Shown: piece after piece, positions 1-64,000 of the stretch
Layout of the letters: every line of letters starts with the position of its first letter
Numbering within the stretch: the stretch's first letter is position 1
Assembly: GCF_010501095.1 (NCBI RefSeq)
Contig: NZ_QVMP01000017.1
Coordinates: 1 to 64,000, forward strand
Direction: 5' to 3'
DNA from: Dysgonomonas sp. 520
Lineage (GTDB): Bacteria; Bacteroidota; Bacteroidia; Bacteroidales; Dysgonomonadaceae
DNA: 64,000 nucleotides
The notes under the pieces: generated by a model
The model's database searches: none
The model's input: the letters and a program-made list of their open reading frames with translations, nothing else
What the model was told of the DNA's origin: nothing
Made by a program: the position numbers and the translations under genes

Positions 1-52
1 AAATCACAAAGTTATGTAAAAGAACGCTTTAATAAACTATTAAATATAAACT

Positions 53-2713
53 CTATTGAAGTAGTTGGCTAATCATCCGTTGAATACGATTGACATTTTT
101 CTCTATAAGATGTATATAAGTAGTCAACGATTTATCTTCCGGCAAACGCTCCTTAAGTTGTTTCAATGGGTCAACAACCAAAGTAAGAGGTGTTTTAAGG
201 TCATGCGAAATATTGGTGAAGAAATTGATTCGAGCCTGAGTAAGCTTTTTCATATTTTGCTCCTTGAGCTGCTCCATCTCAAGCTGGTTTTTGAATATTT
301 TTTTATTGGTGAAATATCGCCAGATAAAGTATACTACGCACAACAATAATATGGAGTAGATGATATATGCCCACACAGACAAAAAGGGTGATGGTTTCAC
401 CACAAAATGCAAAGCCGAAACCTGATCGCTCCACAAGCCATCGTTGTTGGCTGCCTTTACTTCAAATATGTAGTCACCTTCGGGCAAGTTAAAGAACTGT
501 ATTGCTTGTTGTCCCCGGGGCAAAAGATTCCACGTATCCGAAAGTCCAAGCATCCTGTACGCATACTGATTTTTTTCGGCATGCAGATAACTATTTGTCG
601 AAACGCATATTTCAATATTAGATTGGTTATGAGATAATATTATTACATCATTATCATCTGCGGAATAAGATAACGTAGATATATGTTTTTTCAACGGAGA
701 GTTTTTTGTATTGGGAACAACTATCTCGTTATTGATTAGCAAATCTGTAAAAAAGACTTTTGGCTGTTGGTTATTATATTTCACCTCGCTTGGCTTAAAC
801 ATAATAAAGCCGTCAGTTCCTCCAAACAACATTTCACCCTTCGATGTTTTATGGCATGCCCGCACATAAAATGCTCCGCAAAGACTGGGATTGTTGATTT
901 GAGATTTATTTATTTTTTCCGCTTTATAGTCGTAATAATACAATCCATCGTTGGTGCTAAACCAAATATCCTTGGAAAAACTATCTTCTAATATACCGAA
1001 AACCGTTTTCCCGTACAAACCGTCCTTCTCTGCAAAATTTGTATAATTGCCATTCTTGCTCAACTTATTTACACCGCCACCGCGAGTTCCAAACCAGATA
1101 TCCGAATCGGAAGTGATGCAGTACGAGCAAAGATTGTTTACTGAATAAGGGGCATTCTCTATGTAGTAATGTTTTACGATTTGCCTGGTACTAACATCCA
1201 TAATATAAGCTCCATCGTGAGTAACCAACCACAGGTTATTACCTTTGTCACGAAACAATGTTTCGATATGCATCCTCACACGATTTCCTTTAGTATCCGA
1301 CAAAGAAACAATTTCTATCGAACCTTTCTTTATATCTTTATACATCAACTCCGAATCGGGATCTGTCAGCCAAATACCCGAATCACCTTCCAATACAAAA
1401 TCGTAGATACTTAATTGCTTCGATGTTATGGGATGATACATCAACAAGTCGACAAAACGGCGTTGTTTATCATCAAACCGTTCCATTCCTCCGTTGAATG
1501 CCGAAATTTGCAAGGTATTACTTCTACTATCGTATCGCAACTTCTTTATCATATTTGAAGTTATACCCGTCTTGTTTTCTTGTGTATAGTATGAAAATTT
1601 GTCGGTATTCCTATCCCAATAGCTCAAGCCGCCTCCTTCTGTTCCTATCCATAAATTTCCATCTTTATCTTCTTCAAAGCAACTTACGATAGGATGATTT
1701 AAGCCTTCCGGCATCGCCTTGAAATAATTTACATTATTATCAAAAAACGTCATATAAGCCAATTTTCCCCCATATGTACCTACCCACACACCGCCATCAG
1801 GATCGGGATAAACAGACCACACCGAATTGTTTGGCAGGGAATAGGCATATTGTAAATTAAAACGGAGCAGGCGCATTTCCCACATAAGTGGATCTAACAG
1901 AAAAAGTCCGGATTGTGTAGCTATCCATATTATGCCCGAAGAATCGAGATAGAGCATCTTCGTGCTTGTCGTTTTTCCATATTCCAGAGATAAACTGTGA
2001 TGCTTTACAACTGCACCATTGCCATCACATTGATATAGTCCATCCATATGTGTAAGAATGTAGACAAAACCATTATATTCCAAAACATCCCTTATCACAA
2101 AATTTTTATCGCCCAATGTAGAAAACAAACTATATTGCTTAGTTTCTTTATTCAATTTATATACCTTTCCATTCAATGCTACATAAATATTGCCGTTACT
2201 ACGCATCAACGCTAATGTCGGTATAACAATGTCAGAATCGGAAGGTAAAGGATAATGAATTACGTTAAACGGCTGGTCGGGATGAAACGACTCTATTTTG
2301 TTATTCCTGATCATCCATATAGTTCCATCATCATTAGACAGAACCGCACCTATGTTGCCTTCCGAAATGCGTTCAAATTTTTGAGCTTGATAATTGAAAC
2401 GCAACAATCCATGATTAGTGCCAACATACAATCGTCTCGAATTATCTGTAATAACCTGTCCGTAGTTCCAGTTTGAGCTTGGTAAAAGTTTTGTTACCAA
2501 ATCGTTCATTTGCACAAACGAATTGCCATTATACACAAACAACGCATCATATCCACTAAACCATATCCGTCCTATACTGTCTTTTGCAATACTGTGTATA
2601 CCTCCGTAATAAGAGGTTTCGGGCATAATATGAAATCTATAATCCGATATATTTAAGGTAAACCCGAAAACAGGAAATAAGAAAGATAGTAGTATAGTAA
2701 GTAAAAACCTCAT
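53..2713 (-). pseudogene. Hybrid two-component sensor (HTCS), truncated after the HisKA domain
   Basis: The 886-aa product has a signal peptide (about residues 1-18), beta-propeller Reg_prop repeats (about 30-680), a Y_Y_Y domain (about 690-775), one membrane helix (about 779-801) and a HisKA segment with phospho-acceptor His837 in FFTNISHDLKTPLTL. It stops with TAG at MISQLLQ, where family members continue into HATPase, receiver and AraC-type HTH domains (usual length about 1300-1400 aa). The last 52 bases of the window continue AT-rich with more stops and show no obvious HATPase coding in any minus frame. It can therefore bind ligand in the periplasm but cannot autophosphorylate or bind DNA by itself. 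I call it a truncated gene; a retained function as decoy sensor is possible. The intact paralogue lies at 9981. Confidence 0.75.
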
Positions 2714-2781
2714 ATTTTTCAGGGATTGAAAGTTTGATACTTCTTCGTTAACGTTCGAAATGACAAAAAATGAATAAAGTT

Positions 2782-2800
2782 AAAAGTCGTGACGACTTTT
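2782..2800. terminator. Palindrome downstream of the SGNH gene
   Basis: AAAAGTCGTGACGACTTTT is a near-perfect palindrome 8 bases past the stop of the minus-strand SGNH gene. A-rich and T-rich flanks on both sides suit a bidirectional intrinsic terminator. Confidence 0.45.
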
Positions 2801-2807
2801 ATAGCTG

Positions 2808-3650
2808 CTACATGCAAGGATATAAAATCAGTTGATAAAGTAATGATCTGGCTATACGTTCTTGTCCCTTGCTATTTGGATGAAGACGATCGTAACCCGA
2901 GTCGTAAAAATACATCACTTGTTCTTCTACCATCGGATTCATACCCGTAACAGCATTTAAATCAACAACAGGGATTCCCCATATATTACCGGCATCTTTT
3001 ATCGCTTGCACATAAGCATCAACATATTCTCCACACCTATTCTGATAGCTTTCATCGGGTTGAACATTTTTTTCGCCAAAATCGGCAAAAGAACGATGCA
3101 AAGGTGTCAGCAGCACTATTTGCTTATCAGGAAATAATTTTTTCAACTGCCCTATACCTATATTAATACGACCTCTATACGTATTCTTGTCCATAATAGG
3201 TGTGCGCCTTTTGCGAACAACCAATTTTTTAGGTTCTCCATGTGCAGCCATTACCTGTTCTTCACTTTCAGAAAACCACTCGCCAATAGGAACCCCGTGA
3301 TTATAATCGTTGGTTCCCATAAACACCAAAATAGCGTCGACATCGTTGCCATGATCGTTGTGCAACTGTTGAGCCTGAGCCGGCACATTGTCCCATTGCC
3401 TACCACTCACACCATATACATAAGGAGTAATATCCAACCATTCTTGCAAAAAAGACCAATACTTTTTAATCTTGTCTCCATAACTATTCGGATCGGTCAA
3501 CGAATCACCGATAAATCCAACCCGTTTTCCTTGCCACGAATGTTGAACACAGTTGTCTCCGTTCGTTTTTTTTTCTGAGGCTTGTTGCCCATACAAGAAA
3601 AATGGAAAAATAAGCAAATAGATAAGTATTGTAAATTTTAGATTATTCAT
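2808..3650 (-). CDS. Secreted SGNH/GDSL hydrolase
   Basis: The 280-aa protein has an N-terminal signal peptide (about 1-22) and the four SGNH blocks: GDS with catalytic Ser50 in GFIGDSLTD, the Gly of block II near VYGVSGR (about 80-83), GTND (112-115) and DxxH (Asp254, His257 in DRLHPNSKG). The family removes acyl groups, often acetyl esters on polysaccharides, in the periplasm or outside the cell. Its place next to GH3, GH26 and a second SGNH-like gene suggests a carbohydrate esterase that deacetylates the target glycan. The substrate cannot be read from sequence. It is separated from the upstream DUF5040-like gene by 610 bp holding a terminator, so it is probably transcribed on its own. Confidence 0.85.
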   Translation of the reverse strand: MNNLKFTILIYLLIFPFFLYGQQASEKKTNGDNCVQHSWQGKRVGFIGDSLTDPNSYGDKIKKYWSFLQEWLDITPYVYGVSGRQWDNVPAQAQQLHNDHGNDVDAILVFMGTNDYNHGVPIGEWFSESEEQVMAAHGEPKKLVVRKRRTPIMDKNTYRGRINIGIGQLKKLFPDKQIVLLTPLHRSFADFGEKNVQPDESYQNRCGEYVDAYVQAIKDAGNIWGIPVVDLNAVTGMNPMVEEQVMYFYDSGYDRLHPNSKGQERIARSLLYQLILYPCM

Positions 3651-3852
3651 TTGGAGTTTTTATTGTATTTAAGGTTATCGAGATATATCCTTGTCTTGGT
3701 CTTGCAAAAATAAGAAAAATATTGAATGTATCAGAGTTCGAATTTACTCTTATTTCTTAAAATATAAAACCAAACAAGCATTTTTTATTGCAAAAGCATT
3801 ATTTAACAGCTTCTTTACTACTAAAATTATCTATATCTTTAAAACATCATTT

Positions 3853-3896
3853 CTTATAAAACAAACGAGCCCACTTCAATATTCGAAGTAGGCTCG
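3853..3896 (-). terminator. Intrinsic terminator for the DUF5040-like gene
   Basis: Arms CGAGCCcACTTC (3866-3877) and GAAGTaGGCTCG (3885-3896) pair with one mismatch. Read on the minus strand the stem is followed by a T-rich run (TTTGTTTT), as expected downstream of the minus-strand gene ending at 4261. Confidence 0.6.
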
Positions 3897-4015
3897 CACA
3901 CTCTTTTAATTAATCATGCGAATCAGTAATTGAATATAGATGCTTCGCATTGCTCAGCAAGACAAATCTTTCGGGCAGAGCAGAGCCCTGTCCCTACAAT
4001 AATAATTTGTTGCTA

Positions 4016-4039
4016 GTAGGGGCGTAAAATTTTACGTCC
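4016..4039. repeat. REP-like palindrome, GTAGGGGCG family
   Basis: GTAGGGGCGTAAAA is followed by TTTTACGTCC, giving a palindromic core. Related copies with different core letters but the same GGGGCG/CGCCCC borders occur at 4211-4230 and 15153-15172. Confidence 0.55.
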
Positions 4040-4073
4040 GAAAAGAAAGATTATATGCGAGGGTGAATCTTTC

Positions 4074-4202
4074 GGGGCTATGTCAAAAGTCTTTTCTACC
4101 CCTAATCCCCTAAAGGGGACTTTTTAAACAATTGATAATCAATACACCCCTTTAGGGGCTGGGGGGGTGTTTTCTGAAATTTGGAACTTTTGACACACGC
4201 CC
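4074..4202. repeat. MITE-like element with TGTCAAAAGT ends (copy 1)
   Basis: The left end GGGGCTATGTCAAAAGT (4074-4090) is inverted at the right end as ACTTTTGACACACGCCC (4186-4202). The interior carries CCCCTAAAGGGG-type palindromes and no ORF. The right-end sequence recurs exactly at 30081-30097 in copy 2. Confidence 0.55.
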
Positions 4203-4210
4203 GAATATCA

Positions 4211-4230
4211 GGGCGAATGTTTATTCGCCC
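4211..4230. repeat. REP-like palindrome, GTAGGGGCG family
   Basis: GGGCGAATGTTTATTCGCCC followed by CTACAA: the same border as the palindromes at 4016 and 15153, with a different core. Confidence 0.5.
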
Positions 4231-4260
4231 CTACAATCGTTATTATCGAAATTGATTGAA

Positions 4261-6048
4261 CTATTTCACAATCTTTTCACTTCTTACATTGCCTTCCTGA
4301 GTTTCATAGCTAACAATGTACATTCCCGCAGGAAAAGACGCAGTATCAATCCTATCACTTGTCAAGTTGCTTGTTCTGAACACACAATTCCCATCAAGCG
4401 AAAAAATAGACACATTTTTCAACGGAGCATTAGCTATCGTTATATAGTCTGCAAACGGATTTGGATAAATTCTAAAATCTGCCGCAGCTTCCTGATCGCC
4501 TATGTCCAAAGATATTTTCTTTACGGTCAGCAATGCCGGTTTATTGGGCGATGAAGAATCAATGGACGGAAACCTGAACAATCCTGTTCCTCCGCTTTTT
4601 ACTTTCAGGCGAAATGTGGCTTTTGTTGCACCTGCCTGTATCTGCTCCTGAACCCAGTCGGTAACATCCCAACTTATGAACGATCCTAGTTCAGATTTTT
4701 CAACCGTCGTTTCTGCGATAGGAGTAAAATCAGTGGGTTTAGTTGCCCAAGTCATTGTTGCATATTCTTTAAGGTTACCCGCAACTTCAATCAAATGAGA
4801 TTCGATAGGAGGATTGCTTACCGAATAAATCAAATTACCAAAAAACAACCTCAGCATCACCATATCGTCCGATTTAATCAGATCGTCAAATTTGAAAGAC
4901 ACGAATGCCTCACGGCTATAGTTGTCTGTTGTTGAAGTTTTCAGCTCAAGAGAATCGGCATCCATGTAAGTTTTACTTGTATTGGCGTTATGCACAAAAG
5001 TATCGAAGAATGGTGCGATATTTTCCTGTGCAAAAGTTATTACGGCACTCCCCGATACCGTGCCCTGAGTAGAGGCATTGCTCACTTTTGTTGGTTCTAC
5101 GGTAACGGTCTGCCCCTGAACAATGTCTTCTATTTTTACAAGTAACGGACTCTGATTGATGTCTTTAATTTCATATTCCTTACCATTTATCTCGTAAGTC
5201 AGATTCCAAGGCGAAACTCCCGTGAAAGCAAAGCTGGCATAGGCTTCATCTTCATCAATTATAATACTGTTTTTTGCTGTTGCTCGAACGGTTACAGGTA
5301 TTTCACCCATTATCTTTTCCATCTCTTCTATAAATATAGAAGCCATTTTTTGTTGTATATACTGCCCTTTCCCTCTCAGTGGATGCCATCCGTATATAAC
5401 ACCGCCTATGTTTTCCGTGTCACCGGCATATTGTCTACTTGGCTGCACTTCACCCGAAGCCACATCTTTTCTTGAGAAGCCAATATTCTCGTCCCACTTC
5501 ACCAACGGTAGATTCCATCTTTCGGCCAAAGTACGTATTGCCGGATTGTATATTGTGCGAGAATCGTGCCAATGCGTACAAAGCATAATCAGGGCAGGCT
5601 TGCCATTTTCCAGTCCAAAATATTTAGATGTAGGATCATCTTTCAGTTTGAGACAGTCGTCTTTGTATTTTTTTATCACATAATCGTAAGCTATCGGATA
5701 ATTTGTAGAGATTGCACTATATGTATATTCCGTATAATCGTCTTTTATCCATTCTGTATTTGCAACATTCTGATTATGAACGTGCATAATCACAAAAACA
5801 TCGGTTTCTTCCAGTTCGGCCTTTGTGTAAAATGTTCCGTTATACATTCCCATAGCCGTTTGCAAAATGGCCTGTCCCGAAACAGATTTATTAATGGGTT
5901 TTGCGTCAAAAGCCTCACATCCAAGCTCGAACCATCCATTTTCTTTCACTGCAAACGACGCCCCTGTGAGCATAAACGTATGCTTTGTTTGTGCGATAAT
6001 ACCAACTGTTGATAGCAGCAGTATAAATAGTAATATTTTCTTTTTCAT
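4261..6048 (-). CDS. DUF5040/SGNH-like secreted protein with DNRLRE-like module and T9SS tail
   Basis: The 595-aa protein has a signal peptide (1-19), an N-terminal SGNH-hydrolase-like domain resembling DUF5040 (about 22-245; GASFAVKENGWFELG and CTHWHDSR are its conserved-looking stretches), an Ig-like segment (about 250-335), a DNRLRE/CBM-like beta-sandwich (about 345-515, starting FFDTFVHNANTSKTYMD) and a T9SS type A sorting domain (YPNPFADYITI to the C-terminus). The sorting tail predicts export through the type IX system and attachment to or release from the cell surface. The DNRLRE-like fold is used for carbohydrate binding in several families. Together with its neighbours this suggests an extracellular glycan esterase or binding protein. 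Enzyme activity is not shown, because the first block reads GAS rather than GDS. Confidence 0.7.
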   Translation of the reverse strand: MKKKILLFILLLSTVGIIAQTKHTFMLTGASFAVKENGWFELGCEAFDAKPINKSVSGQAILQTAMGMYNGTFYTKAELEETDVFVIMHVHNQNVANTEWIKDDYTEYTYSAISTNYPIAYDYVIKKYKDDCLKLKDDPTSKYFGLENGKPALIMLCTHWHDSRTIYNPAIRTLAERWNLPLVKWDENIGFSRKDVASGEVQPSRQYAGDTENIGGVIYGWHPLRGKGQYIQQKMASIFIEEMEKIMGEIPVTVRATAKNSIIIDEDEAYASFAFTGVSPWNLTYEINGKEYEIKDINQSPLLVKIEDIVQGQTVTVEPTKVSNASTQGTVSGSAVITFAQENIAPFFDTFVHNANTSKTYMDADSLELKTSTTDNYSREAFVSFKFDDLIKSDDMVMLRLFFGNLIYSVSNPPIESHLIEVAGNLKEYATMTWATKPTDFTPIAETTVEKSELGSFISWDVTDWVQEQIQAGATKATFRLKVKSGGTGLFRFPSIDSSSPNKPALLTVKKISLDIGDQEAAADFRIYPNPFADYITIANAPLKNVSIFSLDGNCVFRTSNLTSDRIDTASFPAGMYIVSYETQEGNVRSEKIVK

Positions 6049-6095
6049 GTTATTATAACTTTATGTTTATATTTTCGATTATCATTATGAAACCG

Positions 6096-6220
6096 TCTAG
6101 ACTTTTTCGTTTTATTCAATTTTGTCATCCTGAGAGTATCGAAGGATCTGTTTTTTAGATGTTTCACTACGTTCAACATGACAAAAACTCAAAAATTAAG
6201 TATAATTTAAAAAGTCTAGA
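6096..6220. repeat. MITE-like element with TCTAGACTTTTT ends
   Basis: TCTAGACTTTTT (6096-6107) is exactly inverted as AAAAAGTCTAGA (6209-6220). Inside sits the extragenic repeat TGTCATCCTGAGAG...GAAGGATCTG and its partial inverse ATGACAAAAA. There is no ORF. It fills the 217-bp gap between the GH3 and DUF5040-like genes. Confidence 0.5.
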
Positions 6221-6265
6221 TGACTTCTATATTAGTTGTTCTTGTTTCTTCTTCGGCCAATGTTA

Positions 6266-8476
6266 TTAATTCAATATTTTTATCGTAATACTGGATTTTA
6301 CATCACCGGAAGAAGCCGCATTATGCAGAATGAAATCGTCATTTTCCACAACCCAACTTCCTGTTTTTTCGTCATAAAAAGCAAAGTCTTTCACCTCAAC
6401 GGTCATGTTCACCACCTTGGTTTCGCCTGCTTTCAGAAACACTTTATCAAAACCTTTCAACTCTTTGGCAGGGCGCATCGCCGATGGGCTCTTCTGACTC
6501 ATATAGAGTTGAACACTTTCTGCGCCATCCACTTTCCCTTTGTTGGTTAAAGTAAAAGAAACCCTAACCGATTCATATTCAGAATACTTTTTCTTATCAG
6601 TAGAAATTTTCCCATATTCGAAAGTTGTGTACGACAATCCGTAGCCGAAAGGAAATAATGGCGCTATTTTTTTTGTATCGTGCCAACGGTATCCTACCAG
6701 AATATCATCCAGATAGTACTGATTTGTTCCATCTCCCGGATATGATTTTTCGCCTAAATAATGAGCGCTGTTATCTTCCAGCTTTTTGGGTATCGAGAAT
6801 GGTAATTTTCCGGATGGATTAGTGTTTCCGGATATGATATTAGCAGTTGCAGTTCCGGCTTCCGAACCCAGATACCACGATTGCATCACGCCGTCTACCT
6901 TATCCAGCCAAGGCATTGAAACTGCATTACCGCTCACGATAATAACCCCGGTATTTTTATTTACTTTCAACAATTCGCCGATCAGTTTGTCCTGACCAAA
7001 TGGCAAATCCATATTCAGCCGATCGTCACCCTCGCAATCCTGATGTTTATTTTTGTTTAATCCACCAATAAAAATAACGACATCGGCACTACGAGCCACC
7101 TCAACCGCCGCGTGCAACAGAGAATCGGCATCGAATGGCGATGGCAACACATTATTATAATCGGGAGCACCCGACGCATAGCCCATGCTATACACCACAT
7201 TTTCAGTCCCATACCTATTGATTATTCCCTGCAAAGGAGACACTTCCTCTTTTGGTTTCAATTCGGACGAACCTCCACCTTGTGTTAGTTTCTTTATAGC
7301 GTTTTCACCAATCACCGCAATTTTTTTGTACTTGCCTTCCAGTATTGGGAAAAAATTATTCTCGTTCTTCAACAAAACAATGCCCTCTTCTGCAACACGG
7401 ATTGCCAGACTTTTATGCTCCGTAGTCAACTTACGACCATACGTACGGCTCCTGTCCATATTGGTTCTGAAATTGAGAAGAAGAATACGACGGACTTTTT
7501 CATCAACCAACGATTCCGGCAACTCGCCACTTCTTATCTTATCGAGGAAAGGCGTTGCCAGATAGTAATTATCGTAGGCCGAACTTACCCCCCACGTCAA
7601 ACCATTAGTCCACGATCCCATCTCCAGATCTAAACCATAACGAGCAGCCTCGTCCGTGTTATGAGCCGATCCCCAATCGGTAACCATCACACCGTCGAAT
7701 CCCCAATCGGTTTTCAGTATTTTATTTATCAGAATCTCGTTGTGCGAACAATATTGGTTTTTATACTTATTGTATGCGCCCATTACGGCCCAAACATTTC
7801 CTTTTTGCACTCCGGCTTTGAAAGCGGGGAAATATATCTCGTTCAGGGCACGGTCGCTCACAACCACATTTATCGTATCCCTCCATTTTTCCTGATTGTT
7901 CAGCACAAAGTGCTTCATGCAAGCAGCCACACCATTTTTTTGAACTCCCTGAATATACGGGACAACCATAGCTGAAGTCAGATAGGGATCTTCTCCCATA
8001 TATTCGAAGTTACGTCCGCTAAGAGGTGTGCGGTAAATATTTACACCCGGTCCCAGAATTATATCTTTTTTGCGAAAGCGGGCTTCCTCACCTAGCGAAT
8101 AGCCGTACCGATAGGCCAGATCGGGATTGAAAGTAGCGGCAAGGCATGTCAGCGCAGGATATGCCGTACACGAATCGTTTGTCCATCCCGCATGCAACCA
8201 ATCGTCCCAATCAAATTCCATACGAACTCCGTGAGGGCCATCGCTCATCCATATTTCAGGAATACCCAAACGGGGGCATCCCGGCGTACTGAACTTGGAC
8301 TGAGCATGACACATAGCCACTTTTTCTTCCAGCGTCATCCGCGACAAGGCATCTTCAATACGGTCTTTTATAGGTTTACCCTCATCTAAATAGACAGGTA
8401 CTTCCGTCTGAGAATACAGATTCAGCAATAAACCAACCGAGAAGATTACCGATATAAGGAGTTTGTATCTTTGCAT
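6266..8476 (-). CDS. GH3 family beta-glucosidase, secreted
   Basis: The 736-aa protein has a signal peptide (about 1-22), the GH3 TIM-barrel domain with RNFEYMGEDP (from Arg155), KHF (188-190) and catalytic nucleophile Asp267 in GVMVTDWGSAHN, then the (alpha/beta) sandwich domain (about 370-600) and a C-terminal fibronectin III-like domain (about 640-720). Length and order match periplasmic beta-glucosidases of Bacteroidota. It should hydrolyse beta-linked oligosaccharides imported by the SusCD system to glucose. It begins 44 bp after the GH26-like gene on the same strand, so the two probably share a transcript. Whether it prefers beta-1,3, beta-1,4 or xylosidic links cannot be told. Confidence 0.93.
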   Translation of the reverse strand: MQRYKLLISVIFSVGLLLNLYSQTEVPVYLDEGKPIKDRIEDALSRMTLEEKVAMCHAQSKFSTPGCPRLGIPEIWMSDGPHGVRMEFDWDDWLHAGWTNDSCTAYPALTCLAATFNPDLAYRYGYSLGEEARFRKKDIILGPGVNIYRTPLSGRNFEYMGEDPYLTSAMVVPYIQGVQKNGVAACMKHFVLNNQEKWRDTINVVVSDRALNEIYFPAFKAGVQKGNVWAVMGAYNKYKNQYCSHNEILINKILKTDWGFDGVMVTDWGSAHNTDEAARYGLDLEMGSWTNGLTWGVSSAYDNYYLATPFLDKIRSGELPESLVDEKVRRILLLNFRTNMDRSRTYGRKLTTEHKSLAIRVAEEGIVLLKNENNFFPILEGKYKKIAVIGENAIKKLTQGGGSSELKPKEEVSPLQGIINRYGTENVVYSMGYASGAPDYNNVLPSPFDADSLLHAAVEVARSADVVIFIGGLNKNKHQDCEGDDRLNMDLPFGQDKLIGELLKVNKNTGVIIVSGNAVSMPWLDKVDGVMQSWYLGSEAGTATANIISGNTNPSGKLPFSIPKKLEDNSAHYLGEKSYPGDGTNQYYLDDILVGYRWHDTKKIAPLFPFGYGLSYTTFEYGKISTDKKKYSEYESVRVSFTLTNKGKVDGAESVQLYMSQKSPSAMRPAKELKGFDKVFLKAGETKVVNMTVEVKDFAFYDEKTGSWVVENDDFILHNAASSGDVKSSITIKILN

Positions 8477-8520
8477 AATTCCAATACTTTGTGTTTTATA
8501 TAGTTTCCTTTTGATTTTTC

Positions 8521-9636
8521 CTAGCTTTTCCTATCCAGTTTTCCACTTGTCAGAATGCGGGGACTACTTGCAAATTCGGCAAAGTCTTCACTTGCCGGAT
8601 GTCCCGGAACCGGAATGTGATAATACTCCTCTATGTTCCACGCATTGCGACCGAAAAGGATATAACTGATTTTATGTTTCGAGATAACGGGTTCGACTAT
8701 CGACGAGAAAAAATTTGATAGTTTTATGCCTTTCAATCCCGTATCTGTCAATGCAGTGATCTTACTATGTTTCTCCGAAAATTTTGAGGCAACATCCAAA
8801 CTTTTATCCAGATCTTTCTTGAAAATGCTGCCATCCGAATCATCATTCAGGTCGAGGTATAAGTTAACTCCCACAACATCCACGTATTCATCGCCCGGAT
8901 AATATTCCGAAATGTCGGATTCGGACGAAGGCGCATATACAGAATAGGCATAAAGAACATGATGTATACCTTTGTTGCTCCTGAGATAATCGACTGTCAT
9001 TTTCCACAATTCTTTGTACTCGTCTGCTGTATTATTCCTCAGGTTCCACCACGAATCGGTAGTTGCGGGAGAGTCGAATGGCCTGAAAATTACGGGGATG
9101 TAGTTTCCGTTTTCGTCTTTCAGTTCGAGGAAAAAATTTGCCAAATGGTCTAAATACGATATGTATGTGTTATGATTTTCATTTCCGGGCAAAATGGATG
9201 CAACAACACCCTTGCCTGTTATATCTTTTCCTGCGGGATTAGCCACGCTCCAATTGAAAGTTGTAATCCCATTCATTTTATTCACTTTTGCCACATATTC
9301 CTTTATTTTCGCAAAAGGAACGGAGTCTGTGTTCAGTGCCGAATTTACTTCCACCTTGCCCAGATTCCACCCCACAACAGCCGGATAATCGCCACAAACG
9401 CTTTTCACATCCGATCTTCCGGCTTCTCCATACCACATATTTCCGTATGCCAAGGCATCCTGATGCCCCAACATAACGCCTTCATTCATTCGGGCATGAA
9501 GTGTTGTATAAAATTCCTGTAAAGATGACGAGGCTTCCTTATCCGAAATATTCCGAGCCGGTTTATCCCTGTTTTTTTCCTCATTACACCCGAAAAGGAT
9601 TGAGAGCAATATTGATACTAAAAAGATACGCTTCAT
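8521..9636 (-). CDS. GH26-like lipoprotein with degenerate catalytic positions
   Basis: The 371-aa protein carries a lipoprotein signal (LFGC, Cys17) and GH26 landmarks: GHQDALAYG (57-65), VVGWNLG, FNWSVANP, PVIFRPF, and a C-terminal PVPGHPASEDF block typical of Bacteroidota GH26 mannanases. The acid/base segment, normally RPFHExxGxWFWW, here reads RPFDSPATTDSWW, so the His-Glu pair aligns with Asp188-Ser189. The nucleophile segment, normally ALTETG, reads ALTDTG (Asp298). Both catalytic glutamates therefore appear to be lost. Known GH26 enzymes cut beta-mannan or related glucans. This member is more likely a cell-surface glycan-binding protein, or an enzyme with altered chemistry. It is first in a minus-strand unit with GH3 and divergent from the HTCS gene. 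Confidence 0.75.
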   Translation of the reverse strand: MKRIFLVSILLSILFGCNEEKNRDKPARNISDKEASSSLQEFYTTLHARMNEGVMLGHQDALAYGNMWYGEAGRSDVKSVCGDYPAVVGWNLGKVEVNSALNTDSVPFAKIKEYVAKVNKMNGITTFNWSVANPAGKDITGKGVVASILPGNENHNTYISYLDHLANFFLELKDENGNYIPVIFRPFDSPATTDSWWNLRNNTADEYKELWKMTVDYLRSNKGIHHVLYAYSVYAPSSESDISEYYPGDEYVDVVGVNLYLDLNDDSDGSIFKKDLDKSLDVASKFSEKHSKITALTDTGLKGIKLSNFFSSIVEPVISKHKISYILFGRNAWNIEEYYHIPVPGHPASEDFAEFASSPRILTSGKLDRKS

Positions 9637-9841
9637 AATTTTTTTTAGTTTTATCCATCCACCCCAAAAAACAAGATGGCTGAGTATATTTTTTTCTTTC
9701 GATTTTAACTTTCAAATTTCACCACTCACCTGTTCCGTCGGGCAAGTATTGGATTACACAATTTCCAACAATTCAAAATTATACCATATCTCCGGCAAAG
9801 GCTTGCATATAAAACATTAGTCTTTTCACCTGTGAGCGGCA

Positions 9842-9863
9842 TGTTGCATAAATGTTGCAAAAG
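9842..9863 (+). promoter_or_regulatory. Candidate HTCS binding site 1
   Basis: Core TTGCATAAATGTTGCAA (9844-9860) contains two TGTTGCA half-sites. It differs at two positions from the site upstream of susC (29841-29862) and lies upstream of the regulator's own gene. Confidence 0.5.
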
Positions 9864-9895
9864 ATTAAATTTATGTAGCATTGCTTTTGTTTAAC

Positions 9896-9925
9896 AGGTT
9901 TCGGCGAAAAAAACCACTATATTTG
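9896..9925 (+). promoter_or_regulatory. Promoter of the intact HTCS gene
   Basis: TTTG, 18 bases, then TATATTTG: the Bacteroidales -33/-7 arrangement, 55 bases upstream of the start codon. Confidence 0.5.
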
Positions 9926-9980
9926 TAGTAACCAGAATGAAGAGAAATACAAATTTTAGAAGGGCCTTATTCATTATACT

Positions 9981-12900
9981 ATGAACAGAAGAATACTATT
10001 ACCGTTAAGATATTTTTTCCTGTTGATCACTCTACTGTCATGCACGATGGCAAAAGCCGGAACCGACAGGTTTTTTGATTCAAACTACAGGTTATCAAAC
10101 AGCCATGTAAACAATGTATATCAAGACAAGAAAGGATTTATCTGGGTGTGCACCGAAAATGGATTGAATGTTTTTAACGGAACCAACTTCAAATCATACT
10201 TTCACAGATCGGGCGACACCACCTCTTTAATGAACAATTCGGTACTAACCGTATTGGAGGACAAACAAGGTAGTTTCTGGGTTGGCACTACCGGAGGTAT
10301 TCAGCTATTCGACAAAGACACCGAATGTTTTTCCAGTGTTTCCCTGTCCTACACCAATATCACGGATTTTACGTATATCAATTGCATCATCGAAGACAGC
10401 AAAGGCAACATCTGGTTCACAACCAGCCGGTCGGGCATAATATGTATTAAGGCCAAAACGAAACAGCCTGTCTACTACATGCAGACAAACAGTAACATTT
10501 GCAGCAACAAAATCAATGTAATATTCGAAGACCGCTTTGGCAATATATGGATTGGCTCGCAAGACAATGGAATAAGCGTGCTGAATGCAGACAACCATTC
10601 CATTATCAATTATTCGCACGACCCCAACAACCCTAATTCGATATCCAGCAACAGGATTTTTTCCATCATCGAAACATTAGACGGAAGGATACTTGTCGGG
10701 ACCATAGACGGAACCATCGACGCTTTCGATTATTCAACCCGCTCTTTCAACAGAAATTATATACCCTCCACAGAGAAAGTCTTCACGATGAAGATTGACA
10801 GTAAAAATAACCTGTGGATAGGTACGGACGGAAAAGGCCTGAAATGCTACAACTTCAAAGACCAGACATCCTATACCTACGAATCGGAATTGACAAACCT
10901 CGACCTCAGACAGGCAAAAGTGCACAGCATTTTCGAAGATGTTCAGGGGAATTTATGGGTTGCATTGTATCAAAAGGGAGTACTTATGATTCCCCGAAAA
11001 GAAAAACTGTTCTATAATGTCGGCTTCAATCCATTCTACCCAAACAAAAATATCGGTAACGAATGTGTTTTGAGTGTGATTGAAGATCAGAACAAAGATA
11101 TATGGCTCGGAACCGACGGAGACGGCATATACAGGCTCGATGCAAACAAAGAGGTGAAACAGCATTATCTGGGAAGCAAGTTGCCCGACAAGGTAGTTCT
11201 TTCTCTCTTCGAAGACTCAAGAAAGAGAATATGGGTAGGTACATATCTCTACGGACTTTTTCTCTACAATCCCGGAAACGACAGTTTCGAGAAAAGAGAG
11301 CTGATACATAACGGAATAGATGTAAAACACATCAATTCGATAACGGAAGATAAGAACGGGAATCTCTGGATAGGAACAAATGAGAACGGCGTATGCGTCT
11401 ATAATCCGGAAACTAAAAGCACTTCATTCTTTGTATACGACCTGATGAAAGTGAAAGATCAATTGCTCAGCAACTCCGTTCACACCGTTGCCTTCGGCTA
11501 CAACGATATGGTCTGGATAGGTACAAGTGGCGCAGGGCTCAGTTGCTACAACCTTAAAACGAAGAAGTTTACAGATTATACGCAGGAAAACGGGAAACTG
11601 AGCAACAACAACATCTTTGCCGTGAGTATCGACAAAACAGGCGGGATATGGGTTGGAACCAATTGGGGACTAAACTACATTGACCCCAAAACAGACGAAT
11701 CTATTCAATATTCAGAAAAAGACGGTTTGCCCAATGCTGCTGTCAGCGGCATAGAAGTAGACAAAGATAACAACCTGTGGATAAGCACTTTCATCGGATT
11801 ATCGCACTACAACACAAAAGATAAAACATTTACCAATTATTATACATCCGATGGTTTAATAAACAATGAGTTCAGAAGAGGTGCTTATTTTCAATCACAT
11901 ACGGGTGAAATTTTCTTCGGTGGAATAAACGGGCTCACGTCGTTCGTTCCTTTCGACAAGCAATCGGAACATGCCTTGTCTAATCTGGCTTTCACCGACC
12001 TGTTTATCTACAACGAACGTGTCGGCATCGACAGCGGCAAGGATGCCATACTCAGCAAGTCGATCGACGCATCGTCCGAAATCAGGCTAAAGTATAATAT
12101 GAAAAGTTTTTCCATCAGCTTTGCTGCGTTGGAATACAACTATCCCGACAAGGTTATTTATCAGGTGAAACTCGACGGATTCGAAAACAACTGGCGCACG
12201 TTACCTCATGGCAGCAATCTGGCAACGTATACCAATCTTGAACCCGGCACATACGTATTCAATGTAAAGGCATCATTACCCAACTCTACCTCTATCGAAA
12301 GGAGTATAACTATCTACATAGCCCCTCCCCTCTGGCTGACATGGTGGGCAAAAATCATCTATTTCCTTATTTTTCTGGGCATTGCATATTTCGTATATAT
12401 GAATATCAAAAGCAGGATGCAAAAAAGGAAAGAAGATATGCAAAAACAGAACGAAAGTGAAATTATGCAATCGAAACTTCAGTTTTTCACCGATATATCT
12501 CACGAAATACGCACTCCTCTGACACTAATTCTGACTCCCGTTGAGCAACTGATAAAAGATACACCCGAAGGCAGCCTGAGGGATACATATAAGCTCATAG
12601 ATCAGAACGGGCAGCGGATACTCCGCCTGGTGAATCAGGTCATGGAAATGAGAAAACTAGACAGGGGTCAGGTGAAACTTCAAACGGAAGAGACTGACGT
12701 TAAAGAGTTTCTGCAAGAGATTACCAGTTCGTTCAAATATATAGCGCAGGAAAAAGAAATAAACTTTACGCTGAATATCAAGGACAACCTGCCAACGGTT
12801 TGGATAGATCAGGAAAAAATGGACAAGGTTCTTTTCAATGTTTTATCCAACGCATTCAAATATACCCCGAAAAACGGAACAATTACTATTGATGTGGATT

Positions 12901-14051
12901 CGACAAATACCGATCTGCAAATCAAGGTTATAGATTCCGGCTGTGGTATTCCCAAAGAGATGCGTCAACTTGTATTCAACCGGTTCTACCAAGTACCGGA
13001 CAAAAACAACAGCAACGTGATGGGCACGGGTATCGGACTGCATCTGTCGCGCAGTTTGATGGAAATACATCATGGAAAAATATTTGTGGAAGACACCGAC
13101 CACATAGGTTCTGTATTCACTATATTATTGCCTCTGGGCAGAGCTTATCTGAAAAGTTCGGAGATTCGTGAAGAACGTTCGGCACAGAGCTTGGCAACAT
13201 TGGTTCAGCCGTCTTTGTCGTCTTTCATTGATGATGAAAAAAGTTCGGAAACAACCTTCTCCGGAAAAAGCAGGTATAAAGCCAAACTGCTTATAGTGGA
13301 AGATGATCAGGCCATTAAGAACTACATATCGGGCGTATTGAGTAATGATTACCAGATAATTGAAGCGGAAAACGGACGCATCGGACTCGAAACAGCCATA
13401 AAGGAACAGCCCGATTGTATCATCACCGACGTCATGATGCCTGAGATGGACGGAATAGAAATGTGCGACAAAATAAAAAAGAACGAAAAAACAAGCCATA
13501 TTCCCGTGATTATTTTAACCGCAAAAACCGCAATAGAACAGCGTGTAGAAGGGTTGCAGGTTGGTGCGGATTCGTACATACCCAAGCCGTTCAGCATAGA
13601 ACACCTGAGAGTCAGGATCAGCAAACTGATAGAACTAAGACGGGTGATGAAGGATAAATATGAGGGCAGATTTGAAATAAAACAAGAAGACCTGAATATA
13701 AAATCGGCCGACGAAAAATTCCTCGAAAAGCTGGAAAGCATTGTCAAAAACAAAATGGCAGAGCCTGAACTTTCTGTGGAAACAATCAGTCAGGACATCG
13801 GGATAAGCCGTTCGCAGCTGCAACGGAAATTAAAACAACTGACAAACCAAAATCCGAGCGATTATATAAAAACAACACGTCTCCGGCATGCGGCATGGCT
13901 GCTTTCGACAAAAAACCTGACAATTTCGGAGGTTACGTACGCAACCGGATTTTCGTCTTTGTCTCACTTCTCCAATAGTTTTAAAGAATTCTACGGAATG
14001 TCGCCCAGTCGCTATATGGAAATAAACAGTGGAAAAAGAGAAGAAATGTAG
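9981..14051 (+). CDS. Hybrid two-component system regulator (HTCS), full length
   Basis: One 1356-aa polypeptide joins a periplasmic sensor to a DNA-binding output. In order: signal peptide (about 1-26), Reg_prop propeller repeats (about 35-660), Y_Y_Y domain (about 695-770), membrane helix (about 782-803), HisKA with His841 in FFTDISHEIRTPLTL, HATPase_c (about 950-1065, GTGIGLHLSR), receiver domain with phospho-acceptor Asp1150 in ITDVMMPEMDG, and an AraC-type HTH (about 1245-1345). Family members sense breakdown oligosaccharides and activate their polysaccharide locus. It is divergent from the GH26-GH3 unit and upstream of GH16 and GH42 genes. A matching 17-bp site upstream of its own gene and of susC suggests it controls both parts of the locus. 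Confidence 0.95.
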   Translation: MNRRILLPLRYFFLLITLLSCTMAKAGTDRFFDSNYRLSNSHVNNVYQDKKGFIWVCTENGLNVFNGTNFKSYFHRSGDTTSLMNNSVLTVLEDKQGSFWVGTTGGIQLFDKDTECFSSVSLSYTNITDFTYINCIIEDSKGNIWFTTSRSGIICIKAKTKQPVYYMQTNSNICSNKINVIFEDRFGNIWIGSQDNGISVLNADNHSIINYSHDPNNPNSISSNRIFSIIETLDGRILVGTIDGTIDAFDYSTRSFNRNYIPSTEKVFTMKIDSKNNLWIGTDGKGLKCYNFKDQTSYTYESELTNLDLRQAKVHSIFEDVQGNLWVALYQKGVLMIPRKEKLFYNVGFNPFYPNKNIGNECVLSVIEDQNKDIWLGTDGDGIYRLDANKEVKQHYLGSKLPDKVVLSLFEDSRKRIWVGTYLYGLFLYNPGNDSFEKRELIHNGIDVKHINSITEDKNGNLWIGTNENGVCVYNPETKSTSFFVYDLMKVKDQLLSNSVHTVAFGYNDMVWIGTSGAGLSCYNLKTKKFTDYTQENGKLSNNNIFAVSIDKTGGIWVGTNWGLNYIDPKTDESIQYSEKDGLPNAAVSGIEVDKDNNLWISTFIGLSHYNTKDKTFTNYYTSDGLINNEFRRGAYFQSHTGEIFFGGINGLTSFVPFDKQSEHALSNLAFTDLFIYNERVGIDSGKDAILSKSIDASSEIRLKYNMKSFSISFAALEYNYPDKVIYQVKLDGFENNWRTLPHGSNLATYTNLEPGTYVFNVKASLPNSTSIERSITIYIAPPLWLTWWAKIIYFLIFLGIAYFVYMNIKSRMQKRKEDMQKQNESEIMQSKLQFFTDISHEIRTPLTLILTPVEQLIKDTPEGSLRDTYKLIDQNGQRILRLVNQVMEMRKLDRGQVKLQTEETDVKEFLQEITSSFKYIAQEKEINFTLNIKDNLPTVWIDQEKMDKVLFNVLSNAFKYTPKNGTITIDVDSTNTDLQIKVIDSGCGIPKEMRQLVFNRFYQVPDKNNSNVMGTGIGLHLSRSLMEIHHGKIFVEDTDHIGSVFTILLPLGRAYLKSSEIREERSAQSLATLVQPSLSSFIDDEKSSETTFSGKSRYKAKLLIVEDDQAIKNYISGVLSNDYQIIEAENGRIGLETAIKEQPDCIITDVMMPEMDGIEMCDKIKKNEKTSHIPVIILTAKTAIEQRVEGLQVGADSYIPKPFSIEHLRVRISKLIELRRVMKDKYEGRFEIKQEDLNIKSADEKFLEKLESIVKNKMAEPELSVETISQDIGISRSQLQRKLKQLTNQNPSDYIKTTRLRHAAWLLSTKNLTISEVTYATGFSSLSHFSNSFKEFYGMSPSRYMEINSGKREEM

Positions 14052-14163
14052 TTCAGATGCACAGTGCTACAAATATTAAAACCTTGGCTACATTTTCTTA
14101 ACGGCAATCACATCCCTAAAACAATAGGAGACTATGTTATAAACGAGAATCCTCGATCCGTCG

Positions 14164-14171
14164 TATTTTTG
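14164..14171 (+). promoter_or_regulatory. Candidate -7 box of the GH16 gene
   Basis: TATTTTTG, 38 bases upstream of the start codon, followed by GTAGTAAC, which also follows the -7 box of the HTCS gene at 9925. No clear -33 TTTG is seen. Confidence 0.4.
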
Positions 14172-14209
14172 TTGTAGTAACTATAAACTATAATGTAAAA
14201 GTAAAAACC

Positions 14210-15025
14210 ATGAAAAAATTATTTTCCGCTATTGCACTGATGGCATTTTTGGGTTCAACAATCAATGCACAAGAAACCGTAGTGGTACCTATGCCCTGCG
14301 GATACTCCAAATTGGTGTTCAACGACGAATTCAACAAAGACGGTATGCCCGACGATTCGAAGTGGGGATATGAAGAAGGATATTTGCGCAACGGAGAAAA
14401 ACAATACTATACAGTAAAGAGAAAAGAAAACTGTTATCAGAAAGACGGACTTTTAAACATTGTGGCACTGAATGATAGCGCTGTTATCGACGGTAAGGTT
14501 TGTCCTGTTACTTCGGCAAGCCTGCTCACAAAAAATAAACATTCGTGGACATATTGCAGGGTTGAAGTTCGTGCAAAACTACCCATGTGTTTAGGAACAT
14601 GGCCTGCTATCTGGATGATGCCCAACAACGACAAATACGGAAGATGGCCTAAAAGTGGCGAAATTGACATAATGGAGCACGTTGGTTACGAACCCAATAA
14701 CGTACATTACGCCCTGCATACAGAGAAGTATAATCACATGTTGAACAATCAGAAACGCCATACAGAACCTTGCAACACTTCATATTCCGATTTTCACGTC
14801 TATGCTATGGAATGGCATCCCGACAGGATAGACTGGTTTCTTGACGGAGAAAAAAAATACACTGTCGTAAATGATGAAGATGTATGGGAGGCATGGCCAT
14901 TCAACCAGCCATTCTACCTGATACTCAATTTTGCCTTTGGAGGCGGATGGGGAGGCCACGCAGGAATCAACATGAACGGATTGCCTCAAACATATCAAAT
15001 AGATTACGTAAGAATTTTTCAATAA
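14210..15025 (+). CDS. GH16 endo-beta-glucanase (laminarinase/lichenase type)
   Basis: The 271-aa protein has a signal peptide ending near residue 20 (STINAQE) and a single GH16 jelly-roll domain. The catalytic motif GEIDIMEHVG gives nucleophile Glu151, Asp153 and acid/base Glu156, followed by HYALHTEKYN and AMEWHPDRIDWFLDG. The motif without the beta-bulge insertion of kappa-carrageenases fits the beta-1,3(4)-glucanase group. No sorting tail or lipobox is present, so it is probably periplasmic or secreted. It stands between the intact HTCS and a GH42 with its own candidate promoter. The expected role is cutting beta-1,3- or mixed-linkage glucan into oligosaccharides for the GH3. Confidence 0.9.
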   Translation: MKKLFSAIALMAFLGSTINAQETVVVPMPCGYSKLVFNDEFNKDGMPDDSKWGYEEGYLRNGEKQYYTVKRKENCYQKDGLLNIVALNDSAVIDGKVCPVTSASLLTKNKHSWTYCRVEVRAKLPMCLGTWPAIWMMPNNDKYGRWPKSGEIDIMEHVGYEPNNVHYALHTEKYNHMLNNQKRHTEPCNTSYSDFHVYAMEWHPDRIDWFLDGEKKYTVVNDEDVWEAWPFNQPFYLILNFAFGGGWGGHAGINMNGLPQTYQIDYVRIFQ

Positions 15026-15152
15026 CGGATATTCTTCATATAACCGTCAGGAGGGGGTGATGTCCCAAAAGTAAGATTGCACTATCAAAGTGTTCCCATC
15101 GTTGTCATTGAAATTTACTTTAAACACACCTTCCGTTACCCGTTATTATTTC

Positions 15153-15172
15153 GGGCGTAATATTTTACGCCC
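15153..15172. repeat. REP-like palindrome, GTAGGGGCG family
   Basis: GGGCGTAATATTTTACGCCC followed by CTACAA, between the GH16 and GH42 genes. Same borders as the palindromes at 4016 and 4211. Confidence 0.5.
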
Positions 15173-15240
15173 CTACAACAAAATAAAACTCCTTACCCCC
15201 GACCTCCGATTTCACATTACAGTATAAACCCCAACAACAC

Positions 15241-17325
15241 ATGAAAAATTATTTATATCTGTTATCAATATTCCTATGGATGCCAATAATAGCTTTAAGT
15301 CAACAACTTAAGGTTATCGACAATGACAAATTGATGGAGATAGGAACTTACTATTATCCTGAACAATGGCCCGAAAACGAATGGGAACGTGACATAAAAA
15401 AAATAAAAGACCTCGGTCTGGAATTTACCCACTACGGAGAATTTGCATGGAGTACGATGGAACCCGAAGAAGGTAGATATAACTTCGATTGGTTGGACAA
15501 AGCTATTGAATTGGCAGCAAAACACAATCTGAAAGTTATACTTTGCACCCCTACCCCAACCCCTCCGGCATGGCTGACAAACAAGCATCCCGATGTGCTG
15601 ATAAAAAATTCCGAAGGACGTATCATTCAACACGGAGGACGCCAGCAAGCCTCATGGAACAGTCTGGTTTACCGCAATTACGTGGAGAAAATAGTAACCA
15701 TGATGGCAAAACGATATGCAAATAACAAAACGGTATGGGGTTGGCAGATAGACAACGAGCCATCTCACTACAGTTCGTTCGATTATAGCGACAATGCGCA
15801 AAAAGCATTTCGCCAATGGCTCGAAAAAAAATACACAACCATCAACAATTTAAACACTGCCTGGGGAACTGCTTTCTGGAGCCAGACTTACAACAATTTT
15901 GAACAGATAATCATCCCCAACGGCAAAGAAACTCTGCAAAAACCGAATCCTCATGCCATGCTGGATTTCAAGCGTTTTACGGGCGATGCCGTTTCCGATT
16001 TTGTTCTATGGCAGCAAGACTTATTGAAAAAGCATATACCTGCACACCAATGGGTTACAACCAACCTGATGGCAGACCATTCTATTGTTGACCCTCTCCG
16101 ATTCAAGAAACTTGATTTTGTCACTTATACCAAATATCTGGTAGCCGGATTTGACATGGGACACGGCGAACAAGGTTTCCGCATGGGCTCGTCCAACGCC
16201 ATCGGATTTGCAAACGATTGGTTCCGCAACATCACGGGCACCACAGGGGTTATGGAACTTCAACCGGGACAGGTGAACTGGGGTTGGTACAATCCTCAGA
16301 CAATGAAAGGCACTGTCAGGATGTGGATTTACCACGTAATGGCCGGAGGCAATAAATTTGTATGTAACTACCGCTTCCGACAACCTCTGACAGGTTTGGA
16401 GCAGTATCACTACGGAATCATGCAAACCGACGGAACGTCTGTCAGCACATCCGGTGAAGAATACACACAAGTGGCAAAAGAATTAAGATTGCTAAGAAAA
16501 GAGTATAACCCTGAAGCCACTGCACCCAAGTCGTATTCCGACCGTAAAACGGCAATCCTATACAGCACCGACAGCCGTTGGGATATGGAACATCAACCAC
16601 AGACATTTCAATGGGATTATGTGAAGCATATCAACAAGTATTACAAGATATTGCAGTCGTTTGTTGCGCCTGTTGACGTTATAGATGAAACTCACGATTT
16701 TTCTCAATATCCTGTGCTCATTGTTCCTGCCTGTCAACTGCTTGACAAGAAGCTGGTTGCACGTTGGAAAGAATACGCCGATAATGGCGGGCATCTTGTC
16801 ATAACATGCCGCACAGGTCAGAAAAACAGGCAAGCGCATCTTTGGAACGAGAAACTATCCGCCCCCATTTACGACCTGATAGGAGCAGAAGAGTTGTTTT
16901 TCGATATGCTTCCGGAGGAACGTACTGCCCACATAAAGATGGACGGAAACAATTTCAAGTGGAACAATTGGGCTGATGTGGTCAAGCCTTCCAAAAACAC
17001 CGAAATATGGGCTTCATACAGCGACCAGTTTTACGAAGGCAAAGCAGCTGTTACCAGAACCAAGTCAGGAAAAGGCTCGGTGACCTTCATCGGGGTAGAC
17101 AGCGATGACGCCAAAACTGAAACCGTCGTTTTAAAGAAAGTTTACGACCGAGCCAACATCGGCACAGAAAATTTGCCCGAAGGTGTAGTAATGCAATGGA
17201 AACACGGTTTTTGGTTTGCGATGAACTATTCTTCCGTTGTGCAAACTATAAATATACCTGCAAATTCTAAAATCATAATCGGGCAGAAAGATTTAAAACC
17301 TGCCGAAGTTGTTATCTGGAAATAA
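15241..17325 (+). CDS. GH42 beta-galactosidase-like enzyme
   Basis: The 694-aa protein has a signal peptide (about 1-20), then MEIGTYYYPEQWPENEWERD, the classic GH42 opening. The acid/base is Glu173 in WQIDNEPSHY and the nucleophile is Glu339 in GVMELQPGQVNWG. A trimerisation/glutamine-amidotransferase-like domain (about 430-610) and a short beta domain follow, as usual for the family. GH42 enzymes remove terminal beta-galactose (some act on beta-1,3-galactans). Secretion is less common for GH42 in other phyla but normal in Bacteroidota loci. It follows the GH16 by 215 bp with a REP-like palindrome between. A galactose-bearing or galactan-type substrate is possible, so the pure beta-glucan reading of this locus is not certain. 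Confidence 0.92.
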   Translation: MKNYLYLLSIFLWMPIIALSQQLKVIDNDKLMEIGTYYYPEQWPENEWERDIKKIKDLGLEFTHYGEFAWSTMEPEEGRYNFDWLDKAIELAAKHNLKVILCTPTPTPPAWLTNKHPDVLIKNSEGRIIQHGGRQQASWNSLVYRNYVEKIVTMMAKRYANNKTVWGWQIDNEPSHYSSFDYSDNAQKAFRQWLEKKYTTINNLNTAWGTAFWSQTYNNFEQIIIPNGKETLQKPNPHAMLDFKRFTGDAVSDFVLWQQDLLKKHIPAHQWVTTNLMADHSIVDPLRFKKLDFVTYTKYLVAGFDMGHGEQGFRMGSSNAIGFANDWFRNITGTTGVMELQPGQVNWGWYNPQTMKGTVRMWIYHVMAGGNKFVCNYRFRQPLTGLEQYHYGIMQTDGTSVSTSGEEYTQVAKELRLLRKEYNPEATAPKSYSDRKTAILYSTDSRWDMEHQPQTFQWDYVKHINKYYKILQSFVAPVDVIDETHDFSQYPVLIVPACQLLDKKLVARWKEYADNGGHLVITCRTGQKNRQAHLWNEKLSAPIYDLIGAEELFFDMLPEERTAHIKMDGNNFKWNNWADVVKPSKNTEIWASYSDQFYEGKAAVTRTKSGKGSVTFIGVDSDDAKTETVVLKKVYDRANIGTENLPEGVVMQWKHGFWFAMNYSSVVQTINIPANSKIIIGQKDLKPAEVVIWK

Positions 17326-17340
17326 GCAACACATAATCAC

Positions 17341-17383
17341 ACTCTTTGTCATTCTGCCTTAAGAATGGCAAAGAGTTTATTTA
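17341..17383 (+). terminator. Terminator after GH42
   Basis: ACTCTTTGTCATTCT (17341-17355) pairs with AGAATGGCAAAGAGT (17362-17376), one mismatch, followed by TTATTTAAA. Confidence 0.6.
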
Positions 17384-17490
17384 AAAGAAGAACAAGAGTA
17401 CAGATTCGAATATACTATCCAATTCTATAATTACATAAATAGCCTAACATTTAGAAAACAGTTTTTTGATTATTTCATTAAATTTTGCAC

Positions 17491-17534
17491 TTCGCCGACA
17501 TGATCGCCAAAGTTCGGCAGCTTGTTAGCCGCTT
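17491..17534 (-). repeat. Cassette-like 3' flank with imperfect hairpin
   Basis: Just past the NmrA-like stop, read on the minus strand: GCGGCTAAC, then ACTTTGGCGA-TCATG-TCGGCGAAGT, a 10-bp imperfect stem. A GTTAGCAGTC motif flanks the gene on its 5' side (about 18447-18456). The pair of GTTAGC/GCTAAC borders resembles gene-cassette flanks seen in Bacteroidota. Confidence 0.35.
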
Positions 17535-17538
17535 GTTG

Positions 17539-18390
17539 TTATCCCACCAGCTGTTCTTCAATATATTTCTCCAGGGTTGTTGAAAGTTTTACTGTATTGC
17601 TAGGATGTTCTGCAACAATTTTATTATCAATAACGGCTTGTGTCATATCCGAAAGATTTTTTGCTGTGTTTTCTGTAAACCCGACTGACATAAGCGTTTC
17701 TATCCAATTCTCTTGTGGTATAGATTGAACACTTACATTTTTATTGAGTAATTTCGAAAATATATTTGCCACATCGAGCGAACTGTATTTTTGTTGTCCT
17801 GTCAGTTCATAAACTTTTTCTGTTAATGTCTCAGTCATCACTTTGGCAATAAATTTAGCCAAGTCAATTGGTGAATGCATTTCAACTTTCAAATCTTCAG
17901 GAAAAAAACTCGGCAACACGCCGTATTGTTTCATGGTTTCCACATACATCAACCAATTGCTGAAATAATAAGACGGTCTGACAAATACTTTTTCTATATC
18001 CAATTCATCTAATGTTTGCTCTAAAATTCTCGACATCAAAATATTTCCTGTATTGCTGTCAATGTGCGCACCAACACAAGATAAAGCCACTACTTTTTTA
18101 ATTCCTGTTACTTGAATGGCTCTTTTATAATTTTCAACTATTTGTTTGGTGTCTTCAATTATATCATTTGAAGTGGGATTTTCAGGTGTCAAAACAAAAA
18201 CAGTTGTTCCGCCTTTAAAAGCTTCTGTAAGTTGTTCTAAATGGAACAAGTCCGCAGTTCTGGCTTCAATTGTTTTATCAGAAAGTTTGTCAGGATTTCT
18301 CACGACTGCCCTCACAGGAAAACCACTATTTTTCAATTCACCGATAAGATTTGAACCTACCTGTCCTGTTGCACCTACAATTATATTCAT
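17539..18390 (-). CDS. NmrA-like NAD(P)-binding oxidoreductase (atypical SDR)
   Basis: The 283-aa protein begins with a Rossmann nucleotide-binding motif, IVGATGQVGSNL (GxxGxxG form, residues 4-15), and continues with VRAVVRNPDKL and VVALSCVGAHID, as in NmrA/QOR2-type atypical short-chain dehydrogenases. These bind NAD(P)(H) and act as quinone reductases or redox sensors. There is no signal peptide, so it is cytoplasmic. It stands alone, with no operon partner. GTTAGC/GCTAAC-type flanks on both sides hint at arrival as a single-gene cassette. The precise substrate is unknown. Confidence 0.85.
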   Translation of the reverse strand: MNIIVGATGQVGSNLIGELKNSGFPVRAVVRNPDKLSDKTIEARTADLFHLEQLTEAFKGGTTVFVLTPENPTSNDIIEDTKQIVENYKRAIQVTGIKKVVALSCVGAHIDSNTGNILMSRILEQTLDELDIEKVFVRPSYYFSNWLMYVETMKQYGVLPSFFPEDLKVEMHSPIDLAKFIAKVMTETLTEKVYELTGQQKYSSLDVANIFSKLLNKNVSVQSIPQENWIETLMSVGFTENTAKNLSDMTQAVIDNKIVAEHPSNTVKLSTTLEKYIEEQLVG

Positions 18391-18632
18391 ATATTTTTTT
18401 CTAAATTTTGTTTCTCAATGCTTTTCTCTGAGTGTCGCCCTACAATGACTGCTAACTCCTAAACACACGCAATAATTATCTAAAATACACATTGCGTAAA
18501 ATTACTAAAAGTTTGGGATGCAGATACTATGTCTCTCGTAAAACTATGGATTAGAACAAACTTCGTCGAATGTTCTTTCGTTTTTTTGTTATTATATATA
18601 GATTTTAATTTGATATCTTTTTATTCCAAAAA

Positions 18633-18663
18633 TTTGTTAATTAGAAAGATTGTTATACATTTG
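18633..18663 (+). promoter_or_regulatory. Promoter of the RNA-repair operon
   Basis: TTTG (18633-18636), exactly 19 bases, TACATTTG (18656-18663): the best match to the Bacteroidales housekeeping promoter in the window. Confidence 0.7.
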
Positions 18664-18675
18664 CACCCATAAATA

Positions 18676-18840
18676 GAGTACTAACCCTTAAAAATATTAG
18701 AGAAAGGGTACAATTATGTTGGTCAAGAAATAAAATACACACATCGAAACTAATTGGATTTGCCGGGAAGGAAAATCTGACAGTAAGGTATATATCTCAA
18801 TCAAATAACGGCTGCAAGAAGAGATAGCTGGTTAGTTTCA
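18676..18840 (+). ncRNA. Candidate structured 5' leader of rtcB-prfH-kptA
   Basis: Complementary pairs by eye: ACCCTT with AAGGGT (about 18682-18709), GAAACTAA (18746-18753) with TTAGTTTC (18832-18839) enclosing TATCTC (18793-18798) with GAGATA (18821-18826), and a possible cross-pairing of GCCG (18762-18765) with CGGC (18809-18812). No family was recognised. It could be a cis-regulatory RNA or simply a long leader. Confidence 0.35.
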
Positions 18841-18976
18841 CAATCAATTTATCAAATTTTTTTATCAATGTTGATGCATTGACTGTTATTATTCAGTCTG
18901 TGTTTCGCATTCGGATATGATTTAACGTTGGCAAATAATGTTTGTCAGGTTCATCGTATCTATACTATAATCAATT

Positions 18977-20374
18977 ATGAACATACGACTTAAAGAATTA
19001 AGCAAATTAGGATATACCGACAATGTTGCACGCAGCCTTGCCTTAGGCATTATAAGCAAGAACTGTAAACATAGCACAAAAGAAGAAGTATTGACAATAC
19101 TGACTGACATATTGCAATGTCCTGACAAATACAAAGAAAATGAGATATGGAGTAAGCTGGCTGAACATTTCTCACCAACCATTATAGGCAAACAATTCAC
19201 GGTTTATAATTTATTGGACGAACCCTTATCTTTCAAAACTTATGGAAGTAAGTTCATCGAAAGTATAGCCAAACAGCAAATGGAGTTGGCAATGCGCCTT
19301 CCTGTAACCATTGCCGGAGCATTAATGCCCGATGCGCATGCCGGATATGGGCTGCCTATCGGAGGTGTATTAGCTGTAGAAAATGCCGTAATTCCTTATG
19401 CAGTGGGTGTAGATATCGGTTGTAGAATGAGCCTGACGGTTTTTGATGCAAAAGCTGATTATCTGAAACGGTATTCGCATCAGATAAAAGAAGCACTGAA
19501 AGAATATACTCATTTTGGGATGGAAGGTGGACTGCCTTTTGTGCAAGATCACGAGATATTGGATAGGAACGAATTTCAACTTACACCATTACTCAAAAAA
19601 CTTCAGGGGAAAGCAGTTCGTCAGTTGGGAACATCGGGCGGAGGGAACCACTTCGTCGAGTTTGGAGAAATAGAATTGATGGGAGGCAATATTCTAAACC
19701 TTCCCGCAGGCAATTATCTGGCATTGCTGTCTCATTCGGGTTCTCGCGGCTTAGGAGCCGAGATAGCAAGGCATTACAGTCAGGTGGCACGCGATATTTG
19801 CCGATTGCCGCGCGAAGCACAGCATTTTGCATGGCTTGGACTCGATACTGAGGCCGGACAGGAATATTGGATGAGCATGAGTCTGGCAGGCGACTTTGCA
19901 CAGGCTTGTCACGAGCGCATACATATTAATCTGTCGAAAGCTCTTGGGTTAAAAGTTATAGCCAATGTAAACAATCATCACAACTTTGCCTGGCAAGAAG
20001 AAATTGCGCCGAACCGATATGCTATCGTTCATCGTAAAGGAGCTACTCCGGCAGGAAAAGGTGTTGCCGGATTTATTCCCGGAAGTATGGCTACAGCAGG
20101 TTATCTGGTTTGCGGGAAAGGTGAAATGCAATCGCTTAACTCGGCATCGCACGGAGCAGGACGAGCAATGTCGCGTCAGAAGGCAAAGGAACAGTTTACT
20201 CAATCGGCATTAAAGAAGCTGCTTTCTCAAAATGGAGTAACGTTAATTGGAGGTAGTGTAGAAGAAATGCCTTTGGCATATAAGGACATCGACCGTGTGA
20301 TGCCGGCACAGGAAGCCTTAGTTGAAATTCATGGACGGTTTATGCCACGAATAGTAAGAATGAATAGAGAGTAA
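18977..20374 (+). CDS. rtcB: RNA-splicing ligase RtcB (PrfH-associated, RtcB2 type)
   Basis: The 465-aa protein joins RNA 2',3'-cyclic-phosphate ends to 5'-OH ends using GTP and Mn2+. Metal ligands and active-site blocks are visible: MPDAHAGYGLPIGG (Asp119, His121), GVDIGCRM (Asp146, Cys149), GGGNHF, LSHSGSRGLG, NHHNF, and the guanylylated His392 in SASHGAGRAMSR. It carries an N-terminal extension (about 1-75) before the core. The prfH start codon lies 5 bases after its stop, so the two are translated together. RtcB2-PrfH pairs are known to repair ribosomes cleaved in the 16S decoding centre, and this genetic context fits that group rather than tRNA splicing. The long leader upstream suggests regulated expression. 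Confidence 0.95.
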   Translation: MNIRLKELSKLGYTDNVARSLALGIISKNCKHSTKEEVLTILTDILQCPDKYKENEIWSKLAEHFSPTIIGKQFTVYNLLDEPLSFKTYGSKFIESIAKQQMELAMRLPVTIAGALMPDAHAGYGLPIGGVLAVENAVIPYAVGVDIGCRMSLTVFDAKADYLKRYSHQIKEALKEYTHFGMEGGLPFVQDHEILDRNEFQLTPLLKKLQGKAVRQLGTSGGGNHFVEFGEIELMGGNILNLPAGNYLALLSHSGSRGLGAEIARHYSQVARDICRLPREAQHFAWLGLDTEAGQEYWMSMSLAGDFAQACHERIHINLSKALGLKVIANVNNHHNFAWQEEIAPNRYAIVHRKGATPAGKGVAGFIPGSMATAGYLVCGKGEMQSLNSASHGAGRAMSRQKAKEQFTQSALKKLLSQNGVTLIGGSVEEMPLAYKDIDRVMPAQEALVEIHGRFMPRIVRMNRE

Positions 20375-20379
20375 AAAAT

Positions 20380-21003
20380 ATGAGCAATAAAATATACTTA
20401 CAGATAACCTCCGGTAGAGGTCCTGCCGAGTGTTGCCGTGCAGTAGCTTTAATATTGGAAAAAATACTCCGGCAAGCGAAAGAGCTAAAACTCGAAGCAG
20501 AAGTCTTGGAACGTGAGCAAGGCGAAATCAATCGCACTTTGTTTTCGGCAATCGTTTCGCTCGAAGGCAACAAATGCGAAGATATTGTGGAAGAATGGGA
20601 AGGTACTATCCAATGGACTGCCCAAAGTCCGTATCGTATCTATCACAAACGAAAGAACTGGTTTGTAGGGATCAAATCCTTCACACCAACCGAATTAAGT
20701 GATATTGATGCAAAATATATTACTTACCAAACCTTGCGATCTTCGGGTGCAGGCGGACAACATGTCAACAAAACAGAAACAGCCGTAAGGGTTATACATG
20801 CGCCATCGGGATTGAGTGTTACGGCTTCCGACCAACGTTCGCAACACCAGAACAAGAAACTGGCAACCGAACGGCTGTTGATAAAACTTTCGGCATGGAA
20901 CGAAGAGCAATCTGTACAAAAAGCTCAGGAAAACTGGGATAACCATAACAACCTCGAAAGAGGCAATCCTGTGAAAGTGATTAATGAACCGTTAATGAAA
21001 TGA
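20380..21003 (+). CDS. prfH: Peptide chain release factor homologue PrfH
   Basis: The 207-aa protein is a class I release-factor relative without the stop-codon recognition domain of RF1/RF2. The catalytic GGQ loop is intact (Gly125-Gly126-Gln127 in SSGAGGQHVNKTETAVR), followed by the conserved SDQRSQHQNKKLA block. PrfH releases the nascent peptide from ribosomes whose 16S rRNA has been cut in the decoding centre, so that RtcB can then reseal the rRNA. It sits 5 bases after rtcB and 67 bases before kptA, all on the plus strand. Assignment rests on motif, length and context. Confidence 0.93.
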   Translation: MSNKIYLQITSGRGPAECCRAVALILEKILRQAKELKLEAEVLEREQGEINRTLFSAIVSLEGNKCEDIVEEWEGTIQWTAQSPYRIYHKRKNWFVGIKSFTPTELSDIDAKYITYQTLRSSGAGGQHVNKTETAVRVIHAPSGLSVTASDQRSQHQNKKLATERLLIKLSAWNEEQSVQKAQENWDNHNNLERGNPVKVINEPLMK

Positions 21004-21070
21004 ATTATGTTTGCGAGACGAACTGCAACGAGAATAAAAAAAGGGAGTGTGCAAAAGAAAAACAAGATAA

Positions 21071-21622
21071 ATGATGACAGAACAAGATAAAAAACGAATC
21101 GGCAAATTCCTGAGCCTTGTGCTCAGGCATAACCCCGAAACAATAGGCATAGAGCTTGACAAAAACGGTTGGGCTAATGTACAAGAATTAATAGAAAAGT
21201 GTAAAAAGCACCGCTATCATTTTTCGATGGATGATTTGATAGAAATAGTGGAAACGAACGACAAAAAGCGTTATTCATTTAGTGAGAAACGAAATAAGAT
21301 ACGTGCCAGCCAAGGGCATTCAATAGCTATTGATTTAGCTCTAACTCCGGTTGAACCACCCGAATTATTGTATCATGGTACAGCTACTCGTTTTCTTTCT
21401 TCCATTATGGAACAGGGTGTTATAAAAGGTAGCCGTCAACGTGTTCATTTGAGTAAGGACAAAGAAACAGCAACCAAAGTGGGGGCGAGGCATGGCAAAC
21501 CTGCAATCCTGACTATCATGTCGGGCAAGATGTATAAAGATGGTATATTATTCTACCAATCGGATAATGGAGTATGGCTAACGGATTATGTAGACACGAA
21601 ATACATATCGAACTCATATTAA
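21071..21622 (+). CDS. kptA: RNA 2'-phosphotransferase KptA/Tpt1
   Basis: The 183-aa protein transfers a 2'-phosphate from an RNA splice junction to NAD+, giving ADP-ribose cyclic phosphate. The Tpt1 catalytic quartet can be seen: Arg-His in LSLVLRHNPE (residues 19-20), Arg in IRASQGHS, and Arg in SRQRVHLSKD, with ELLYHGT of the NAD-binding fold. Two ATG codons in tandem (21071 and 21074) could both start it. It follows prfH by 67 bases and is closed by a hairpin at 21643. RtcB itself leaves no 2'-phosphate, so KptA in this operon implies a second class of damaged RNA end. Confidence 0.93.
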   Translation: MMTEQDKKRIGKFLSLVLRHNPETIGIELDKNGWANVQELIEKCKKHRYHFSMDDLIEIVETNDKKRYSFSEKRNKIRASQGHSIAIDLALTPVEPPELLYHGTATRFLSSIMEQGVIKGSRQRVHLSKDKETATKVGARHGKPAILTIMSGKMYKDGILFYQSDNGVWLTDYVDTKYISNSY

Positions 21623-21642
21623 TCTGGACAGTGTCAATAAAA

Positions 21643-21674
21643 CAGGCATAAGTTTCTTCTTATGCCTGCTTTAA
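21643..21674 (+). terminator. Hairpin after kptA
   Basis: CAGGCATAAG (21643-21652) pairs perfectly with CTTATGCCTG (21659-21668) around a 6-nt loop, then CTTTAA. The T run is weak. Confidence 0.55.
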
Positions 21675-21698
21675 AGCTAACAATGATATCAATTAACC

Positions 21699-21909
21699 CG
21701 TAGTGCATTTAAAACTTTGATGTTAACTCATTTATTATAAGACTCATATTGGTTTTGTCATTTTGAACGAAGTGAAAAATCTGTGTATTTTCAATCCAGA
21801 TCCTTCGTTTTACTCAGAAACAACGTTCGAGGAGCGAAGGCGACTCAATGACAATGTAAATATGTATCATGTTTCAGTTAATTATCTTTTATTTTCTAAA
21901 TGCACTACG
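21699..21909. repeat. MITE-like element with 13-bp perfect inverted ends
   Basis: CGTAGTGCATTTA (21699-21711) is exactly inverted as TAAATGCACTACG (21897-21909). Nested inside is the 100-bp extragenic repeat TTGTCATT...AATGACAA (21755-21854) with GAACGAAGTGAA and CAGAAACAACGTTCG segments shared with 30115-30230. No ORF. It accounts for most of the 401-bp gap before the exonuclease. Confidence 0.6.
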
Positions 21910-22023
21910 AGTATAACAATTTCCTCATTTTGAATGATTTTTTTTTAAAATTGAAGCACAAAGATAAATTTGTTTTCGTTTTTGCGTTATTCTCTCTACT
22001 TTTATTCCAAATTTGGAACGAAA

Positions 22024-22518
22024 ATGTTACGCGACTTTGCAGCTATAGATTTTGAAACAGCAAACGAATATCCATCCAGTGTTTGCAGTGTGGGGATTGT
22101 CGTAGTTCGTAATGGTACTATCTCGGATAAGTTCTACAGTCTGATACAACCCGAACCTAATTATTACAGTTACGGAAACAGCCGGATACACGGATTGACT
22201 GCGGAAGATACAGATAATGCCAAAGTATTCCCGAAAGTCTGGGAGCAGGTGATACCTCTTATCGAAGGCTTGCCTTTGGTAGCTCACAACAAAGGCTTTG
22301 ATGAAGCCTGTCTGAAAGCAGTATTCAGAACCTACCAAATGGATTATCCCGATTATGTTTTCTATTGTACATTAGCCGAATCAAGGCGACAATTAAAGTA
22401 TTTACCCAATCATCAATTACATACTGTAGCCGAAGATTGTGGTTTTATATTAGAAAATCATCACAATGCTTTGGCTGATGCAGAAGCCTGTGCCGAGATT
22501 GCTTTACAATTACTATAA
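22024..22518 (+). CDS. DnaQ-like 3'-5' exonuclease (DEDDh)
   Basis: The 164-aa protein has the exonuclease I motif DFAAIDFETA (Asp-x-Glu), exonuclease II in LPLVAHNKGFDEACL, and exonuclease III with His and Asp in HNALADAEACAEIA, so the DEDDh set is complete. It matches stand-alone epsilon-like exonucleases that trim single-stranded DNA or RNA. I chose the ATG at 22024, because the upstream in-frame ATG at 21970 would add 18 hydrophobic residues not expected in a cytoplasmic enzyme. It ends 11 bases before the next gene, so the two are likely co-expressed. Proximity to the RNA-repair operon may be chance. Confidence 0.88.
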   Translation: MLRDFAAIDFETANEYPSSVCSVGIVVVRNGTISDKFYSLIQPEPNYYSYGNSRIHGLTAEDTDNAKVFPKVWEQVIPLIEGLPLVAHNKGFDEACLKAVFRTYQMDYPDYVFYCTLAESRRQLKYLPNHQLHTVAEDCGFILENHHNALADAEACAEIALQLL

Positions 22519-22529
22519 CCATCATTATC

Positions 22530-23129
22530 ATGGATGAAATACCAAGAATAATTTTTCAGATCGAAAAGAAAGAGAGTAACAGTATAATCCCGGCAAGACT
22601 TGTAAAGAAGCTATCCGGACGCATCGGAATGGACGAAATCCATGAGATTACCTATCTGATCCAAAACAGTGATAAAGGAAAACAGCAGATATATAATTTT
22701 ATTTTCGATGAAGATGATACTCTCGTAGCTAACGCTTTGTGGGTAATGACACATTTTTCGCTATTTGAGAATGAGTGGCTATACTCAAAACAGAATGAAA
22801 TGGTAGATAAAGTTTTAGCAACAAAGCATCATACCCATCTAAGGCTATTGCTGCATTTGTTGTACAGGCAGCCATTGGTAAATCCGCCCCGTGTTGACTT
22901 TCTCGACTACTGTTTGGATGAAATGGTTGCTATGAAAGAAGCCCCCGGCACGACTACCCTTTGCATGAAATTGGCCTATGAAATGTGCCGGATGATTCCC
23001 GAATTATTACAGGAATATCGTGTGGCATTGGATATGATAGAGCCATCACAATTACCTCCATCGTTAAAAACCACACGAAAGAATATACTGAAAGCTATGC
23101 AAAAAGGAAAAAGCCTGCAAATCTATTAA
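22530..23129 (+). CDS. Conserved hypothetical, helical repeat protein
   Basis: The 199-aa protein has no signal peptide or membrane helix. Its middle (about 45-170) is made of short amphipathic helices of HEAT/ARM style, e.g. DDTLVANALWVMTHF and HTHLRLLLHLLYRQP. I do not recognise a family. It starts 11 bases after the DnaQ-like exonuclease, so it may be that enzyme's partner or an adaptor. Composition matches its neighbours. Confidence 0.7.
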   Translation: MDEIPRIIFQIEKKESNSIIPARLVKKLSGRIGMDEIHEITYLIQNSDKGKQQIYNFIFDEDDTLVANALWVMTHFSLFENEWLYSKQNEMVDKVLATKHHTHLRLLLHLLYRQPLVNPPRVDFLDYCLDEMVAMKEAPGTTTLCMKLAYEMCRMIPELLQEYRVALDMIEPSQLPPSLKTTRKNILKAMQKGKSLQIY

Positions 23130-23207
23130 TTAGAGTCCGTTCTTTGATAGGCTTCGGGGGGCGTACCGTAATTTCTTCTTATTTTGAGACAGCCTCTTGT
23201 ATTAAGT

Positions 23208-23354
23208 TTATGATATTTTAATAATTTCTGATATTAGCATATACGCCATAAGATTGTTTGTCAATATCGAATAAAGGACGTAGTAAATAATTATTTTTTC
23301 CGCTGCATTGTATCCGGGAGCACCTTCGCCGATGATTGCTATATTAAATTCCAT
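23208..23354 (-). pseudogene. Fragment of a dihydrolipoyl dehydrogenase-like gene
   Basis: Translating from the ATG at 23354 gives MEFNIAIIGEGAPGYNAAEK, a close match to the FAD-binding start of lipoamide dehydrogenases (normally IIGGGPAGYTAAE). After residue 20 the similarity ends, and a stop follows at codon 49. A second frame in the same stretch reads SYGVYAN, reminiscent of the region about 60-70 residues further on in the full enzyme, as if an internal part had been deleted. The remaining roughly 400 residues are absent. I read it as a decayed remnant. Confidence 0.5.
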
Positions 23355-23406
23355 GGCTCAAATGTGAGATAAGTTCTAATTGATATGAAGTAGTTTTGGG
23401 ATGATG

Positions 23407-23442
23407 ATAAAAAAAATACCCCCGACCTAATAAAGTCAGGGG
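23407..23442 (-). terminator. Terminator of the susC-susD-GH16 operon
   Basis: CCCCTGAC and GTCGGGGG pair on the minus strand (23419-23442), followed by TATTTTTTTTATC. It lies 38 bases past the GH16 stop. Confidence 0.75.
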
Positions 23443-23480
23443 TGATATATTTCGGTTTTGATCTGTCCGAAAAAAAATGA

Positions 23481-24608
23481 TTAATTCTTGATAATCTTCT
23501 TTATGTAAGTATTGTCCTCTCCATCAGTTATTCTGACAACGTAACAGCCATTGTTCAGATGAGCGATGTTTATTGTTTTATCTATGTTTGTATAGTTATC
23601 AATAACTCTGCCCGAAACATCAATAATGGATACATCTTTCACTCCTTTTTCGCTATTGATGTTCAATATATCAGTTGCGGGATTGGGGTAAACAGATATT
23701 GCCTCAGGAGCATTTTCGTTGTCAATGCCAACTTCACCTTCCTGGTAAACTCTTACATAATCAACCAGATAGTCGAGAGGTAGTAGGTCTGCATCTACAC
23801 CACCCTCTGCACCCCAACTGCCTCCGTAGGCAAAACCCAATATCATGTAGAACGGATTGAGGAATGGGAACGCTTTAGCTTCTTCTTTAATTGAAACCTG
23901 ACCGGGAATCGGATTGTCATTCAGATAAGTGAACTGCAACACTCCGTCCAGATACCAATCGATACGATCTCTATACCATTCGATGGCATAGACATGAAAC
24001 TCAAAGAAAGAATCGGCACATAGGGCAGCCTTCGATCTCATGTTAGAGTTTTTGGCATTATATTTTTGTGAGTGTGCCGTGAAGTGAACATAGCTTGGCA
24101 TATTACCAACAAATTCCATTATGTCAATTTCTCCACAGTTGGGCCATCCTTGCAGAATATAATCGGATGTCGGCATCATCCATATTGCAGGCCAAACACC
24201 CGAGCCGAGGGGTGTTTTTGCCCTTACCTCGAAGCGTCCGTACTGCCAGTCGGCCTTACCTTTTGTTATAATACTTGCAGAAGTGATGTGATACACTTCG
24301 CCTTTCACATTTTTTTGATTGATAATCTCACCTTGCGCATTTCTCAACGTATCTTTGCCGATGCAACGGATATGTAGCAAACCATCTTTCTGAAAAACGT
24401 TTTCTATACGCTCTTTCGTGTAATATTCGTATTCGTTGTTGCGGATGCTTAAACCTTCCTCATAGCCCCATTTGTCAGGGTCGGGTAATCCTTCACCGTC
24501 AAACTCGTCAGACCATACTAGTTTATTGTACTTGGAGTTTTCAAATTGGGCTGATAGTTGCCCCACTCCCAATGCTACGATTGATATGAGTAGAAATATT
24601 TTTTTCAT
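23481..24608 (-). CDS. GH16 endo-beta-glucanase with T9SS tail
   Basis: The 375-aa protein has a signal peptide (1-20, GQLSAQ), a GH16 domain with GEIDIMEFVG (Glu160, Asp162, Glu165), WDYILQGWPNCGE-type lead-in and IEWYRDRIDWYLDG, then a T9SS type A sorting domain (about 300-375, VYPNPATDILNI, ending YIKKIIKN). The sorting tail sends it to the cell surface, so it should make the first cuts in the polysaccharide, while the tail-less GH16 at 14210 may act in the periplasm. It is the last gene of the susC-susD-GH16 unit. A hairpin (24705-24727) lies between it and susD. Laminarin or mixed-linkage glucan is the most likely substrate class. Confidence 0.92.
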   Translation of the reverse strand: MKKIFLLISIVALGVGQLSAQFENSKYNKLVWSDEFDGEGLPDPDKWGYEEGLSIRNNEYEYYTKERIENVFQKDGLLHIRCIGKDTLRNAQGEIINQKNVKGEVYHITSASIITKGKADWQYGRFEVRAKTPLGSGVWPAIWMMPTSDYILQGWPNCGEIDIMEFVGNMPSYVHFTAHSQKYNAKNSNMRSKAALCADSFFEFHVYAIEWYRDRIDWYLDGVLQFTYLNDNPIPGQVSIKEEAKAFPFLNPFYMILGFAYGGSWGAEGGVDADLLPLDYLVDYVRVYQEGEVGIDNENAPEAISVYPNPATDILNINSEKGVKDVSIIDVSGRVIDNYTNIDKTINIAHLNNGCYVVRITDGEDNTYIKKIIKN

Positions 24609-24704
24609 CTTTTGTTATTCTAAAAGTATATAGCGGCTATTTCGGGAACAACCACTATATACGGGTTTTAATATTTTATATGGTTCATTTTTAGCTTGTT
24701 ATTA

Positions 24705-24727
24705 CGGGCAGGCTTCTAGTCTGCCCG
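24705..24727 (-). repeat. Intra-operon hairpin between susD and GH16
   Basis: CGGGCAG (24705-24711) and CTGCCCG (24721-24727) form a 7-bp stem with a 9-nt loop and no T run. It may stabilise the susCD transcript or lower GH16 readthrough. Confidence 0.4.
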
Positions 24728-24786
24728 AATGATTTTATCACTAAAATGAATCAAATAACGCTTTATTCGATTGAGCTCAGGTTAAA

Positions 24787-26472
24787 TTACCAACCCTGAT
24801 TTTGAGTTAAAACATTGTTCGATAGCGCTATCTCCGCTTCCGGAATAGGCAGGAACCCTCTTGTTTCGGGTCGGAAATTAACGGTTACGGTTGCATCCAC
24901 TCCCTGATTTTTCACTTTAATGTTCTTCTGATTAGAGTCTAGCAGATCTGTTTTGTGCCAACGCAGAAGGTCGTAATATCTGACTCCCTCAAATGCCAAT
25001 TCGAAGCGTCTTTCGTTCATGATGTTTTCTAAAGTAGGCTCTACTTCGTCCGTATATCCGGCTCTTTGTCTGACCATATTCAGATATTGTTTAGCCTCAG
25101 GAGCACCAAGTTCTGCCGCCATCAATAATATATCGGCAAAACGCATGATTACTAAGTCTTGCAGGTTGTTCCATTGATAATCCGAAACCGCACCGTATAA
25201 TTCGATATTATAATTTGTCGGGGCAATACGGTCTTTGTTGATCGGTACATATTTCTTGTTCCACAGACCTGTTTCTTCTTCCTGAGAATCGGCTCCCCAC
25301 ATGTAATATGTTGGTACGATAGGGTCGGTCCAAATGTTTTCGATAGGGTCGGTGATGTCTAGTATAGAACCCTTCTTCCTCAAATCTTCGTCCGGCCAGT
25401 CTTCAAACAGTTTTGAGTTTACCGTACCCTGACCCCATCCACGACCTAGCGGATAAGTGGCCTCGAAATAATTGTCGGGTCCGCCGCTTCTTGGTCCATA
25501 GTATAAACAAACCTGATTTGTACGTTTGTTGATATCGTCCCAGCTGCCTTGAATTGAAGAATATTTCACAGAAAAAACAGTTTCTATATTTCCATCCTTC
25601 ACCCATGTTCCAATCTTGTTTTTCTTAACATAGTTATAATCTTTTTGTATGTAAGAATAAGGCCATAAGGTTCTGAAATCATCTACCAGTTTGTGACCGC
25701 TATTGTCGATACAGTCAACCAACCAATCTATCACCTGCGCTTTTGTAATTTCTTCTCCATTGGTCAGAGGCAAGGTTTCTTTTTGATAGTATCCTGTGTA
25801 GAATAAGAATACTTTTGCCATCATGCCCTCGGCAGCCCATTTTGTTATTCTTCCTGAGTGTAGTTCGCTATATTCGGTGCTGTATTTTGTGTCCGATAAG
25901 CTTTCTATCGAAAGTTTCAGGTCACTGGCAATCTGTGCGTACAACTCATCAGGTGTGGCCTGTGGCAAATTGACAGGTTCGGGGGTTAACACTAGCGGAA
26001 CCCTTTCGAACAGACGAACCATATCGAAATAATAGTGCGCTCTTAGAAAATGAATTTCTCCCGTGATTCTGGATTTACGGGCTAACTCTGCTTCACTTTC
26101 ACCCCAGCTGATGCGATACATGTTGGTTATTAGGTTGTTGCACCTGAATATACCTTTGTAGTTATGTTTCCACGCATTACGAAAACGGTCGACCTTACCG
26201 TTAGACTGGAAGTTGTTGATATCTTTACAATCGGTATCGGAACTACCTCCGCCTCCCAGGCAATTGTCAGACATAAGTTCTCCTGCATAGAATAGCAATT
26301 GAAGAGGATAAGTGTCGGTTAATTCGGCGTATGCGCCGGTTAAATATTGGTCGGCGTCGTCCGGTGTTTCCGGGAAGTTGCTCGAATCTTTCTTTGTTTT
26401 GCTTTCCGTGTCAAGGAAATCGTCGCATCCTATCAAAAGAAAAACGGATAATATCAATATAATTTTTTTCAT
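24787..26472 (-). CDS. susD: SusD/RagB family glycan-binding outer-membrane lipoprotein
   Basis: The 561-aa lipoprotein (lipobox LIGC, Cys16) starts DDFLDTES, as SusD proteins do. It contains TPR-like helices (about 80-230, EIHFLRAHYYFDMVRLFERVP) and the C-terminal NERRFELAFEGVRYYDLLRW signature. SusD sits as a lid on the SusC transporter and captures oligosaccharides. It lies 31 bases downstream of susC and 178 bases upstream of a GH16 on the same strand. A beta-glucan ligand is inferred from the neighbours only. Confidence 0.96.
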   Translation of the reverse strand: MKKIILILSVFLLIGCDDFLDTESKTKKDSSNFPETPDDADQYLTGAYAELTDTYPLQLLFYAGELMSDNCLGGGGSSDTDCKDINNFQSNGKVDRFRNAWKHNYKGIFRCNNLITNMYRISWGESEAELARKSRITGEIHFLRAHYYFDMVRLFERVPLVLTPEPVNLPQATPDELYAQIASDLKLSIESLSDTKYSTEYSELHSGRITKWAAEGMMAKVFLFYTGYYQKETLPLTNGEEITKAQVIDWLVDCIDNSGHKLVDDFRTLWPYSYIQKDYNYVKKNKIGTWVKDGNIETVFSVKYSSIQGSWDDINKRTNQVCLYYGPRSGGPDNYFEATYPLGRGWGQGTVNSKLFEDWPDEDLRKKGSILDITDPIENIWTDPIVPTYYMWGADSQEEETGLWNKKYVPINKDRIAPTNYNIELYGAVSDYQWNNLQDLVIMRFADILLMAAELGAPEAKQYLNMVRQRAGYTDEVEPTLENIMNERRFELAFEGVRYYDLLRWHKTDLLDSNQKNIKVKNQGVDATVTVNFRPETRGFLPIPEAEIALSNNVLTQNQGW

Positions 26473-26503
26473 AATTCAAATGTTGTTTCAATAGGGTAAA
26501 TGC

Positions 26504-29500
26504 TTAATATTTAATTGTAATACCTACTAAGAATGTGCGTGCGCTGGGGAATGTTCCCAAATCAATCCCTTTCACCCAAGGCTCTGAGTTGCCATATCCG
26601 ATTTCGGGGTCCATACCTGAGTATTTAGTGAAAGTTACAAGGTTTTGAACAGCTCCGTAGATACGTACCTGCGCCATTGGCGACCATTTTTTGAATAGTT
26701 GGTTCAGATCGTAGCCGATGGTTAAGTTGCTGATGCGGAAATAGTCGCCATCTTCTATGTACAGTTGATCGGAGATTCTCGAAAAGTTTCTGTTTAAAGA
26801 ACCTTCTCCAAGTCGGGGCAATTTGTTTGAAGTGCCTTCGCCCGTCCAACGTTTAAGAATTTCGGTCGTATAGTTCTGATTAGGCATATTCATGAACGAA
26901 CGATACGATTGTGCAATCTGGTTGCCTGCAACACCTGTTCCCGTTATCGAAAAGTCGATACCTTTCCACTCCATATTTACGGTGATACCATAAGTGAAAT
27001 CGGGATGAGGATTACCTATCATAGTGCGGTCTTTCGAGTTGATAATACCATCTTTATGAACGTCTATATATTTCACATCACCCGGCTGAGATTTCATCTG
27101 GTCTCCCGAAGCATCATATATTTTGTGTGTAGCATCGTATTCTTCAGCTTCTTCCACAGTTTGTATAATGCCATTTGCTTTATAGCCATAGAAGTATCCT
27201 ACGGGATAGCCTTCTTCGGCACGATAAAACTCATCTGTACCATGACTTAATACACCTGTTGCCCCACGGATAATACCTTCTTCATTGGCTATCTTCGTCA
27301 CTTTATTTTTGTTGTAAGCGAGATTACCTGTTACACTGTATTTGAAATCGTTTATCTTATCTTGCCATGTAAGCATAACCTCAACACCACTGTTCCTTAC
27401 GTTTCCGCCATTAACCCAAGGGGCTTTTGTTCCCCAACTGCCTAGAGCCGGAGGCTGAACAAGCCAGTCTTTTGTTGTTTTTATATAGTAATCGAAATTT
27501 AATCCTAACCTGTTGTGTAAGAACCATGAATCGAACCCGATATCAAATTGTTCGGATGTTTCCCATTTTAGTTTGTGATTTTCTAAATTTTCCTGATATG
27601 CTCCGATTGTTGGGGCCGATTTGTTCTCCCCAAAAGTGTATCTACCACTGCCACCGTTAAGATTAACATTTGCAAGATACATGAAAACAGGAATTGTATT
27701 ATTACCATTCTGCCCCCAACTGGCACGAAGTTTAAAAAAGTCTAACCAAGATTCAGTATCTTTCATGAAAGACTCATTGGTGATTACCCATCCTGCCGAC
27801 ACCGAGGGAAATGTACCCCATCTGTATCCTTTAGCAAATCTTGAACTTCCGTCGTGCCTTACAGTAACAGTACCCATGTAAGTTCCTTTGTAATCGTAAC
27901 TCAATCGACCAAAAACAGAAGCATTAGCACCCTCTTCCCAAGGACCACCACTCATCGAAATATATGAAATATAGTCAACATTGCTATATTGTCCGTTATT
28001 AATATATGCATGTTTAAAATCATCGAACTGAGAATGAGAAGAAGTTGCTTGAAGATTTGTACCTAATCCGTATTTTTCGAGCGACATGCCTGCCATAGCT
28101 GAAAAACTATGATCTTTCTGTATTTTGAAATCGTAAGACAATACATTATCGAATGTCCATCCTATACCATTACCACTTCCTTGCGAATTTCTTTTTTCTT
28201 TATTGCCGTTTAAGTTGAGGTTGTCGATTGGTCTGAACTGTCTGCTTTCCCAACCTGAGTAATTGAATCCGAATGAACTGCGGAGTTTCAAATTTTTAAT
28301 TGGCTGCAAAACGGCATAGAAATTTGCACGAGCAGAATAATTCTTACCATTGGTGAACGAGTTATAGTACATTTGGGCTATGGGGTTGTTCTCGCCCGAA
28401 GCATTCCAGCCGGGATTGTTGAATGAACCATTTTCTCTCTTCACCTGATAGAGAGGGTTGGCTGTGAGGGCATTTCTCATATCGTTCCAATCCAAATGTC
28501 CTGTTGCTATATTCATAGCGTCGTTGTTTTTGTATACCATTGACAATGTTTGTCCGAATTGAAGCAATGTGAAGTCTTTAACTTTTATAAGGTTGTGTTC
28601 CGAATTGACACGGAAATTATAGCGTTCATAGTTTGGACTCATTTCTTCATTTTTAACTCCAACTATAGGTGACTGGGAGGTATAACCGAACCCAACAGAA
28701 TATGTAGACATATCGCCACCACCGGTAATGTTTATTGTGTGATTGGTTATAGGCGCATTGTCTCTGGTTATTTCGTTCAACCAGTTTGTGCCGTTCCATT
28801 TTCCGCTATTGTATGCTTCCCTGTCATAGTCTGACATGGATGCGAGGTAATTATTACTCGAACCTTTCGATTCGTTCAGTATTTCCATATATTGAGACGC
28901 ATTCAGTGGCGTCAGGCTTTTATAAACATTTTGCCATCCGAAATAGCCATCGTATTGAATAGATGCCCTTCCTTTTTTTCCCTGTTTGGTTGTTATGATG
29001 ATAACGCCATTACCACCTCTTGCTCCATATATGGCCGCCGATGCTCCATCTTTAAGAACATCAACCGATTCTATATCGGCAGGATTTAAATCGCTGATAG
29101 CACTACTTTCGTTTCCGGCAGGCACACCATCTATAATATAGAGAGGCCCTGAGCCGCTGCTCACTGTTCCGATACCACGAACAAGAACCCTGAAGCCTTC
29201 GCCCGGCTTACCACTCATCTTGGTAATGTTAACACCCGGAGTCTGGCTCTGAAGTGCAGATAAGGCGCTCACGGTGTTCATTTTTGATATATCGTCGCCT
29301 TTCACCTGTACGGTTGCACCCGTGATCAGCTTCTTTTTCTGTACACCATAGCCGATAGCTACTACTTCTTCCAGAACGTTGGCTTTTTCTTTCATCTCGA
29401 TATTCAGAATGTCTTTCGTTCCGATTTTAATTTCCATATCCTCAAAACCCAGATAGGAAATGCGTAGAGTGGCATTTTCTTTTACTTTCAATGCAAAATT

Positions 29501-29722
29501 TCCATCGAAGTCGGTAGCTGTTCCGTTGCTGGTTCCGATTTCGAAAATGCTGACACCGATCAGAGGTTCTCCTTTCGAGGATATTGTTCCTGAAATGTTT
29601 TTTGTTGTTTGTGCAAACACCAATCCTATGGAGCATAGGTTAATTAATACAAAAGAGAGTAAGACCTTCATTATTTGAGGTTTTACCTTCCTTCGATGAA
29701 ATAGTTTAATGTTCAAGTTCAT
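26504..29722 (-). CDS. susC: SusC/RagA family TonB-linked outer-membrane transporter
   Basis: The 1072-aa protein has a signal peptide ending FAQ, a carboxypeptidase-D-like regulatory domain (about 42-115, ISGTISSKGEPLIGVSIFE), the TonB-box region and plug (about 130-250, with LYIIDGVPAG and SVDVLKDGASAAIYGARGGNGVIIITTK), and a large beta-barrel. It imports oligosaccharides with SusD, powered by TonB. Two starts are possible: 29722, or the ATG at 29671 (MKVLLSF), which gives a more usual signal peptide. A -7 box lies at 29773-29780 and a candidate HTCS site about 60 bp further upstream. susD follows after 31 bases. Confidence 0.96.
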   Translation of the reverse strand: MNLNIKLFHRRKVKPQIMKVLLSFVLINLCSIGLVFAQTTKNISGTISSKGEPLIGVSIFEIGTSNGTATDFDGNFALKVKENATLRISYLGFEDMEIKIGTKDILNIEMKEKANVLEEVVAIGYGVQKKKLITGATVQVKGDDISKMNTVSALSALQSQTPGVNITKMSGKPGEGFRVLVRGIGTVSSGSGPLYIIDGVPAGNESSAISDLNPADIESVDVLKDGASAAIYGARGGNGVIIITTKQGKKGRASIQYDGYFGWQNVYKSLTPLNASQYMEILNESKGSSNNYLASMSDYDREAYNSGKWNGTNWLNEITRDNAPITNHTINITGGGDMSTYSVGFGYTSQSPIVGVKNEEMSPNYERYNFRVNSEHNLIKVKDFTLLQFGQTLSMVYKNNDAMNIATGHLDWNDMRNALTANPLYQVKRENGSFNNPGWNASGENNPIAQMYYNSFTNGKNYSARANFYAVLQPIKNLKLRSSFGFNYSGWESRQFRPIDNLNLNGNKEKRNSQGSGNGIGWTFDNVLSYDFKIQKDHSFSAMAGMSLEKYGLGTNLQATSSHSQFDDFKHAYINNGQYSNVDYISYISMSGGPWEEGANASVFGRLSYDYKGTYMGTVTVRHDGSSRFAKGYRWGTFPSVSAGWVITNESFMKDTESWLDFFKLRASWGQNGNNTIPVFMYLANVNLNGGSGRYTFGENKSAPTIGAYQENLENHKLKWETSEQFDIGFDSWFLHNRLGLNFDYYIKTTKDWLVQPPALGSWGTKAPWVNGGNVRNSGVEVMLTWQDKINDFKYSVTGNLAYNKNKVTKIANEEGIIRGATGVLSHGTDEFYRAEEGYPVGYFYGYKANGIIQTVEEAEEYDATHKIYDASGDQMKSQPGDVKYIDVHKDGIINSKDRTMIGNPHPDFTYGITVNMEWKGIDFSITGTGVAGNQIAQSYRSFMNMPNQNYTTEILKRWTGEGTSNKLPRLGEGSLNRNFSRISDQLYIEDGDYFRISNLTIGYDLNQLFKKWSPMAQVRIYGAVQNLVTFTKYSGMDPEIGYGNSEPWVKGIDLGTFPSARTFLVGITIKY

Positions 29723-29772
29723 AATATTATCAATTAAGTTTTGGTTTTTGAAGATTAAGATATTCTACATTA

Positions 29773-29780
29773 CAAATGTA
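29773..29780 (-). promoter_or_regulatory. -7 box of the susC operon
   Basis: TACATTTG on the minus strand, 51 bases upstream of the first susC start. No good -33 TTTG is seen, as expected for an activator-dependent promoter. Confidence 0.5.
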
Positions 29781-29840
29781 TTTATTCAATAACCATCGGA
29801 CTTGTACTAGCATTGAAATATGTTTCTTGTTTGGAGCACC

Positions 29841-29862
29841 TGTTGCAAAAATGTCGCAAAAG
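29841..29862 (+). promoter_or_regulatory. Candidate HTCS binding site 2 (susC)
   Basis: TTGCAAAAATGTCGCAA (29843-29859) with TG before and AAG after matches site 1 at 20 of 22 positions. It lies about 61 bp upstream of the susC -7 box, a normal position for an AraC-type activator. Confidence 0.55.
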
Positions 29863-30080
29863 CTCGTGTTTTGGTCGCAACCATCTGCTGTGTTCGTTTT
29901 AGGCGGGTTTGACTACCCAAATGTTTTTCATGTTTTATATATGCAATGTTATACCATTTTTGATATAAAATGATAAGCATTTTTGTTAATTTGTTAACAG
30001 ATTATAGTTAAAACGCATCTCTATTCTTTACATGATAAGATGTTTTGATATTTTTGAATTCAAATTAACGAAAAATGCAG

Positions 30081-30256
30081 GGGCGTGTGTCAAAAGTAAA
30101 TTTTAGAGTCTTTTTGTCATTGCCTCGCCTTCGCTCGGCGAACGTTGTTTCTGAACAGAGTGAAGGATCTGTTCTATAGAGTTCAGATTCTTCACTCTGT
30201 TCAGAAACAACGTTCGGTGGAGCCAATTAGGGTTAGAAAAGACTTTTGAAAGGTGT
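30081..30256. repeat. MITE-like element with TGTCAAAAGT ends (copy 2)
   Basis: The left end GGGCGTGTGTCAAAAGT (30081-30097) is identical to one end of copy 1 (4186-4202, inverted). The right end reads, inverted, TCAAAAGTCTTTTCTA, as does the other end of copy 1. The interior holds a perfect 27-bp inverted repeat (30139-30165 with 30190-30216) containing CGAACGTTGTTTCTGAAC. No ORF. Confidence 0.6.
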
Positions 30257-30418
30257 AGACTTTGAACGAATATTCTTCTTCTTCTGATTCATATTATTGA
30301 GGGATTCTTTCTAAACTTTTCGGGTCTACAGGTCTGAAAATTATGTACAGTTTCGGGGGTTGAAACTTACATGGAAAAACACACTGAAAAAGGGCTGAAA
30401 TCTCCCTGTTGATACCTG

Positions 30419-30456
30419 TTGCGACATGATGTATAACAATTGCGACATTTTTGCAA
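30419..30456 (-). promoter_or_regulatory. Candidate HTCS binding site 3
   Basis: TTGCGACATTTTTGCAA (30440-30456) is the exact reverse complement of the 17-bp core of site 2. A second half-site TTGCGACAT lies at 30419-30427. It is about 140 bp upstream of the T9SS-tailed gene. Confidence 0.5.
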
Positions 30457-30596
30457 GCAATGCAGCCAATTTTAAAGCAATGAATCTTTTCTAGCAAGCG
30501 CTTGATATGTATTGCTAGTAATTTAGCAGATATGAAAAGTATCGACTATTCAGAAAAAATTAAACTAATACTCAAAAACTAAATCTTTAAGAAATT

Positions 30597-32006
30597 ATGA
30601 AAAAATTATCCTTTCTTATTTCAGGCCTGATATTGGCAACAGGTTTTTCTTTTGCACAGAAAACAGCCGATATGCCAAAGTCAATCGTTGTACTCGATTA
30701 TGAAAGTGTTCCGTTAGTATCATCTGCCCCTGCCGGTAATTCAAGCACTGCGCCTCCGAGCCTGAATGCCGATCCTTCCGGAATTAATGAATCTAAAGTT
30801 GTGGGTAAGTACATAAACAAAGGTTTTTGGATAACAGAAGAACAACAAGTTGGTTATAAAAACCCTAATATGGATGATATTGATCTGCGTTATTATACGG
30901 GTATCGAATTTAAGGCTTATGTGCCTTCAACAACTAATATGGGATCATTTTGGTTAGATTTGAGAAGTGATGGTCCTGACTTTGGATCGAACGATCCAAA
31001 CGTTCAGCGCGAAAACTGGGAAAGACAATTTATTGCATATCCTAGCATTCCGGTAGATGATGTTACAACAAAACCTCTGACCGACGAATGGTTTAAGATA
31101 TCGTACGATAAAATTAAATCGGGGCGCAAACTTGGTATGGTTGCATTTGGATACAGACGTGGAGAAGCTGTTTCGGGAGGTGCTACGAAAGAAGTGGTTT
31201 ATTTTGATGATATTGTGATGCATCTGACCGAATCGGATGATATATGCTTGTATCGCGAGCCATTTTTTCTTTTGTCTAAAGAAAATACGGGATTTGTAGG
31301 AAATCCGAATGACGATATCACTCTTTACGCCGGAGAATCCTGGCAGGTTATTATTGATAAAGGAGCCGACAGATGGGTTGGTGGTGTTGAAATTAAAAGC
31401 GATATGATATCTCTTGAGTGGGATAGCGATGGCGGAGGCGTACAGAATCACTCTCTGTTTATGAACAAATTGTCGTCGGATGTAACATTGGAAAATATTG
31501 ATATTGCAGGTGAGTTTGCTGCCGGTCATAAACTATCGTTCGATATTAAAGCAAATAAGTATGGTGTTGTGCCAAAAGTAGAATATAAAGTGGATGGCGG
31601 AGAATGGACTGCATTAGATTTGGGTACGGTGACTGCAGAATGGGCAACAAAAACTTTTGCAATCAGTTCCGGTCCGGCAAGTAAAGCAAGCCTTAAGTTC
31701 TCTACTGCAGACCTGACTTCTGGAAATGTTCTTTTTGACAATGTGGCAATTTATGGAATTGGTGGAAATTCTTCTATCAACAATGAAAGTGTTGCAAAAG
31801 TGAATGTATATCCTAATCCGGTTGCAGATGTGTTGAATGTAGAAGGTGGAGCCGAAAAGGTTGAATTGTACAATGCTCAGGGCGATATGGTTTATTCTGG
31901 TGCGGCCGACGGTGGTGTAAATGTTTCTCATTTGGCTACAGGCGTTTATGTGGTGAAAGTATTTACGGCTGACGGTATTGCTTCGGCAAAGGTTTTGAAA
32001 AAATAA
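30597..32006 (+). CDS. Secreted protein of unknown fold with T9SS tail, possible glycan binder
   Basis: The 469-aa protein has a signal peptide (1-20, GFSFAQ), an N-terminal beta-rich domain (about 25-220) with aromatic-rich strands such as YYTGIEFKAYVPS and MGSFWLDLRSDGPDFG, a second jelly-roll-like domain (about 240-390), and a T9SS type A sorting domain (about 400-469, NVYPNPVADVLNVEG, ending ASAKVLKK). No catalytic motif was recognised. The layout fits a surface or released carbohydrate-binding protein. An exact inverted copy of the susC-upstream site lies upstream, so it may be co-regulated with the locus. The family is unknown to me. Confidence 0.75.
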   Translation: MKKLSFLISGLILATGFSFAQKTADMPKSIVVLDYESVPLVSSAPAGNSSTAPPSLNADPSGINESKVVGKYINKGFWITEEQQVGYKNPNMDDIDLRYYTGIEFKAYVPSTTNMGSFWLDLRSDGPDFGSNDPNVQRENWERQFIAYPSIPVDDVTTKPLTDEWFKISYDKIKSGRKLGMVAFGYRRGEAVSGGATKEVVYFDDIVMHLTESDDICLYREPFFLLSKENTGFVGNPNDDITLYAGESWQVIIDKGADRWVGGVEIKSDMISLEWDSDGGGVQNHSLFMNKLSSDVTLENIDIAGEFAAGHKLSFDIKANKYGVVPKVEYKVDGGEWTALDLGTVTAEWATKTFAISSGPASKASLKFSTADLTSGNVLFDNVAIYGIGGNSSINNESVAKVNVYPNPVADVLNVEGGAEKVELYNAQGDMVYSGAADGGVNVSHLATGVYVVKVFTADGIASAKVLKK

Positions 32007-32139
32007 TATGAGGCTTAAATATTATATTGAATAAAGCGTTAAGTTACGAGTTACGAGTTACAAGTGGCTTACGCCTAATAATAAGCATCAATATAACAAG
32101 CCGAAAATGAAATACATATAACATTATTCAATACAAAGA

Positions 32140-32187
32140 ATGTCCGGGCGAAGTATGAAAATAACTTACCCGGGCATTTTTCTTTTT
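32140..32187 (+). terminator. Terminator after the T9SS-tailed gene
   Basis: ATGTCCGGGCGAAGT (32140-32154) pairs with ACTTACCCGGGCAT (32164-32177), followed by TTTTTCTTTTT. Confidence 0.7.
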
Positions 32188-32265
32188 ATAAAAGACTGGC
32201 ATATAATGTATTACGGAAGAAGGAATTTCCTCCGAAAAAGTGATGAAGAAGTGACACGGAAAGAG

Positions 32266-32273
32266 TAAATTTG
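32266..32273 (+). promoter_or_regulatory. -7 box of the peptidylprolyl isomerase gene
   Basis: TAAATTTG ends only 5 bases before the upstream ATG at 32279, so transcription should start at about that ATG. This favours the later start codon at 32306. Confidence 0.45.
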
Positions 32274-32305
32274 TAACAATGGTTTCTTTTAAATATCTTT
32301 ATTCA

Positions 32306-33985
32306 ATGCGATTAATCATTAGTGTTTTCTTTAGTTTATTTGTTGCCCTGACTTTTTCTCAGACGGGAAAAGGTGATGATGTTGTTATGACTGTTGGCGA
32401 TAAGAAGATCAAGTCTTCCGAATTTGAAGAATATTATAAAAAAAATAAGAATATCGGAGATGTGAACCGGATAGTTGAGGACTTCAAAATTTATCAATTG
32501 AAGTTGATCGAAGCTGAAACAAAGGAAATAGATAAATCGTCGAAGTTTAAACGTGAAATGAACAGTTTTCGACAAGATGTTGTGAGTCCTTATCTTAGCA
32601 AAGATATTGTTGACGAGCAGTTTATTGTAAGAGAATATGACCGTTCGAAGGAAATGTTCGATATAAGCCATATTCTGGTAACTATACCAATTGATCGAAA
32701 AAAAGGTGTGAGGTATAGCATTCTGCCGAAAGATACTGTTGCTTCGTATCAAAAGGCTATGCAGTTGTACGATTTGTGTGTGAGTGAAAACTACTTTGAT
32801 TTGCCCGATACAATAAAAGGAGGCTGCATGCCTACCGAAATGGTGGAAGTGGAAGTTTTAACCATGCCGATGAATCTTGAAGATATGGTTTATTCTATGA
32901 AGGTAGGTGAAATAAGTAAGCCTGTCCGAACAAAGTATGGTTATCACATAGTTCGTATAAATAAGAGATATGAAAATAAGTTGATGCGTGACAAGTTGTT
33001 AGGCGATGTGAAGGAGCGGATAATCTTGAAGTTGAAACATTCGGGATCTTCGTATCTATTGTCAAAACCTGCGTTGCTGCATTTGAAAAAAGAAAACTCG
33101 TTTTCACCCGATGAGCCGTCGTACCGGAGACTGAGAGATGCCGCTACGAGTTTGTATCCCATAGGAAAAGAATTTCAGGCGATGTTTGAAAAAAACAGTA
33201 GTGTGCTGTTCTCTGCCGGAGGGAACGCATACACCATAGCTGATTTTATTGGCTTCGTGAAAGGAAAAAATCAATATCACAGCATTGTTTCAACCGAATT
33301 GCTGGACGAGATACTTCGTATGTTCGAGTATAAAACTTTGAGCAGTATTGAAGACCGTTTGACTGAAACAAGGCATCCCGAAATTGTAGGCTTGTTGGAT
33401 GAATGTAGAAGAGATTTGCTTCTTCTGGGCATAACGGAGAAAGAGATATTGACGAAAGCAGCTTCCGATACGGCAGGCATTAGAAATTTCTTTGAGCAAA
33501 ACAGGGGCAAGTATTTGTGGAGCGAACCTCGGTTCAAAGGTTTTGTGGTACACTGTCAGACGGTAGGGGCAAGGGAGAGAATTCAAGGAGAAATATCTGA
33601 TATGGATATTGATTCGGCGATGGGTTATCTTAAAGATAAATATATCACGACAAAGGAAACTCCGGAAGTGAAAATCGGAAAAAAAGGAGTGTTTTCGGAA
33701 GGAAAAGACGAATATATTGACGAAATTATATTCAAAACCGGAAAAAAAGGAGTTCCTTATCTCGAATTTCCACGATATTTTGTGGTAGGAAATATGATAG
33801 ATGCTCCCGAAGAATATACGGATGTTTTCAGTTTTGTTCTGGATGATTATCAGAAAGAAATAGAACAGAAATGGATAGAGTCGTTAAAGACGAAGTATTC
33901 GGTGAGAGTTGACGAAAAGGCGTTGAAGCGTGTAATGAAGCGTCAGAAAGATAAAAGCTTTCAGAGCTCAATTCAGAGGAGTTAG
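32306..33985 (+). CDS. Periplasmic parvulin-type peptidylprolyl isomerase
   Basis: The 559-aa protein (from 32306) has a signal peptide (MRLIISVFFSLFVALTFSQ), a SurA_N-like helical part, and one rotamase (PpiC) domain at about 115-225: ISHILVTIPI, a central Met/Leu-rich strand, and VGEISKPVRTKYGYHIVRINKRY. A long C-terminal region (about 240-559) has no family I recognise. It should help fold outer-membrane or exported proteins, plausible in a genome with many SusC and T9SS cargos. I prefer the ATG at 32306 to 32279 because the -7 box ends at 32273. It appears to be the last backbone gene before the integrated element. Confidence 0.85.
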   Translation: MRLIISVFFSLFVALTFSQTGKGDDVVMTVGDKKIKSSEFEEYYKKNKNIGDVNRIVEDFKIYQLKLIEAETKEIDKSSKFKREMNSFRQDVVSPYLSKDIVDEQFIVREYDRSKEMFDISHILVTIPIDRKKGVRYSILPKDTVASYQKAMQLYDLCVSENYFDLPDTIKGGCMPTEMVEVEVLTMPMNLEDMVYSMKVGEISKPVRTKYGYHIVRINKRYENKLMRDKLLGDVKERIILKLKHSGSSYLLSKPALLHLKKENSFSPDEPSYRRLRDAATSLYPIGKEFQAMFEKNSSVLFSAGGNAYTIADFIGFVKGKNQYHSIVSTELLDEILRMFEYKTLSSIEDRLTETRHPEIVGLLDECRRDLLLLGITEKEILTKAASDTAGIRNFFEQNRGKYLWSEPRFKGFVVHCQTVGARERIQGEISDMDIDSAMGYLKDKYITTKETPEVKIGKKGVFSEGKDEYIDEIIFKTGKKGVPYLEFPRYFVVGNMIDAPEEYTDVFSFVLDDYQKEIEQKWIESLKTKYSVRVDEKALKRVMKRQKDKSFQSSIQRS

Positions 33986-34089
33986 AGATAAAGCTTTCTT
34001 CTTGTTCAGATTAGCTAAATTATATGCGTAAAATCAAAATCCCTCAAATTTTTACATTGATCCATATATCAGTCTTGGCTGAAGTATAT

Positions 34090-34133
34090 ATACAATAAAA
34101 AAAGTCTTCTAAATCATTAATTTAGAAGACTTT
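34090..34133 (-). terminator. Strong minus-strand terminator beside the tRNA-like fragment
   Basis: AAAGTCTTCTAAAT (34101-34114) pairs perfectly with ATTTAGAAGACTTT (34120-34133) around a 5-nt loop. On the minus strand it is followed by a T tract continuing TTTTATTG. No minus-strand protein gene ends here, which suits a tRNA terminator. Confidence 0.65.
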
Positions 34134-34178
34134 CCTGTGTCTTTGGCTTCGAACTGTCTTTTTAGTTCTGTTCCTCAA

Positions 34179-34200
34179 GTGATCCGAGCGGGAACACTTT
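34179..34200 (-). other. Candidate attachment site: tRNA 3'-end fragment
   Basis: The minus strand reads CCCGCTCGGATCAC, which looks like the 3' half of a T-stem plus acceptor stem, then about 45 nt to a strong terminator. No 5' tRNA half is next to it. This is what remains when an element integrates into the 3' end of a tRNA gene. Element cargo lies to the right and backbone genes to the left. Confidence 0.4.
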
Positions 34201-34439
34201 TTTTATCTCGTAATAGATATAATAATCAATCGTTTAAGTTTTTCAAAAGGCTAGTCCGTAACGAATTCGTAACGATTAAAATGATGCCTTTTTGTCTTGT
34301 TTTGGCAGACCGCTGTACGCCTAACTTCTAACCTCAAAGATAGAAAAAATTTCTTGTAAATTCATAGTTTTAAGTCCAAAATAAATACTTTAAAATAATG
34401 GTCATTAGAAAAGATTTTCAAGAAGATATATTGTATTAG

Positions 34440-34465
34440 TAGGGTATTTTGATTCTCATACGGTA
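34440..34465 (+). promoter_or_regulatory. ECF-sigma promoter copy 1 (DUF3108 gene)
   Basis: AGTAGGGTA, 14 bases, CGGTATA. Identical element order and spacing at 35341-35364 and 39121-39144. It lies 24 bases upstream of the DUF3108 start. Confidence 0.6.
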
Positions 34466-34488
34466 TATTATAAATAATAGATTCAGAT

Positions 34489-35301
34489 ATGAGAATCATA
34501 ATAAAAATTTCTATAATAATTTTAGCCCTTTTAATAGGCTTACAGCTTAAAGGACAATGTGGCATAACAAATAATACATTCCAATCAGGGGAAGAACTGA
34601 CGTATGATGTATATTTTAAATACGGTCTTTTACATAAAAAAGCAGGCACTTCTACTCTAAGAACAAAAGATGATAGGTATAAAGGACAAGATGCTTATAA
34701 AATGACTATGATTGCCAATTCCACAGGTTTGGCAAAAAAAGTTTTTACACTTTCCGATACGATGTATTGTTATATGAGCAAAACTCTTGAACCTCTTTCC
34801 TATACAAAATATGCACATGAAGGAAGCGACTATACACAAGAATACATCACCTATAATTATTCTTCGGGTAACGTCGATGTACATACAAAACTGACCCGTA
34901 GTAATAAACTTCGTCATGATACTATTATTACTTCTGAAAAATGCATCTATGATATGATGACCGTAGTTTACTATGCACGTACTCTAGACTATAAGCAGAT
35001 GAAGACGGGAGAATCAAAGAATAGTTTGCTCATATCCGGTAAAACAAAAGTAGATATAAAAATCAAATACAATGGCACAGAGAAAATAGATGCAAATGAT
35101 GGTAAGAATTATGACTGTATTGTTCTGACTTTGGTAATAAGCGATAAAGCATTCGAAGATAAAAAGGAAGCTATGAAAATTTATATAACAAACGACCAAA
35201 ACCGTATTCCCGTACGAATTAATTCCAAACTTAAAGTAGGTTCTAGCTATGTCCTTTTAAAAAAGATTTTAGGGAATAAGTATCCACTAAAAAACAACTG
35301 A
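34489..35301 (+). CDS. DUF3108 domain protein, exported
   Basis: The 270-aa protein has a signal peptide (about 1-22, LKGQC) and resembles DUF3108 proteins: FQSGEELTYDVYFKYGLLHKKAGTS near the start and KNYDCIVLTLVIS...YITNDQNRIPVRI near the end. Members are periplasmic or outer-membrane-associated beta proteins of uncertain function. It is the first gene inside the element and carries its own copy of the GGGTA-N14-CGGTA promoter, so it probably belongs to the regulon of the ECF sigma factor encoded next door. Confidence 0.75.
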   Translation: MRIIIKISIIILALLIGLQLKGQCGITNNTFQSGEELTYDVYFKYGLLHKKAGTSTLRTKDDRYKGQDAYKMTMIANSTGLAKKVFTLSDTMYCYMSKTLEPLSYTKYAHEGSDYTQEYITYNYSSGNVDVHTKLTRSNKLRHDTIITSEKCIYDMMTVVYYARTLDYKQMKTGESKNSLLISGKTKVDIKIKYNGTEKIDANDGKNYDCIVLTLVISDKAFEDKKEAMKIYITNDQNRIPVRINSKLKVGSSYVLLKKILGNKYPLKNN

Positions 35302-35340
35302 TATAGATAACATAACTCATAAAAAACGAATACCTTGGTA

Positions 35341-35364
35341 GGGTAATTCCTTTTTCAAACGGTA
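35341..35364 (+). promoter_or_regulatory. ECF-sigma promoter copy 2 (autoregulatory)
   Basis: GGTAGGGTA, 14 bases, CGGTATA, 25 bases upstream of the sigma factor start, as expected for autoregulation. Confidence 0.65.
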
Positions 35365-35388
35365 TAGGAATAAAAAGATATCATTGAA

Positions 35389-35877
35389 GTGATAAGTAAA
35401 ATAGAATTTAAAGAACTGTTCGACAAATATTTCGATACAATCAGAAGCTTTGTCTATTACAGGTGCGGGGATACAGAAACCGCATCTGATATAACACAGG
35501 AGGTTTTCATGAAGATTTGGGAGAAACGTGAGCAGTTTAAGGTAAGTGATATTAAAAGCCTGCTTTATAAGATGGCGAATGATATGGTTATATCGGATTA
35601 CCGTAAGGGGCAAACCCAGCTTAATTTTGAACAGAGCATGACTATAGGGCAGGATTATCATGCGTCTCCCGAAGAAATAGTGCAGTTTGAAGAGCTGAAA
35701 ACTACTTATTCAAAGGCCTTGGCTGATATGCCAGAGAATCAGCGGATAACATTCCTGATGAATCGTAATGAAGGCTTAAAGTATCATGAGATTGCAGAAA
35801 ACTTAAACATTAGTATTAAAGCTGTAGAGAAGCGTATCAGTACAGCTTTAGCTTATCTGAAAAAAGAATTACTCTAA
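35389..35877 (+). CDS. ECF sigma-70 factor (FecI-like)
   Basis: The 162-aa protein has region 2 (about 10-75; FVYYRCGDTETASDITQEVFMKIWEK) and region 4 (about 105-160; MPENQRITFLMNRNEGLKYHEIAENLNISIKAVEKRI). The only suitable start is GTG at 35389. A FecR-type anti-sigma gene starts 12 bases after its stop, and a TonB receptor with an STN signalling domain follows, so this is a full cell-surface signalling cassette. Three copies of GGGTA-N14-CGGTA in the next 4 kb, one upstream of this gene, are the likely target promoters. Confidence 0.93.
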   Translation: MISKIEFKELFDKYFDTIRSFVYYRCGDTETASDITQEVFMKIWEKREQFKVSDIKSLLYKMANDMVISDYRKGQTQLNFEQSMTIGQDYHASPEEIVQFEELKTTYSKALADMPENQRITFLMNRNEGLKYHEIAENLNISIKAVEKRISTALAYLKKELL

Positions 35878-35889
35878 AAAGTATACACT

Positions 35890-36672
35890 ATGAATACTGA
35901 CAAAATAAAAATAGAACCCCAGTGGAAAAAGAGCAAAGATGAAATCTGGAATGAAACCTTTGCAGATTTAACAGAAGAAACCACTACACAAGGGAAAGAA
36001 CCGAAACGAAAATCACTTTGGTTTTACGCTGCTGCTTCAGTGGCTGCCATTATCATACTACTGCCTAATATAGCTTTTATCTATACTAAAAATGAGGTTG
36101 CGGGAAGAGGTAATCATTTAGCTGTTGTATTACCTGACGGTTCCAAAGTCGATCTGAATGCAGAAAGTGAAATCAGTTATAAACCTCTATGGTGGTATGT
36201 TTCACGGAATGTGAAGCTAAAAGGAGAAGCTTATTTTGAAGTTGAGAAAGGAAGCACGTTTAATGTTCACTCGAATCAATATATGGTAAGTGTGCTGGGA
36301 ACAAGTTTCAATGTATTTTCTCGTGCAGATAAATTTACTGTTACCTGTCTTACCGGAAAAGTGAATGTATCGGATAAAACGGAATCCGTAATTCTTACTC
36401 CAAATATGCAGGCTTTATGGAATAATAAGCTAATTGTAAAAGATATAGAAAATGTAAAAGAAACAATTGACTGGAAAGAAGGAAAATTTGTTTTTGTCAG
36501 TGTACCACTCAAAGAAGTTATTCAGGAAATCGAAAGACAATACGACATTGAAGTACAGCCAAGTTCAAATTTAGACTATCTTTACTCAGGTAATTTTACA
36601 AAAGCACAAAATCCGAATGATGTACTTAAGATAGTAGGCAAACCCTTCGGTATTGAATTTAAAATCAAATAA
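35890..36672 (+). CDS. FecR-type anti-sigma factor
   Basis: The 260-aa protein has a cytoplasmic N-terminus (1-42), one membrane helix (about 43-65, WFYAAASVAAIIILLPNIAF), a FecR domain (about 75-170, LAVVLPDGSKVDLNAESEISY and VLGTSFNVFS) and a DUF4974-type C-terminal domain (about 190-260, FVSVPLKEVIQEIERQYDIEV). It should hold the sigma factor inactive until the TonB receptor signals ligand binding through its STN domain. It lies between the two, and the receptor's TTG start codon directly abuts its stop codon. Confidence 0.92.
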   Translation: MNTDKIKIEPQWKKSKDEIWNETFADLTEETTTQGKEPKRKSLWFYAAASVAAIIILLPNIAFIYTKNEVAGRGNHLAVVLPDGSKVDLNAESEISYKPLWWYVSRNVKLKGEAYFEVEKGSTFNVHSNQYMVSVLGTSFNVFSRADKFTVTCLTGKVNVSDKTESVILTPNMQALWNNKLIVKDIENVKETIDWKEGKFVFVSVPLKEVIQEIERQYDIEVQPSSNLDYLYSGNFTKAQNPNDVLKIVGKPFGIEFKIK

Positions 36673-39111
36673 TTGAATAAATTACTTTTCATACTTGTTA
36701 TAATTCTTACGAATACTATTGCAGCTTTTTCACAAGAGTTGCATTTAGTGGTTAAAGACAAGCCTTTGAATGAAGTATTGAGAAGCCTGCCTGTTGAAAT
36801 CTCTTTTGATGATAATGCCCTTGCAAAATACAAGGTTACCGTAAACCAAAAATTTGATAGTCCTGAAATAGCACTTAAATTCCTTTTCAAAGAAAAGCCA
36901 TTTCGCTTTGAAAATATAAACGGAGTGTATGTTATCAGTCGTTCTACAGAAAAGAAAGAGCAGCCTGTTAATATCCAGCCAAAGAAGTATTATACCTATT
37001 CGGGAACGATAAAAGATGCTGAAAGCGGAGAAAATCTTCCCTATGCTTATATTACTACTTCTGAAGGAGTGGTTCCTACAGATGAAACAGGATATTTTAC
37101 CTTTAAAACTGAAAGAAAAGGAAAACTACCTGTACTGGCTCAATATCTGGGTTATGAGAAGCAAGATACAACTTTATCCAGCGGATTTAATACAATCAAT
37201 TTATCTCCCGTTATATATACAATGGATGAAATCGTTGTCAGTTCATCACCCTCAACAATACTTATCCAATCGGGAGGTAGTCCCGGTGAAATTCGTATCA
37301 ACCATCAGGTAGCAAAATATATTCCCGGAAGTATTGATAATTCTGTTTTCAACCTGATGCGTATGATGCCGGGTGTAAGGGTATCTGGTGAACCATCGGA
37401 AGACCTGATTGTGTGGGGAAGCAATGCAGGTGACAGTAAAATAACTTACGACGGATATACCTTATTCGGTATAAAGAACTACAACGACCATATCGGTTCA
37501 GTCAATCCATATATGGTAAAAGATATTCGCATCATGAAAGGTGGATATAGTGCCAATCAGGGTGGACGGATCGGAGCAATCTCTGAAATAACGGGTATAG
37601 ACGGTGATTTTAATTCACCTTCTGTAAAAGCAACCATAAGTAATTACACCGCAAATCTTTTTGCTTCGGCTCCGTTATCAAAGAACCTCAATGTTTCAGC
37701 CGCATATCGCCAGACCTTTTATAATCTGTATAATAGTGGAAATGTCGAGTTACCTAAAAATGGTAGTGATAACGGTAATAATTCGCAAATATTTTCAGAT
37801 ATATACATTAAACCAAAGTATAATTTCAGGGATGCCAATTTCAAATTATCTGGAAAAGCTTTTAGCGAAGATTCTTATTATATCAGTATATACGGAGCAG
37901 ATGATCGCTTTAAATTCTCAGTGAAACAACCAGATGAATATGACATCAATGCTGCAGAAAAGAATAGGCAGTACGGTGGGGCAACATCTTACAAGCGTGT
38001 CTGGAGTAATGGCTCAAGTACTAAACTACTTGCAACCTTTTCGCGACTTACTTCTTTGCTCGATAATCTGGCAATTGTCGGTAACCGTAAGCCGACACCT
38101 ATGGATGTTAATCATCTGGATAATGTCGTTCAAGAATTTTCCATAAAACTGAATCACGATTTTTTTGTTGGGAAGCGTAATAAAATACAGATTGGCGGAG
38201 AATGGCAACAATACAAGGTAAGCCTGAATGATTTATGTGGAGAACTGGATAAGCCTACATTTTACATAACAGATAATCTATTATTGGGCAAATTGTCTCT
38301 AAATACAGGTATTAGAGTAGATATGCCAATCAATAAAAAGGCATATGTACAGCCTCGTATTTCTGGAAGATATAAAATATCGGAGCAGGTAACAGCAACC
38401 GCCTCATGGGGCTTATACAACCAATTTCTTACACGTACTGCTTACAAGTATGATGAATCAGGTATTCAGACTGTATGGAGTATGGCAGACAGTACTTTTA
38501 CAAAGGCAATGCATACTACTGTTGGTATTGCATATAGTAAAGATGGCTTTTTAATCAGCCTCGAAGGATATCATAAAAAGACAAAGAACGGACAGTATTT
38601 CCTTGATAACACTGTCTATAATATAGATAATACTATCTTAGGGGCGGACCTGTTTGCCAAAAAACAACTGAATAACCATACTATCTACAGTTCATATTCT
38701 ATCAATAATATCAAAAGACCACAAAACGAACTTTCGCATGAAATTAAGGTCGGAGGTATCGGAGCATTTGACCCTTTCTATTTTTCTTTGAGTTACGTAT
38801 ATGGAACCGGATTTGCTTACATCTCTACAGGAGGACACGGACATGGGCAAGGAAACGAAGAAGGTGAACATGAAGCCAGTCACGAACATACAGATTCTTC
38901 CGATGAAACATACAGCCGTTTTGATATCGGAGCTACATACAGGACACAAATAAAGAAAGTGAAACTACAAGCAGGTGTATCACTATTGAATGTTTTTGGT
39001 ACTAAAAACGTAAAATATAATTATCAGGTCTCGGGGCAAGCTAATGCTACAAACATCTTTACAAAGGCCACCCCATTCACTCCAACAGTTTTTTTTGAAT
39101 TAATTTTTTGA
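36673..39111 (+). CDS. TonB-dependent receptor with STN signalling domain and histidine-rich loop
   Basis: The 812-aa protein starts with TTG directly after the FecR stop. A signal peptide (1-21) is followed by an STN domain (about 22-78), a carboxypeptidase-regulatory-like domain (about 100-180), a plug (about 190-310, VFNLMRMMPGVRVSGEP) and a barrel. A loop near residues 719-745 is packed with His, Glu and Asp (GGHGHGQGNEEGEHEASHEH), a likely metal-binding lid. The STN domain talks to FecR. In this setting, next to Czc-type efflux genes, it probably senses or imports a metal or metal complex. Which metal (Zn, Ni, Cu, Co) cannot be told from sequence. Confidence 0.9.
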   Translation: MNKLLFILVIILTNTIAAFSQELHLVVKDKPLNEVLRSLPVEISFDDNALAKYKVTVNQKFDSPEIALKFLFKEKPFRFENINGVYVISRSTEKKEQPVNIQPKKYYTYSGTIKDAESGENLPYAYITTSEGVVPTDETGYFTFKTERKGKLPVLAQYLGYEKQDTTLSSGFNTINLSPVIYTMDEIVVSSSPSTILIQSGGSPGEIRINHQVAKYIPGSIDNSVFNLMRMMPGVRVSGEPSEDLIVWGSNAGDSKITYDGYTLFGIKNYNDHIGSVNPYMVKDIRIMKGGYSANQGGRIGAISEITGIDGDFNSPSVKATISNYTANLFASAPLSKNLNVSAAYRQTFYNLYNSGNVELPKNGSDNGNNSQIFSDIYIKPKYNFRDANFKLSGKAFSEDSYYISIYGADDRFKFSVKQPDEYDINAAEKNRQYGGATSYKRVWSNGSSTKLLATFSRLTSLLDNLAIVGNRKPTPMDVNHLDNVVQEFSIKLNHDFFVGKRNKIQIGGEWQQYKVSLNDLCGELDKPTFYITDNLLLGKLSLNTGIRVDMPINKKAYVQPRISGRYKISEQVTATASWGLYNQFLTRTAYKYDESGIQTVWSMADSTFTKAMHTTVGIAYSKDGFLISLEGYHKKTKNGQYFLDNTVYNIDNTILGADLFAKKQLNNHTIYSSYSINNIKRPQNELSHEIKVGGIGAFDPFYFSLSYVYGTGFAYISTGGHGHGQGNEEGEHEASHEHTDSSDETYSRFDIGATYRTQIKKVKLQAGVSLLNVFGTKNVKYNYQVSGQANATNIFTKATPFTPTVFFELIF

Positions 39112-39120
39112 TTTGAGGTA

Positions 39121-39144
39121 GGGTAAGATCTACTTTGTGCGGTA
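39121..39144 (+). promoter_or_regulatory. ECF-sigma promoter copy 3 (His-rich lipoprotein)
   Basis: GGTAGGGTA, 14 bases, CGGTACA, 58 bases upstream of the lipoprotein start. Confidence 0.6.
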
Positions 39145-39201
39145 CATATATGAAAGCGTTTCGGGAACGAACAGTTTAATTAATTCAAAATAAAAAAGAA
39201 A

Positions 39202-39546
39202 ATGAAAAAGTTATTTTATTCCTTAGCATTGGTTTTATTTGCAGTAACATTTATTGCTTGTAGCAACGATGATCATGATGATTTTGGTACAACTTCACAG
39301 CAGGATATTGAGGTCAGAGCAGCAGCTTTAGGTTTTGATGATGTTGCAGCGTACAAAGCTAATGTTGCAGAACAATGTGTAGCTGGCAACCACGAAAACT
39401 GTGATATCTACAACGATGGAACTCATCAGGCATGTGCTTATTCAGATCATTCGGGACAAAACCATGACGGTACGCATCACAACGGATCGGATCATGGCAC
39501 ACATGATAAGAATGGACACTCTCATGGGAACAGTAATCACCACTAA
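39202..39546 (+). CDS. Small histidine-rich lipoprotein, likely metal binding
   Basis: The 114-aa protein has a lipoprotein signal (FIACSND, Cys20). Its C-terminal half (about 66-114) holds many His and Asp residues (HQACAYSDHSGQ, HDGTHHNGSDHGTH, HSHGNSNHH). There is no known fold in the His-rich part. It probably buffers or captures divalent metal at the outer membrane and hands it to, or withholds it from, the receptor encoded upstream, whose extracellular loop is also His-rich. The third ECF promoter copy sits upstream and a terminator follows. Confidence 0.75.
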   Translation: MKKLFYSLALVLFAVTFIACSNDDHDDFGTTSQQDIEVRAAALGFDDVAAYKANVAEQCVAGNHENCDIYNDGTHQACAYSDHSGQNHDGTHHNGSDHGTHDKNGHSHGNSNHH

Positions 39547-39564
39547 TTTTCCAAATGTAAATTG

Positions 39565-39603
39565 AGATTAGATAAGGGGACATCTCTCTTTATCTAATCT
39601 TTA
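39565..39603 (+). terminator. Terminator after the His-rich lipoprotein gene
   Basis: AGATTAGATAA (39565-39575) pairs perfectly with TTATCTAATCT (39590-39600), followed by TT. Confidence 0.6.
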
Positions 39604-39666
39604 AAACAAGCTGATTTCTTATTATATTTATAATAAATATACATTTCACCAGTTATTATACAAGAT

Positions 39667-40098
39667 TTGAAAAGAAAATTTCTCATATCATTTTTTGCTT
39701 TCTCAACAATAATATTGTTGATTCTTGCGATTGCTCCCCATCATCACCATGCAGGAATAGCATGTCTTATTATCGAAGTTTGTGAAGAAGATAGAACAAT
39801 AAACGATAAGCATACACATCACAATGAATCATCTGATAATAGTAATCATGACCAATCTTGTATCACTGAATTTGAGTTTACTATTACACAAATCAATGAT
39901 GAAGTAAATATTAAATCATTTTCCAATAATAATTATAAAGATTTATTCCCTTTATTTTTTATCACAGCAGATTCATTGAATCTTGTTACAACAGCATCTT
40001 TTTCTAAAATAGATTACGAAAAATATACCTTAAATTATAATTCTGTAAAATCAAACCGTATTCATGGTTTACGTGCACCTCCCATTACATTCTTATAA
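39667..40098 (+). CDS. Small exported His-containing protein (DUF6769-like)
   Basis: The 143-aa protein (TTG start) has one hydrophobic N-terminal segment (about 5-22) running into APHHHHAGIACLI, then HTHHNESSDNSNHDQSC. It resembles short His-motif proteins encoded beside RND metal pumps in Bacteroidota (DUF6769-like), but I cannot confirm the family. It is probably anchored in the inner membrane with the His cluster in the periplasm. A role in metal handling is inferred from the histidines and the neighbours. The lack of an ATG makes the exact start uncertain. Confidence 0.6.
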   Translation: MKRKFLISFFAFSTIILLILAIAPHHHHAGIACLIIEVCEEDRTINDKHTHHNESSDNSNHDQSCITEFEFTITQINDEVNIKSFSNNNYKDLFPLFFITADSLNLVTTASFSKIDYEKYTLNYNSVKSNRIHGLRAPPITFL

Positions 40099-40201
40099 CT
40101 AATCTTTTGACTTCGAGTAGTCTTAATAATTATTGTATTCGTATCCATACGACTGCATAAGGCGATATTATATCCAAATAATCACAATTAATAAAATAAG
40201 A

Positions 40202-41008
40202 ATGATGTTTTTTAAATCAAAAAAAGCATTGAGGATTATTGCACTAATATATTCGGTCTTACTTTGTGTAAACAGCATTTATGCCGATGAGAATGATGAA
40301 TTATCTTCAAGTAATGACAGTATTCAAATAAAGAGTGCAGACAAATTCTCATACAAACAACTGATTGTTCCCGGAACATTAATGTTGTATGGAACTATTG
40401 AAGCAACTCTCGCCCCTAAAAACCGATTGTTAAACTATGCTATAGGACATGAAGTGATAACGCATAAACCCGAAAGGTTTCAAATAGATGATATTACGCA
40501 ATATGTACCTGCTGCCAGTGTTTATGCTCTGAACTTAGTAGGGATAAAAGGTAAGCATAACTTTAAAGACAGGACGATTATTTTGGGTATGTCTACATTG
40601 TTTATGGCTGCCTCCGTCAATACAATTAAATACACAGCAAAAGTGGAAAGACCCGACAAGTCCAACCGTAATTCTTTTCCCTCCGGACATACAGCTGTAG
40701 CTTTCATGGGAGCCGAATTTTTATGGCAGGAATATAAAGATGTTTCAATCTGGTATGGTATTGCAGGATATACTATTGCTGCCGGAACCGGAGCATTCAG
40801 GATATATAATAATAAGCATTGGGTTGGTGATGTAGCTTTCGGAGCAGGGTTAGGCATTCTGAGTACAAAGCTTGCTTATTGGTTATATCCTACTGTTGAA
40901 AATAAGTTATTTAATGGAGGTCAGGATAAAAAGAATAAAAACAATATAGCTTTTTCTCCATTTTACAATGGACAGCAAGGAGGGCTGGCTTTTTCGATGC
41001 AGTTTTAA
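40202..41008 (+). CDS. PAP2 family phosphatase
   Basis: The 268-aa protein (ATG at 40202 or 40205) has a signal/anchor (about 5-28) and the three PAP2 motifs: KYTAKVERP, PSGHT (in NSFPSGHTAVAF) and RIYNNKHWVGD. It resembles outer-membrane or periplasmic lipid phosphatases such as lipid A or undecaprenyl pyrophosphate phosphatases. In the element it sits between His-rich proteins and the Fur-type regulator; removing lipid phosphates could change metal binding at the cell envelope, but that is conjecture. An in-frame upstream ATG at 40133 would add 23 polar residues before the signal and is less likely. Confidence 0.87.
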   Translation: MMFFKSKKALRIIALIYSVLLCVNSIYADENDELSSSNDSIQIKSADKFSYKQLIVPGTLMLYGTIEATLAPKNRLLNYAIGHEVITHKPERFQIDDITQYVPAASVYALNLVGIKGKHNFKDRTIILGMSTLFMAASVNTIKYTAKVERPDKSNRNSFPSGHTAVAFMGAEFLWQEYKDVSIWYGIAGYTIAAGTGAFRIYNNKHWVGDVAFGAGLGILSTKLAYWLYPTVENKLFNGGQDKKNKNNIAFSPFYNGQQGGLAFSMQF

Positions 41009-41072
41009 AAAATATGAAATTAATGGATTCTAATTTGTTATATAGTAAATTTGTATTTAATAACTATCAATT

Positions 41073-41495
41073 ATGAATGAGAATATTATAAAATTATTAG
41101 AAGGTCGGAATATAAAACCGACATCCACCCGCATATTGGTTCTAAAAGCAATGATCGATTTCGACAGGGCTTTTAACTTATCTGATTTGGAGACAAAGCT
41201 TGAAACTGTGGATAAGTCAACTATATCACGCACGATACACCTATTCCACGAAAATCAATTGATACATAGCTTTGATGACGGCTCGGGTTCTATAAAATAT
41301 TCGGTTTGCAACAGTGACTGCAACTGTGATATAAACGATCTGCATGCCCATTTCTATTGCAACTATTGTAAGAAGGCCTTCTGTTTGGAAAATGTATCCA
41401 TACCTAATTTCGAATTGTCTCCGATCATGCAGGCAGAAAGTGTAAACTTGGTCATTAAAGGGTATTGTGGTAAGTGTAATAAGTTTGCAACTTAG
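41073..41495 (+). CDS. Fur-family metalloregulator
   Basis: The 140-aa protein has an N-terminal winged helix (about 1-75, IKPTSTRILVLKAMIDF and STISRTIHLFHENQLIHSF) and a C-terminal metal domain with a Cys/His-rich stretch CNSDCNCDINDLHAHFYCNY and two CxxC pairs (CNYC, CGKC). The cysteine pairs suit the structural Zn site of Fur/Zur proteins; the extra CNCD is unusual. The palindrome TGCAACTTAGTTGCA overlaps its own stop codon and recurs upstream of the P-type ATPase, so it probably represses the efflux genes until metal is in excess. Zn or a similar divalent ion is the likely effector. Confidence 0.88.
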   Translation: MNENIIKLLEGRNIKPTSTRILVLKAMIDFDRAFNLSDLETKLETVDKSTISRTIHLFHENQLIHSFDDGSGSIKYSVCNSDCNCDINDLHAHFYCNYCKKAFCLENVSIPNFELSPIMQAESVNLVIKGYCGKCNKFAT

Positions 41496-41500
41496 TTGCA
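41486..41500. promoter_or_regulatory. Candidate metalloregulator operator 1
   Basis: TGCAACTTAGTTGCA is a perfect 6-3-6 palindrome. It overlaps the stop of the Fur-type gene and the region just upstream of a TACATTTG -7 box (41513-41520). Confidence 0.6.
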
Positions 41501-41512
41501 TGTTTTTTGTTA

Positions 41513-41520
41513 TACATTTG
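41513..41520 (+). promoter_or_regulatory. -7 box of the efflux operon
   Basis: TACATTTG, 20 bases upstream of the next start codon and 12 bases after operator 1, so a bound repressor would block RNA polymerase. Confidence 0.55.
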
Positions 41521-41540
41521 CACATAGAAATAAGAAAAAA

Positions 41541-41858
41541 ATGAAATCATCTGTATTCATAATAGGTATTTACTTTCTGATCCTTGCAGTGCTACCATGC
41601 CACTGCGATGTTCCGATAGCAAATACTTTTGGACAAAATACAGAGCAGGTTTCTACGGCAGATACAGAACATGATGATTCAGGAAATGAGTTCTGCACAC
41701 CATTTTGTTCATGTACCAGTCATCATAATCCAAACATTACTACAAACTATCAGATAATTCTCCGTAATACCAGTTTAAATGTCAAACATATGGCAGTATA
41801 TACTGATAAGGAGATTCCTTCATTTCTTTCTACTCTCTGGCGACCTCCGCAAGCTTAA
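41541..41858 (+). CDS. Small exported DUF6660-like protein
   Basis: The 105-aa protein (start at 41541, placed just after the -7 box) has a hydrophobic leader (about 1-18, ILAVLPCHCDV) and the Cys/His cluster FCTPFCSCTSHH (about 60-71), as in DUF6660 proteins found with RND metal pumps. The Cys-x-Cys and His-His residues could bind a soft metal. It is the first gene of the czc-type operon, 79 bases before the pump gene. Function unproven. Confidence 0.7.
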   Translation: MKSSVFIIGIYFLILAVLPCHCDVPIANTFGQNTEQVSTADTEHDDSGNEFCTPFCSCTSHHNPNITTNYQIILRNTSLNVKHMAVYTDKEIPSFLSTLWRPPQA

Positions 41859-41937
41859 AATATAACATCTGATTAAGTCTTGATGTACCCGATCGGTATG
41901 TCTTAAAAGCTAATTGTTATATTTTAATTCCAAAATT

Positions 41938-44900
41938 ATGTTTCAAAAACTGATTAAGTTCTCAATAGAGAATAAATTGGTGATTGGAGTTATGACTGTA
42001 GCCCTTATAATCTGGGGAGGCTATTCGTTGTCACAATTACCATTCGACTCAACACCTGATATAACCAATAATCAGGTACAAGTAATAACACAAGCTCCAT
42101 CATTGGGAGCACAGGAGGTAGAGCAATTTATAACTACTCCTTTGGAAATGGCCTTAGCCAATATTCCTAAAGTTGTAGAAAGAAGAAGTATCAGCCGTAG
42201 TGGGCTTTCGGTTATTACTATAGTTTTTAAAGAAAATGCCGATATCTACTGGGCACGTCAACAGGTAAGCCAACAGTTGAAAGAAGCCGAAGAAGTTATA
42301 CCCCAAGGTTTGGGGAAAATCAGTCTGGCTCCGATATCTACTGGGTTAGGAGAAATATACCACTATACAATCCGGGCAAAAGAAGGATACGAAGATAAAT
42401 ACAGTATTACCGATTTACGTACCATGCAGGACTGGATTGTTAGGAAACAGCTTTCCGGCACGGAAGGAGTTGCCGAAGTGAGTGGTTGGGGAGGCTTCGT
42501 AAAACAATATGAAATAGCCATCAATGCTGATAAACTGAATGCCGTAGGCATAACTATTCCTGAAATGTACACAGCCCTTGAAAATAATAACGAGAACACA
42601 GGCGGTAGTTATATAGAGCAATATAGTAACCAGTATTTCATACGTGGCATTGGTCTGGTAGGATCATTGGAAGATATAGAGAAAATTCCTGTAAAAACTG
42701 TAAACGGTACTCCTATACTGGTAAGGGATGTTGCTAAAGTGCAATTTGGCAGTTCGATGAGATACGGTGCTGTTACCCGTAATGGCGAAGGCGAAGTTGT
42801 AGCGGGTATTACCCTGATGCTAAAAGGAGAAAACTTTCAGGATGTTATTAAAAATGTAAAAGTACGGATGGAGCAAGTCCAGAAAAGCCTGCCCGAAGGA
42901 GTTATCATAGAGCCGTTTATTGACCGCACACAACTGGTTGACAGGGTTACCAATACCATTGCCAAGAATCTGGTAGAAGGAGGATTGATTGTGATATTTA
43001 TCCTTGTTCTGTTTTTGGGAAATTACAGAGCAGGTTTGGTCGTAGCTTCCGTTATTCCGCTTTCCATGTTATTTGCATTCGGTATGATGCGGCTCTTTGG
43101 AGTCAGTGGTAACCTGATGAGCCTCGGTGCGATTGACTTCGGGTTGATTGTGGATGGGGCGGTGATTATTGTCGAGGCAGTATGCCACCATATAAGCGTG
43201 ATGAAAGACAAGTATAAAGGAGCACTCCTGACACAGAAGCAAATGGATACGGAAGTATTTGACTCCGCTTCTAAAATAAGGAACAGTGCGGCATTCGGTG
43301 AAATAATCATTATGATTGTTTATATACCTCTTTTCACATTAGTTGGTATCGAAGGTAAGATGTTCAAGCCAATGGCTATGACCGTATTCTTTGCGATACT
43401 TGGAGCATTCATATTATCCCTGACTTATGTACCGATGGCAAGTGCATTGTTTTTAAGCAAGAAAACAGAACACAAACGGAATTTCTCGGATAAAATGATG
43501 GATAAGATAAGCGGATTCTATCGTCCTATTATAACCAAAAGCCTTAACTGGAGCAAGACATTAATAATAAGCATGATTGCTCTATTTGCTGTAAGCCTTT
43601 TTGTTTTCAATAAGATGGGTGGTGAATTTATTCCAAACCTTGAAGAAGGGGACTTCGCAGCAGAGATTAGTATGGCACAGGGAACCTCTTTGTCACAAAT
43701 GGTAAAGAGTACAACACAAGCCGAAAAGATACTCAAAGAGAAGTTTCCTGAAGTCAAACAGGCAGTATCACGTATCGGAAGTGCTGAAATTCCGACAGAC
43801 CCTATGCCTATTGAAAGGGCGGATATGATGATTGCTCTAATTCCGAAAAAAGATTGGACTTCCGCTAGGACAAAAGAAGAACTGATGGAAAAGATGGAAG
43901 AGGCGGTCAGTGTTATTCCCGGTATGGAAATAGAAATGACACAGCCTATCCAGATGCGTACCAATGAATTGATTACAGGTATTAAACAGGATGTGGCCAT
44001 TAAAATATACGGTAATGACCTTGATGTCCTTACATCATCAGCTAATAAAGTTGCTTCGCTTATTAAGAGTGTGGAAGGCGTTACCGATCCTTTTGTCGAA
44101 AAGGTAACAGGATTACCGCAGATACAGGTGGTTTATAACCGTGACCAGTTAGCCAAATACGGTATTTCCATTAAAGATGCCAACATGGTATTAAAGACAG
44201 CTTTCGCAGGCAATGAAGCAGGTTATGTATTTGAAGAAGATCGTCGTTTCGACCTCGTATTACGGATGGAAAAAGATTTAAGGAACGATATCAGTTCATT
44301 GGAGAATCTATATCTACCTCTTCAATCAGGCGGTTCTATCCCTCTCTCACAGGTAGCTGAAATAAAATACCAAGATGCACCTGCACAGGTAACCCGTGAA
44401 GATGCAGAAAGGCGTATTTACGTTGGTTTTAATGTGAGAGGACGTGATGTGCAGAATACCGTGTATGATATTCAGAAAATACTTGATAAGGAGTTTAAAT
44501 TACCTGCCGGATATTATTATACCTACGGAGGACAGTTCCAGAACCTGAAAGAAGCAAAAGACAGGCTGATGGTAGCCGTACCATTGGCATTGCTACTGAT
44601 ATTATTCCTTTTGTATGCCACATTGAGAAGTGTTAAGGAATCATTGTTCGTATTCACAGCCATACCTTTATCTGCAATAGGTGGTATTTTCGCCTTATGG
44701 CTAAGAGGAATGCCTTTCAGCATTTCGGCGGGCGTCGGCTTTATAGCCCTCTTTGGTGTTGCCGTATTGAATGGTATTGTACTTATCGGGCAGTTTAACT
44801 TATTTGAAAAGGAAGGTATTAAGGATATAAAGGAAAGGATTGTCAAAGGATGTATGTTACGCCTTCGCCCTGTAATCATGACAGCTCTTGTAGCGTCTCT

Positions 44901-45048
44901 TGGATTTCTTCCGATGGCTCTATCTACAAGTGATGGAGCTGAAGTGCAAAGACCACTGGCAACTGTCGTTATAGGAGGATTGCTGACTGCCACGATACTT
45001 ACACTGGTTGTCCTGCCTTCGATTTATAAAACATTCACGAAAAAATAG
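41938..45048 (+). CDS. czcA: CzcA-type heavy-metal RND efflux pump
   Basis: The 1036-aa inner-membrane pump has 12 membrane helices and two large periplasmic loops. In helix 4 the signature DFGLIVDGAVIIVEA places Asp400, Asp406 and Glu413, matching the proton-relay and specificity residues of the HME1 group, which exports Co, Zn and Cd. The Cu/Ag group lacks this pattern. I start at ATG 41938 (MFQKLIKFSIENK), the usual N-terminus of the family. The TolC-like partner follows after 8 bases and the adaptor 4 bases after that, so the tripartite exporter is encoded as one unit. Confidence 0.95.
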   Translation: MFQKLIKFSIENKLVIGVMTVALIIWGGYSLSQLPFDSTPDITNNQVQVITQAPSLGAQEVEQFITTPLEMALANIPKVVERRSISRSGLSVITIVFKENADIYWARQQVSQQLKEAEEVIPQGLGKISLAPISTGLGEIYHYTIRAKEGYEDKYSITDLRTMQDWIVRKQLSGTEGVAEVSGWGGFVKQYEIAINADKLNAVGITIPEMYTALENNNENTGGSYIEQYSNQYFIRGIGLVGSLEDIEKIPVKTVNGTPILVRDVAKVQFGSSMRYGAVTRNGEGEVVAGITLMLKGENFQDVIKNVKVRMEQVQKSLPEGVIIEPFIDRTQLVDRVTNTIAKNLVEGGLIVIFILVLFLGNYRAGLVVASVIPLSMLFAFGMMRLFGVSGNLMSLGAIDFGLIVDGAVIIVEAVCHHISVMKDKYKGALLTQKQMDTEVFDSASKIRNSAAFGEIIIMIVYIPLFTLVGIEGKMFKPMAMTVFFAILGAFILSLTYVPMASALFLSKKTEHKRNFSDKMMDKISGFYRPIITKSLNWSKTLIISMIALFAVSLFVFNKMGGEFIPNLEEGDFAAEISMAQGTSLSQMVKSTTQAEKILKEKFPEVKQAVSRIGSAEIPTDPMPIERADMMIALIPKKDWTSARTKEELMEKMEEAVSVIPGMEIEMTQPIQMRTNELITGIKQDVAIKIYGNDLDVLTSSANKVASLIKSVEGVTDPFVEKVTGLPQIQVVYNRDQLAKYGISIKDANMVLKTAFAGNEAGYVFEEDRRFDLVLRMEKDLRNDISSLENLYLPLQSGGSIPLSQVAEIKYQDAPAQVTREDAERRIYVGFNVRGRDVQNTVYDIQKILDKEFKLPAGYYYTYGGQFQNLKEAKDRLMVAVPLALLLILFLLYATLRSVKESLFVFTAIPLSAIGGIFALWLRGMPFSISAGVGFIALFGVAVLNGIVLIGQFNLFEKEGIKDIKERIVKGCMLRLRPVIMTALVASLGFLPMALSTSDGAEVQRPLATVVIGGLLTATILTLVVLPSIYKTFTKK

Positions 45049-45056
45049 AAGGAGTT

Positions 45057-46310
45057 ATGAAAACAAAAATAAGAATATCAATACTTACATTTCTTGTGAT
45101 ACTGCTTGCTGTACCATCAGGTGTTTCAGCACAGGAAAGTGTAAATACGCTGGATGAATGTATCCGTCTGGCAATGGATAATAACCTGACCATGAAATCA
45201 GGTAGGATATCTATTGAAAGGGCAAAAGATTTACAAGGTACAGCATTCAATATTGAAAAGACGGGCTTCTCTTTGAGTCAAGACCCGACATCGGGAGGCA
45301 GCCCTGATAATAGTATATCATTAAGCCAGAGTTTCGATTTTCCAACTGTTTATACTACACGTAGTAAATTGCTTAAAGCGGAAACGAATCTTGAACGCAG
45401 TAATCTGGAAGTAACTCGTAATGAACTTGTAAAAGAAATTACTGCGACGTATTATCAGTTACTGTATGCAAAGGAGAATATTAAAATCCTCCAAGAACAG
45501 GATAGCATATATTCAAAATTCCTGTTTCTGGCTTCTACTAAATTTAAAGCGGGTGAAACAAGTCGTTTGGAACAGATGAATGCTGAGAGGTTGTATAATG
45601 AGAATAAAATAGAACTGCAAAAAGCTGAAAAGGATTATCAAAATATACAGCTTATCTTACAAAGATGGATGAATGCCGAAATATCGGTAAATCCTCTTGA
45701 AGCCGAATTGCCTGTAATGGCAGCGAATTACCCTTTCAATAATTTCAGTGCAGAGCAAACACCTATGGGAAGGGTATTGCAAAGCCAGAAAGAGGTTCGT
45801 GAAAAGAATCTGAGCGTAGTTAAGCAGGGATATCTTCCGAGTTTCAACTTTGCACTAAAAAACCAGTTCCTTATAAAAGGGTTCAATCCTTATGATGTGG
45901 AAAGAGAACGATTTAATAAGGGAAACTTTATGGGATTTGAAGTGGGTGTCAGCGTTCCGTTATTCTTTGGAGAACAAAGGGCAAAGACCAAAGCAGCCAA
46001 AAGGGAAGTTGAAATGGCAAGGGTACAGCAGGAAGAAGTGGTACAGACTATGCAGAAACAGTATCAGACATATATCAACGACTTTTATAAGGCAAAAAAC
46101 AGTCTGGATTATTATACTTCTCAGGGAATCACTCAGGCGGATGATATTACCCGCATATCACAAATTTCCTACGAAAAAGGAGAAATAGGTTATGTTGAGT
46201 ATATCCAGAACCTGAAAACAGCCGTTGAAATCCATTTGCAACGCACAAACGCAGTAAATGACTACAATCAGACTATCATTATGTTAAACTATATACAAGG
46301 AAACAAATAA
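45057..46310 (+). CDS. TolC-family outer-membrane factor of the metal efflux system (CzcC-like)
   Basis: The 417-aa protein has a signal peptide (about 1-25, SGVSAQE) and two long helical-hairpin repeats of the TolC/OEP fold (about 35-215 and 235-415), with the characteristic DECIRLAMDNNLTM start. It forms the outer-membrane exit channel for the CzcA pump encoded 8 bases upstream. The adaptor gene starts 4 bases after its stop. Confidence 0.92.
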   Translation: MKTKIRISILTFLVILLAVPSGVSAQESVNTLDECIRLAMDNNLTMKSGRISIERAKDLQGTAFNIEKTGFSLSQDPTSGGSPDNSISLSQSFDFPTVYTTRSKLLKAETNLERSNLEVTRNELVKEITATYYQLLYAKENIKILQEQDSIYSKFLFLASTKFKAGETSRLEQMNAERLYNENKIELQKAEKDYQNIQLILQRWMNAEISVNPLEAELPVMAANYPFNNFSAEQTPMGRVLQSQKEVREKNLSVVKQGYLPSFNFALKNQFLIKGFNPYDVERERFNKGNFMGFEVGVSVPLFFGEQRAKTKAAKREVEMARVQQEEVVQTMQKQYQTYINDFYKAKNSLDYYTSQGITQADDITRISQISYEKGEIGYVEYIQNLKTAVEIHLQRTNAVNDYNQTIIMLNYIQGNK

Positions 46311-46314
46311 GATT

Positions 46315-47514
46315 ATGAAAGCAATATATATATCGTTAATAAGCCTGTCTTTGATATTACTGGTATCATGCGGACAGAATACAAAGCCCGAAAACGCTGA
46401 AAATCCAGCAGTAAATACCGAACAGGCTCATGAAGGTGAATCGGGAGAAATTGAAGTATCCGAAGCACAGATGAATGCTGTAGGTATTCAGATGGGTAAA
46501 ATAGAACAACGTGAATTAAACAGTGTAATTCGGGTAAACGGAGAGATGGACCTCGATCCACAGAAAAAAGCGGAAGTAACATCCCTTGTCGGCGGAATAA
46601 TAAAACAAGTACTTGTAATAGAAGGGAAACGTGTTTCGGCAGGTCAAGCTGTTGCTTATCTCGAAAACACAGAAATAGTTGAACTTCAGAAAAATTACCT
46701 GACATTAAGGAAAGAAGCACTAACTGCAGAACAAGAATATAACAGGCAGAAAGAGTTATCTTCTCAGGGTGCAGGTGTCGAAAAAACATTTCAACAGGCT
46801 ACAGCTGCTTATGAAATAGCAAAGGCACAGCTCACCGGACTTGAAAAACAATTGCGTCAACTATCTATTAGTCCCGAACAGGTTTCGGCAGGTAATATGG
46901 TTACCCAGATTCCTATTAAATCCCCTATTTCGGGTACGGTGAGGAAGATAAATATTAGTACAGGAAGCTATGCAGATTCACAAATTTCATTGATGAGTAT
47001 TTCTGATAATTCGGCAGTACACTGTGATATGAAAGTTTTTGAGAAAGATATAAACGCAGTAAAGATTGGTCAGGAAGTGGATATTCTGCTAACTAATCAA
47101 CCCGGAGTGAACCTGAAAGGTGAAATTTACGAGATAAATAAGTCTTTCGAGGGTGATACAAAAGCCATATTAGTACATATCCGTATTAAGAATCAGGGAA
47201 ATATTGAGTTGATACCGGGAATGTATGCTACAGGGTTAATCAATGTCGGGAAACAAAAAACACCAGCGGTTCCTAATGATGCGGTTATAAGCAGTGAAGG
47301 GAAAAAATACATATTTGTACTCGAAGACGAAGAAAACGGACAGGAAGGTAAAAGTTACCATTTCAAACGGGAAGAAGTTATAACAGGAATCAGTGAGTTG
47401 GGATTTACACAGATTACCCCAGTCAATCAATTGGAAGATGATGCAACTATTGTTATAGCCAACGCTTTTTATATCGCCTCAATGGCGAGTGATCACGGTG
47501 AACACGGACATTAA
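46315..47514 (+). CDS. Periplasmic adaptor (CzcB/HlyD-like) of the metal efflux system
   Basis: The 399-aa protein has a lipoprotein signal (LLVSCGQ, Cys19), a barrel-sandwich/lipoyl-like domain (about 85-110 and 195-220, TSLVGGIIKQVLVIEGKRVSAGQ), an alpha-hairpin (about 115-185) and a beta-barrel. The C-terminus ends in SDHGEHGH, a short His-rich tail that may capture metal. It connects the RND pump to the TolC channel. It is the last gene of the unit; the P-type ATPase has its own operator and promoter 17 bases downstream. Confidence 0.92.
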   Translation: MKAIYISLISLSLILLVSCGQNTKPENAENPAVNTEQAHEGESGEIEVSEAQMNAVGIQMGKIEQRELNSVIRVNGEMDLDPQKKAEVTSLVGGIIKQVLVIEGKRVSAGQAVAYLENTEIVELQKNYLTLRKEALTAEQEYNRQKELSSQGAGVEKTFQQATAAYEIAKAQLTGLEKQLRQLSISPEQVSAGNMVTQIPIKSPISGTVRKINISTGSYADSQISLMSISDNSAVHCDMKVFEKDINAVKIGQEVDILLTNQPGVNLKGEIYEINKSFEGDTKAILVHIRIKNQGNIELIPGMYATGLINVGKQKTPAVPNDAVISSEGKKYIFVLEDEENGQEGKSYHFKREEVITGISELGFTQITPVNQLEDDATIVIANAFYIASMASDHGEHGH

Positions 47515-47530
47515 TTTGCAAAGATAAGTT

Positions 47531-47545
47531 TGCAACTTGGTTGCA
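47531..47545. promoter_or_regulatory. Candidate metalloregulator operator 2
   Basis: TGCAACTTGGTTGCA matches operator 1 at 14 of 15 positions, with both arms identical. It lies 12 bases before a TATTTTTG -7 box (47558-47565), the same spacing as at operator 1. Confidence 0.62.
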
Positions 47546-47557
47546 GCTTTTACTACT

Positions 47558-47565
47558 TATTTTTG
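47558..47565 (+). promoter_or_regulatory. -7 box of the P-type ATPase gene
   Basis: TATTTTTG, 17 bases upstream of the chosen ATPase start, adjoining operator 2. Confidence 0.5.
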
Positions 47566-47582
47566 TAATAAATAATATGGTT

Positions 47583-49508
47583 ATGGATAATAATAAACAA
47601 TATAAATGTACATCATGCGATTCGGATGAATCGCATGATAATTCACAAAGCTGGAAAAGCTATGTTCCTGTTGCAATAAGTTTATTTATGCTTTTAGCAG
47701 GAATTACCTTGGATAATTTCTTCGAACAGTTTTTTAATTCTTATATACGGATTGGATGGTATATACTGGCTTATATTCCTGTAGCCTATCCTGTGTTAAA
47801 AGAAGCTATTGAAACAATACGGCAAAAGGATTTTTTTACTGAATTTACCCTGATGCTTGTAGCGACATTAGGAGCGTTCTTTATTGGCGAATATCCCGAA
47901 GGCGTGGCTGTAATGCTGTTTTATGCTGTTGGTGAATTATTTCAAAGCTCTGCGGTAAATAAAGCCAAAAGAAATATAAAAGCACTTCTTGATGTACGTC
48001 CTGATACAGCTGTAGTGGAAAGGAACGGAAGTCACGAAACAGTATCACCGGAGAATGTTGAAATCGGCGAAATAATACAGGTGAAAGCTGGAGAAAAAGT
48101 TCCGTTAGATGGTACAATGATTTCTCCTTCAAGTAGCTTTAATACATCTGCTTTGACAGGTGAGAGTAAACCAAAAACAATATCAGAAGGGGAGACAGTT
48201 CTTGCGGGTATGCTCAATATTGATAAGGTAATCACCATTAAGGTAGCCAAAAAATACGAAGACAGTTCTCTGGCCCGTATTCTGGAAATGGTGCAGGATG
48301 CCACTTCAAGAAAAGCAAAAACCGAACTTCTAATCAGAAGGTTTGCCAAGATATATACTCCGATAGTATTTGCACTGGCAGTTTTAATTACTGTTATACC
48401 TTATTTTATAATCAGTGATTATATATTTCAGGATTGGTTATATCGTGCCTTAGTATTTCTGGTAATATCCTGCCCTTGTGCGTTGGTTATCTCTATTCCA
48501 TTGGGGTATTTCGGTGGAATCGGTGCGGCTTCAAAAGCAGGTGTCTTATTTAAGGGAGCCAATTACCTTGACCTGATGACCAAAGTAAATACTGTGGTAA
48601 TGGATAAAACAGGTACTTTGACAAAAGGCGTTTTTGATGTTCAGGAGGTTGTTGCAGTCGAAAATATTGATAAAGATGAATTGACAGGAGTAGTTGCTGC
48701 AATGGAGAAATTCTCTAATCACCCTATTGCCAAGGCTATTGTTGCTTTTACAGGGAATAAAGCAGATAAATATAATGCAACCGATATCGAAGAAATATCC
48801 GGACACGGGCTGAAAGGTAAGGTTAATGGTAAGGAAGTACTGATCGGTAATAATAAACTGATGAAAAAATTCGGTATTGATTATGATATCAGGGTGGATT
48901 TCATTGTTGAAACGATTGTGATTGCGGCTATTGACGGTAAATATGCCGGATATATTACCATTGCGGATGAAGTGAAGGAAGATGCCGCTGAAGCTATAAA
49001 GAATATGCATACAAATGGCATCGGAAAAATTGTGATGCTAAGCGGAGATAAAGCCTCAATAACAGAAAAAGTTGCATCTGTTCTCGGAATAGACAATGCT
49101 TATGGAGACTTATTACCTGAAGATAAAGTGAAACATCTTGAACAACTGAAAGCAGATAAGAATAATGTAATTGCTTTTGTCGGTGATGGTATAAACGATG
49201 CTCCTTCTCTTGCACTGAGTGATGTTGGAATTGCTATGGGAGGAATGGGAAGCGATGCTGCTATTGAAGTTGCAGATGTAATCATTCAGACAGACCAACC
49301 ATCCAAGATTGCTACCGCCATAAAGATTGCTAAATCTACCAGACAGGTAGTTATGCAAAATATAATCTTAGCATTTACTGTTAAGGCTATTGTTCTTATA
49401 CTTGGAGGTTTCGGTGTCGCAACTATGTGGGAAGCTGTCTTTGCCGATGTAGGGGTATCGTTACTGGCTATACTGAATGCAGTCAGGATTTTGAGAATGA
49501 AATTCTGA
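47583..49508 (+). CDS. Zn/Cd/Pb-type P1B ATPase (ZntA/CadA-like)
   Basis: The 641-aa protein (ATG 47583; 47577 also possible) exports soft divalent cations from the cytoplasm. Motifs: CPC (Cys297-Pro-Cys299) in the transport helix, phosphorylated Asp341 in DKTGTLTKG, SGHGLKGK and NHPIAKAI of the nucleotide domain, and GDGINDAPSLALSDVGIAMG of the hinge. There is no N-terminal HMA domain; instead a short CTSCDSDESHD motif may bind metal. CPC followed by a Zn-type helix arrangement favours Zn/Cd over Cu. Its own copy of the TGCAAC-N3-GTTGCA palindrome suggests control by the Fur-type regulator encoded 6 kb upstream. Confidence 0.93.
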   Translation: MDNNKQYKCTSCDSDESHDNSQSWKSYVPVAISLFMLLAGITLDNFFEQFFNSYIRIGWYILAYIPVAYPVLKEAIETIRQKDFFTEFTLMLVATLGAFFIGEYPEGVAVMLFYAVGELFQSSAVNKAKRNIKALLDVRPDTAVVERNGSHETVSPENVEIGEIIQVKAGEKVPLDGTMISPSSSFNTSALTGESKPKTISEGETVLAGMLNIDKVITIKVAKKYEDSSLARILEMVQDATSRKAKTELLIRRFAKIYTPIVFALAVLITVIPYFIISDYIFQDWLYRALVFLVISCPCALVISIPLGYFGGIGAASKAGVLFKGANYLDLMTKVNTVVMDKTGTLTKGVFDVQEVVAVENIDKDELTGVVAAMEKFSNHPIAKAIVAFTGNKADKYNATDIEEISGHGLKGKVNGKEVLIGNNKLMKKFGIDYDIRVDFIVETIVIAAIDGKYAGYITIADEVKEDAAEAIKNMHTNGIGKIVMLSGDKASITEKVASVLGIDNAYGDLLPEDKVKHLEQLKADKNNVIAFVGDGINDAPSLALSDVGIAMGGMGSDAAIEVADVIIQTDQPSKIATAIKIAKSTRQVVMQNIILAFTVKAIVLILGGFGVATMWEAVFADVGVSLLAILNAVRILRMKF

Positions 49509-49538
49509 CAGGCTATATAGCTAATAATTGCAGCCATC

Positions 49539-49790
49539 ATGAGCAAGCGAAGACGTACGAAACGTTTAGCTGCAAGAAAGGAATTGATAAATGCTCAAAA
49601 AAATAGCTTTTTCAAAAAATACTTATCTGTAATCAGCATCTCTATAGGTTCTGCTATCGGTCTAATCTTATGGTTACTTATCTTCAGATGTAAAGATGTA
49701 CATTGTGTCAATTCCTTTTTCCCCATACCTCACATGGGTTTTGCAGGATTTAATGCGTGGGTAATAGCAAATTATTTCTTTAGAGAATAA
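49539..49790 (+). CDS. Small membrane protein, unknown
   Basis: The 83-aa product has a basic N-terminus (SKRRRTKRLAARK), a clear membrane helix (about 30-50) and a shorter hydrophobic C-terminal segment (about 66-80). It starts 31 bases after the ATPase stop and ends just before a strong terminator, so it is likely the last gene of that transcript. I recognise no family. It could be an ATPase accessory, but this is only from position. Confidence 0.5.
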   Translation: MSKRRRTKRLAARKELINAQKNSFFKKYLSVISISIGSAIGLILWLLIFRCKDVHCVNSFFPIPHMGFAGFNAWVIANYFFRE

Positions 49791-49797
49791 TATTATT

Positions 49798-49838
49798 AAC
49801 CCTTGGTTGAAATAATTATTTCAGCCAAGGGTTTTTCG
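49798..49838 (+). terminator. Terminator closing the metal island
   Basis: CCCTTGG and CCAAGGG (49800-49831) enclose TTGAAATAATTATTTCA, itself palindromic, followed by TTTTTCGTT. Confidence 0.8.
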
Positions 49839-49877
49839 TTCTTAATTATACAAAACCATGACTAACTATTAAAAATA

Positions 49878-50720
49878 ATGAAACAATATACATATGAACT
49901 GAGCTTTAAAATAAATCAAGAATTAAAAGAAATAGAATGTGAAGAAGAGAATATATTTAACAAGGCACCTAAAATAATATCGTTATTAGAAAATACATTT
50001 ATCGAACTCAAAGAATTTATTTGCACATATAAATTCAAAAATATTGAGGAAGAAATACATTTCTTCAAAGAAATTAAACCTCAGCTATTTAGTAAGTTAA
50101 TATATAATCGAAAAATTTATTGCATAGAAACGATGATACCCAATGGTAGTATAGAATCACAAAATGCATATTTACGAAGTGAACAAGACCATTTAAAAAT
50201 ATTTTTTGATAGGAACCTTGATTTTTATAAATACTACCGAACAGGTTGTACTCATCTCGATAGGTATTATTTTGTAAGAGGAAAACCTGATATTCAATTG
50301 AACTTAGATACTTTTTATTTCGAAAGAGATCCAAAATTCTCAACTAGTTTTGACTTTAAAGTATCTAAAATTATAGCAAATGAGATGCTTGCAATTTACT
50401 TAAATGAGAAATTAAAGGCATTAAACAATTCCCCTAATTCTTCAAATTTCAGCTCTGTTAAAAAGAAACTGACATGGACAGCTAAAAAGACAGAATTAGT
50501 AGAACAAATATACGCTTGGGAAAGAGCTGAATGTTTTGATTATGGTAATACAAATATAAAGGAGATCGCTGAATATGTAGAAGAGGTTTTTAATATTGAC
50601 TTGGGAGATTTTTATCATGCTTTCTTAGAAATAAGAGAACGTAAAGGAAGTCGCACGATATTCTTGGATAAACTGATAAAGTTTTTGAATGAACGTATGG
50701 ACGAATTAGACAATAAATAA
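49878..50720 (+). CDS. rteC: RteC family regulator of conjugative-element excision
   Basis: The 280-aa protein matches RteC of CTnDOT-type elements in length and in blocks such as FFKEIKPQLFSKLIYNRKIY, TGCTHLDRYYFVRG and LVEQIYAWERAECFDYG near the C-terminal winged-helix part. In CTnDOT, RteC switches on the xis2c-xis2d operon and so starts excision and transfer. Here two Xis2c/Xis2d-like genes lie 1.1 kb downstream, in the same direction. rteA and rteB are not in the window. It is good evidence that the 34-64 kb region is an integrative conjugative element. Confidence 0.88.
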   Translation: MKQYTYELSFKINQELKEIECEEENIFNKAPKIISLLENTFIELKEFICTYKFKNIEEEIHFFKEIKPQLFSKLIYNRKIYCIETMIPNGSIESQNAYLRSEQDHLKIFFDRNLDFYKYYRTGCTHLDRYYFVRGKPDIQLNLDTFYFERDPKFSTSFDFKVSKIIANEMLAIYLNEKLKALNNSPNSSNFSSVKKKLTWTAKKTELVEQIYAWERAECFDYGNTNIKEIAEYVEEVFNIDLGDFYHAFLEIRERKGSRTIFLDKLIKFLNERMDELDNK

Positions 50721-50731
50721 TGAATTTATAA

Positions 50732-50958
50732 TATCTTTGCATGAATAAAGAAACAGTATGGAGGTATGTTCCTCCGTAGGTTATAACATAACATTCGCTA
50801 TACGTCTTGATATAGAAAACTGGTAATTTTTTAGAAGAATAAGACGAACTGTGCAATGTTCATGCTATACGAAAGTATAGTGTGGACTTGCTTGTTTCGT
50901 TCTTCGGGTATACCAGTGCCTCTATATCGATACAAAGCAGGCTCCACACTTCTTTTTG
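50732..50958 (+). promoter_or_regulatory. Promoter and attenuator-like leader before the RibD/DHFR-like gene
   Basis: A -7 box TATCTTTG (50732-50739) is followed by GGAGG-loop-CCTCC (50760-50775), CTATAC-GAAA-GTATAG (50865-50880) and a terminator-like stem AGTGTGGA (50879-50886) with TCCACACT (50943-50950), extended by TGCTT/AAGCA and followed by TCTTTTTG. The stop signal lies 28 bases before the next start codon. A tiny frame, MNKETVWRYVPP, begins at 50741. Confidence 0.45.
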
Positions 50959-50985
50959 TATATTGCATCCCAAAACATTGAAAAT

Positions 50986-51522
50986 ATGAAAAAAATAAAA
51001 TTATATATTGCCTCCTCAATAGATGGGTATATTGCTCGTCCAGATGGAGATTTAGATTGGCTTTCTAATTACCCCATTACACATACAATGAACTATGGAT
51101 ATGATGAATTCTTTGAATCTGTAGATATTGTTATTATGGGTGGAAGAACTTATCGGGATATTTTAAACATGGATGTAGTTTATCCATACGAAAGTAAAAT
51201 ATCATATGTTATAACAAGAAATCAAATAAACAGTACGAAAGAAAACATTCATTTTGTTACAAATAATATAATTGAGATTATTTCGAGTTTAAAAGAAGAA
51301 CAAGGTAGAGACATTTGGCTTGTTGGAGGTGGAGAATTAATATCAATGTTCTTAAATTATGATTTGATTGATGAAATGATAATTACATATATTCCCATAC
51401 TACTTGGAGATGGCATTCCTCTATTTCCCAAGTCTGAGAAAGAGTCTAAATGGCATCTGCTTAATAGAAAATCTTATAACAATGGTGTGTTGTCTATTGA
51501 ATATCAGAGAATAAAAGAATAA
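50986..51522 (+). CDS. RibD C-terminal/dihydrofolate reductase-like protein
   Basis: The 178-aa protein (start 50986) belongs to the RibD_C/DHFR superfamily: KLYIASSIDGYIARPDGDLDWL at the N-terminus, VIMGGRTYRDIL, and DIWLVGGGELISMFL with the NADPH-binding glycines. Such stand-alone proteins are often called DHFR family but usually lack proven DHFR activity. It is common as cargo in Bacteroidota elements. It is preceded by an attenuator-like leader and followed by a strong terminator. Trimethoprim resistance is not implied by the sequence. Confidence 0.85.
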   Translation: MKKIKLYIASSIDGYIARPDGDLDWLSNYPITHTMNYGYDEFFESVDIVIMGGRTYRDILNMDVVYPYESKISYVITRNQINSTKENIHFVTNNIIEIISSLKEEQGRDIWLVGGGELISMFLNYDLIDEMIITYIPILLGDGIPLFPKSEKESKWHLLNRKSYNNGVLSIEYQRIKE

Positions 51523-51546
51523 GATAACACTAATTAAAACATGATA

Positions 51547-51585
51547 AACTCCCAAGCTATACCCAAGTTTGGGAGTTCTTTTTTA
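51547..51585 (+). terminator. Terminator after the RibD/DHFR-like gene
   Basis: AACTCCCAA (51547-51555) pairs with TTGGGAGTT (51569-51577), followed by CTTTTTTAT. Confidence 0.8.
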
Positions 51586-51740
51586 TACTTTATTTCAAAT
51601 TAAATCCCTCGAAAAAGACAGTTTAAATGCCTTATTGTATTAAAAAAGAAAACTCCACAGATTGATTTACTTTTCAGATTAAAGCTATCTCTCATATTCG
51701 CTAAATATAAGATAATTACGATATTATTTAAAAATACTTA

Positions 51741-51753
51741 TCCCAATATGGGA
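51741..51753. promoter_or_regulatory. Palindrome upstream of the Xis2c-like gene, candidate RteC site
   Basis: TCCCAATATGGGA is a perfect 5-3-5 inverted repeat, 46 bases upstream of the start codon. RteC of CTnDOT binds an inverted repeat upstream of xis2c; identity here is an inference. Confidence 0.35.
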
Positions 51754-51799
51754 ATTTAACATATCAGAATATCAGACCTTTGTATCAAACAAAATTGAT

Positions 51800-52162
51800 A
51801 TGGAAGTCATTACAATTGATTCAAAAGCATACAAAGAACTAATCGAAAAGATAGATTTAATTGCTGATTATATTAGGAATAAGAATACCCAAGACATTTC
51901 AGAAGAATTAGATGAAGTGTGGGTCGATAGCTACGAAGTATGTACTTTCCTTCGAATAAGTGAACGTACTCTACAACGTTTACGCACCAATAATCTTATA
52001 TCCTACTCAATACTATCAGGTAAGACGTATTATAGCATCAGCGAAATTAAGCGAGTCTTAGCAGAGCGATTAGTCAGATCAGGCGATGAAGCTTTGACAG
52101 ACTTGATTAAAAATCATCAGGAATACATTGAGACAAGGAAAAAGAATAAACCAAAGAAATAA
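51800..52162 (+). CDS. Xis2c-like excisionase, helix-turn-helix
   Basis: The 120-aa basic protein has an N-terminal coiled segment (about 8-28) and an HTH_17/MerR-like domain (about 40-95): VDSYEVCTFLRISERTLQRLRTNNLISYSILSGKTYYSISEIKRVL. Paired small proteins of this kind downstream of RteC are the recombination directionality factors Xis2c and Xis2d of CTnDOT. It lies 8 bases before its paralogue. The factors bend DNA at the attachment site so that the integrase runs in reverse. Confidence 0.82.
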   Translation: MEVITIDSKAYKELIEKIDLIADYIRNKNTQDISEELDEVWVDSYEVCTFLRISERTLQRLRTNNLISYSILSGKTYYSISEIKRVLAERLVRSGDEALTDLIKNHQEYIETRKKNKPKK

Positions 52163-52170
52163 TTGTTGAT

Positions 52171-52530
52171 ATGAGAATAGATGATGACATATTTGAATCC
52201 AACATTAGAGGCTTGGCAAGGTTGCTGAAGAATCTTGATGCCAAGATAGACAAATTATTGGTTGCTGATAGTTCTGTAATGGACGAACGGTTATTTGATA
52301 ATCAAGATTTATGTCTTTTTCTGAAAGTTACCCCTCGTACTCTGCAACGATATAGAAATCAAGGCTTAATTCCTTTCAAGACTATCTGTAAGCGGAACTA
52401 TTACAAAGAATCTGATGTCAATATCTTCGTAAATAAATACTTTGGAGGAAAAACTCAACCGACTGACAAAGATAAGTATAAGAGAAAAAACAAACGTTGT
52501 GATGACGATACAGAAGATGTTGTAGTTTAA
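52171..52530 (+). CDS. Xis2d-like excisionase, helix-turn-helix
   Basis: The 119-aa protein is a paralogue of the preceding gene: the HTH part (about 45-95) reads FDNQDLCLFLKVTPRTLQRYRNQGLIPFK and SDVNIFVNKYF. The C-terminus is very basic (KDKYKRKNKR). In CTnDOT, xis2d is followed by orf3 and the exc topoisomerase gene. Here a terminator follows at 52561, and the next genes run on the other strand, so those two genes are missing from this place. Confidence 0.82.
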   Translation: MRIDDDIFESNIRGLARLLKNLDAKIDKLLVADSSVMDERLFDNQDLCLFLKVTPRTLQRYRNQGLIPFKTICKRNYYKESDVNIFVNKYFGGKTQPTDKDKYKRKNKRCDDDTEDVVV

Positions 52531-52560
52531 ATGGTTTCTGTTATTTTTATTTGGTTTTGG

Positions 52561-52600
52561 AATCCCTTTTTGTCGTGATGACAGGAAGGGATTTGTTTTT
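52561..52600 (+). terminator. Terminator after the excisionase pair
   Basis: AATCCCTT (52561-52568) pairs with AAGGGATT (52586-52593), followed by TGTTTTT. It also lies at the end of the convergent minus-strand operon. Confidence 0.65.
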
Positions 52601-53315
52601 ATATTTTCTGCATTTTCTTAATTCTATATTTAAAAGTTATACCAACAACGTTAAATAAATCACACAAAATATTAATTCGGTATCTCCCTTGGAGATTAGA
52701 TATTATTTTTTCCGCATGTGCATTTGCACCACCTGATATTAATAAAGAAGGAGCAATATGTTTTTCAGAATAACGTTTCCCATTTTTCATGCATTGAGGT
52801 TTAAGCTCATTAACAATACCAATAAAATTAAATAGCAATTCTGGAAATGCAGTCAAATTTTTTGCCTCACAAAAGGTAATTAGAGATTCATTGGGAATAT
52901 AGTAATATATGGCTTTACTATTATAAAACTCATGGTCAAGCTCTACTGCATTCTGTTTTAGAACAGCTATATCTGGAGTGGTATATATTTCTTTACAATG
53001 GGCTGATTGAATGTTCACATTATGTCTAATTTCATACACATTACCTCTTCCTAATTTCGGACGAATTTCAAAGTACGAATATTTTCGAGGATCTCCTGCT
53101 GTTGTACATTTATAGCGAAACTTGTTCTTGATTGTATTTTTTATATCTACGATATATCCATTATTCTCATAAAACCTTACAATATTATTGTAACAAGTCA
53201 TTTCGAAAAAGTCACTAATTCTCTTGGAATTATTATATATTGAACTATTATTCTTCTTTAAATAGCTTTCAATATCTCGTTCCAACTCTTGAATATCTTT
53301 GAACGGATTTGCCAT
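52599..53315 (-). CDS. Unknown protein with PD-(D/E)XK nuclease-like core
   Basis: The 238-aa protein matches no family I can name. The order of elements fits a restriction-endonuclease fold: a helix with Glu (about 36-52), strand TTPDIAVL with Pro114-Asp115, strand LITFCEAKNL with Glu150-Ala-Lys152, a helix (about 156-171) and a strand SLLISGG followed by a helix. PD...ExK is the metal-dependent catalytic signature. Its ATG overlaps the stop of the upstream 145-aa gene by one base (TAATG), so both are made together. AT-rich codon use and the place in a conjugative element fit an anti-phage or anti-plasmid module. This function is an inference. Confidence 0.65.
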   Translation of the reverse strand: MANPFKDIQELERDIESYLKKNNSSIYNNSKRISDFFEMTCYNNIVRFYENNGYIVDIKNTIKNKFRYKCTTAGDPRKYSYFEIRPKLGRGNVYEIRHNVNIQSAHCKEIYTTPDIAVLKQNAVELDHEFYNSKAIYYYIPNESLITFCEAKNLTAFPELLFNFIGIVNELKPQCMKNGKRYSEKHIAPSLLISGGANAHAEKIISNLQGRYRINILCDLFNVVGITFKYRIKKMQKI

Positions 53316-53752
53316 TATTTATTACTCTCAGACATGAAATCTTTATAACCACGAACCTTTCTCATAAATTCAAGCGTATTTGAGTACACAAACATATCCA
53401 CAGACAAAGTATATTTCTCCATTATTTTTTTATACCTGTAAACAACTGAATTTAACTGTAAAATCTCTTTCTCGGAAAGCTCGATAGTTCCTAAAACGAT
53501 TGATGTAGCATCACTTTTAGATAAAATTCGATGAGTAAATTTATTGGCAGCATCAAAATTTGCCAATATTCGGCGATAAAATATGGACATTGCCAATAAT
53601 AGATAAATAACATCCAGATATTCTTTCATGTTAGTATAAGTTTGATACTTATCAGAAGTTAAATTCTTTATATCAGAGACTCTTTTGTCATATTCTATTT
53701 TTAGTTGTTCTCCAACTTTATATGGAAGATGCTTCGTGAAAATACTAATCAT
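53315..53752 (-). CDS. Unknown helical protein coupled to the nuclease-like gene
   Basis: The 145-aa product is predicted helical throughout, with a hydrophobic stretch YLDVIYLLLAMSIFYRRIL (about 45-63) that could be a buried helix or a single membrane span. No family recognised. It shares one base with the start of the nuclease-like gene, the classic arrangement of two subunits or of a toxin with its partner. It starts 62 bases after the stop of the large methylase-helicase gene on the same strand, so it may also ride on that operon. Confidence 0.6.
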   Translation of the reverse strand: MISIFTKHLPYKVGEQLKIEYDKRVSDIKNLTSDKYQTYTNMKEYLDVIYLLLAMSIFYRRILANFDAANKFTHRILSKSDATSIVLGTIELSEKEILQLNSVVYRYKKIMEKYTLSVDMFVYSNTLEFMRKVRGYKDFMSESNK

Positions 53753-53814
53753 ATATCATTAATTGTTAACATATAAAGATATATAAGAAAATCAAATAAT
53801 ATATCTAAATATCT

Positions 53815-56800
53815 TTAGAATCTTCTTCCTTTTAATATTTCATTCAACTCATTATCGGTTCTACCAATTAATATCCGATCCCGATTATTATCAATAATTT
53901 CTTTAATGCTCATAGGCTCTCCCGAGCGGATGGTATCATTCGATACAATAGATATTGGAGCCGATTCTACAACCTGAGCATCTTGTTTTGGTTCATTCTT
54001 TGTATCGAGAGTCAATTGAATTTGCCTGCTAAGAACAACCAGTTCGGTTTTCAACTCTTTTAATTGGGGTTCTTTTCTGAAAGTAGAATCAATAATCTCT
54101 TTGAGAATAGGTAAATCCTTAGATAGCTTCTCATTATCTGTCTGATATTTCTCTATCAACTTTGGAATACGCTCCAAAGCATTCAAAAAATTGAGAGATG
54201 CCAACTTAGGATCAGTAGCAATATGACCATTATTGTAATTATATTTGATGCCACCCTCTCCCTCAATAAAGAAACGATTATCCTTGAAAATGGAACCCTC
54301 TTTCTGACTGTCCTCTGTCTTGACTAACAACTTAAATCCATAAAGTTCGCCAATAGCAAAATATTCGTTATTTGTTCGGGCATTACCCGATAGTTTATTC
54401 AGTTTTTCTCCAATAGCTTTAGGTTCGGATGAGGCTACGCCATCCAATTTTATAGGATTGAGTTTATTACCCTCCTTATCCATTTGCATACGAGAATTAA
54501 AAGCATCTAAATCTTTTGTTAGGCGACTAATCATCTGTGTATTGCCTTCAATAGTTCGGGTACTATCCTCAAATTTGAAAGTAGCCGAAGATTTACTTTT
54601 AACGAAACTCTTCTTCTCACTCTCTAAAGCATTGATTTTCTTTTCCAACTTAGCTTTCTCCAACAAATCAGTATTTCCTGAAAGTATAGCCACATATTCC
54701 GAAAAATTCATACCCGAACTTTCATCCATACTGCCCTCATCAATGGTACGACTACCTAAACTGTTATTTTTGAGTTGATTGATAAAAGTCTGTTTGTTCT
54801 GCAAAAGATTAAATTTATATGAGTCCAGACTTTTTTCTACTGCATAGATAATCACATCGACTTTATTACCTGCAAACTCCTTCGCGATATCATTGCCTTT
54901 TCGTATGGCTCGCCCATCACGTTGTTGCAGATCAGAAGGTCGCCACGGCGTATCTAAATGATGAATTGCTACCGCACGTTTCTGTGCATTTACTCCTGTT
55001 CCCAACATAGAGGTAGAGCCGAATAGAATACGAATACGCCCTTCATTCATTCCGTCAATCATCGCCTTACGAGCATTGTCGGTCTTGGCTTCCTGAATAA
55101 AACGTATCTCGTGGGCAGGAATCTTGTGATCTTCTACCAACTTACGCTTGATTTCAGAATAAGGATTCCACTCATTAGGCTTGTATGTTCCCAAGTCAGA
55201 AAACACAAACTGTGTACCTTTCTTTTCATCGTATTTAGTATAATACTCCGCAATCTTTGCAGCACAATGAGAAGCCTTGTTATCTATATGATCGCCATAG
55301 TGTTGACTTATCATTCGCATATCCAATGACATCTTACGTGCATAATCGGTAGCGATAAGCATTTTTGCTTTTTCTTCACTTTCAGATAACGGAGTACGAC
55401 CAAGTAAGGTGGCATCTCCTGTTTTGGCAAACTCCATCAGCTTTTGAATAAATATTTCCTGCTGTGGGGTCGGTGGAATATTATATAATATCTCGTTCTT
55501 TTCGGGCCTGTCAATACCAATATCTCTGGCTGTACGAAAGTCAGTTATCTCTGCATAGAAATTAGCCAATTCGGGAACTTTAATAAAATAGCGAAAACGT
55601 TCTTTCTGAACAATCTGATTGGTAACGGAAAACTCATAGTCTGTTGTCTTTTTTGCATAGATAGCTGCCCAAGCATCAAATGAATTAATACCCTGATTCT
55701 CCAATTCTTTCGGACGTAGATATTTAAAAAGCAAATAGAGTTCAGTTAAAGAGTTTGATATAGTTGTACCTGAAAGGAATGTTGCTCCTAAATCTTTGCC
55801 TGTACGTTCTTGTATGGTACGAACAGCAAAGAGCATATTTAATGCTCGCTGGCTACCTTCGGGATTGCCCAATCCTGCCACACGGTCGTGTCGGGTGGTA
55901 AAGGTCAGATTCTTGAACTGATGGCTTTCATCAACAAACAAATGATCTATACCCATCATCTTGAAATCTACGACATCATCGGTGCGGTTCTTTATGGTAT
56001 CTGCAAGTACACTTAGCTTTACTTCTAAGTTTTGTTTACGCACTTCTAATCCCCTCAACATACGTTTGGACGCAGACTTACCTGTTGTCATCTCAAGTAC
56101 ACGAAGATTTTCTTCTACAGAATCCAATTCGGCACGGAAGATCTGCCGTTGCATTTCGGGTGATTGAGGTAACTTGCCGAACTGATCATGTGTGAGAATA
56201 ACGGCATCCCAATTGTTATTCTTAATATCATTGAATATTTTAACACGTTTGGACGGGGTAAAATCTTCTTTACCCGGATAAAGTATTCTCGCATTGGGAT
56301 AAGCTTTTTTGAATGTAGCCGCAATTTCATGTACGTTCGCTTTCAGCCCAAGTATCATCGGTTTGTTGGCCAATCCAAGCCGTTTCATTTCATAAGCAGC
56401 AATACACATAATAAGAGTTTTTCCTCCTCCAACTTCGTGGTCGGCAATTCCACCTCCCATCAACTTTTGCATCCAAATACAATCCTTTTGACTGGGATAC
56501 AGGTCGACAATACCTAACGCTTTTAAATCAAGATCGGGAAATGTTTGGTGTGAACCATCGTATTGTGGTCGGACATAGCAATTAAACTTCTTGTTGTATA
56601 AGTCAGCCAATTTGTTTTGAAATCCGGGCGATTGATCATTCAACCAATCGGTAAAACCATTTCGTATTTCGTCAATTTTCGAATTGGCTAACTGTATGGC
56701 TTCAGGGTCGGCAACCTTGACACTTTTCTTTTCTCCATTCTCATCTAATACTTGAATTGTCTTGGTAATGTTCGGAGTTGTATTCAGTAAACCATGCTTC

Positions 56801-59193
56801 ATCAGGTGGATACCCGTAAATAACTGTTTTTCGCTCTGTACGGCAAACTTTTCATTGATAATCAGATTACTTCTTTCGGCTGTAACCGTAAAATCATCAC
56901 GAGAAGCGTAGTATTCGATATTTACATTCGTCTCAAACAGTTGAGCCGCAAAATCCCGATAGATTTGAATAGGAATCCATCGTTCTCCGAAATTAAAATC
57001 CAGTTCGGCAAAGCGTATCGGCTGTGGAATAGAATCTTCTAATGTTTTAAGGGAGATTTGTGTGGGTAAATTGTCGGGATGATTAGCTAAATAACGTCTA
57101 ACTTGGTCTGCCTTTTCAATTACATTACCTGCAATAAACTTATCTCGTATCTCATAGTTTTCCAACATGGGATTGAAATAGATTTGTCCCTTCAACTCTT
57201 TGATTACCTCCTCCCGACTTTTATTATCCAAGAGAGAGGTCATATATTCCAATCGTATCTCTCCATATTTATTGAGAGACGCAACTAAGGCTTCACGAGA
57301 GGTCTCGGTATGTTTTACCTCATCAGGGTTGAATGTTACAGGTTTCTGAAATATATCTGCCTTTTGAAACTTACCATCTATTCGACGTTCCAATGCGAGA
57401 ATAGCATCGCTAGCTGTATCCATTTTAATGGTATCTAAATTCTTTTTGTCATTCAGATTGCCATATAGCCTGACAAAAGAATCATAACTTGTATTGAGAT
57501 CCTTTCGTAAGGCTGGCTCTTCCTCCAAGTTCTTCGCTTCAAAGTCATATAAATTATGGTAAGCATCTCGCAACTCAATGTATCTGCCAATCTTTGATTG
57601 CTGCATATTGGGCAAATCCAAAGGTTGAAATATTGCTTCGGTTCGATAACGCTCTTTGAGGTAGCCAATCTGATCGTTATCTTTCACTAATGAACCTTGC
57701 TTGTAATAGCTTTCTAACTCTCCTGCGAATGGACGAGATTCCATTGAGAGTTTGGGTGTCTCAACTTTTACTTGCTCAGTCTGTGTCTCTGTCTTTTTCT
57801 GTTCCTTATTATTAGAAAATAAGCTTAGTTGCACAGGCTTTTGGTTGGGCGGAGGAGTTCGCTTTTTACCTCTGGTCGGTTTTATTTGTGTTCGCTCTGC
57901 TTCTGAAAATCCAAACAGATCGTATAATGACATAGTTGGTTGAGATACATTGAGTTCAATGGTTTTCGTTTTTTCTTCTATCTGTTGTGGGTTGCTATTT
58001 ATTGTAGGACCATTCTGAACTATCTTTTGACTTGGTGTTGAATGCTTATTATACAGGTTTAAATCAAGATTTAGTTTAAAATCTGTATTCAACATTTGCT
58101 TTAAGTCGGCAGCAATACCCTCTACACCTCCATCATGGATAAATACTTGTGCGGGTTTTCCGTATGGATCAGTATCTGTGTAGCCTTTTGTATGTACTAT
58201 ATGTTGCAGATTTTCAAAACTACTATTGATTGTTACGCCCGATGAAAGGTTGTAGGTCGTAAGAAACTTCTTTTCTGATGCTGATAGTTCCTGTTTTTGG
58301 GTATTCTTTTGCAATATAATCAAATCACTACCCACTTCTGTTCCTGCATTTTCTACAAATAGGTTATTCGGTAGGCGGATAGCTGATATAAGATTGGTAT
58401 TGTGCATCAGCCATTTTCTGACTTGTTGATTATTGGGGGAGTTCAATACACCCTGAGAAGTGATAAAAGCCATAAGTCCACCCTCCCGAAGTGTTTCAAC
58501 TCCTTTTAGAAAGAAATAATTGTGAATGGCTCGTGTGGAATCCCGATGCAGTTTGTCGGTTTTCATAAATTCGGCATCAAAAACACTCATTTCTCCAAAG
58601 GGGATATTGGAAGTAACCACATCGAAATGATTAATATAGCGGCTTTCGATAGTTTCAAAGCCATCTACTATAACTTTGTCATCAGGATTGATATGCGATA
58701 ATATTTTACCCGTGAGCAGATCCTTCTCGAAATTTACAATATCTGCTTTGAGGTAACGAAAGGAAAAAGCAGACGAAAATTCGCCCATGCCTGCCGATGG
58801 GTCTAACAAGTTATTAATCTGCACATCGTTATCTCTGAATGTATCTGCCAGAGTTTGTACAACCAAAGGTGGGGTGTAGAAAGCGGTTAATACCGAGTTC
58901 TTTATACTGTTGATATATTGCATATACTCTATTGCTGAATTTGTATTGTCCCTGATAAGCCGATGTAGTTCTGCAACCATTGGAAACAATTCTAATTCGG
59001 ATTTTGCCCAATGGACAGTATCAGCCAGACTGTTTGCAGGATTGAGTACACATTTGAGTCCTCCAAAACCTGTATAGTTCATTAACACATCCTGCTCTAT
59101 CTCGGTGACTGATCGTTGTTCTTTTTCAAGGTTAAGAACTACTCGGATGGCATCAATGTTGGCTCTAAGGTGAGCTTTCTTATTATAACTCAT
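53815..59193 (-). CDS. DarB-like N6-adenine methylase/SNF2 helicase polyvalent protein
   Basis: The 1792-aa protein fuses an N6-DNA methyltransferase and a SNF2-type helicase. Seen: SAM motif DPSAGMGEF (131-139), catalytic NIPF (196-199, the NPPY equivalent), a Walker A stretch [12 protein letters not shown] (about 920), DESHQFKN (about 1088), and helicase C motifs GTGVNAQKR and [18 protein letters not shown] (about 1405-1440). Such giant proteins are carried by Bacteroidota conjugative elements and resemble the P1 phage DarB antirestriction protein. The likely role is to protect entering element DNA from host restriction. It overlaps the upstream DUF1896 gene by 11 bases. Confidence 0.9.
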
Positions 59194-59620
59194 CTTCGTC
59201 CTCCAATAAATCGATTTGACCTACCAGCTCCGTATAGAGTTGGTTGTATTCAGCAGAATAGGCAAACTCGTCATGCAGAATATAATCGGCAAAGACTTCT
59301 TCACAGAGTGGTAGAAGTTTCAATGCTTTTTTGTTGACTTCGGACTCGGATAGATACGAAAACTCTTCCCAAAGGATATTGCGAATAGTATCGAACTTAG
59401 AAAAGAGCAGACCAGTGTATAAGGCTTGACTGGCCATCTCATTTGCTCTATCGTGCGAATAACCGTCTTTTATCGTATTGGAATAAGTTTCGGCAGCAAT
59501 ATCGGCACGTGATTTTATAAACTTGGTATCATCCGCTTTGTCAGGATGGCTTTCTTTGAGGTAGGAACGGAGCAATAGCCCATAATAGGACAACTCCTTT
59601 AAGTTATTCTTGGATTTCAT
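59183..59620 (-). CDS. DUF1896 family protein
   Basis: The 145-aa helical protein matches DUF1896, known from Bacteroidota conjugative elements, where it is regularly encoded directly before the methylase-helicase gene as here (11-base overlap). Recognisable parts are [37 protein letters not shown] and [19 protein letters not shown]. No biochemical function is known to me. A strongly structured spacer lies immediately upstream. Confidence 0.85.
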
Positions 59621-59627
59621 TTTGTTG

Positions 59628-59737
59628 GAAATTAGTGGAGGTCGAAAGACCGTTTTGATAATAATGGTATAGAGAGGTTGCTTACAAAAAGCAGAACGGC
59701 ACTTGGGTTTTCCGTCCCAAGTGCCTCCACTAATTTC
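59628..59737 (-). ncRNA. Candidate structured RNA or cruciform between DUF3945 and DUF1896 genes
   Basis: An outer stem GAAATTAGTGGAGG (59628-59641) with CCTCCACTAATTTC (59724-59737) is perfect over 14 bp. It encloses GGTC-GAAA-GACC (59640-59651), GCTT-loop-AAGC (59680-59692) and a perfect 10-bp stem GGCACTTGGG/CCCAAGTGCC (59698-59725). This multibranch fold is far beyond chance for a 210-bp spacer. Strand and role are unknown; the neighbours are on the minus strand. Confidence 0.5.
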
Positions 59738-59829
59738 TCAAATTTACAAGCTAACCGCAGTACCTCCCGATACAGAGTTGCCTATGAAGTAAAGTTGTAG
59801 AAATCAGTGGTAAATATAGGGATTTATAT

Positions 59830-61221
59830 TTATCTTCTTACTTCTCGGGATTGCTGTTGAGAATCATCTTGCTCTTGCTTATTCTCTTGCTTCTCTTTTT
59901 GTTTTTCAGTAGGGGTAGTTTGTCCTTGTTCCAATGGCTCTTTTACTTTCTTGGTAGCTTCATTTATACTTCCTTCCGAATTAACGGCAACTTGTACTTT
60001 GTGCCTGTCATCGGGTTTGACAAGCCCTTGCTCCAAAGCTTTCTTGTAGTCTCCCGGAAACATAAAATCGGTTTTACCATCCTCGGGTTTCCAAGTAATG
60101 TAGCCATTATAGTTTTTACCATTCCTATCGGTAAGTCCGCTTACATAGATCGTTTTTCCTTCATTGAGACTGGTATGTTGGTCTTCGGTCAGTTCTTTCT
60201 TACGAAAGGTTTTCGGAGCTTCACGTTGTCTCTCCAATTGACTCTGAGACTGGCTCTGTTTCGGATTATTATTGAAAAGGACTTCTAAACCACGTCTATC
60301 CGCATTTATCTGGATGGTAGCACTGAACAAAGTATCTTTTTTCGATTTCATATTTTCCAGAAACACTCCCTTTCCTTCAGCAAGGTCTTTTTTTTGTTCG
60401 TCGTTCAATTTAACACTTTTGTATTCGTCTGGTATTTTTATCTTGTCGGCACGAAGGGCAACCAATTCATTGGTTAATTTGTCAACTGATACAAAAGCCT
60501 GCATCTTCATTCCCTCTTTGGGTTCTATTTCTATCAATCGTCCTGCATTGCCTGTCTGACGCAGATTATCTTTGTCTTCTTGTGTGAAAGTCGCACCCAT
60601 AAACGGATAATTGAGTTCGGGAGCATTGCGTATGTTGTGGATACGCAGTTTGAGATTACCTTCTGAATCTTCCCGAAACGAAAGGCGGGCATCCGAATAT
60701 ACCGATTCGCCAAGAGCTTCGGTTTTGATGGTTACCAATACAGGGGACTTTTGCCAGTTGAGCATGGGTTCAAGGCTACCGGATTTTTCTAACTTTTCTT
60801 TGGTAATTCCTAATTGTGCCAACTGATCCCAATTGATGCGGGATTCGTCCAATGCTTTGTATTGTTTTGGAGAAAAGGCTTCAGGCAATACTCTGTACTC
60901 GTCAATTTGCTCTTTGTTGGATGGGCTTTCGGGATCGTTCAGCATTTCCTTCAAAACCGGAAGTATACTGTCGAACGAATCTAAGGGTAGTTTGAAGAAT
61001 TGGAAATGTGTCGGATCTTTGTACTGGTTCAGGAAGTTTTTAAAGAAGTTTTCTAAGGCATCGGAGTTCTTATCAATCTTCAAAAAGTCGGGTTCATTTT
61101 CTTTGGTAGGTTGGGTTGTTTTAGGTGCTCCGCCCTCGTTAATACCTGTAACAGCTTTGAGGTCATTACTGTCTTTTTCTGTGACTAACAGAATTTCTTG
61201 GTCGTTTACCTTTTCATTCAT
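59830..61221 (-). CDS. DUF4099/DUF3945 domain protein of the conjugative element
   Basis: The 463-aa protein has a DUF4099-like part (about 115-235, INWDQLAQLGITKEKLEKSGSL, MGATFTQEDKDNLRQTGNAGRLIE) and two DUF3945-type repeats (about 270-330 and 345-420, KELTDEQHTSLNEGKTIYV, FMFPGDYKKALEQG). The C-terminus is a Gln/Glu-rich tail. Such proteins are typical of Bacteroidota conjugative elements, usually near a topoisomerase gene and the large helicase. Their role is unknown. It is the first gene of the minus-strand operon, starting inside a large palindrome divergent from hamA. Confidence 0.85.
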   Translation of the reverse strand: MNEKVNDQEILLVTEKDSNDLKAVTGINEGGAPKTTQPTKENEPDFLKIDKNSDALENFFKNFLNQYKDPTHFQFFKLPLDSFDSILPVLKEMLNDPESPSNKEQIDEYRVLPEAFSPKQYKALDESRINWDQLAQLGITKEKLEKSGSLEPMLNWQKSPVLVTIKTEALGESVYSDARLSFREDSEGNLKLRIHNIRNAPELNYPFMGATFTQEDKDNLRQTGNAGRLIEIEPKEGMKMQAFVSVDKLTNELVALRADKIKIPDEYKSVKLNDEQKKDLAEGKGVFLENMKSKKDTLFSATIQINADRRGLEVLFNNNPKQSQSQSQLERQREAPKTFRKKELTEDQHTSLNEGKTIYVSGLTDRNGKNYNGYITWKPEDGKTDFMFPGDYKKALEQGLVKPDDRHKVQVAVNSEGSINEATKKVKEPLEQGQTTPTEKQKEKQENKQEQDDSQQQSREVRR

Positions 61222-61280
61222 TATAATTGAAATTTAGTGTTGCATCAATAGCGATGCTTCACTAAATTAGAATGAATGGA
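61213..61280. repeat. Large palindrome at the DUF3945 start
   Basis: AATTTAGTGTTGCATC (61231-61246) pairs with GATGCTTCACTAAATT (61253-61268) at 14 of 16 positions, and ATTCATT/AATGAAT extends it outward. It overlaps the DUF3945 start codon. It could be an operator, a cruciform or a processing site. Confidence 0.45.
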
Positions 61281-61437
61281 TGTGTATATAGCTAGTATTT
61301 AGATAACTGTCATCAGATGGCATCTGGTGTCATCATTTGTCTGGGATAGATATTTTTGAAGAATAATACAAAACTAACTATGAGGTCATAGTAGTCTTTC
61401 TGGTAATCGATATTAGATGGTAAGTAGTGGTGTCTGA

Positions 61438-61463
61438 TTTGTTAAATAAATAATGTATATTTG
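61438..61463 (+). promoter_or_regulatory. Promoter of the Hachiman operon
   Basis: TTTG (61438-61441), 14 bases, TATATTTG (61456-61463), 31 bases before hamA. The spacer is shorter than the usual 19. Confidence 0.4.
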
Positions 61464-61494
61464 TTATTGATTGTATCACAGATAGTTTGAGTAA

Positions 61495-62532
61495 ATGAAA
61501 CATATAGAATTTGGGAGTAATGATATTTTAGTTTCAGAAATAGAAGAAACAAATCTCAGAGCTTTTTATATTGGCTTTGATTTAGGAGCGTGTCAATTAA
61601 CAGAGTTTACTGATATATTGATGGACTCACTTGTTGATTTTGCTTTTGGCTATCATACAGGTATATTAAGATCATATAAACGAAGAACACTTGTGGAGGC
61701 TGCAACAGCGTTATACAATATTAAAGAATTTGCAGAAGTTAAAAAAACATATGTTGATAATGATGCTGTGCTAGATGATGAAGAGCTGAAGATCGAAGAT
61801 AAATTCTTAAAAAGAGGAGAATTTGGAGAATTGATATTACATCTGATTCTTAGGGATTACTTTAATACAGTTCCATTACTATCAAAGATTCATTTTAAAG
61901 ATTCAGATGGAATGACTGTCCATGGATTCGACTCAGTTCACATTGGGCCAGACTTATCAAATACAAAAGAAACATCTTTATATTTAGGAGAATCAAAACT
62001 ATATTACAGGAAATCAGGAAAAGCTGGTGCACATGGAATTGATGATTTAGTAATAGATATAAAATCTCATTTTTGCAAAGACTTTCTAAAGAGGGAATGT
62101 ATGCTAATATCTAAGAAAAAGGATGCTTATCCAACACTCGAATCATACCCAGATATAAATACAAAAGAGGAGTTTACTGATTATTTGAACAAAAAAAATT
62201 ACTGGATTGATATTCTAAATAAAGTTAGTTTAGGAAGTCATAAAATGCAAGATTTTATAAATTCTGTAACTGTACCTCTTATTTGCACATATGAATCAGA
62301 ATTATTTAAAAAATTTGATGATGATTCCCATCCAGATTTTAAATCTGAATATGAAAAAGAAATAAAAGAACTTCAAAGGCTCTTAGATAATAAATTGAAT
62401 AGTATTCCCGATGAAAAAGGAGAGTTGGTAAAATCAAAACTGAATATAGTGCTAATACTGTTCCCTATACCTTCTAAAAAGGAATTAATTAAAGTGTTAC
62501 ATCAAAAACTATACAATCAACAAAATGCATAA
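61495..62532 (+). CDS. hamA: Hachiman defence protein HamA (DUF1837 nuclease)
   Basis: The 345-aa protein has the DUF1837 core: KRGEFGELILHLILRDYF (from Lys106), HGFDSVHIG with Asp146, and LYLGESKLYY with Glu166-Ser-Lys168, which together make a PD-(D/E)XK-type active site. In Hachiman, HamA is a DNase held inactive in complex with HamB and released when HamB meets damaged or foreign DNA ends. The overlap of 8 bases with hamB shows coupled translation. AT-rich codon use and the position beside conjugative-element genes indicate that the system travels with the element. Confidence 0.9.
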   Translation: MKHIEFGSNDILVSEIEETNLRAFYIGFDLGACQLTEFTDILMDSLVDFAFGYHTGILRSYKRRTLVEAATALYNIKEFAEVKKTYVDNDAVLDDEELKIEDKFLKRGEFGELILHLILRDYFNTVPLLSKIHFKDSDGMTVHGFDSVHIGPDLSNTKETSLYLGESKLYYRKSGKAGAHGIDDLVIDIKSHFCKDFLKRECMLISKKKDAYPTLESYPDINTKEEFTDYLNKKNYWIDILNKVSLGSHKMQDFINSVTVPLICTYESELFKKFDDDSHPDFKSEYEKEIKELQRLLDNKLNSIPDEKGELVKSKLNIVLILFPIPSKKELIKVLHQKLYNQQNA

Positions 62533-64000
62533 TAATATTGACCTTATTATTAAGTCTCTAGAAGATATTCAAGGAGTAAGTTTATCAATTGATGAAAGCT
62601 TTAAATATGCTCAGTTAGCAAACTCTCTTTTAAATAAACAAGATGAAAATGGATATAGATTAGTTATTAACATTCTAAATAATTGGAACAAGATACCACA
62701 ACCAACAATTGAATTATGGACAGATCTTATTGAGGCTGCAGGTTTTTATCCATATTTAGAAAAAAACAAACAATCCATTATTTTAAATAACTTATCAGGA
62801 GCAATAAGAAAAGAAATGCATCTTTCTGAATATATGCCTTTAAAATATTTTCATGAGGAGCAATTTAAATTATTGGATTTATTAAATAGCAATAAAAATG
62901 TTATAGTGAGTGCACCCACCAGTTTTGGGAAAAGTCTTCTTATTGAAGAAGCAGTAGCCTCAACTAAATATAGTAATATTGTTATTATACAACCAACATT
63001 GGCTTTGCTTGATGAAACTAGACGAAAATTGCAAAAGTATAAAGATAAATATAAGCTTATTATCAGGACATCTCAAGAACCTTCTACAATAAAAAAAAAT
63101 ATCTATTTATTTACAGCAGAACGTGTAAATGAGTATAAATTTTTTCCAAAAATAGATTTTCTTGTTATAGATGAATTTTATAAGCTTAGTGGACTAAGAG
63201 ATGATGAAAGATCTGCGTCTTTAAATAATGCATTTTATCATCTTCTAGAAAAATTTAATCCTAAGTTTTACTTACTTGGACCAAACATAGATAAAATTAG
63301 TGAGGGTTTTTCAACGAAATATAATGCAATTTTTTACAAGTGTAATTATTCCTTAGTAGATACACGTGAATTTAATATTTATAAGGAATATGATGGGAAA
63401 TTTGGTGCTAGTGGAAAAAAGAAAGAATTTAAAGAACAAACTCTCTTTGATTTATTATTATCATTAAATGAAGAACAAACCATTATTTATTGTTCAGCTC
63501 CTCCTAAAGTTCGGTCTTTAGCCTCTAAATTCACAACCTATTTAATAGAAAAAGGTATATCTCAAATGAAGGTCAATTTTCCTTTGATAGAGTGGATTGA
63601 AGAAAATGTCTCTACAAAATGGTCATTAATTCAGAACCTACAGCATGGTATTGGAATACATGACGGGGCTTTACAAAAACATATCACTACCTCCATCATT
63701 GATTATTTTAATGACGGATTAATAAAATATCTATTCTGTACATCCACTATAATAGAAGGCGTAAATACGAGTGCCAAAAATATCATTTATTTCGATGACA
63801 AGAAAGGACCCAATGATGTCGATTATTTTGATTATTCGAATATAAAAGGGAGAGCCGGAAGAATGATGGAGCATTATATAGGTAAAATATATAATTTCAA
63901 TCCTCCTCCTAAGAAGGAAGATATTGTAATAGACATACCCTTTTATCAGCAGAATCCAATCAAGGATGAAGTCTTAATACAATTATCTGAAAACCACGTA
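62525..64000 (+). CDS. hamB: Hachiman helicase HamB, 5' part (runs off the window)
   Basis: An open frame of 492 codons starts at ATG 62525, 8 bases inside the end of hamA, and continues to the last base. Superfamily 2 helicase motifs: Walker A APTSFGKS (130-137), motif Ia-like IIQPTLALLDE, motif II IDEF (215-218), and in the second RecA domain TIIEGVNTSAKNIIYFD and IKGRAGRM, the Ski2-like motif VI. HamB loads on DNA ends and controls the HamA nuclease. The C-terminal part lies outside the window, so length and integrity cannot be judged. Confidence 0.88.
   Translation, partial: MHNNIDLIIKSLEDIQGVSLSIDESFKYAQLANSLLNKQDENGYRLVINILNNWNKIPQPTIELWTDLIEAAGFYPYLEKNKQSIILNNLSGAIRKEMHLSEYMPLKYFHEEQFKLLDLLNSNKNVIVSAPTSFGKSLLIEEAVASTKYSNIVIIQPTLALLDETRRKLQKYKDKYKLIIRTSQEPSTIKKNIYLFTAERVNEYKFFPKIDFLVIDEFYKLSGLRDDERSASLNNAFYHLLEKFNPKFYLLGPNIDKISEGFSTKYNAIFYKCNYSLVDTREFNIYKEYDGKFGASGKKKEFKEQTLFDLLLSLNEEQTIIYCSAPPKVRSLASKFTTYLIEKGISQMKVNFPLIEWIEENVSTKWSLIQNLQHGIGIHDGALQKHITTSIIDYFNDGLIKYLFCTSTIIEGVNTSAKNIIYFDDKKGPNDVDYFDYSNIKGRAGRMMEHYIGKIYNFNPPPKKEDIVIDIPFYQQNPIKDEVLIQLSENHV

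Follow-up and report, generated by a model that had tools for sequence, protein, structure and literature searches.

Three copies of a putative ECF promoter, GTAGGGTA-N14-CGGTA, at a FecI/FecR/TonB-receptor locus of Dysgonomonas sp. 520 and its conservation in the Bacteroidota

The 64-kb stretch of Dysgonomonas sp. 520 DNA analysed here (the window) carries three plus-strand copies of a bipartite motif, GTAGGGTA-N14-CGGTA, which most probably serve as promoters read by the ECF sigma factor encoded among them (Table 1). Drawing on comparative sequence analysis, we place the probability of this reading at roughly 0.85. We also favour, with somewhat less assurance, a broader interpretation, in which GTAGGGTA-N14-CGGTW would be an undescribed ECF promoter code of a Bacteroidota-wide, autoregulated FecI/FecR/TonB-receptor family that has kept its promoter and swapped its secreted effector; the same code would drive structured small RNAs in one genus and elsewhere ride on mobile metal-resistance islands.

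Table 1. Features of the sigma locus and its surroundings in the window.
Feature	Coordinates	Strand	Basis or remark
ECF promoter 1 (predicted)	34439..34465	+	Upstream of DUF3108 gene, 23 nt before ATG
DUF3108 secreted protein gene, 270 aa	34489..35301	+	Pfam PF11306, E=2.7e-40
ECF promoter 2 (predicted)	35338..35364	+	Upstream of sigma operon; conserved beside orthologues; predicted autoregulation
ECF sigma factor, 162 aa, GTG start	35389..35877	+	Pfam Sigma70_r2, Sigma70_r4_2
FecR-type anti-sigma, FecR and FecR_C domains, 260 aa	35890..36672	+	Pfam
TonB-dependent receptor: STN-like N-terminus, CarboxypepD_reg-like, plug	36673..39111	+	Pfam; fold search
Receptor His-rich loop codons, HGHGQGNEEGEHEASHEH	38836..38889	+	Residues 722-739; common to relatives encoding His-rich lipoprotein
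ECF promoter 3 (predicted)	39118..39144	+	Upstream of His-rich lipoprotein gene
His-rich lipoprotein, 114 aa, 13 His	39202..39546	+	N-terminus resembles PG1828 family lipoprotein
Hairpin, then U-rich tail, after lipoprotein gene	39564..39601	+	-21 kcal/mol, z -4.9
Same-strand neighbours of lipoprotein gene	39667..49508	+	Pfam and profile matches

The initial annotation had described GGGTA-N14-CGGTA, preceded by (G/A)GTA, at 34442-34465, 35341-35364 and 39121-39144. All three are exact plus-strand matches, set against an expected count of 0.04 in shuffled windows, and the spacer is 14 nt long in each, with spacer and flank sequences that differ from site to site. The trinucleotide GTA immediately precedes GGGTA in all three, so the left box is better described as the 8-mer GTAGGGTA than as the two-part element first proposed. 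The assignment of the sites to the DUF3108, sigma and His-rich lipoprotein genes was likewise upheld, with the motif ending 23, 24 and 57 nt before the respective start codons. Genome-wide, the full motif has exactly three matches in 3.9 Mb, all at this locus, and it occurs at none of the other proteins with a sigma70 region 2, of which the genome encodes 13 including this sigma. The 5+5 pattern alone has six matches, three outside the locus, compared with nine for the reversed control, and near-matches with one or two mismatches elsewhere in this genome are no commoner than in the control. The claim of a closed regulon can be maintained for exact sites only.

The domain content of the locus is that of a FecI-type system. 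The sigma factor comprises sigma2 and sigma4 regions only and is followed directly by its FecR-type partner (PF04773, 62.7 bits; PF16344, 39.4 bits). It matches TIGR02985 (Sig70_bacteroi1) over its full length at 125.9 bits, short of the curated cut-off of 126.4, and is therefore not formally a member. A plug domain was found in the receptor by Pfam; the STN/FecR_C matches at its N-terminus fall below the Pfam cut-off, the same weak STN signal recurs in relatives, and the predicted order of secondary structure fits STN, the underlying model being weak. A fold search with a short STN-only model was uninformative, this model being too weak to search with. For the receptor there is an AlphaFold model whose overall confidence is low; its best fold matches were TonB-dependent transporters only, among them ZnuD, OprC and full-length FpvA. 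A sequence search for solved structures returned no match for either DUF3108 or the receptor. The His-rich stretch of the receptor sits in a long loop, probably an extracellular one.

The main reading draws its strength from conservation. Relatives were gathered by receptor homology and by sigma homology, and the DNA upstream of 85 distinct sigma proteins was scanned; the motif was called where at least 11 of 13 bases matched at a spacing of 14, a score of 11 being reached by shuffled sequence in about 0.25% of cases. Its presence follows the sigma HMM score closely, with 15/15 sigmas scoring at least 230, 10/25 scoring 190-230, 1/26 scoring 125-190 and 0/19 scoring below 125 having the motif upstream. 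A spacing of 14 was found at 25 loci and every other spacing at 0-3. When 68 sigmas were placed on a maximum-likelihood tree, every motif carrier fell into one clade (SH-aLRT 99), where carriers make up 31 of 42 members (26 with the site just upstream of the sigma, five with it elsewhere in the locus) as opposed to 0 of 26 outside. The other 11 clade members lack a site in the region scanned. Two of these apparent exceptions, like one further relative that is not on the tree, do have a site, placed before an upstream lipoprotein gene at a distance of about 0.7-1.1 kb from the sigma. Over 394 kb around sigma loci, 59 sites were counted compared with six matches to the reversed pattern. The sequence logo shows GTAGGGTA and CGGTW, with a spacer tending towards TTYRT at its 3' end and, farther upstream, a stretch rich in A/T. 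With its spacing unchanged, the motif extends across the Bacteroidales and into a Cyclobacteriaceae MAG whose receptor is 32-33% identical. At three loci (L200, L202 and L208), two or more copies follow one another, either ahead of a single operon or close to it. As a general Bacteroidota element the motif was ruled out: in a survey of 394 genomes from the phylum its exact form had four matches besides its own, and the reversed control had more.

Because the same motif recurs beside the relatives of this sigma across many Bacteroidota, it is very probably the promoter that this sigma reads. The same sequence stands upstream of the sigma and of its putative targets and is conserved along with the sigma, as expected of an autoregulated regulon. 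The initial annotation had named conservation beside orthologous sigmas as a check on its proposal, and on that count it fared well; its further suggestion of a -35/-10 pair for this sigma group is supported by a motif that tracks the clade at a nearly constant spacing. That three copies lie within 5 kb might point to chance or to local duplication of one sequence. The divergent spacers and flanks and the low expected count speak against such an origin, however, and the independent conservation of the motif in distant relatives refutes it, leaving a probability close to nil.

The strongest sequence-based indication of where transcription may begin comes from a structured RNA found behind the motif in a single genus. 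In one genome (G1088), a unit of about 345 bp is present in four tandem copies, every one starting with the motif (L213, G1088:C1 about 470400-471650), and three congeners contain single related units (L228, L229 and L230), each behind the motif. In 7/7 units, from four genomes, the first base of a conserved RNA lies 7-8 nt downstream of CGGTN. It is about 160 nt long and structured, with a terminator-like 3' hairpin and compensatory changes in nine of its 28 predicted pairs; an Rfam search with it gave no credible match. Co-occurrence of sigma and RNA is uninformative here, as the sigma is present in 48 of 60 genomes of the family to which this genus belongs, including three of the four RNA carriers, the fourth being a 77% complete assembly. 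If the conserved RNA starts at +1, GTAGGGTA falls at about -35 and CGGTA at about -10, and the apparent start agrees with the earlier prediction of one 5-10 bases downstream of CGGTA.

These observations also bear on whether the motif could be the binding site of some other regulator, for instance an activator or the island's own Fur-family repressor. A Fur-family gene is indeed located 2 kb beyond the third site, and recognition of the motif by the sigma is a prediction from sequence. The motif nevertheless tracks the sigma clade over many loci with no Fur gene nearby; its two boxes, fixed 14-nt gap, variable spacer and A/T-rich upstream stretch are the architecture of a promoter; and the conserved RNA begins 7-8 nt past the second box. 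We regard another regulator as improbable.

With the sites read as promoters of the sigma, FecI-type surface signalling with positive feedback is the best supported candidate mechanism. The anti-sigma would hold the sigma until the TonB-dependent receptor, through its STN-like N-terminus, sensed a surface signal and caused its release, as in FecI-FecR-FecA. The freed sigma would recognise GTAGGGTA as -35 box and CGGT(A/T) as -10 box across a 14-nt spacer with a weak TTYRT at its 3' end, initiate about 7-8 nt further on, and so turn on its own operon together with a few genes for secreted proteins or lipoproteins, which here would be the His-rich lipoprotein and DUF3108. In the island version, a divalent heavy metal may well be the signal, and the lipoprotein may buffer metal at the cell surface; the Fur-family and Czc/ZntA-type efflux genes alongside have no motif.

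Locus after locus, the motif precedes the sigma operon and an adjoining gene for a secreted protein or lipoprotein. Nearly all products encoded downstream of it are of these kinds, though the genes vary. A His-rich lipoprotein occupies this position in the window, in L058, in L064-L067 and twice in L085; a DUF2202 lipoprotein in L070, L072, L193 and L201; a Spy-like protein, named by eye and matching no Pfam family above cut-off, in L077, from the Cyclobacteriaceae MAG; and repeat-rich secreted proteins in L088, L195, L197 and L198. Other relatives have lipoproteins of no named family in this position, and in one genome (G956) the motif precedes a lipoprotein gene on a contig other than that of the sigma. 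DUF3108, which the initial annotation included in the regulon, has the motif in front of it nowhere but in the window and in near-identical copies; in relatives the gene is absent or decayed. In three of them (L064, L039 and L065) its gene has decayed to short fragments upstream of the sigma, whose promoter is intact. By this comparison DUF3108 is a lineage-specific, peripheral addition and not a core member.

The proposed link to metals fares unevenly: gene content bears it out for the island version, and the varied targets argue against it for the clade as a whole. A metal signal is plausible for the island version because the His-rich receptor loop is shared with relatives encoding the His-rich lipoprotein, and we consider it an even bet. 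It is not general to the clade because in relatives the promoter stands before genes for DUF2202, Spy-like or repeat proteins. The loop is absent from the DUF2202 versions checked, except for a weaker His-containing stretch in L193, and its co-occurrence with the lipoprotein may reflect shared ancestry. Sensing and import of a metal-free ligand (a peptide, siderophore or glycan), with the metal genes as coincidental island cargo, would fit the DUF2202, Spy-like, repeat or unassigned lipoproteins that clade relatives control outside the island, as well as the many ligands carried by receptor barrels of this kind. We hold it to be a tentative but serious alternative, against which stand the joint occurrence of His-rich loop and His-rich lipoprotein and the arrangement in another island, L085, whose second His-rich lipoprotein gene also has this promoter and lies immediately before Fur and Czc genes.

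The genes that follow the lipoprotein encode DUF6769, PAP2, a Fur-family regulator, DUF6660, a CusA/CzcA RND pump, an outer-membrane factor, an adaptor and a P-type ATPase of the Zn/Cd type (cadmium family). Transcription from promoter 3 might run on as a single message across DUF6769, PAP2, Fur, the RND pump and the ATPase, in which case the regulon would be the whole efflux locus: the genes at 39202-49508 are closely spaced and all in the same orientation, and none of those after the lipoprotein has its own motif copy. The strong hairpin and U-rich tail after the lipoprotein, likely a terminator or a partial one, and the presence of a Fur-family regulator inside the gene run make this unlikely. 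The region of about 34200-62000 resembles a mobile element, with RteC at 49878-50720, HTH excisionase-like genes and a 1792 aa helicase/methylase-like protein, and the sigma island has near-identical relatives in genomes of Bacteroides, Parabacteroides and Dysgonomonas.

Several known systems resemble the one described here. In the CnrH/CnrYX metal-resistance system of Cupriavidus, an ECF sigma likewise lies beside metal-efflux genes; sensing there is by periplasmic CnrX/CnrY and not by a TonB receptor with FecR, and CnrH drives the pump operon itself. Dual membrane-spanning anti-sigmas (Dma) also belong to Bacteroidota ECF systems and pass a signal across the envelope. They extend from the cytosol to the outer membrane, and the partner of Dma1 is an ECF21-family sigma, whereas the window anti-sigma is an ordinary FecR/FecR_C protein with these two domains only. 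The 'Bacteroides expansion' sigmas of TIGR02985, which the window sigma matches as given above, use this promoter in one clade only. FecI-FecR-FecA signalling, that of the ferric citrate system of E. coli and its relatives, likewise has an ECF sigma, a FecR/FecR_C anti-sigma and a TonB receptor with STN-like N-terminus encoded side by side. It differs in that fecIR is not autoregulated (PMC9249621) whereas the window sigma has a motif before itself, predicting autoregulation; in outputs, which here are secreted proteins or lipoproteins rather than transport genes; and in promoter sequence. The SM6 promoters of Flavobacterium psychrophilum share a -10 box that contains CG and is presumed to be recognised by an ECF factor, but that box is CGT rather than CGGTA, the excerpted text mentions no GTAGGGTA -35 box, and the link is to T9SS and low nutrients (PMC9723704).

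Literature searches found no description of the motif; their scope did not extend to the main ECF reclassification (doi 10.1093/nar/gkaa1229), where a predicted motif may be given. The kind of system is already known; in the searchable literature there appears to be no account of the promoter code, of its effector swapping or of the small RNA linked to it. Bacteroidota genomes encode dozens of ECF sigmas with few promoters known, and a 2020 transcriptome study stated that none was known for any ECF factor of Bacteroides thetaiotaomicron (PMC7366714). A sharp, searchable promoter tied to one sigma clade would make regulons readable from sequence, and exposes targets (unassigned lipoproteins, DUF2202, a small RNA) with a testable common role; together, sigma and motif would form an orthogonal sigma-promoter pair.

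Two minor observations concern individual relatives. Three clade members have no receptor (L088, 7503-8759; L197; L198), and their extended anti-sigmas, which in the first two are FecR-type proteins lacking FecR_C and bearing an extension of about 250 aa, are reminiscent of dual membrane-spanning anti-sigmas. On the reverse strand of L085, at 5.3-10.8 kb, a cassette of PAP2, ArnC-like glycosyltransferase, epimerase and ArnT-like genes, named by eye, lies between two motif-bearing His-rich lipoproteins and is suggestive of lipid A modification.
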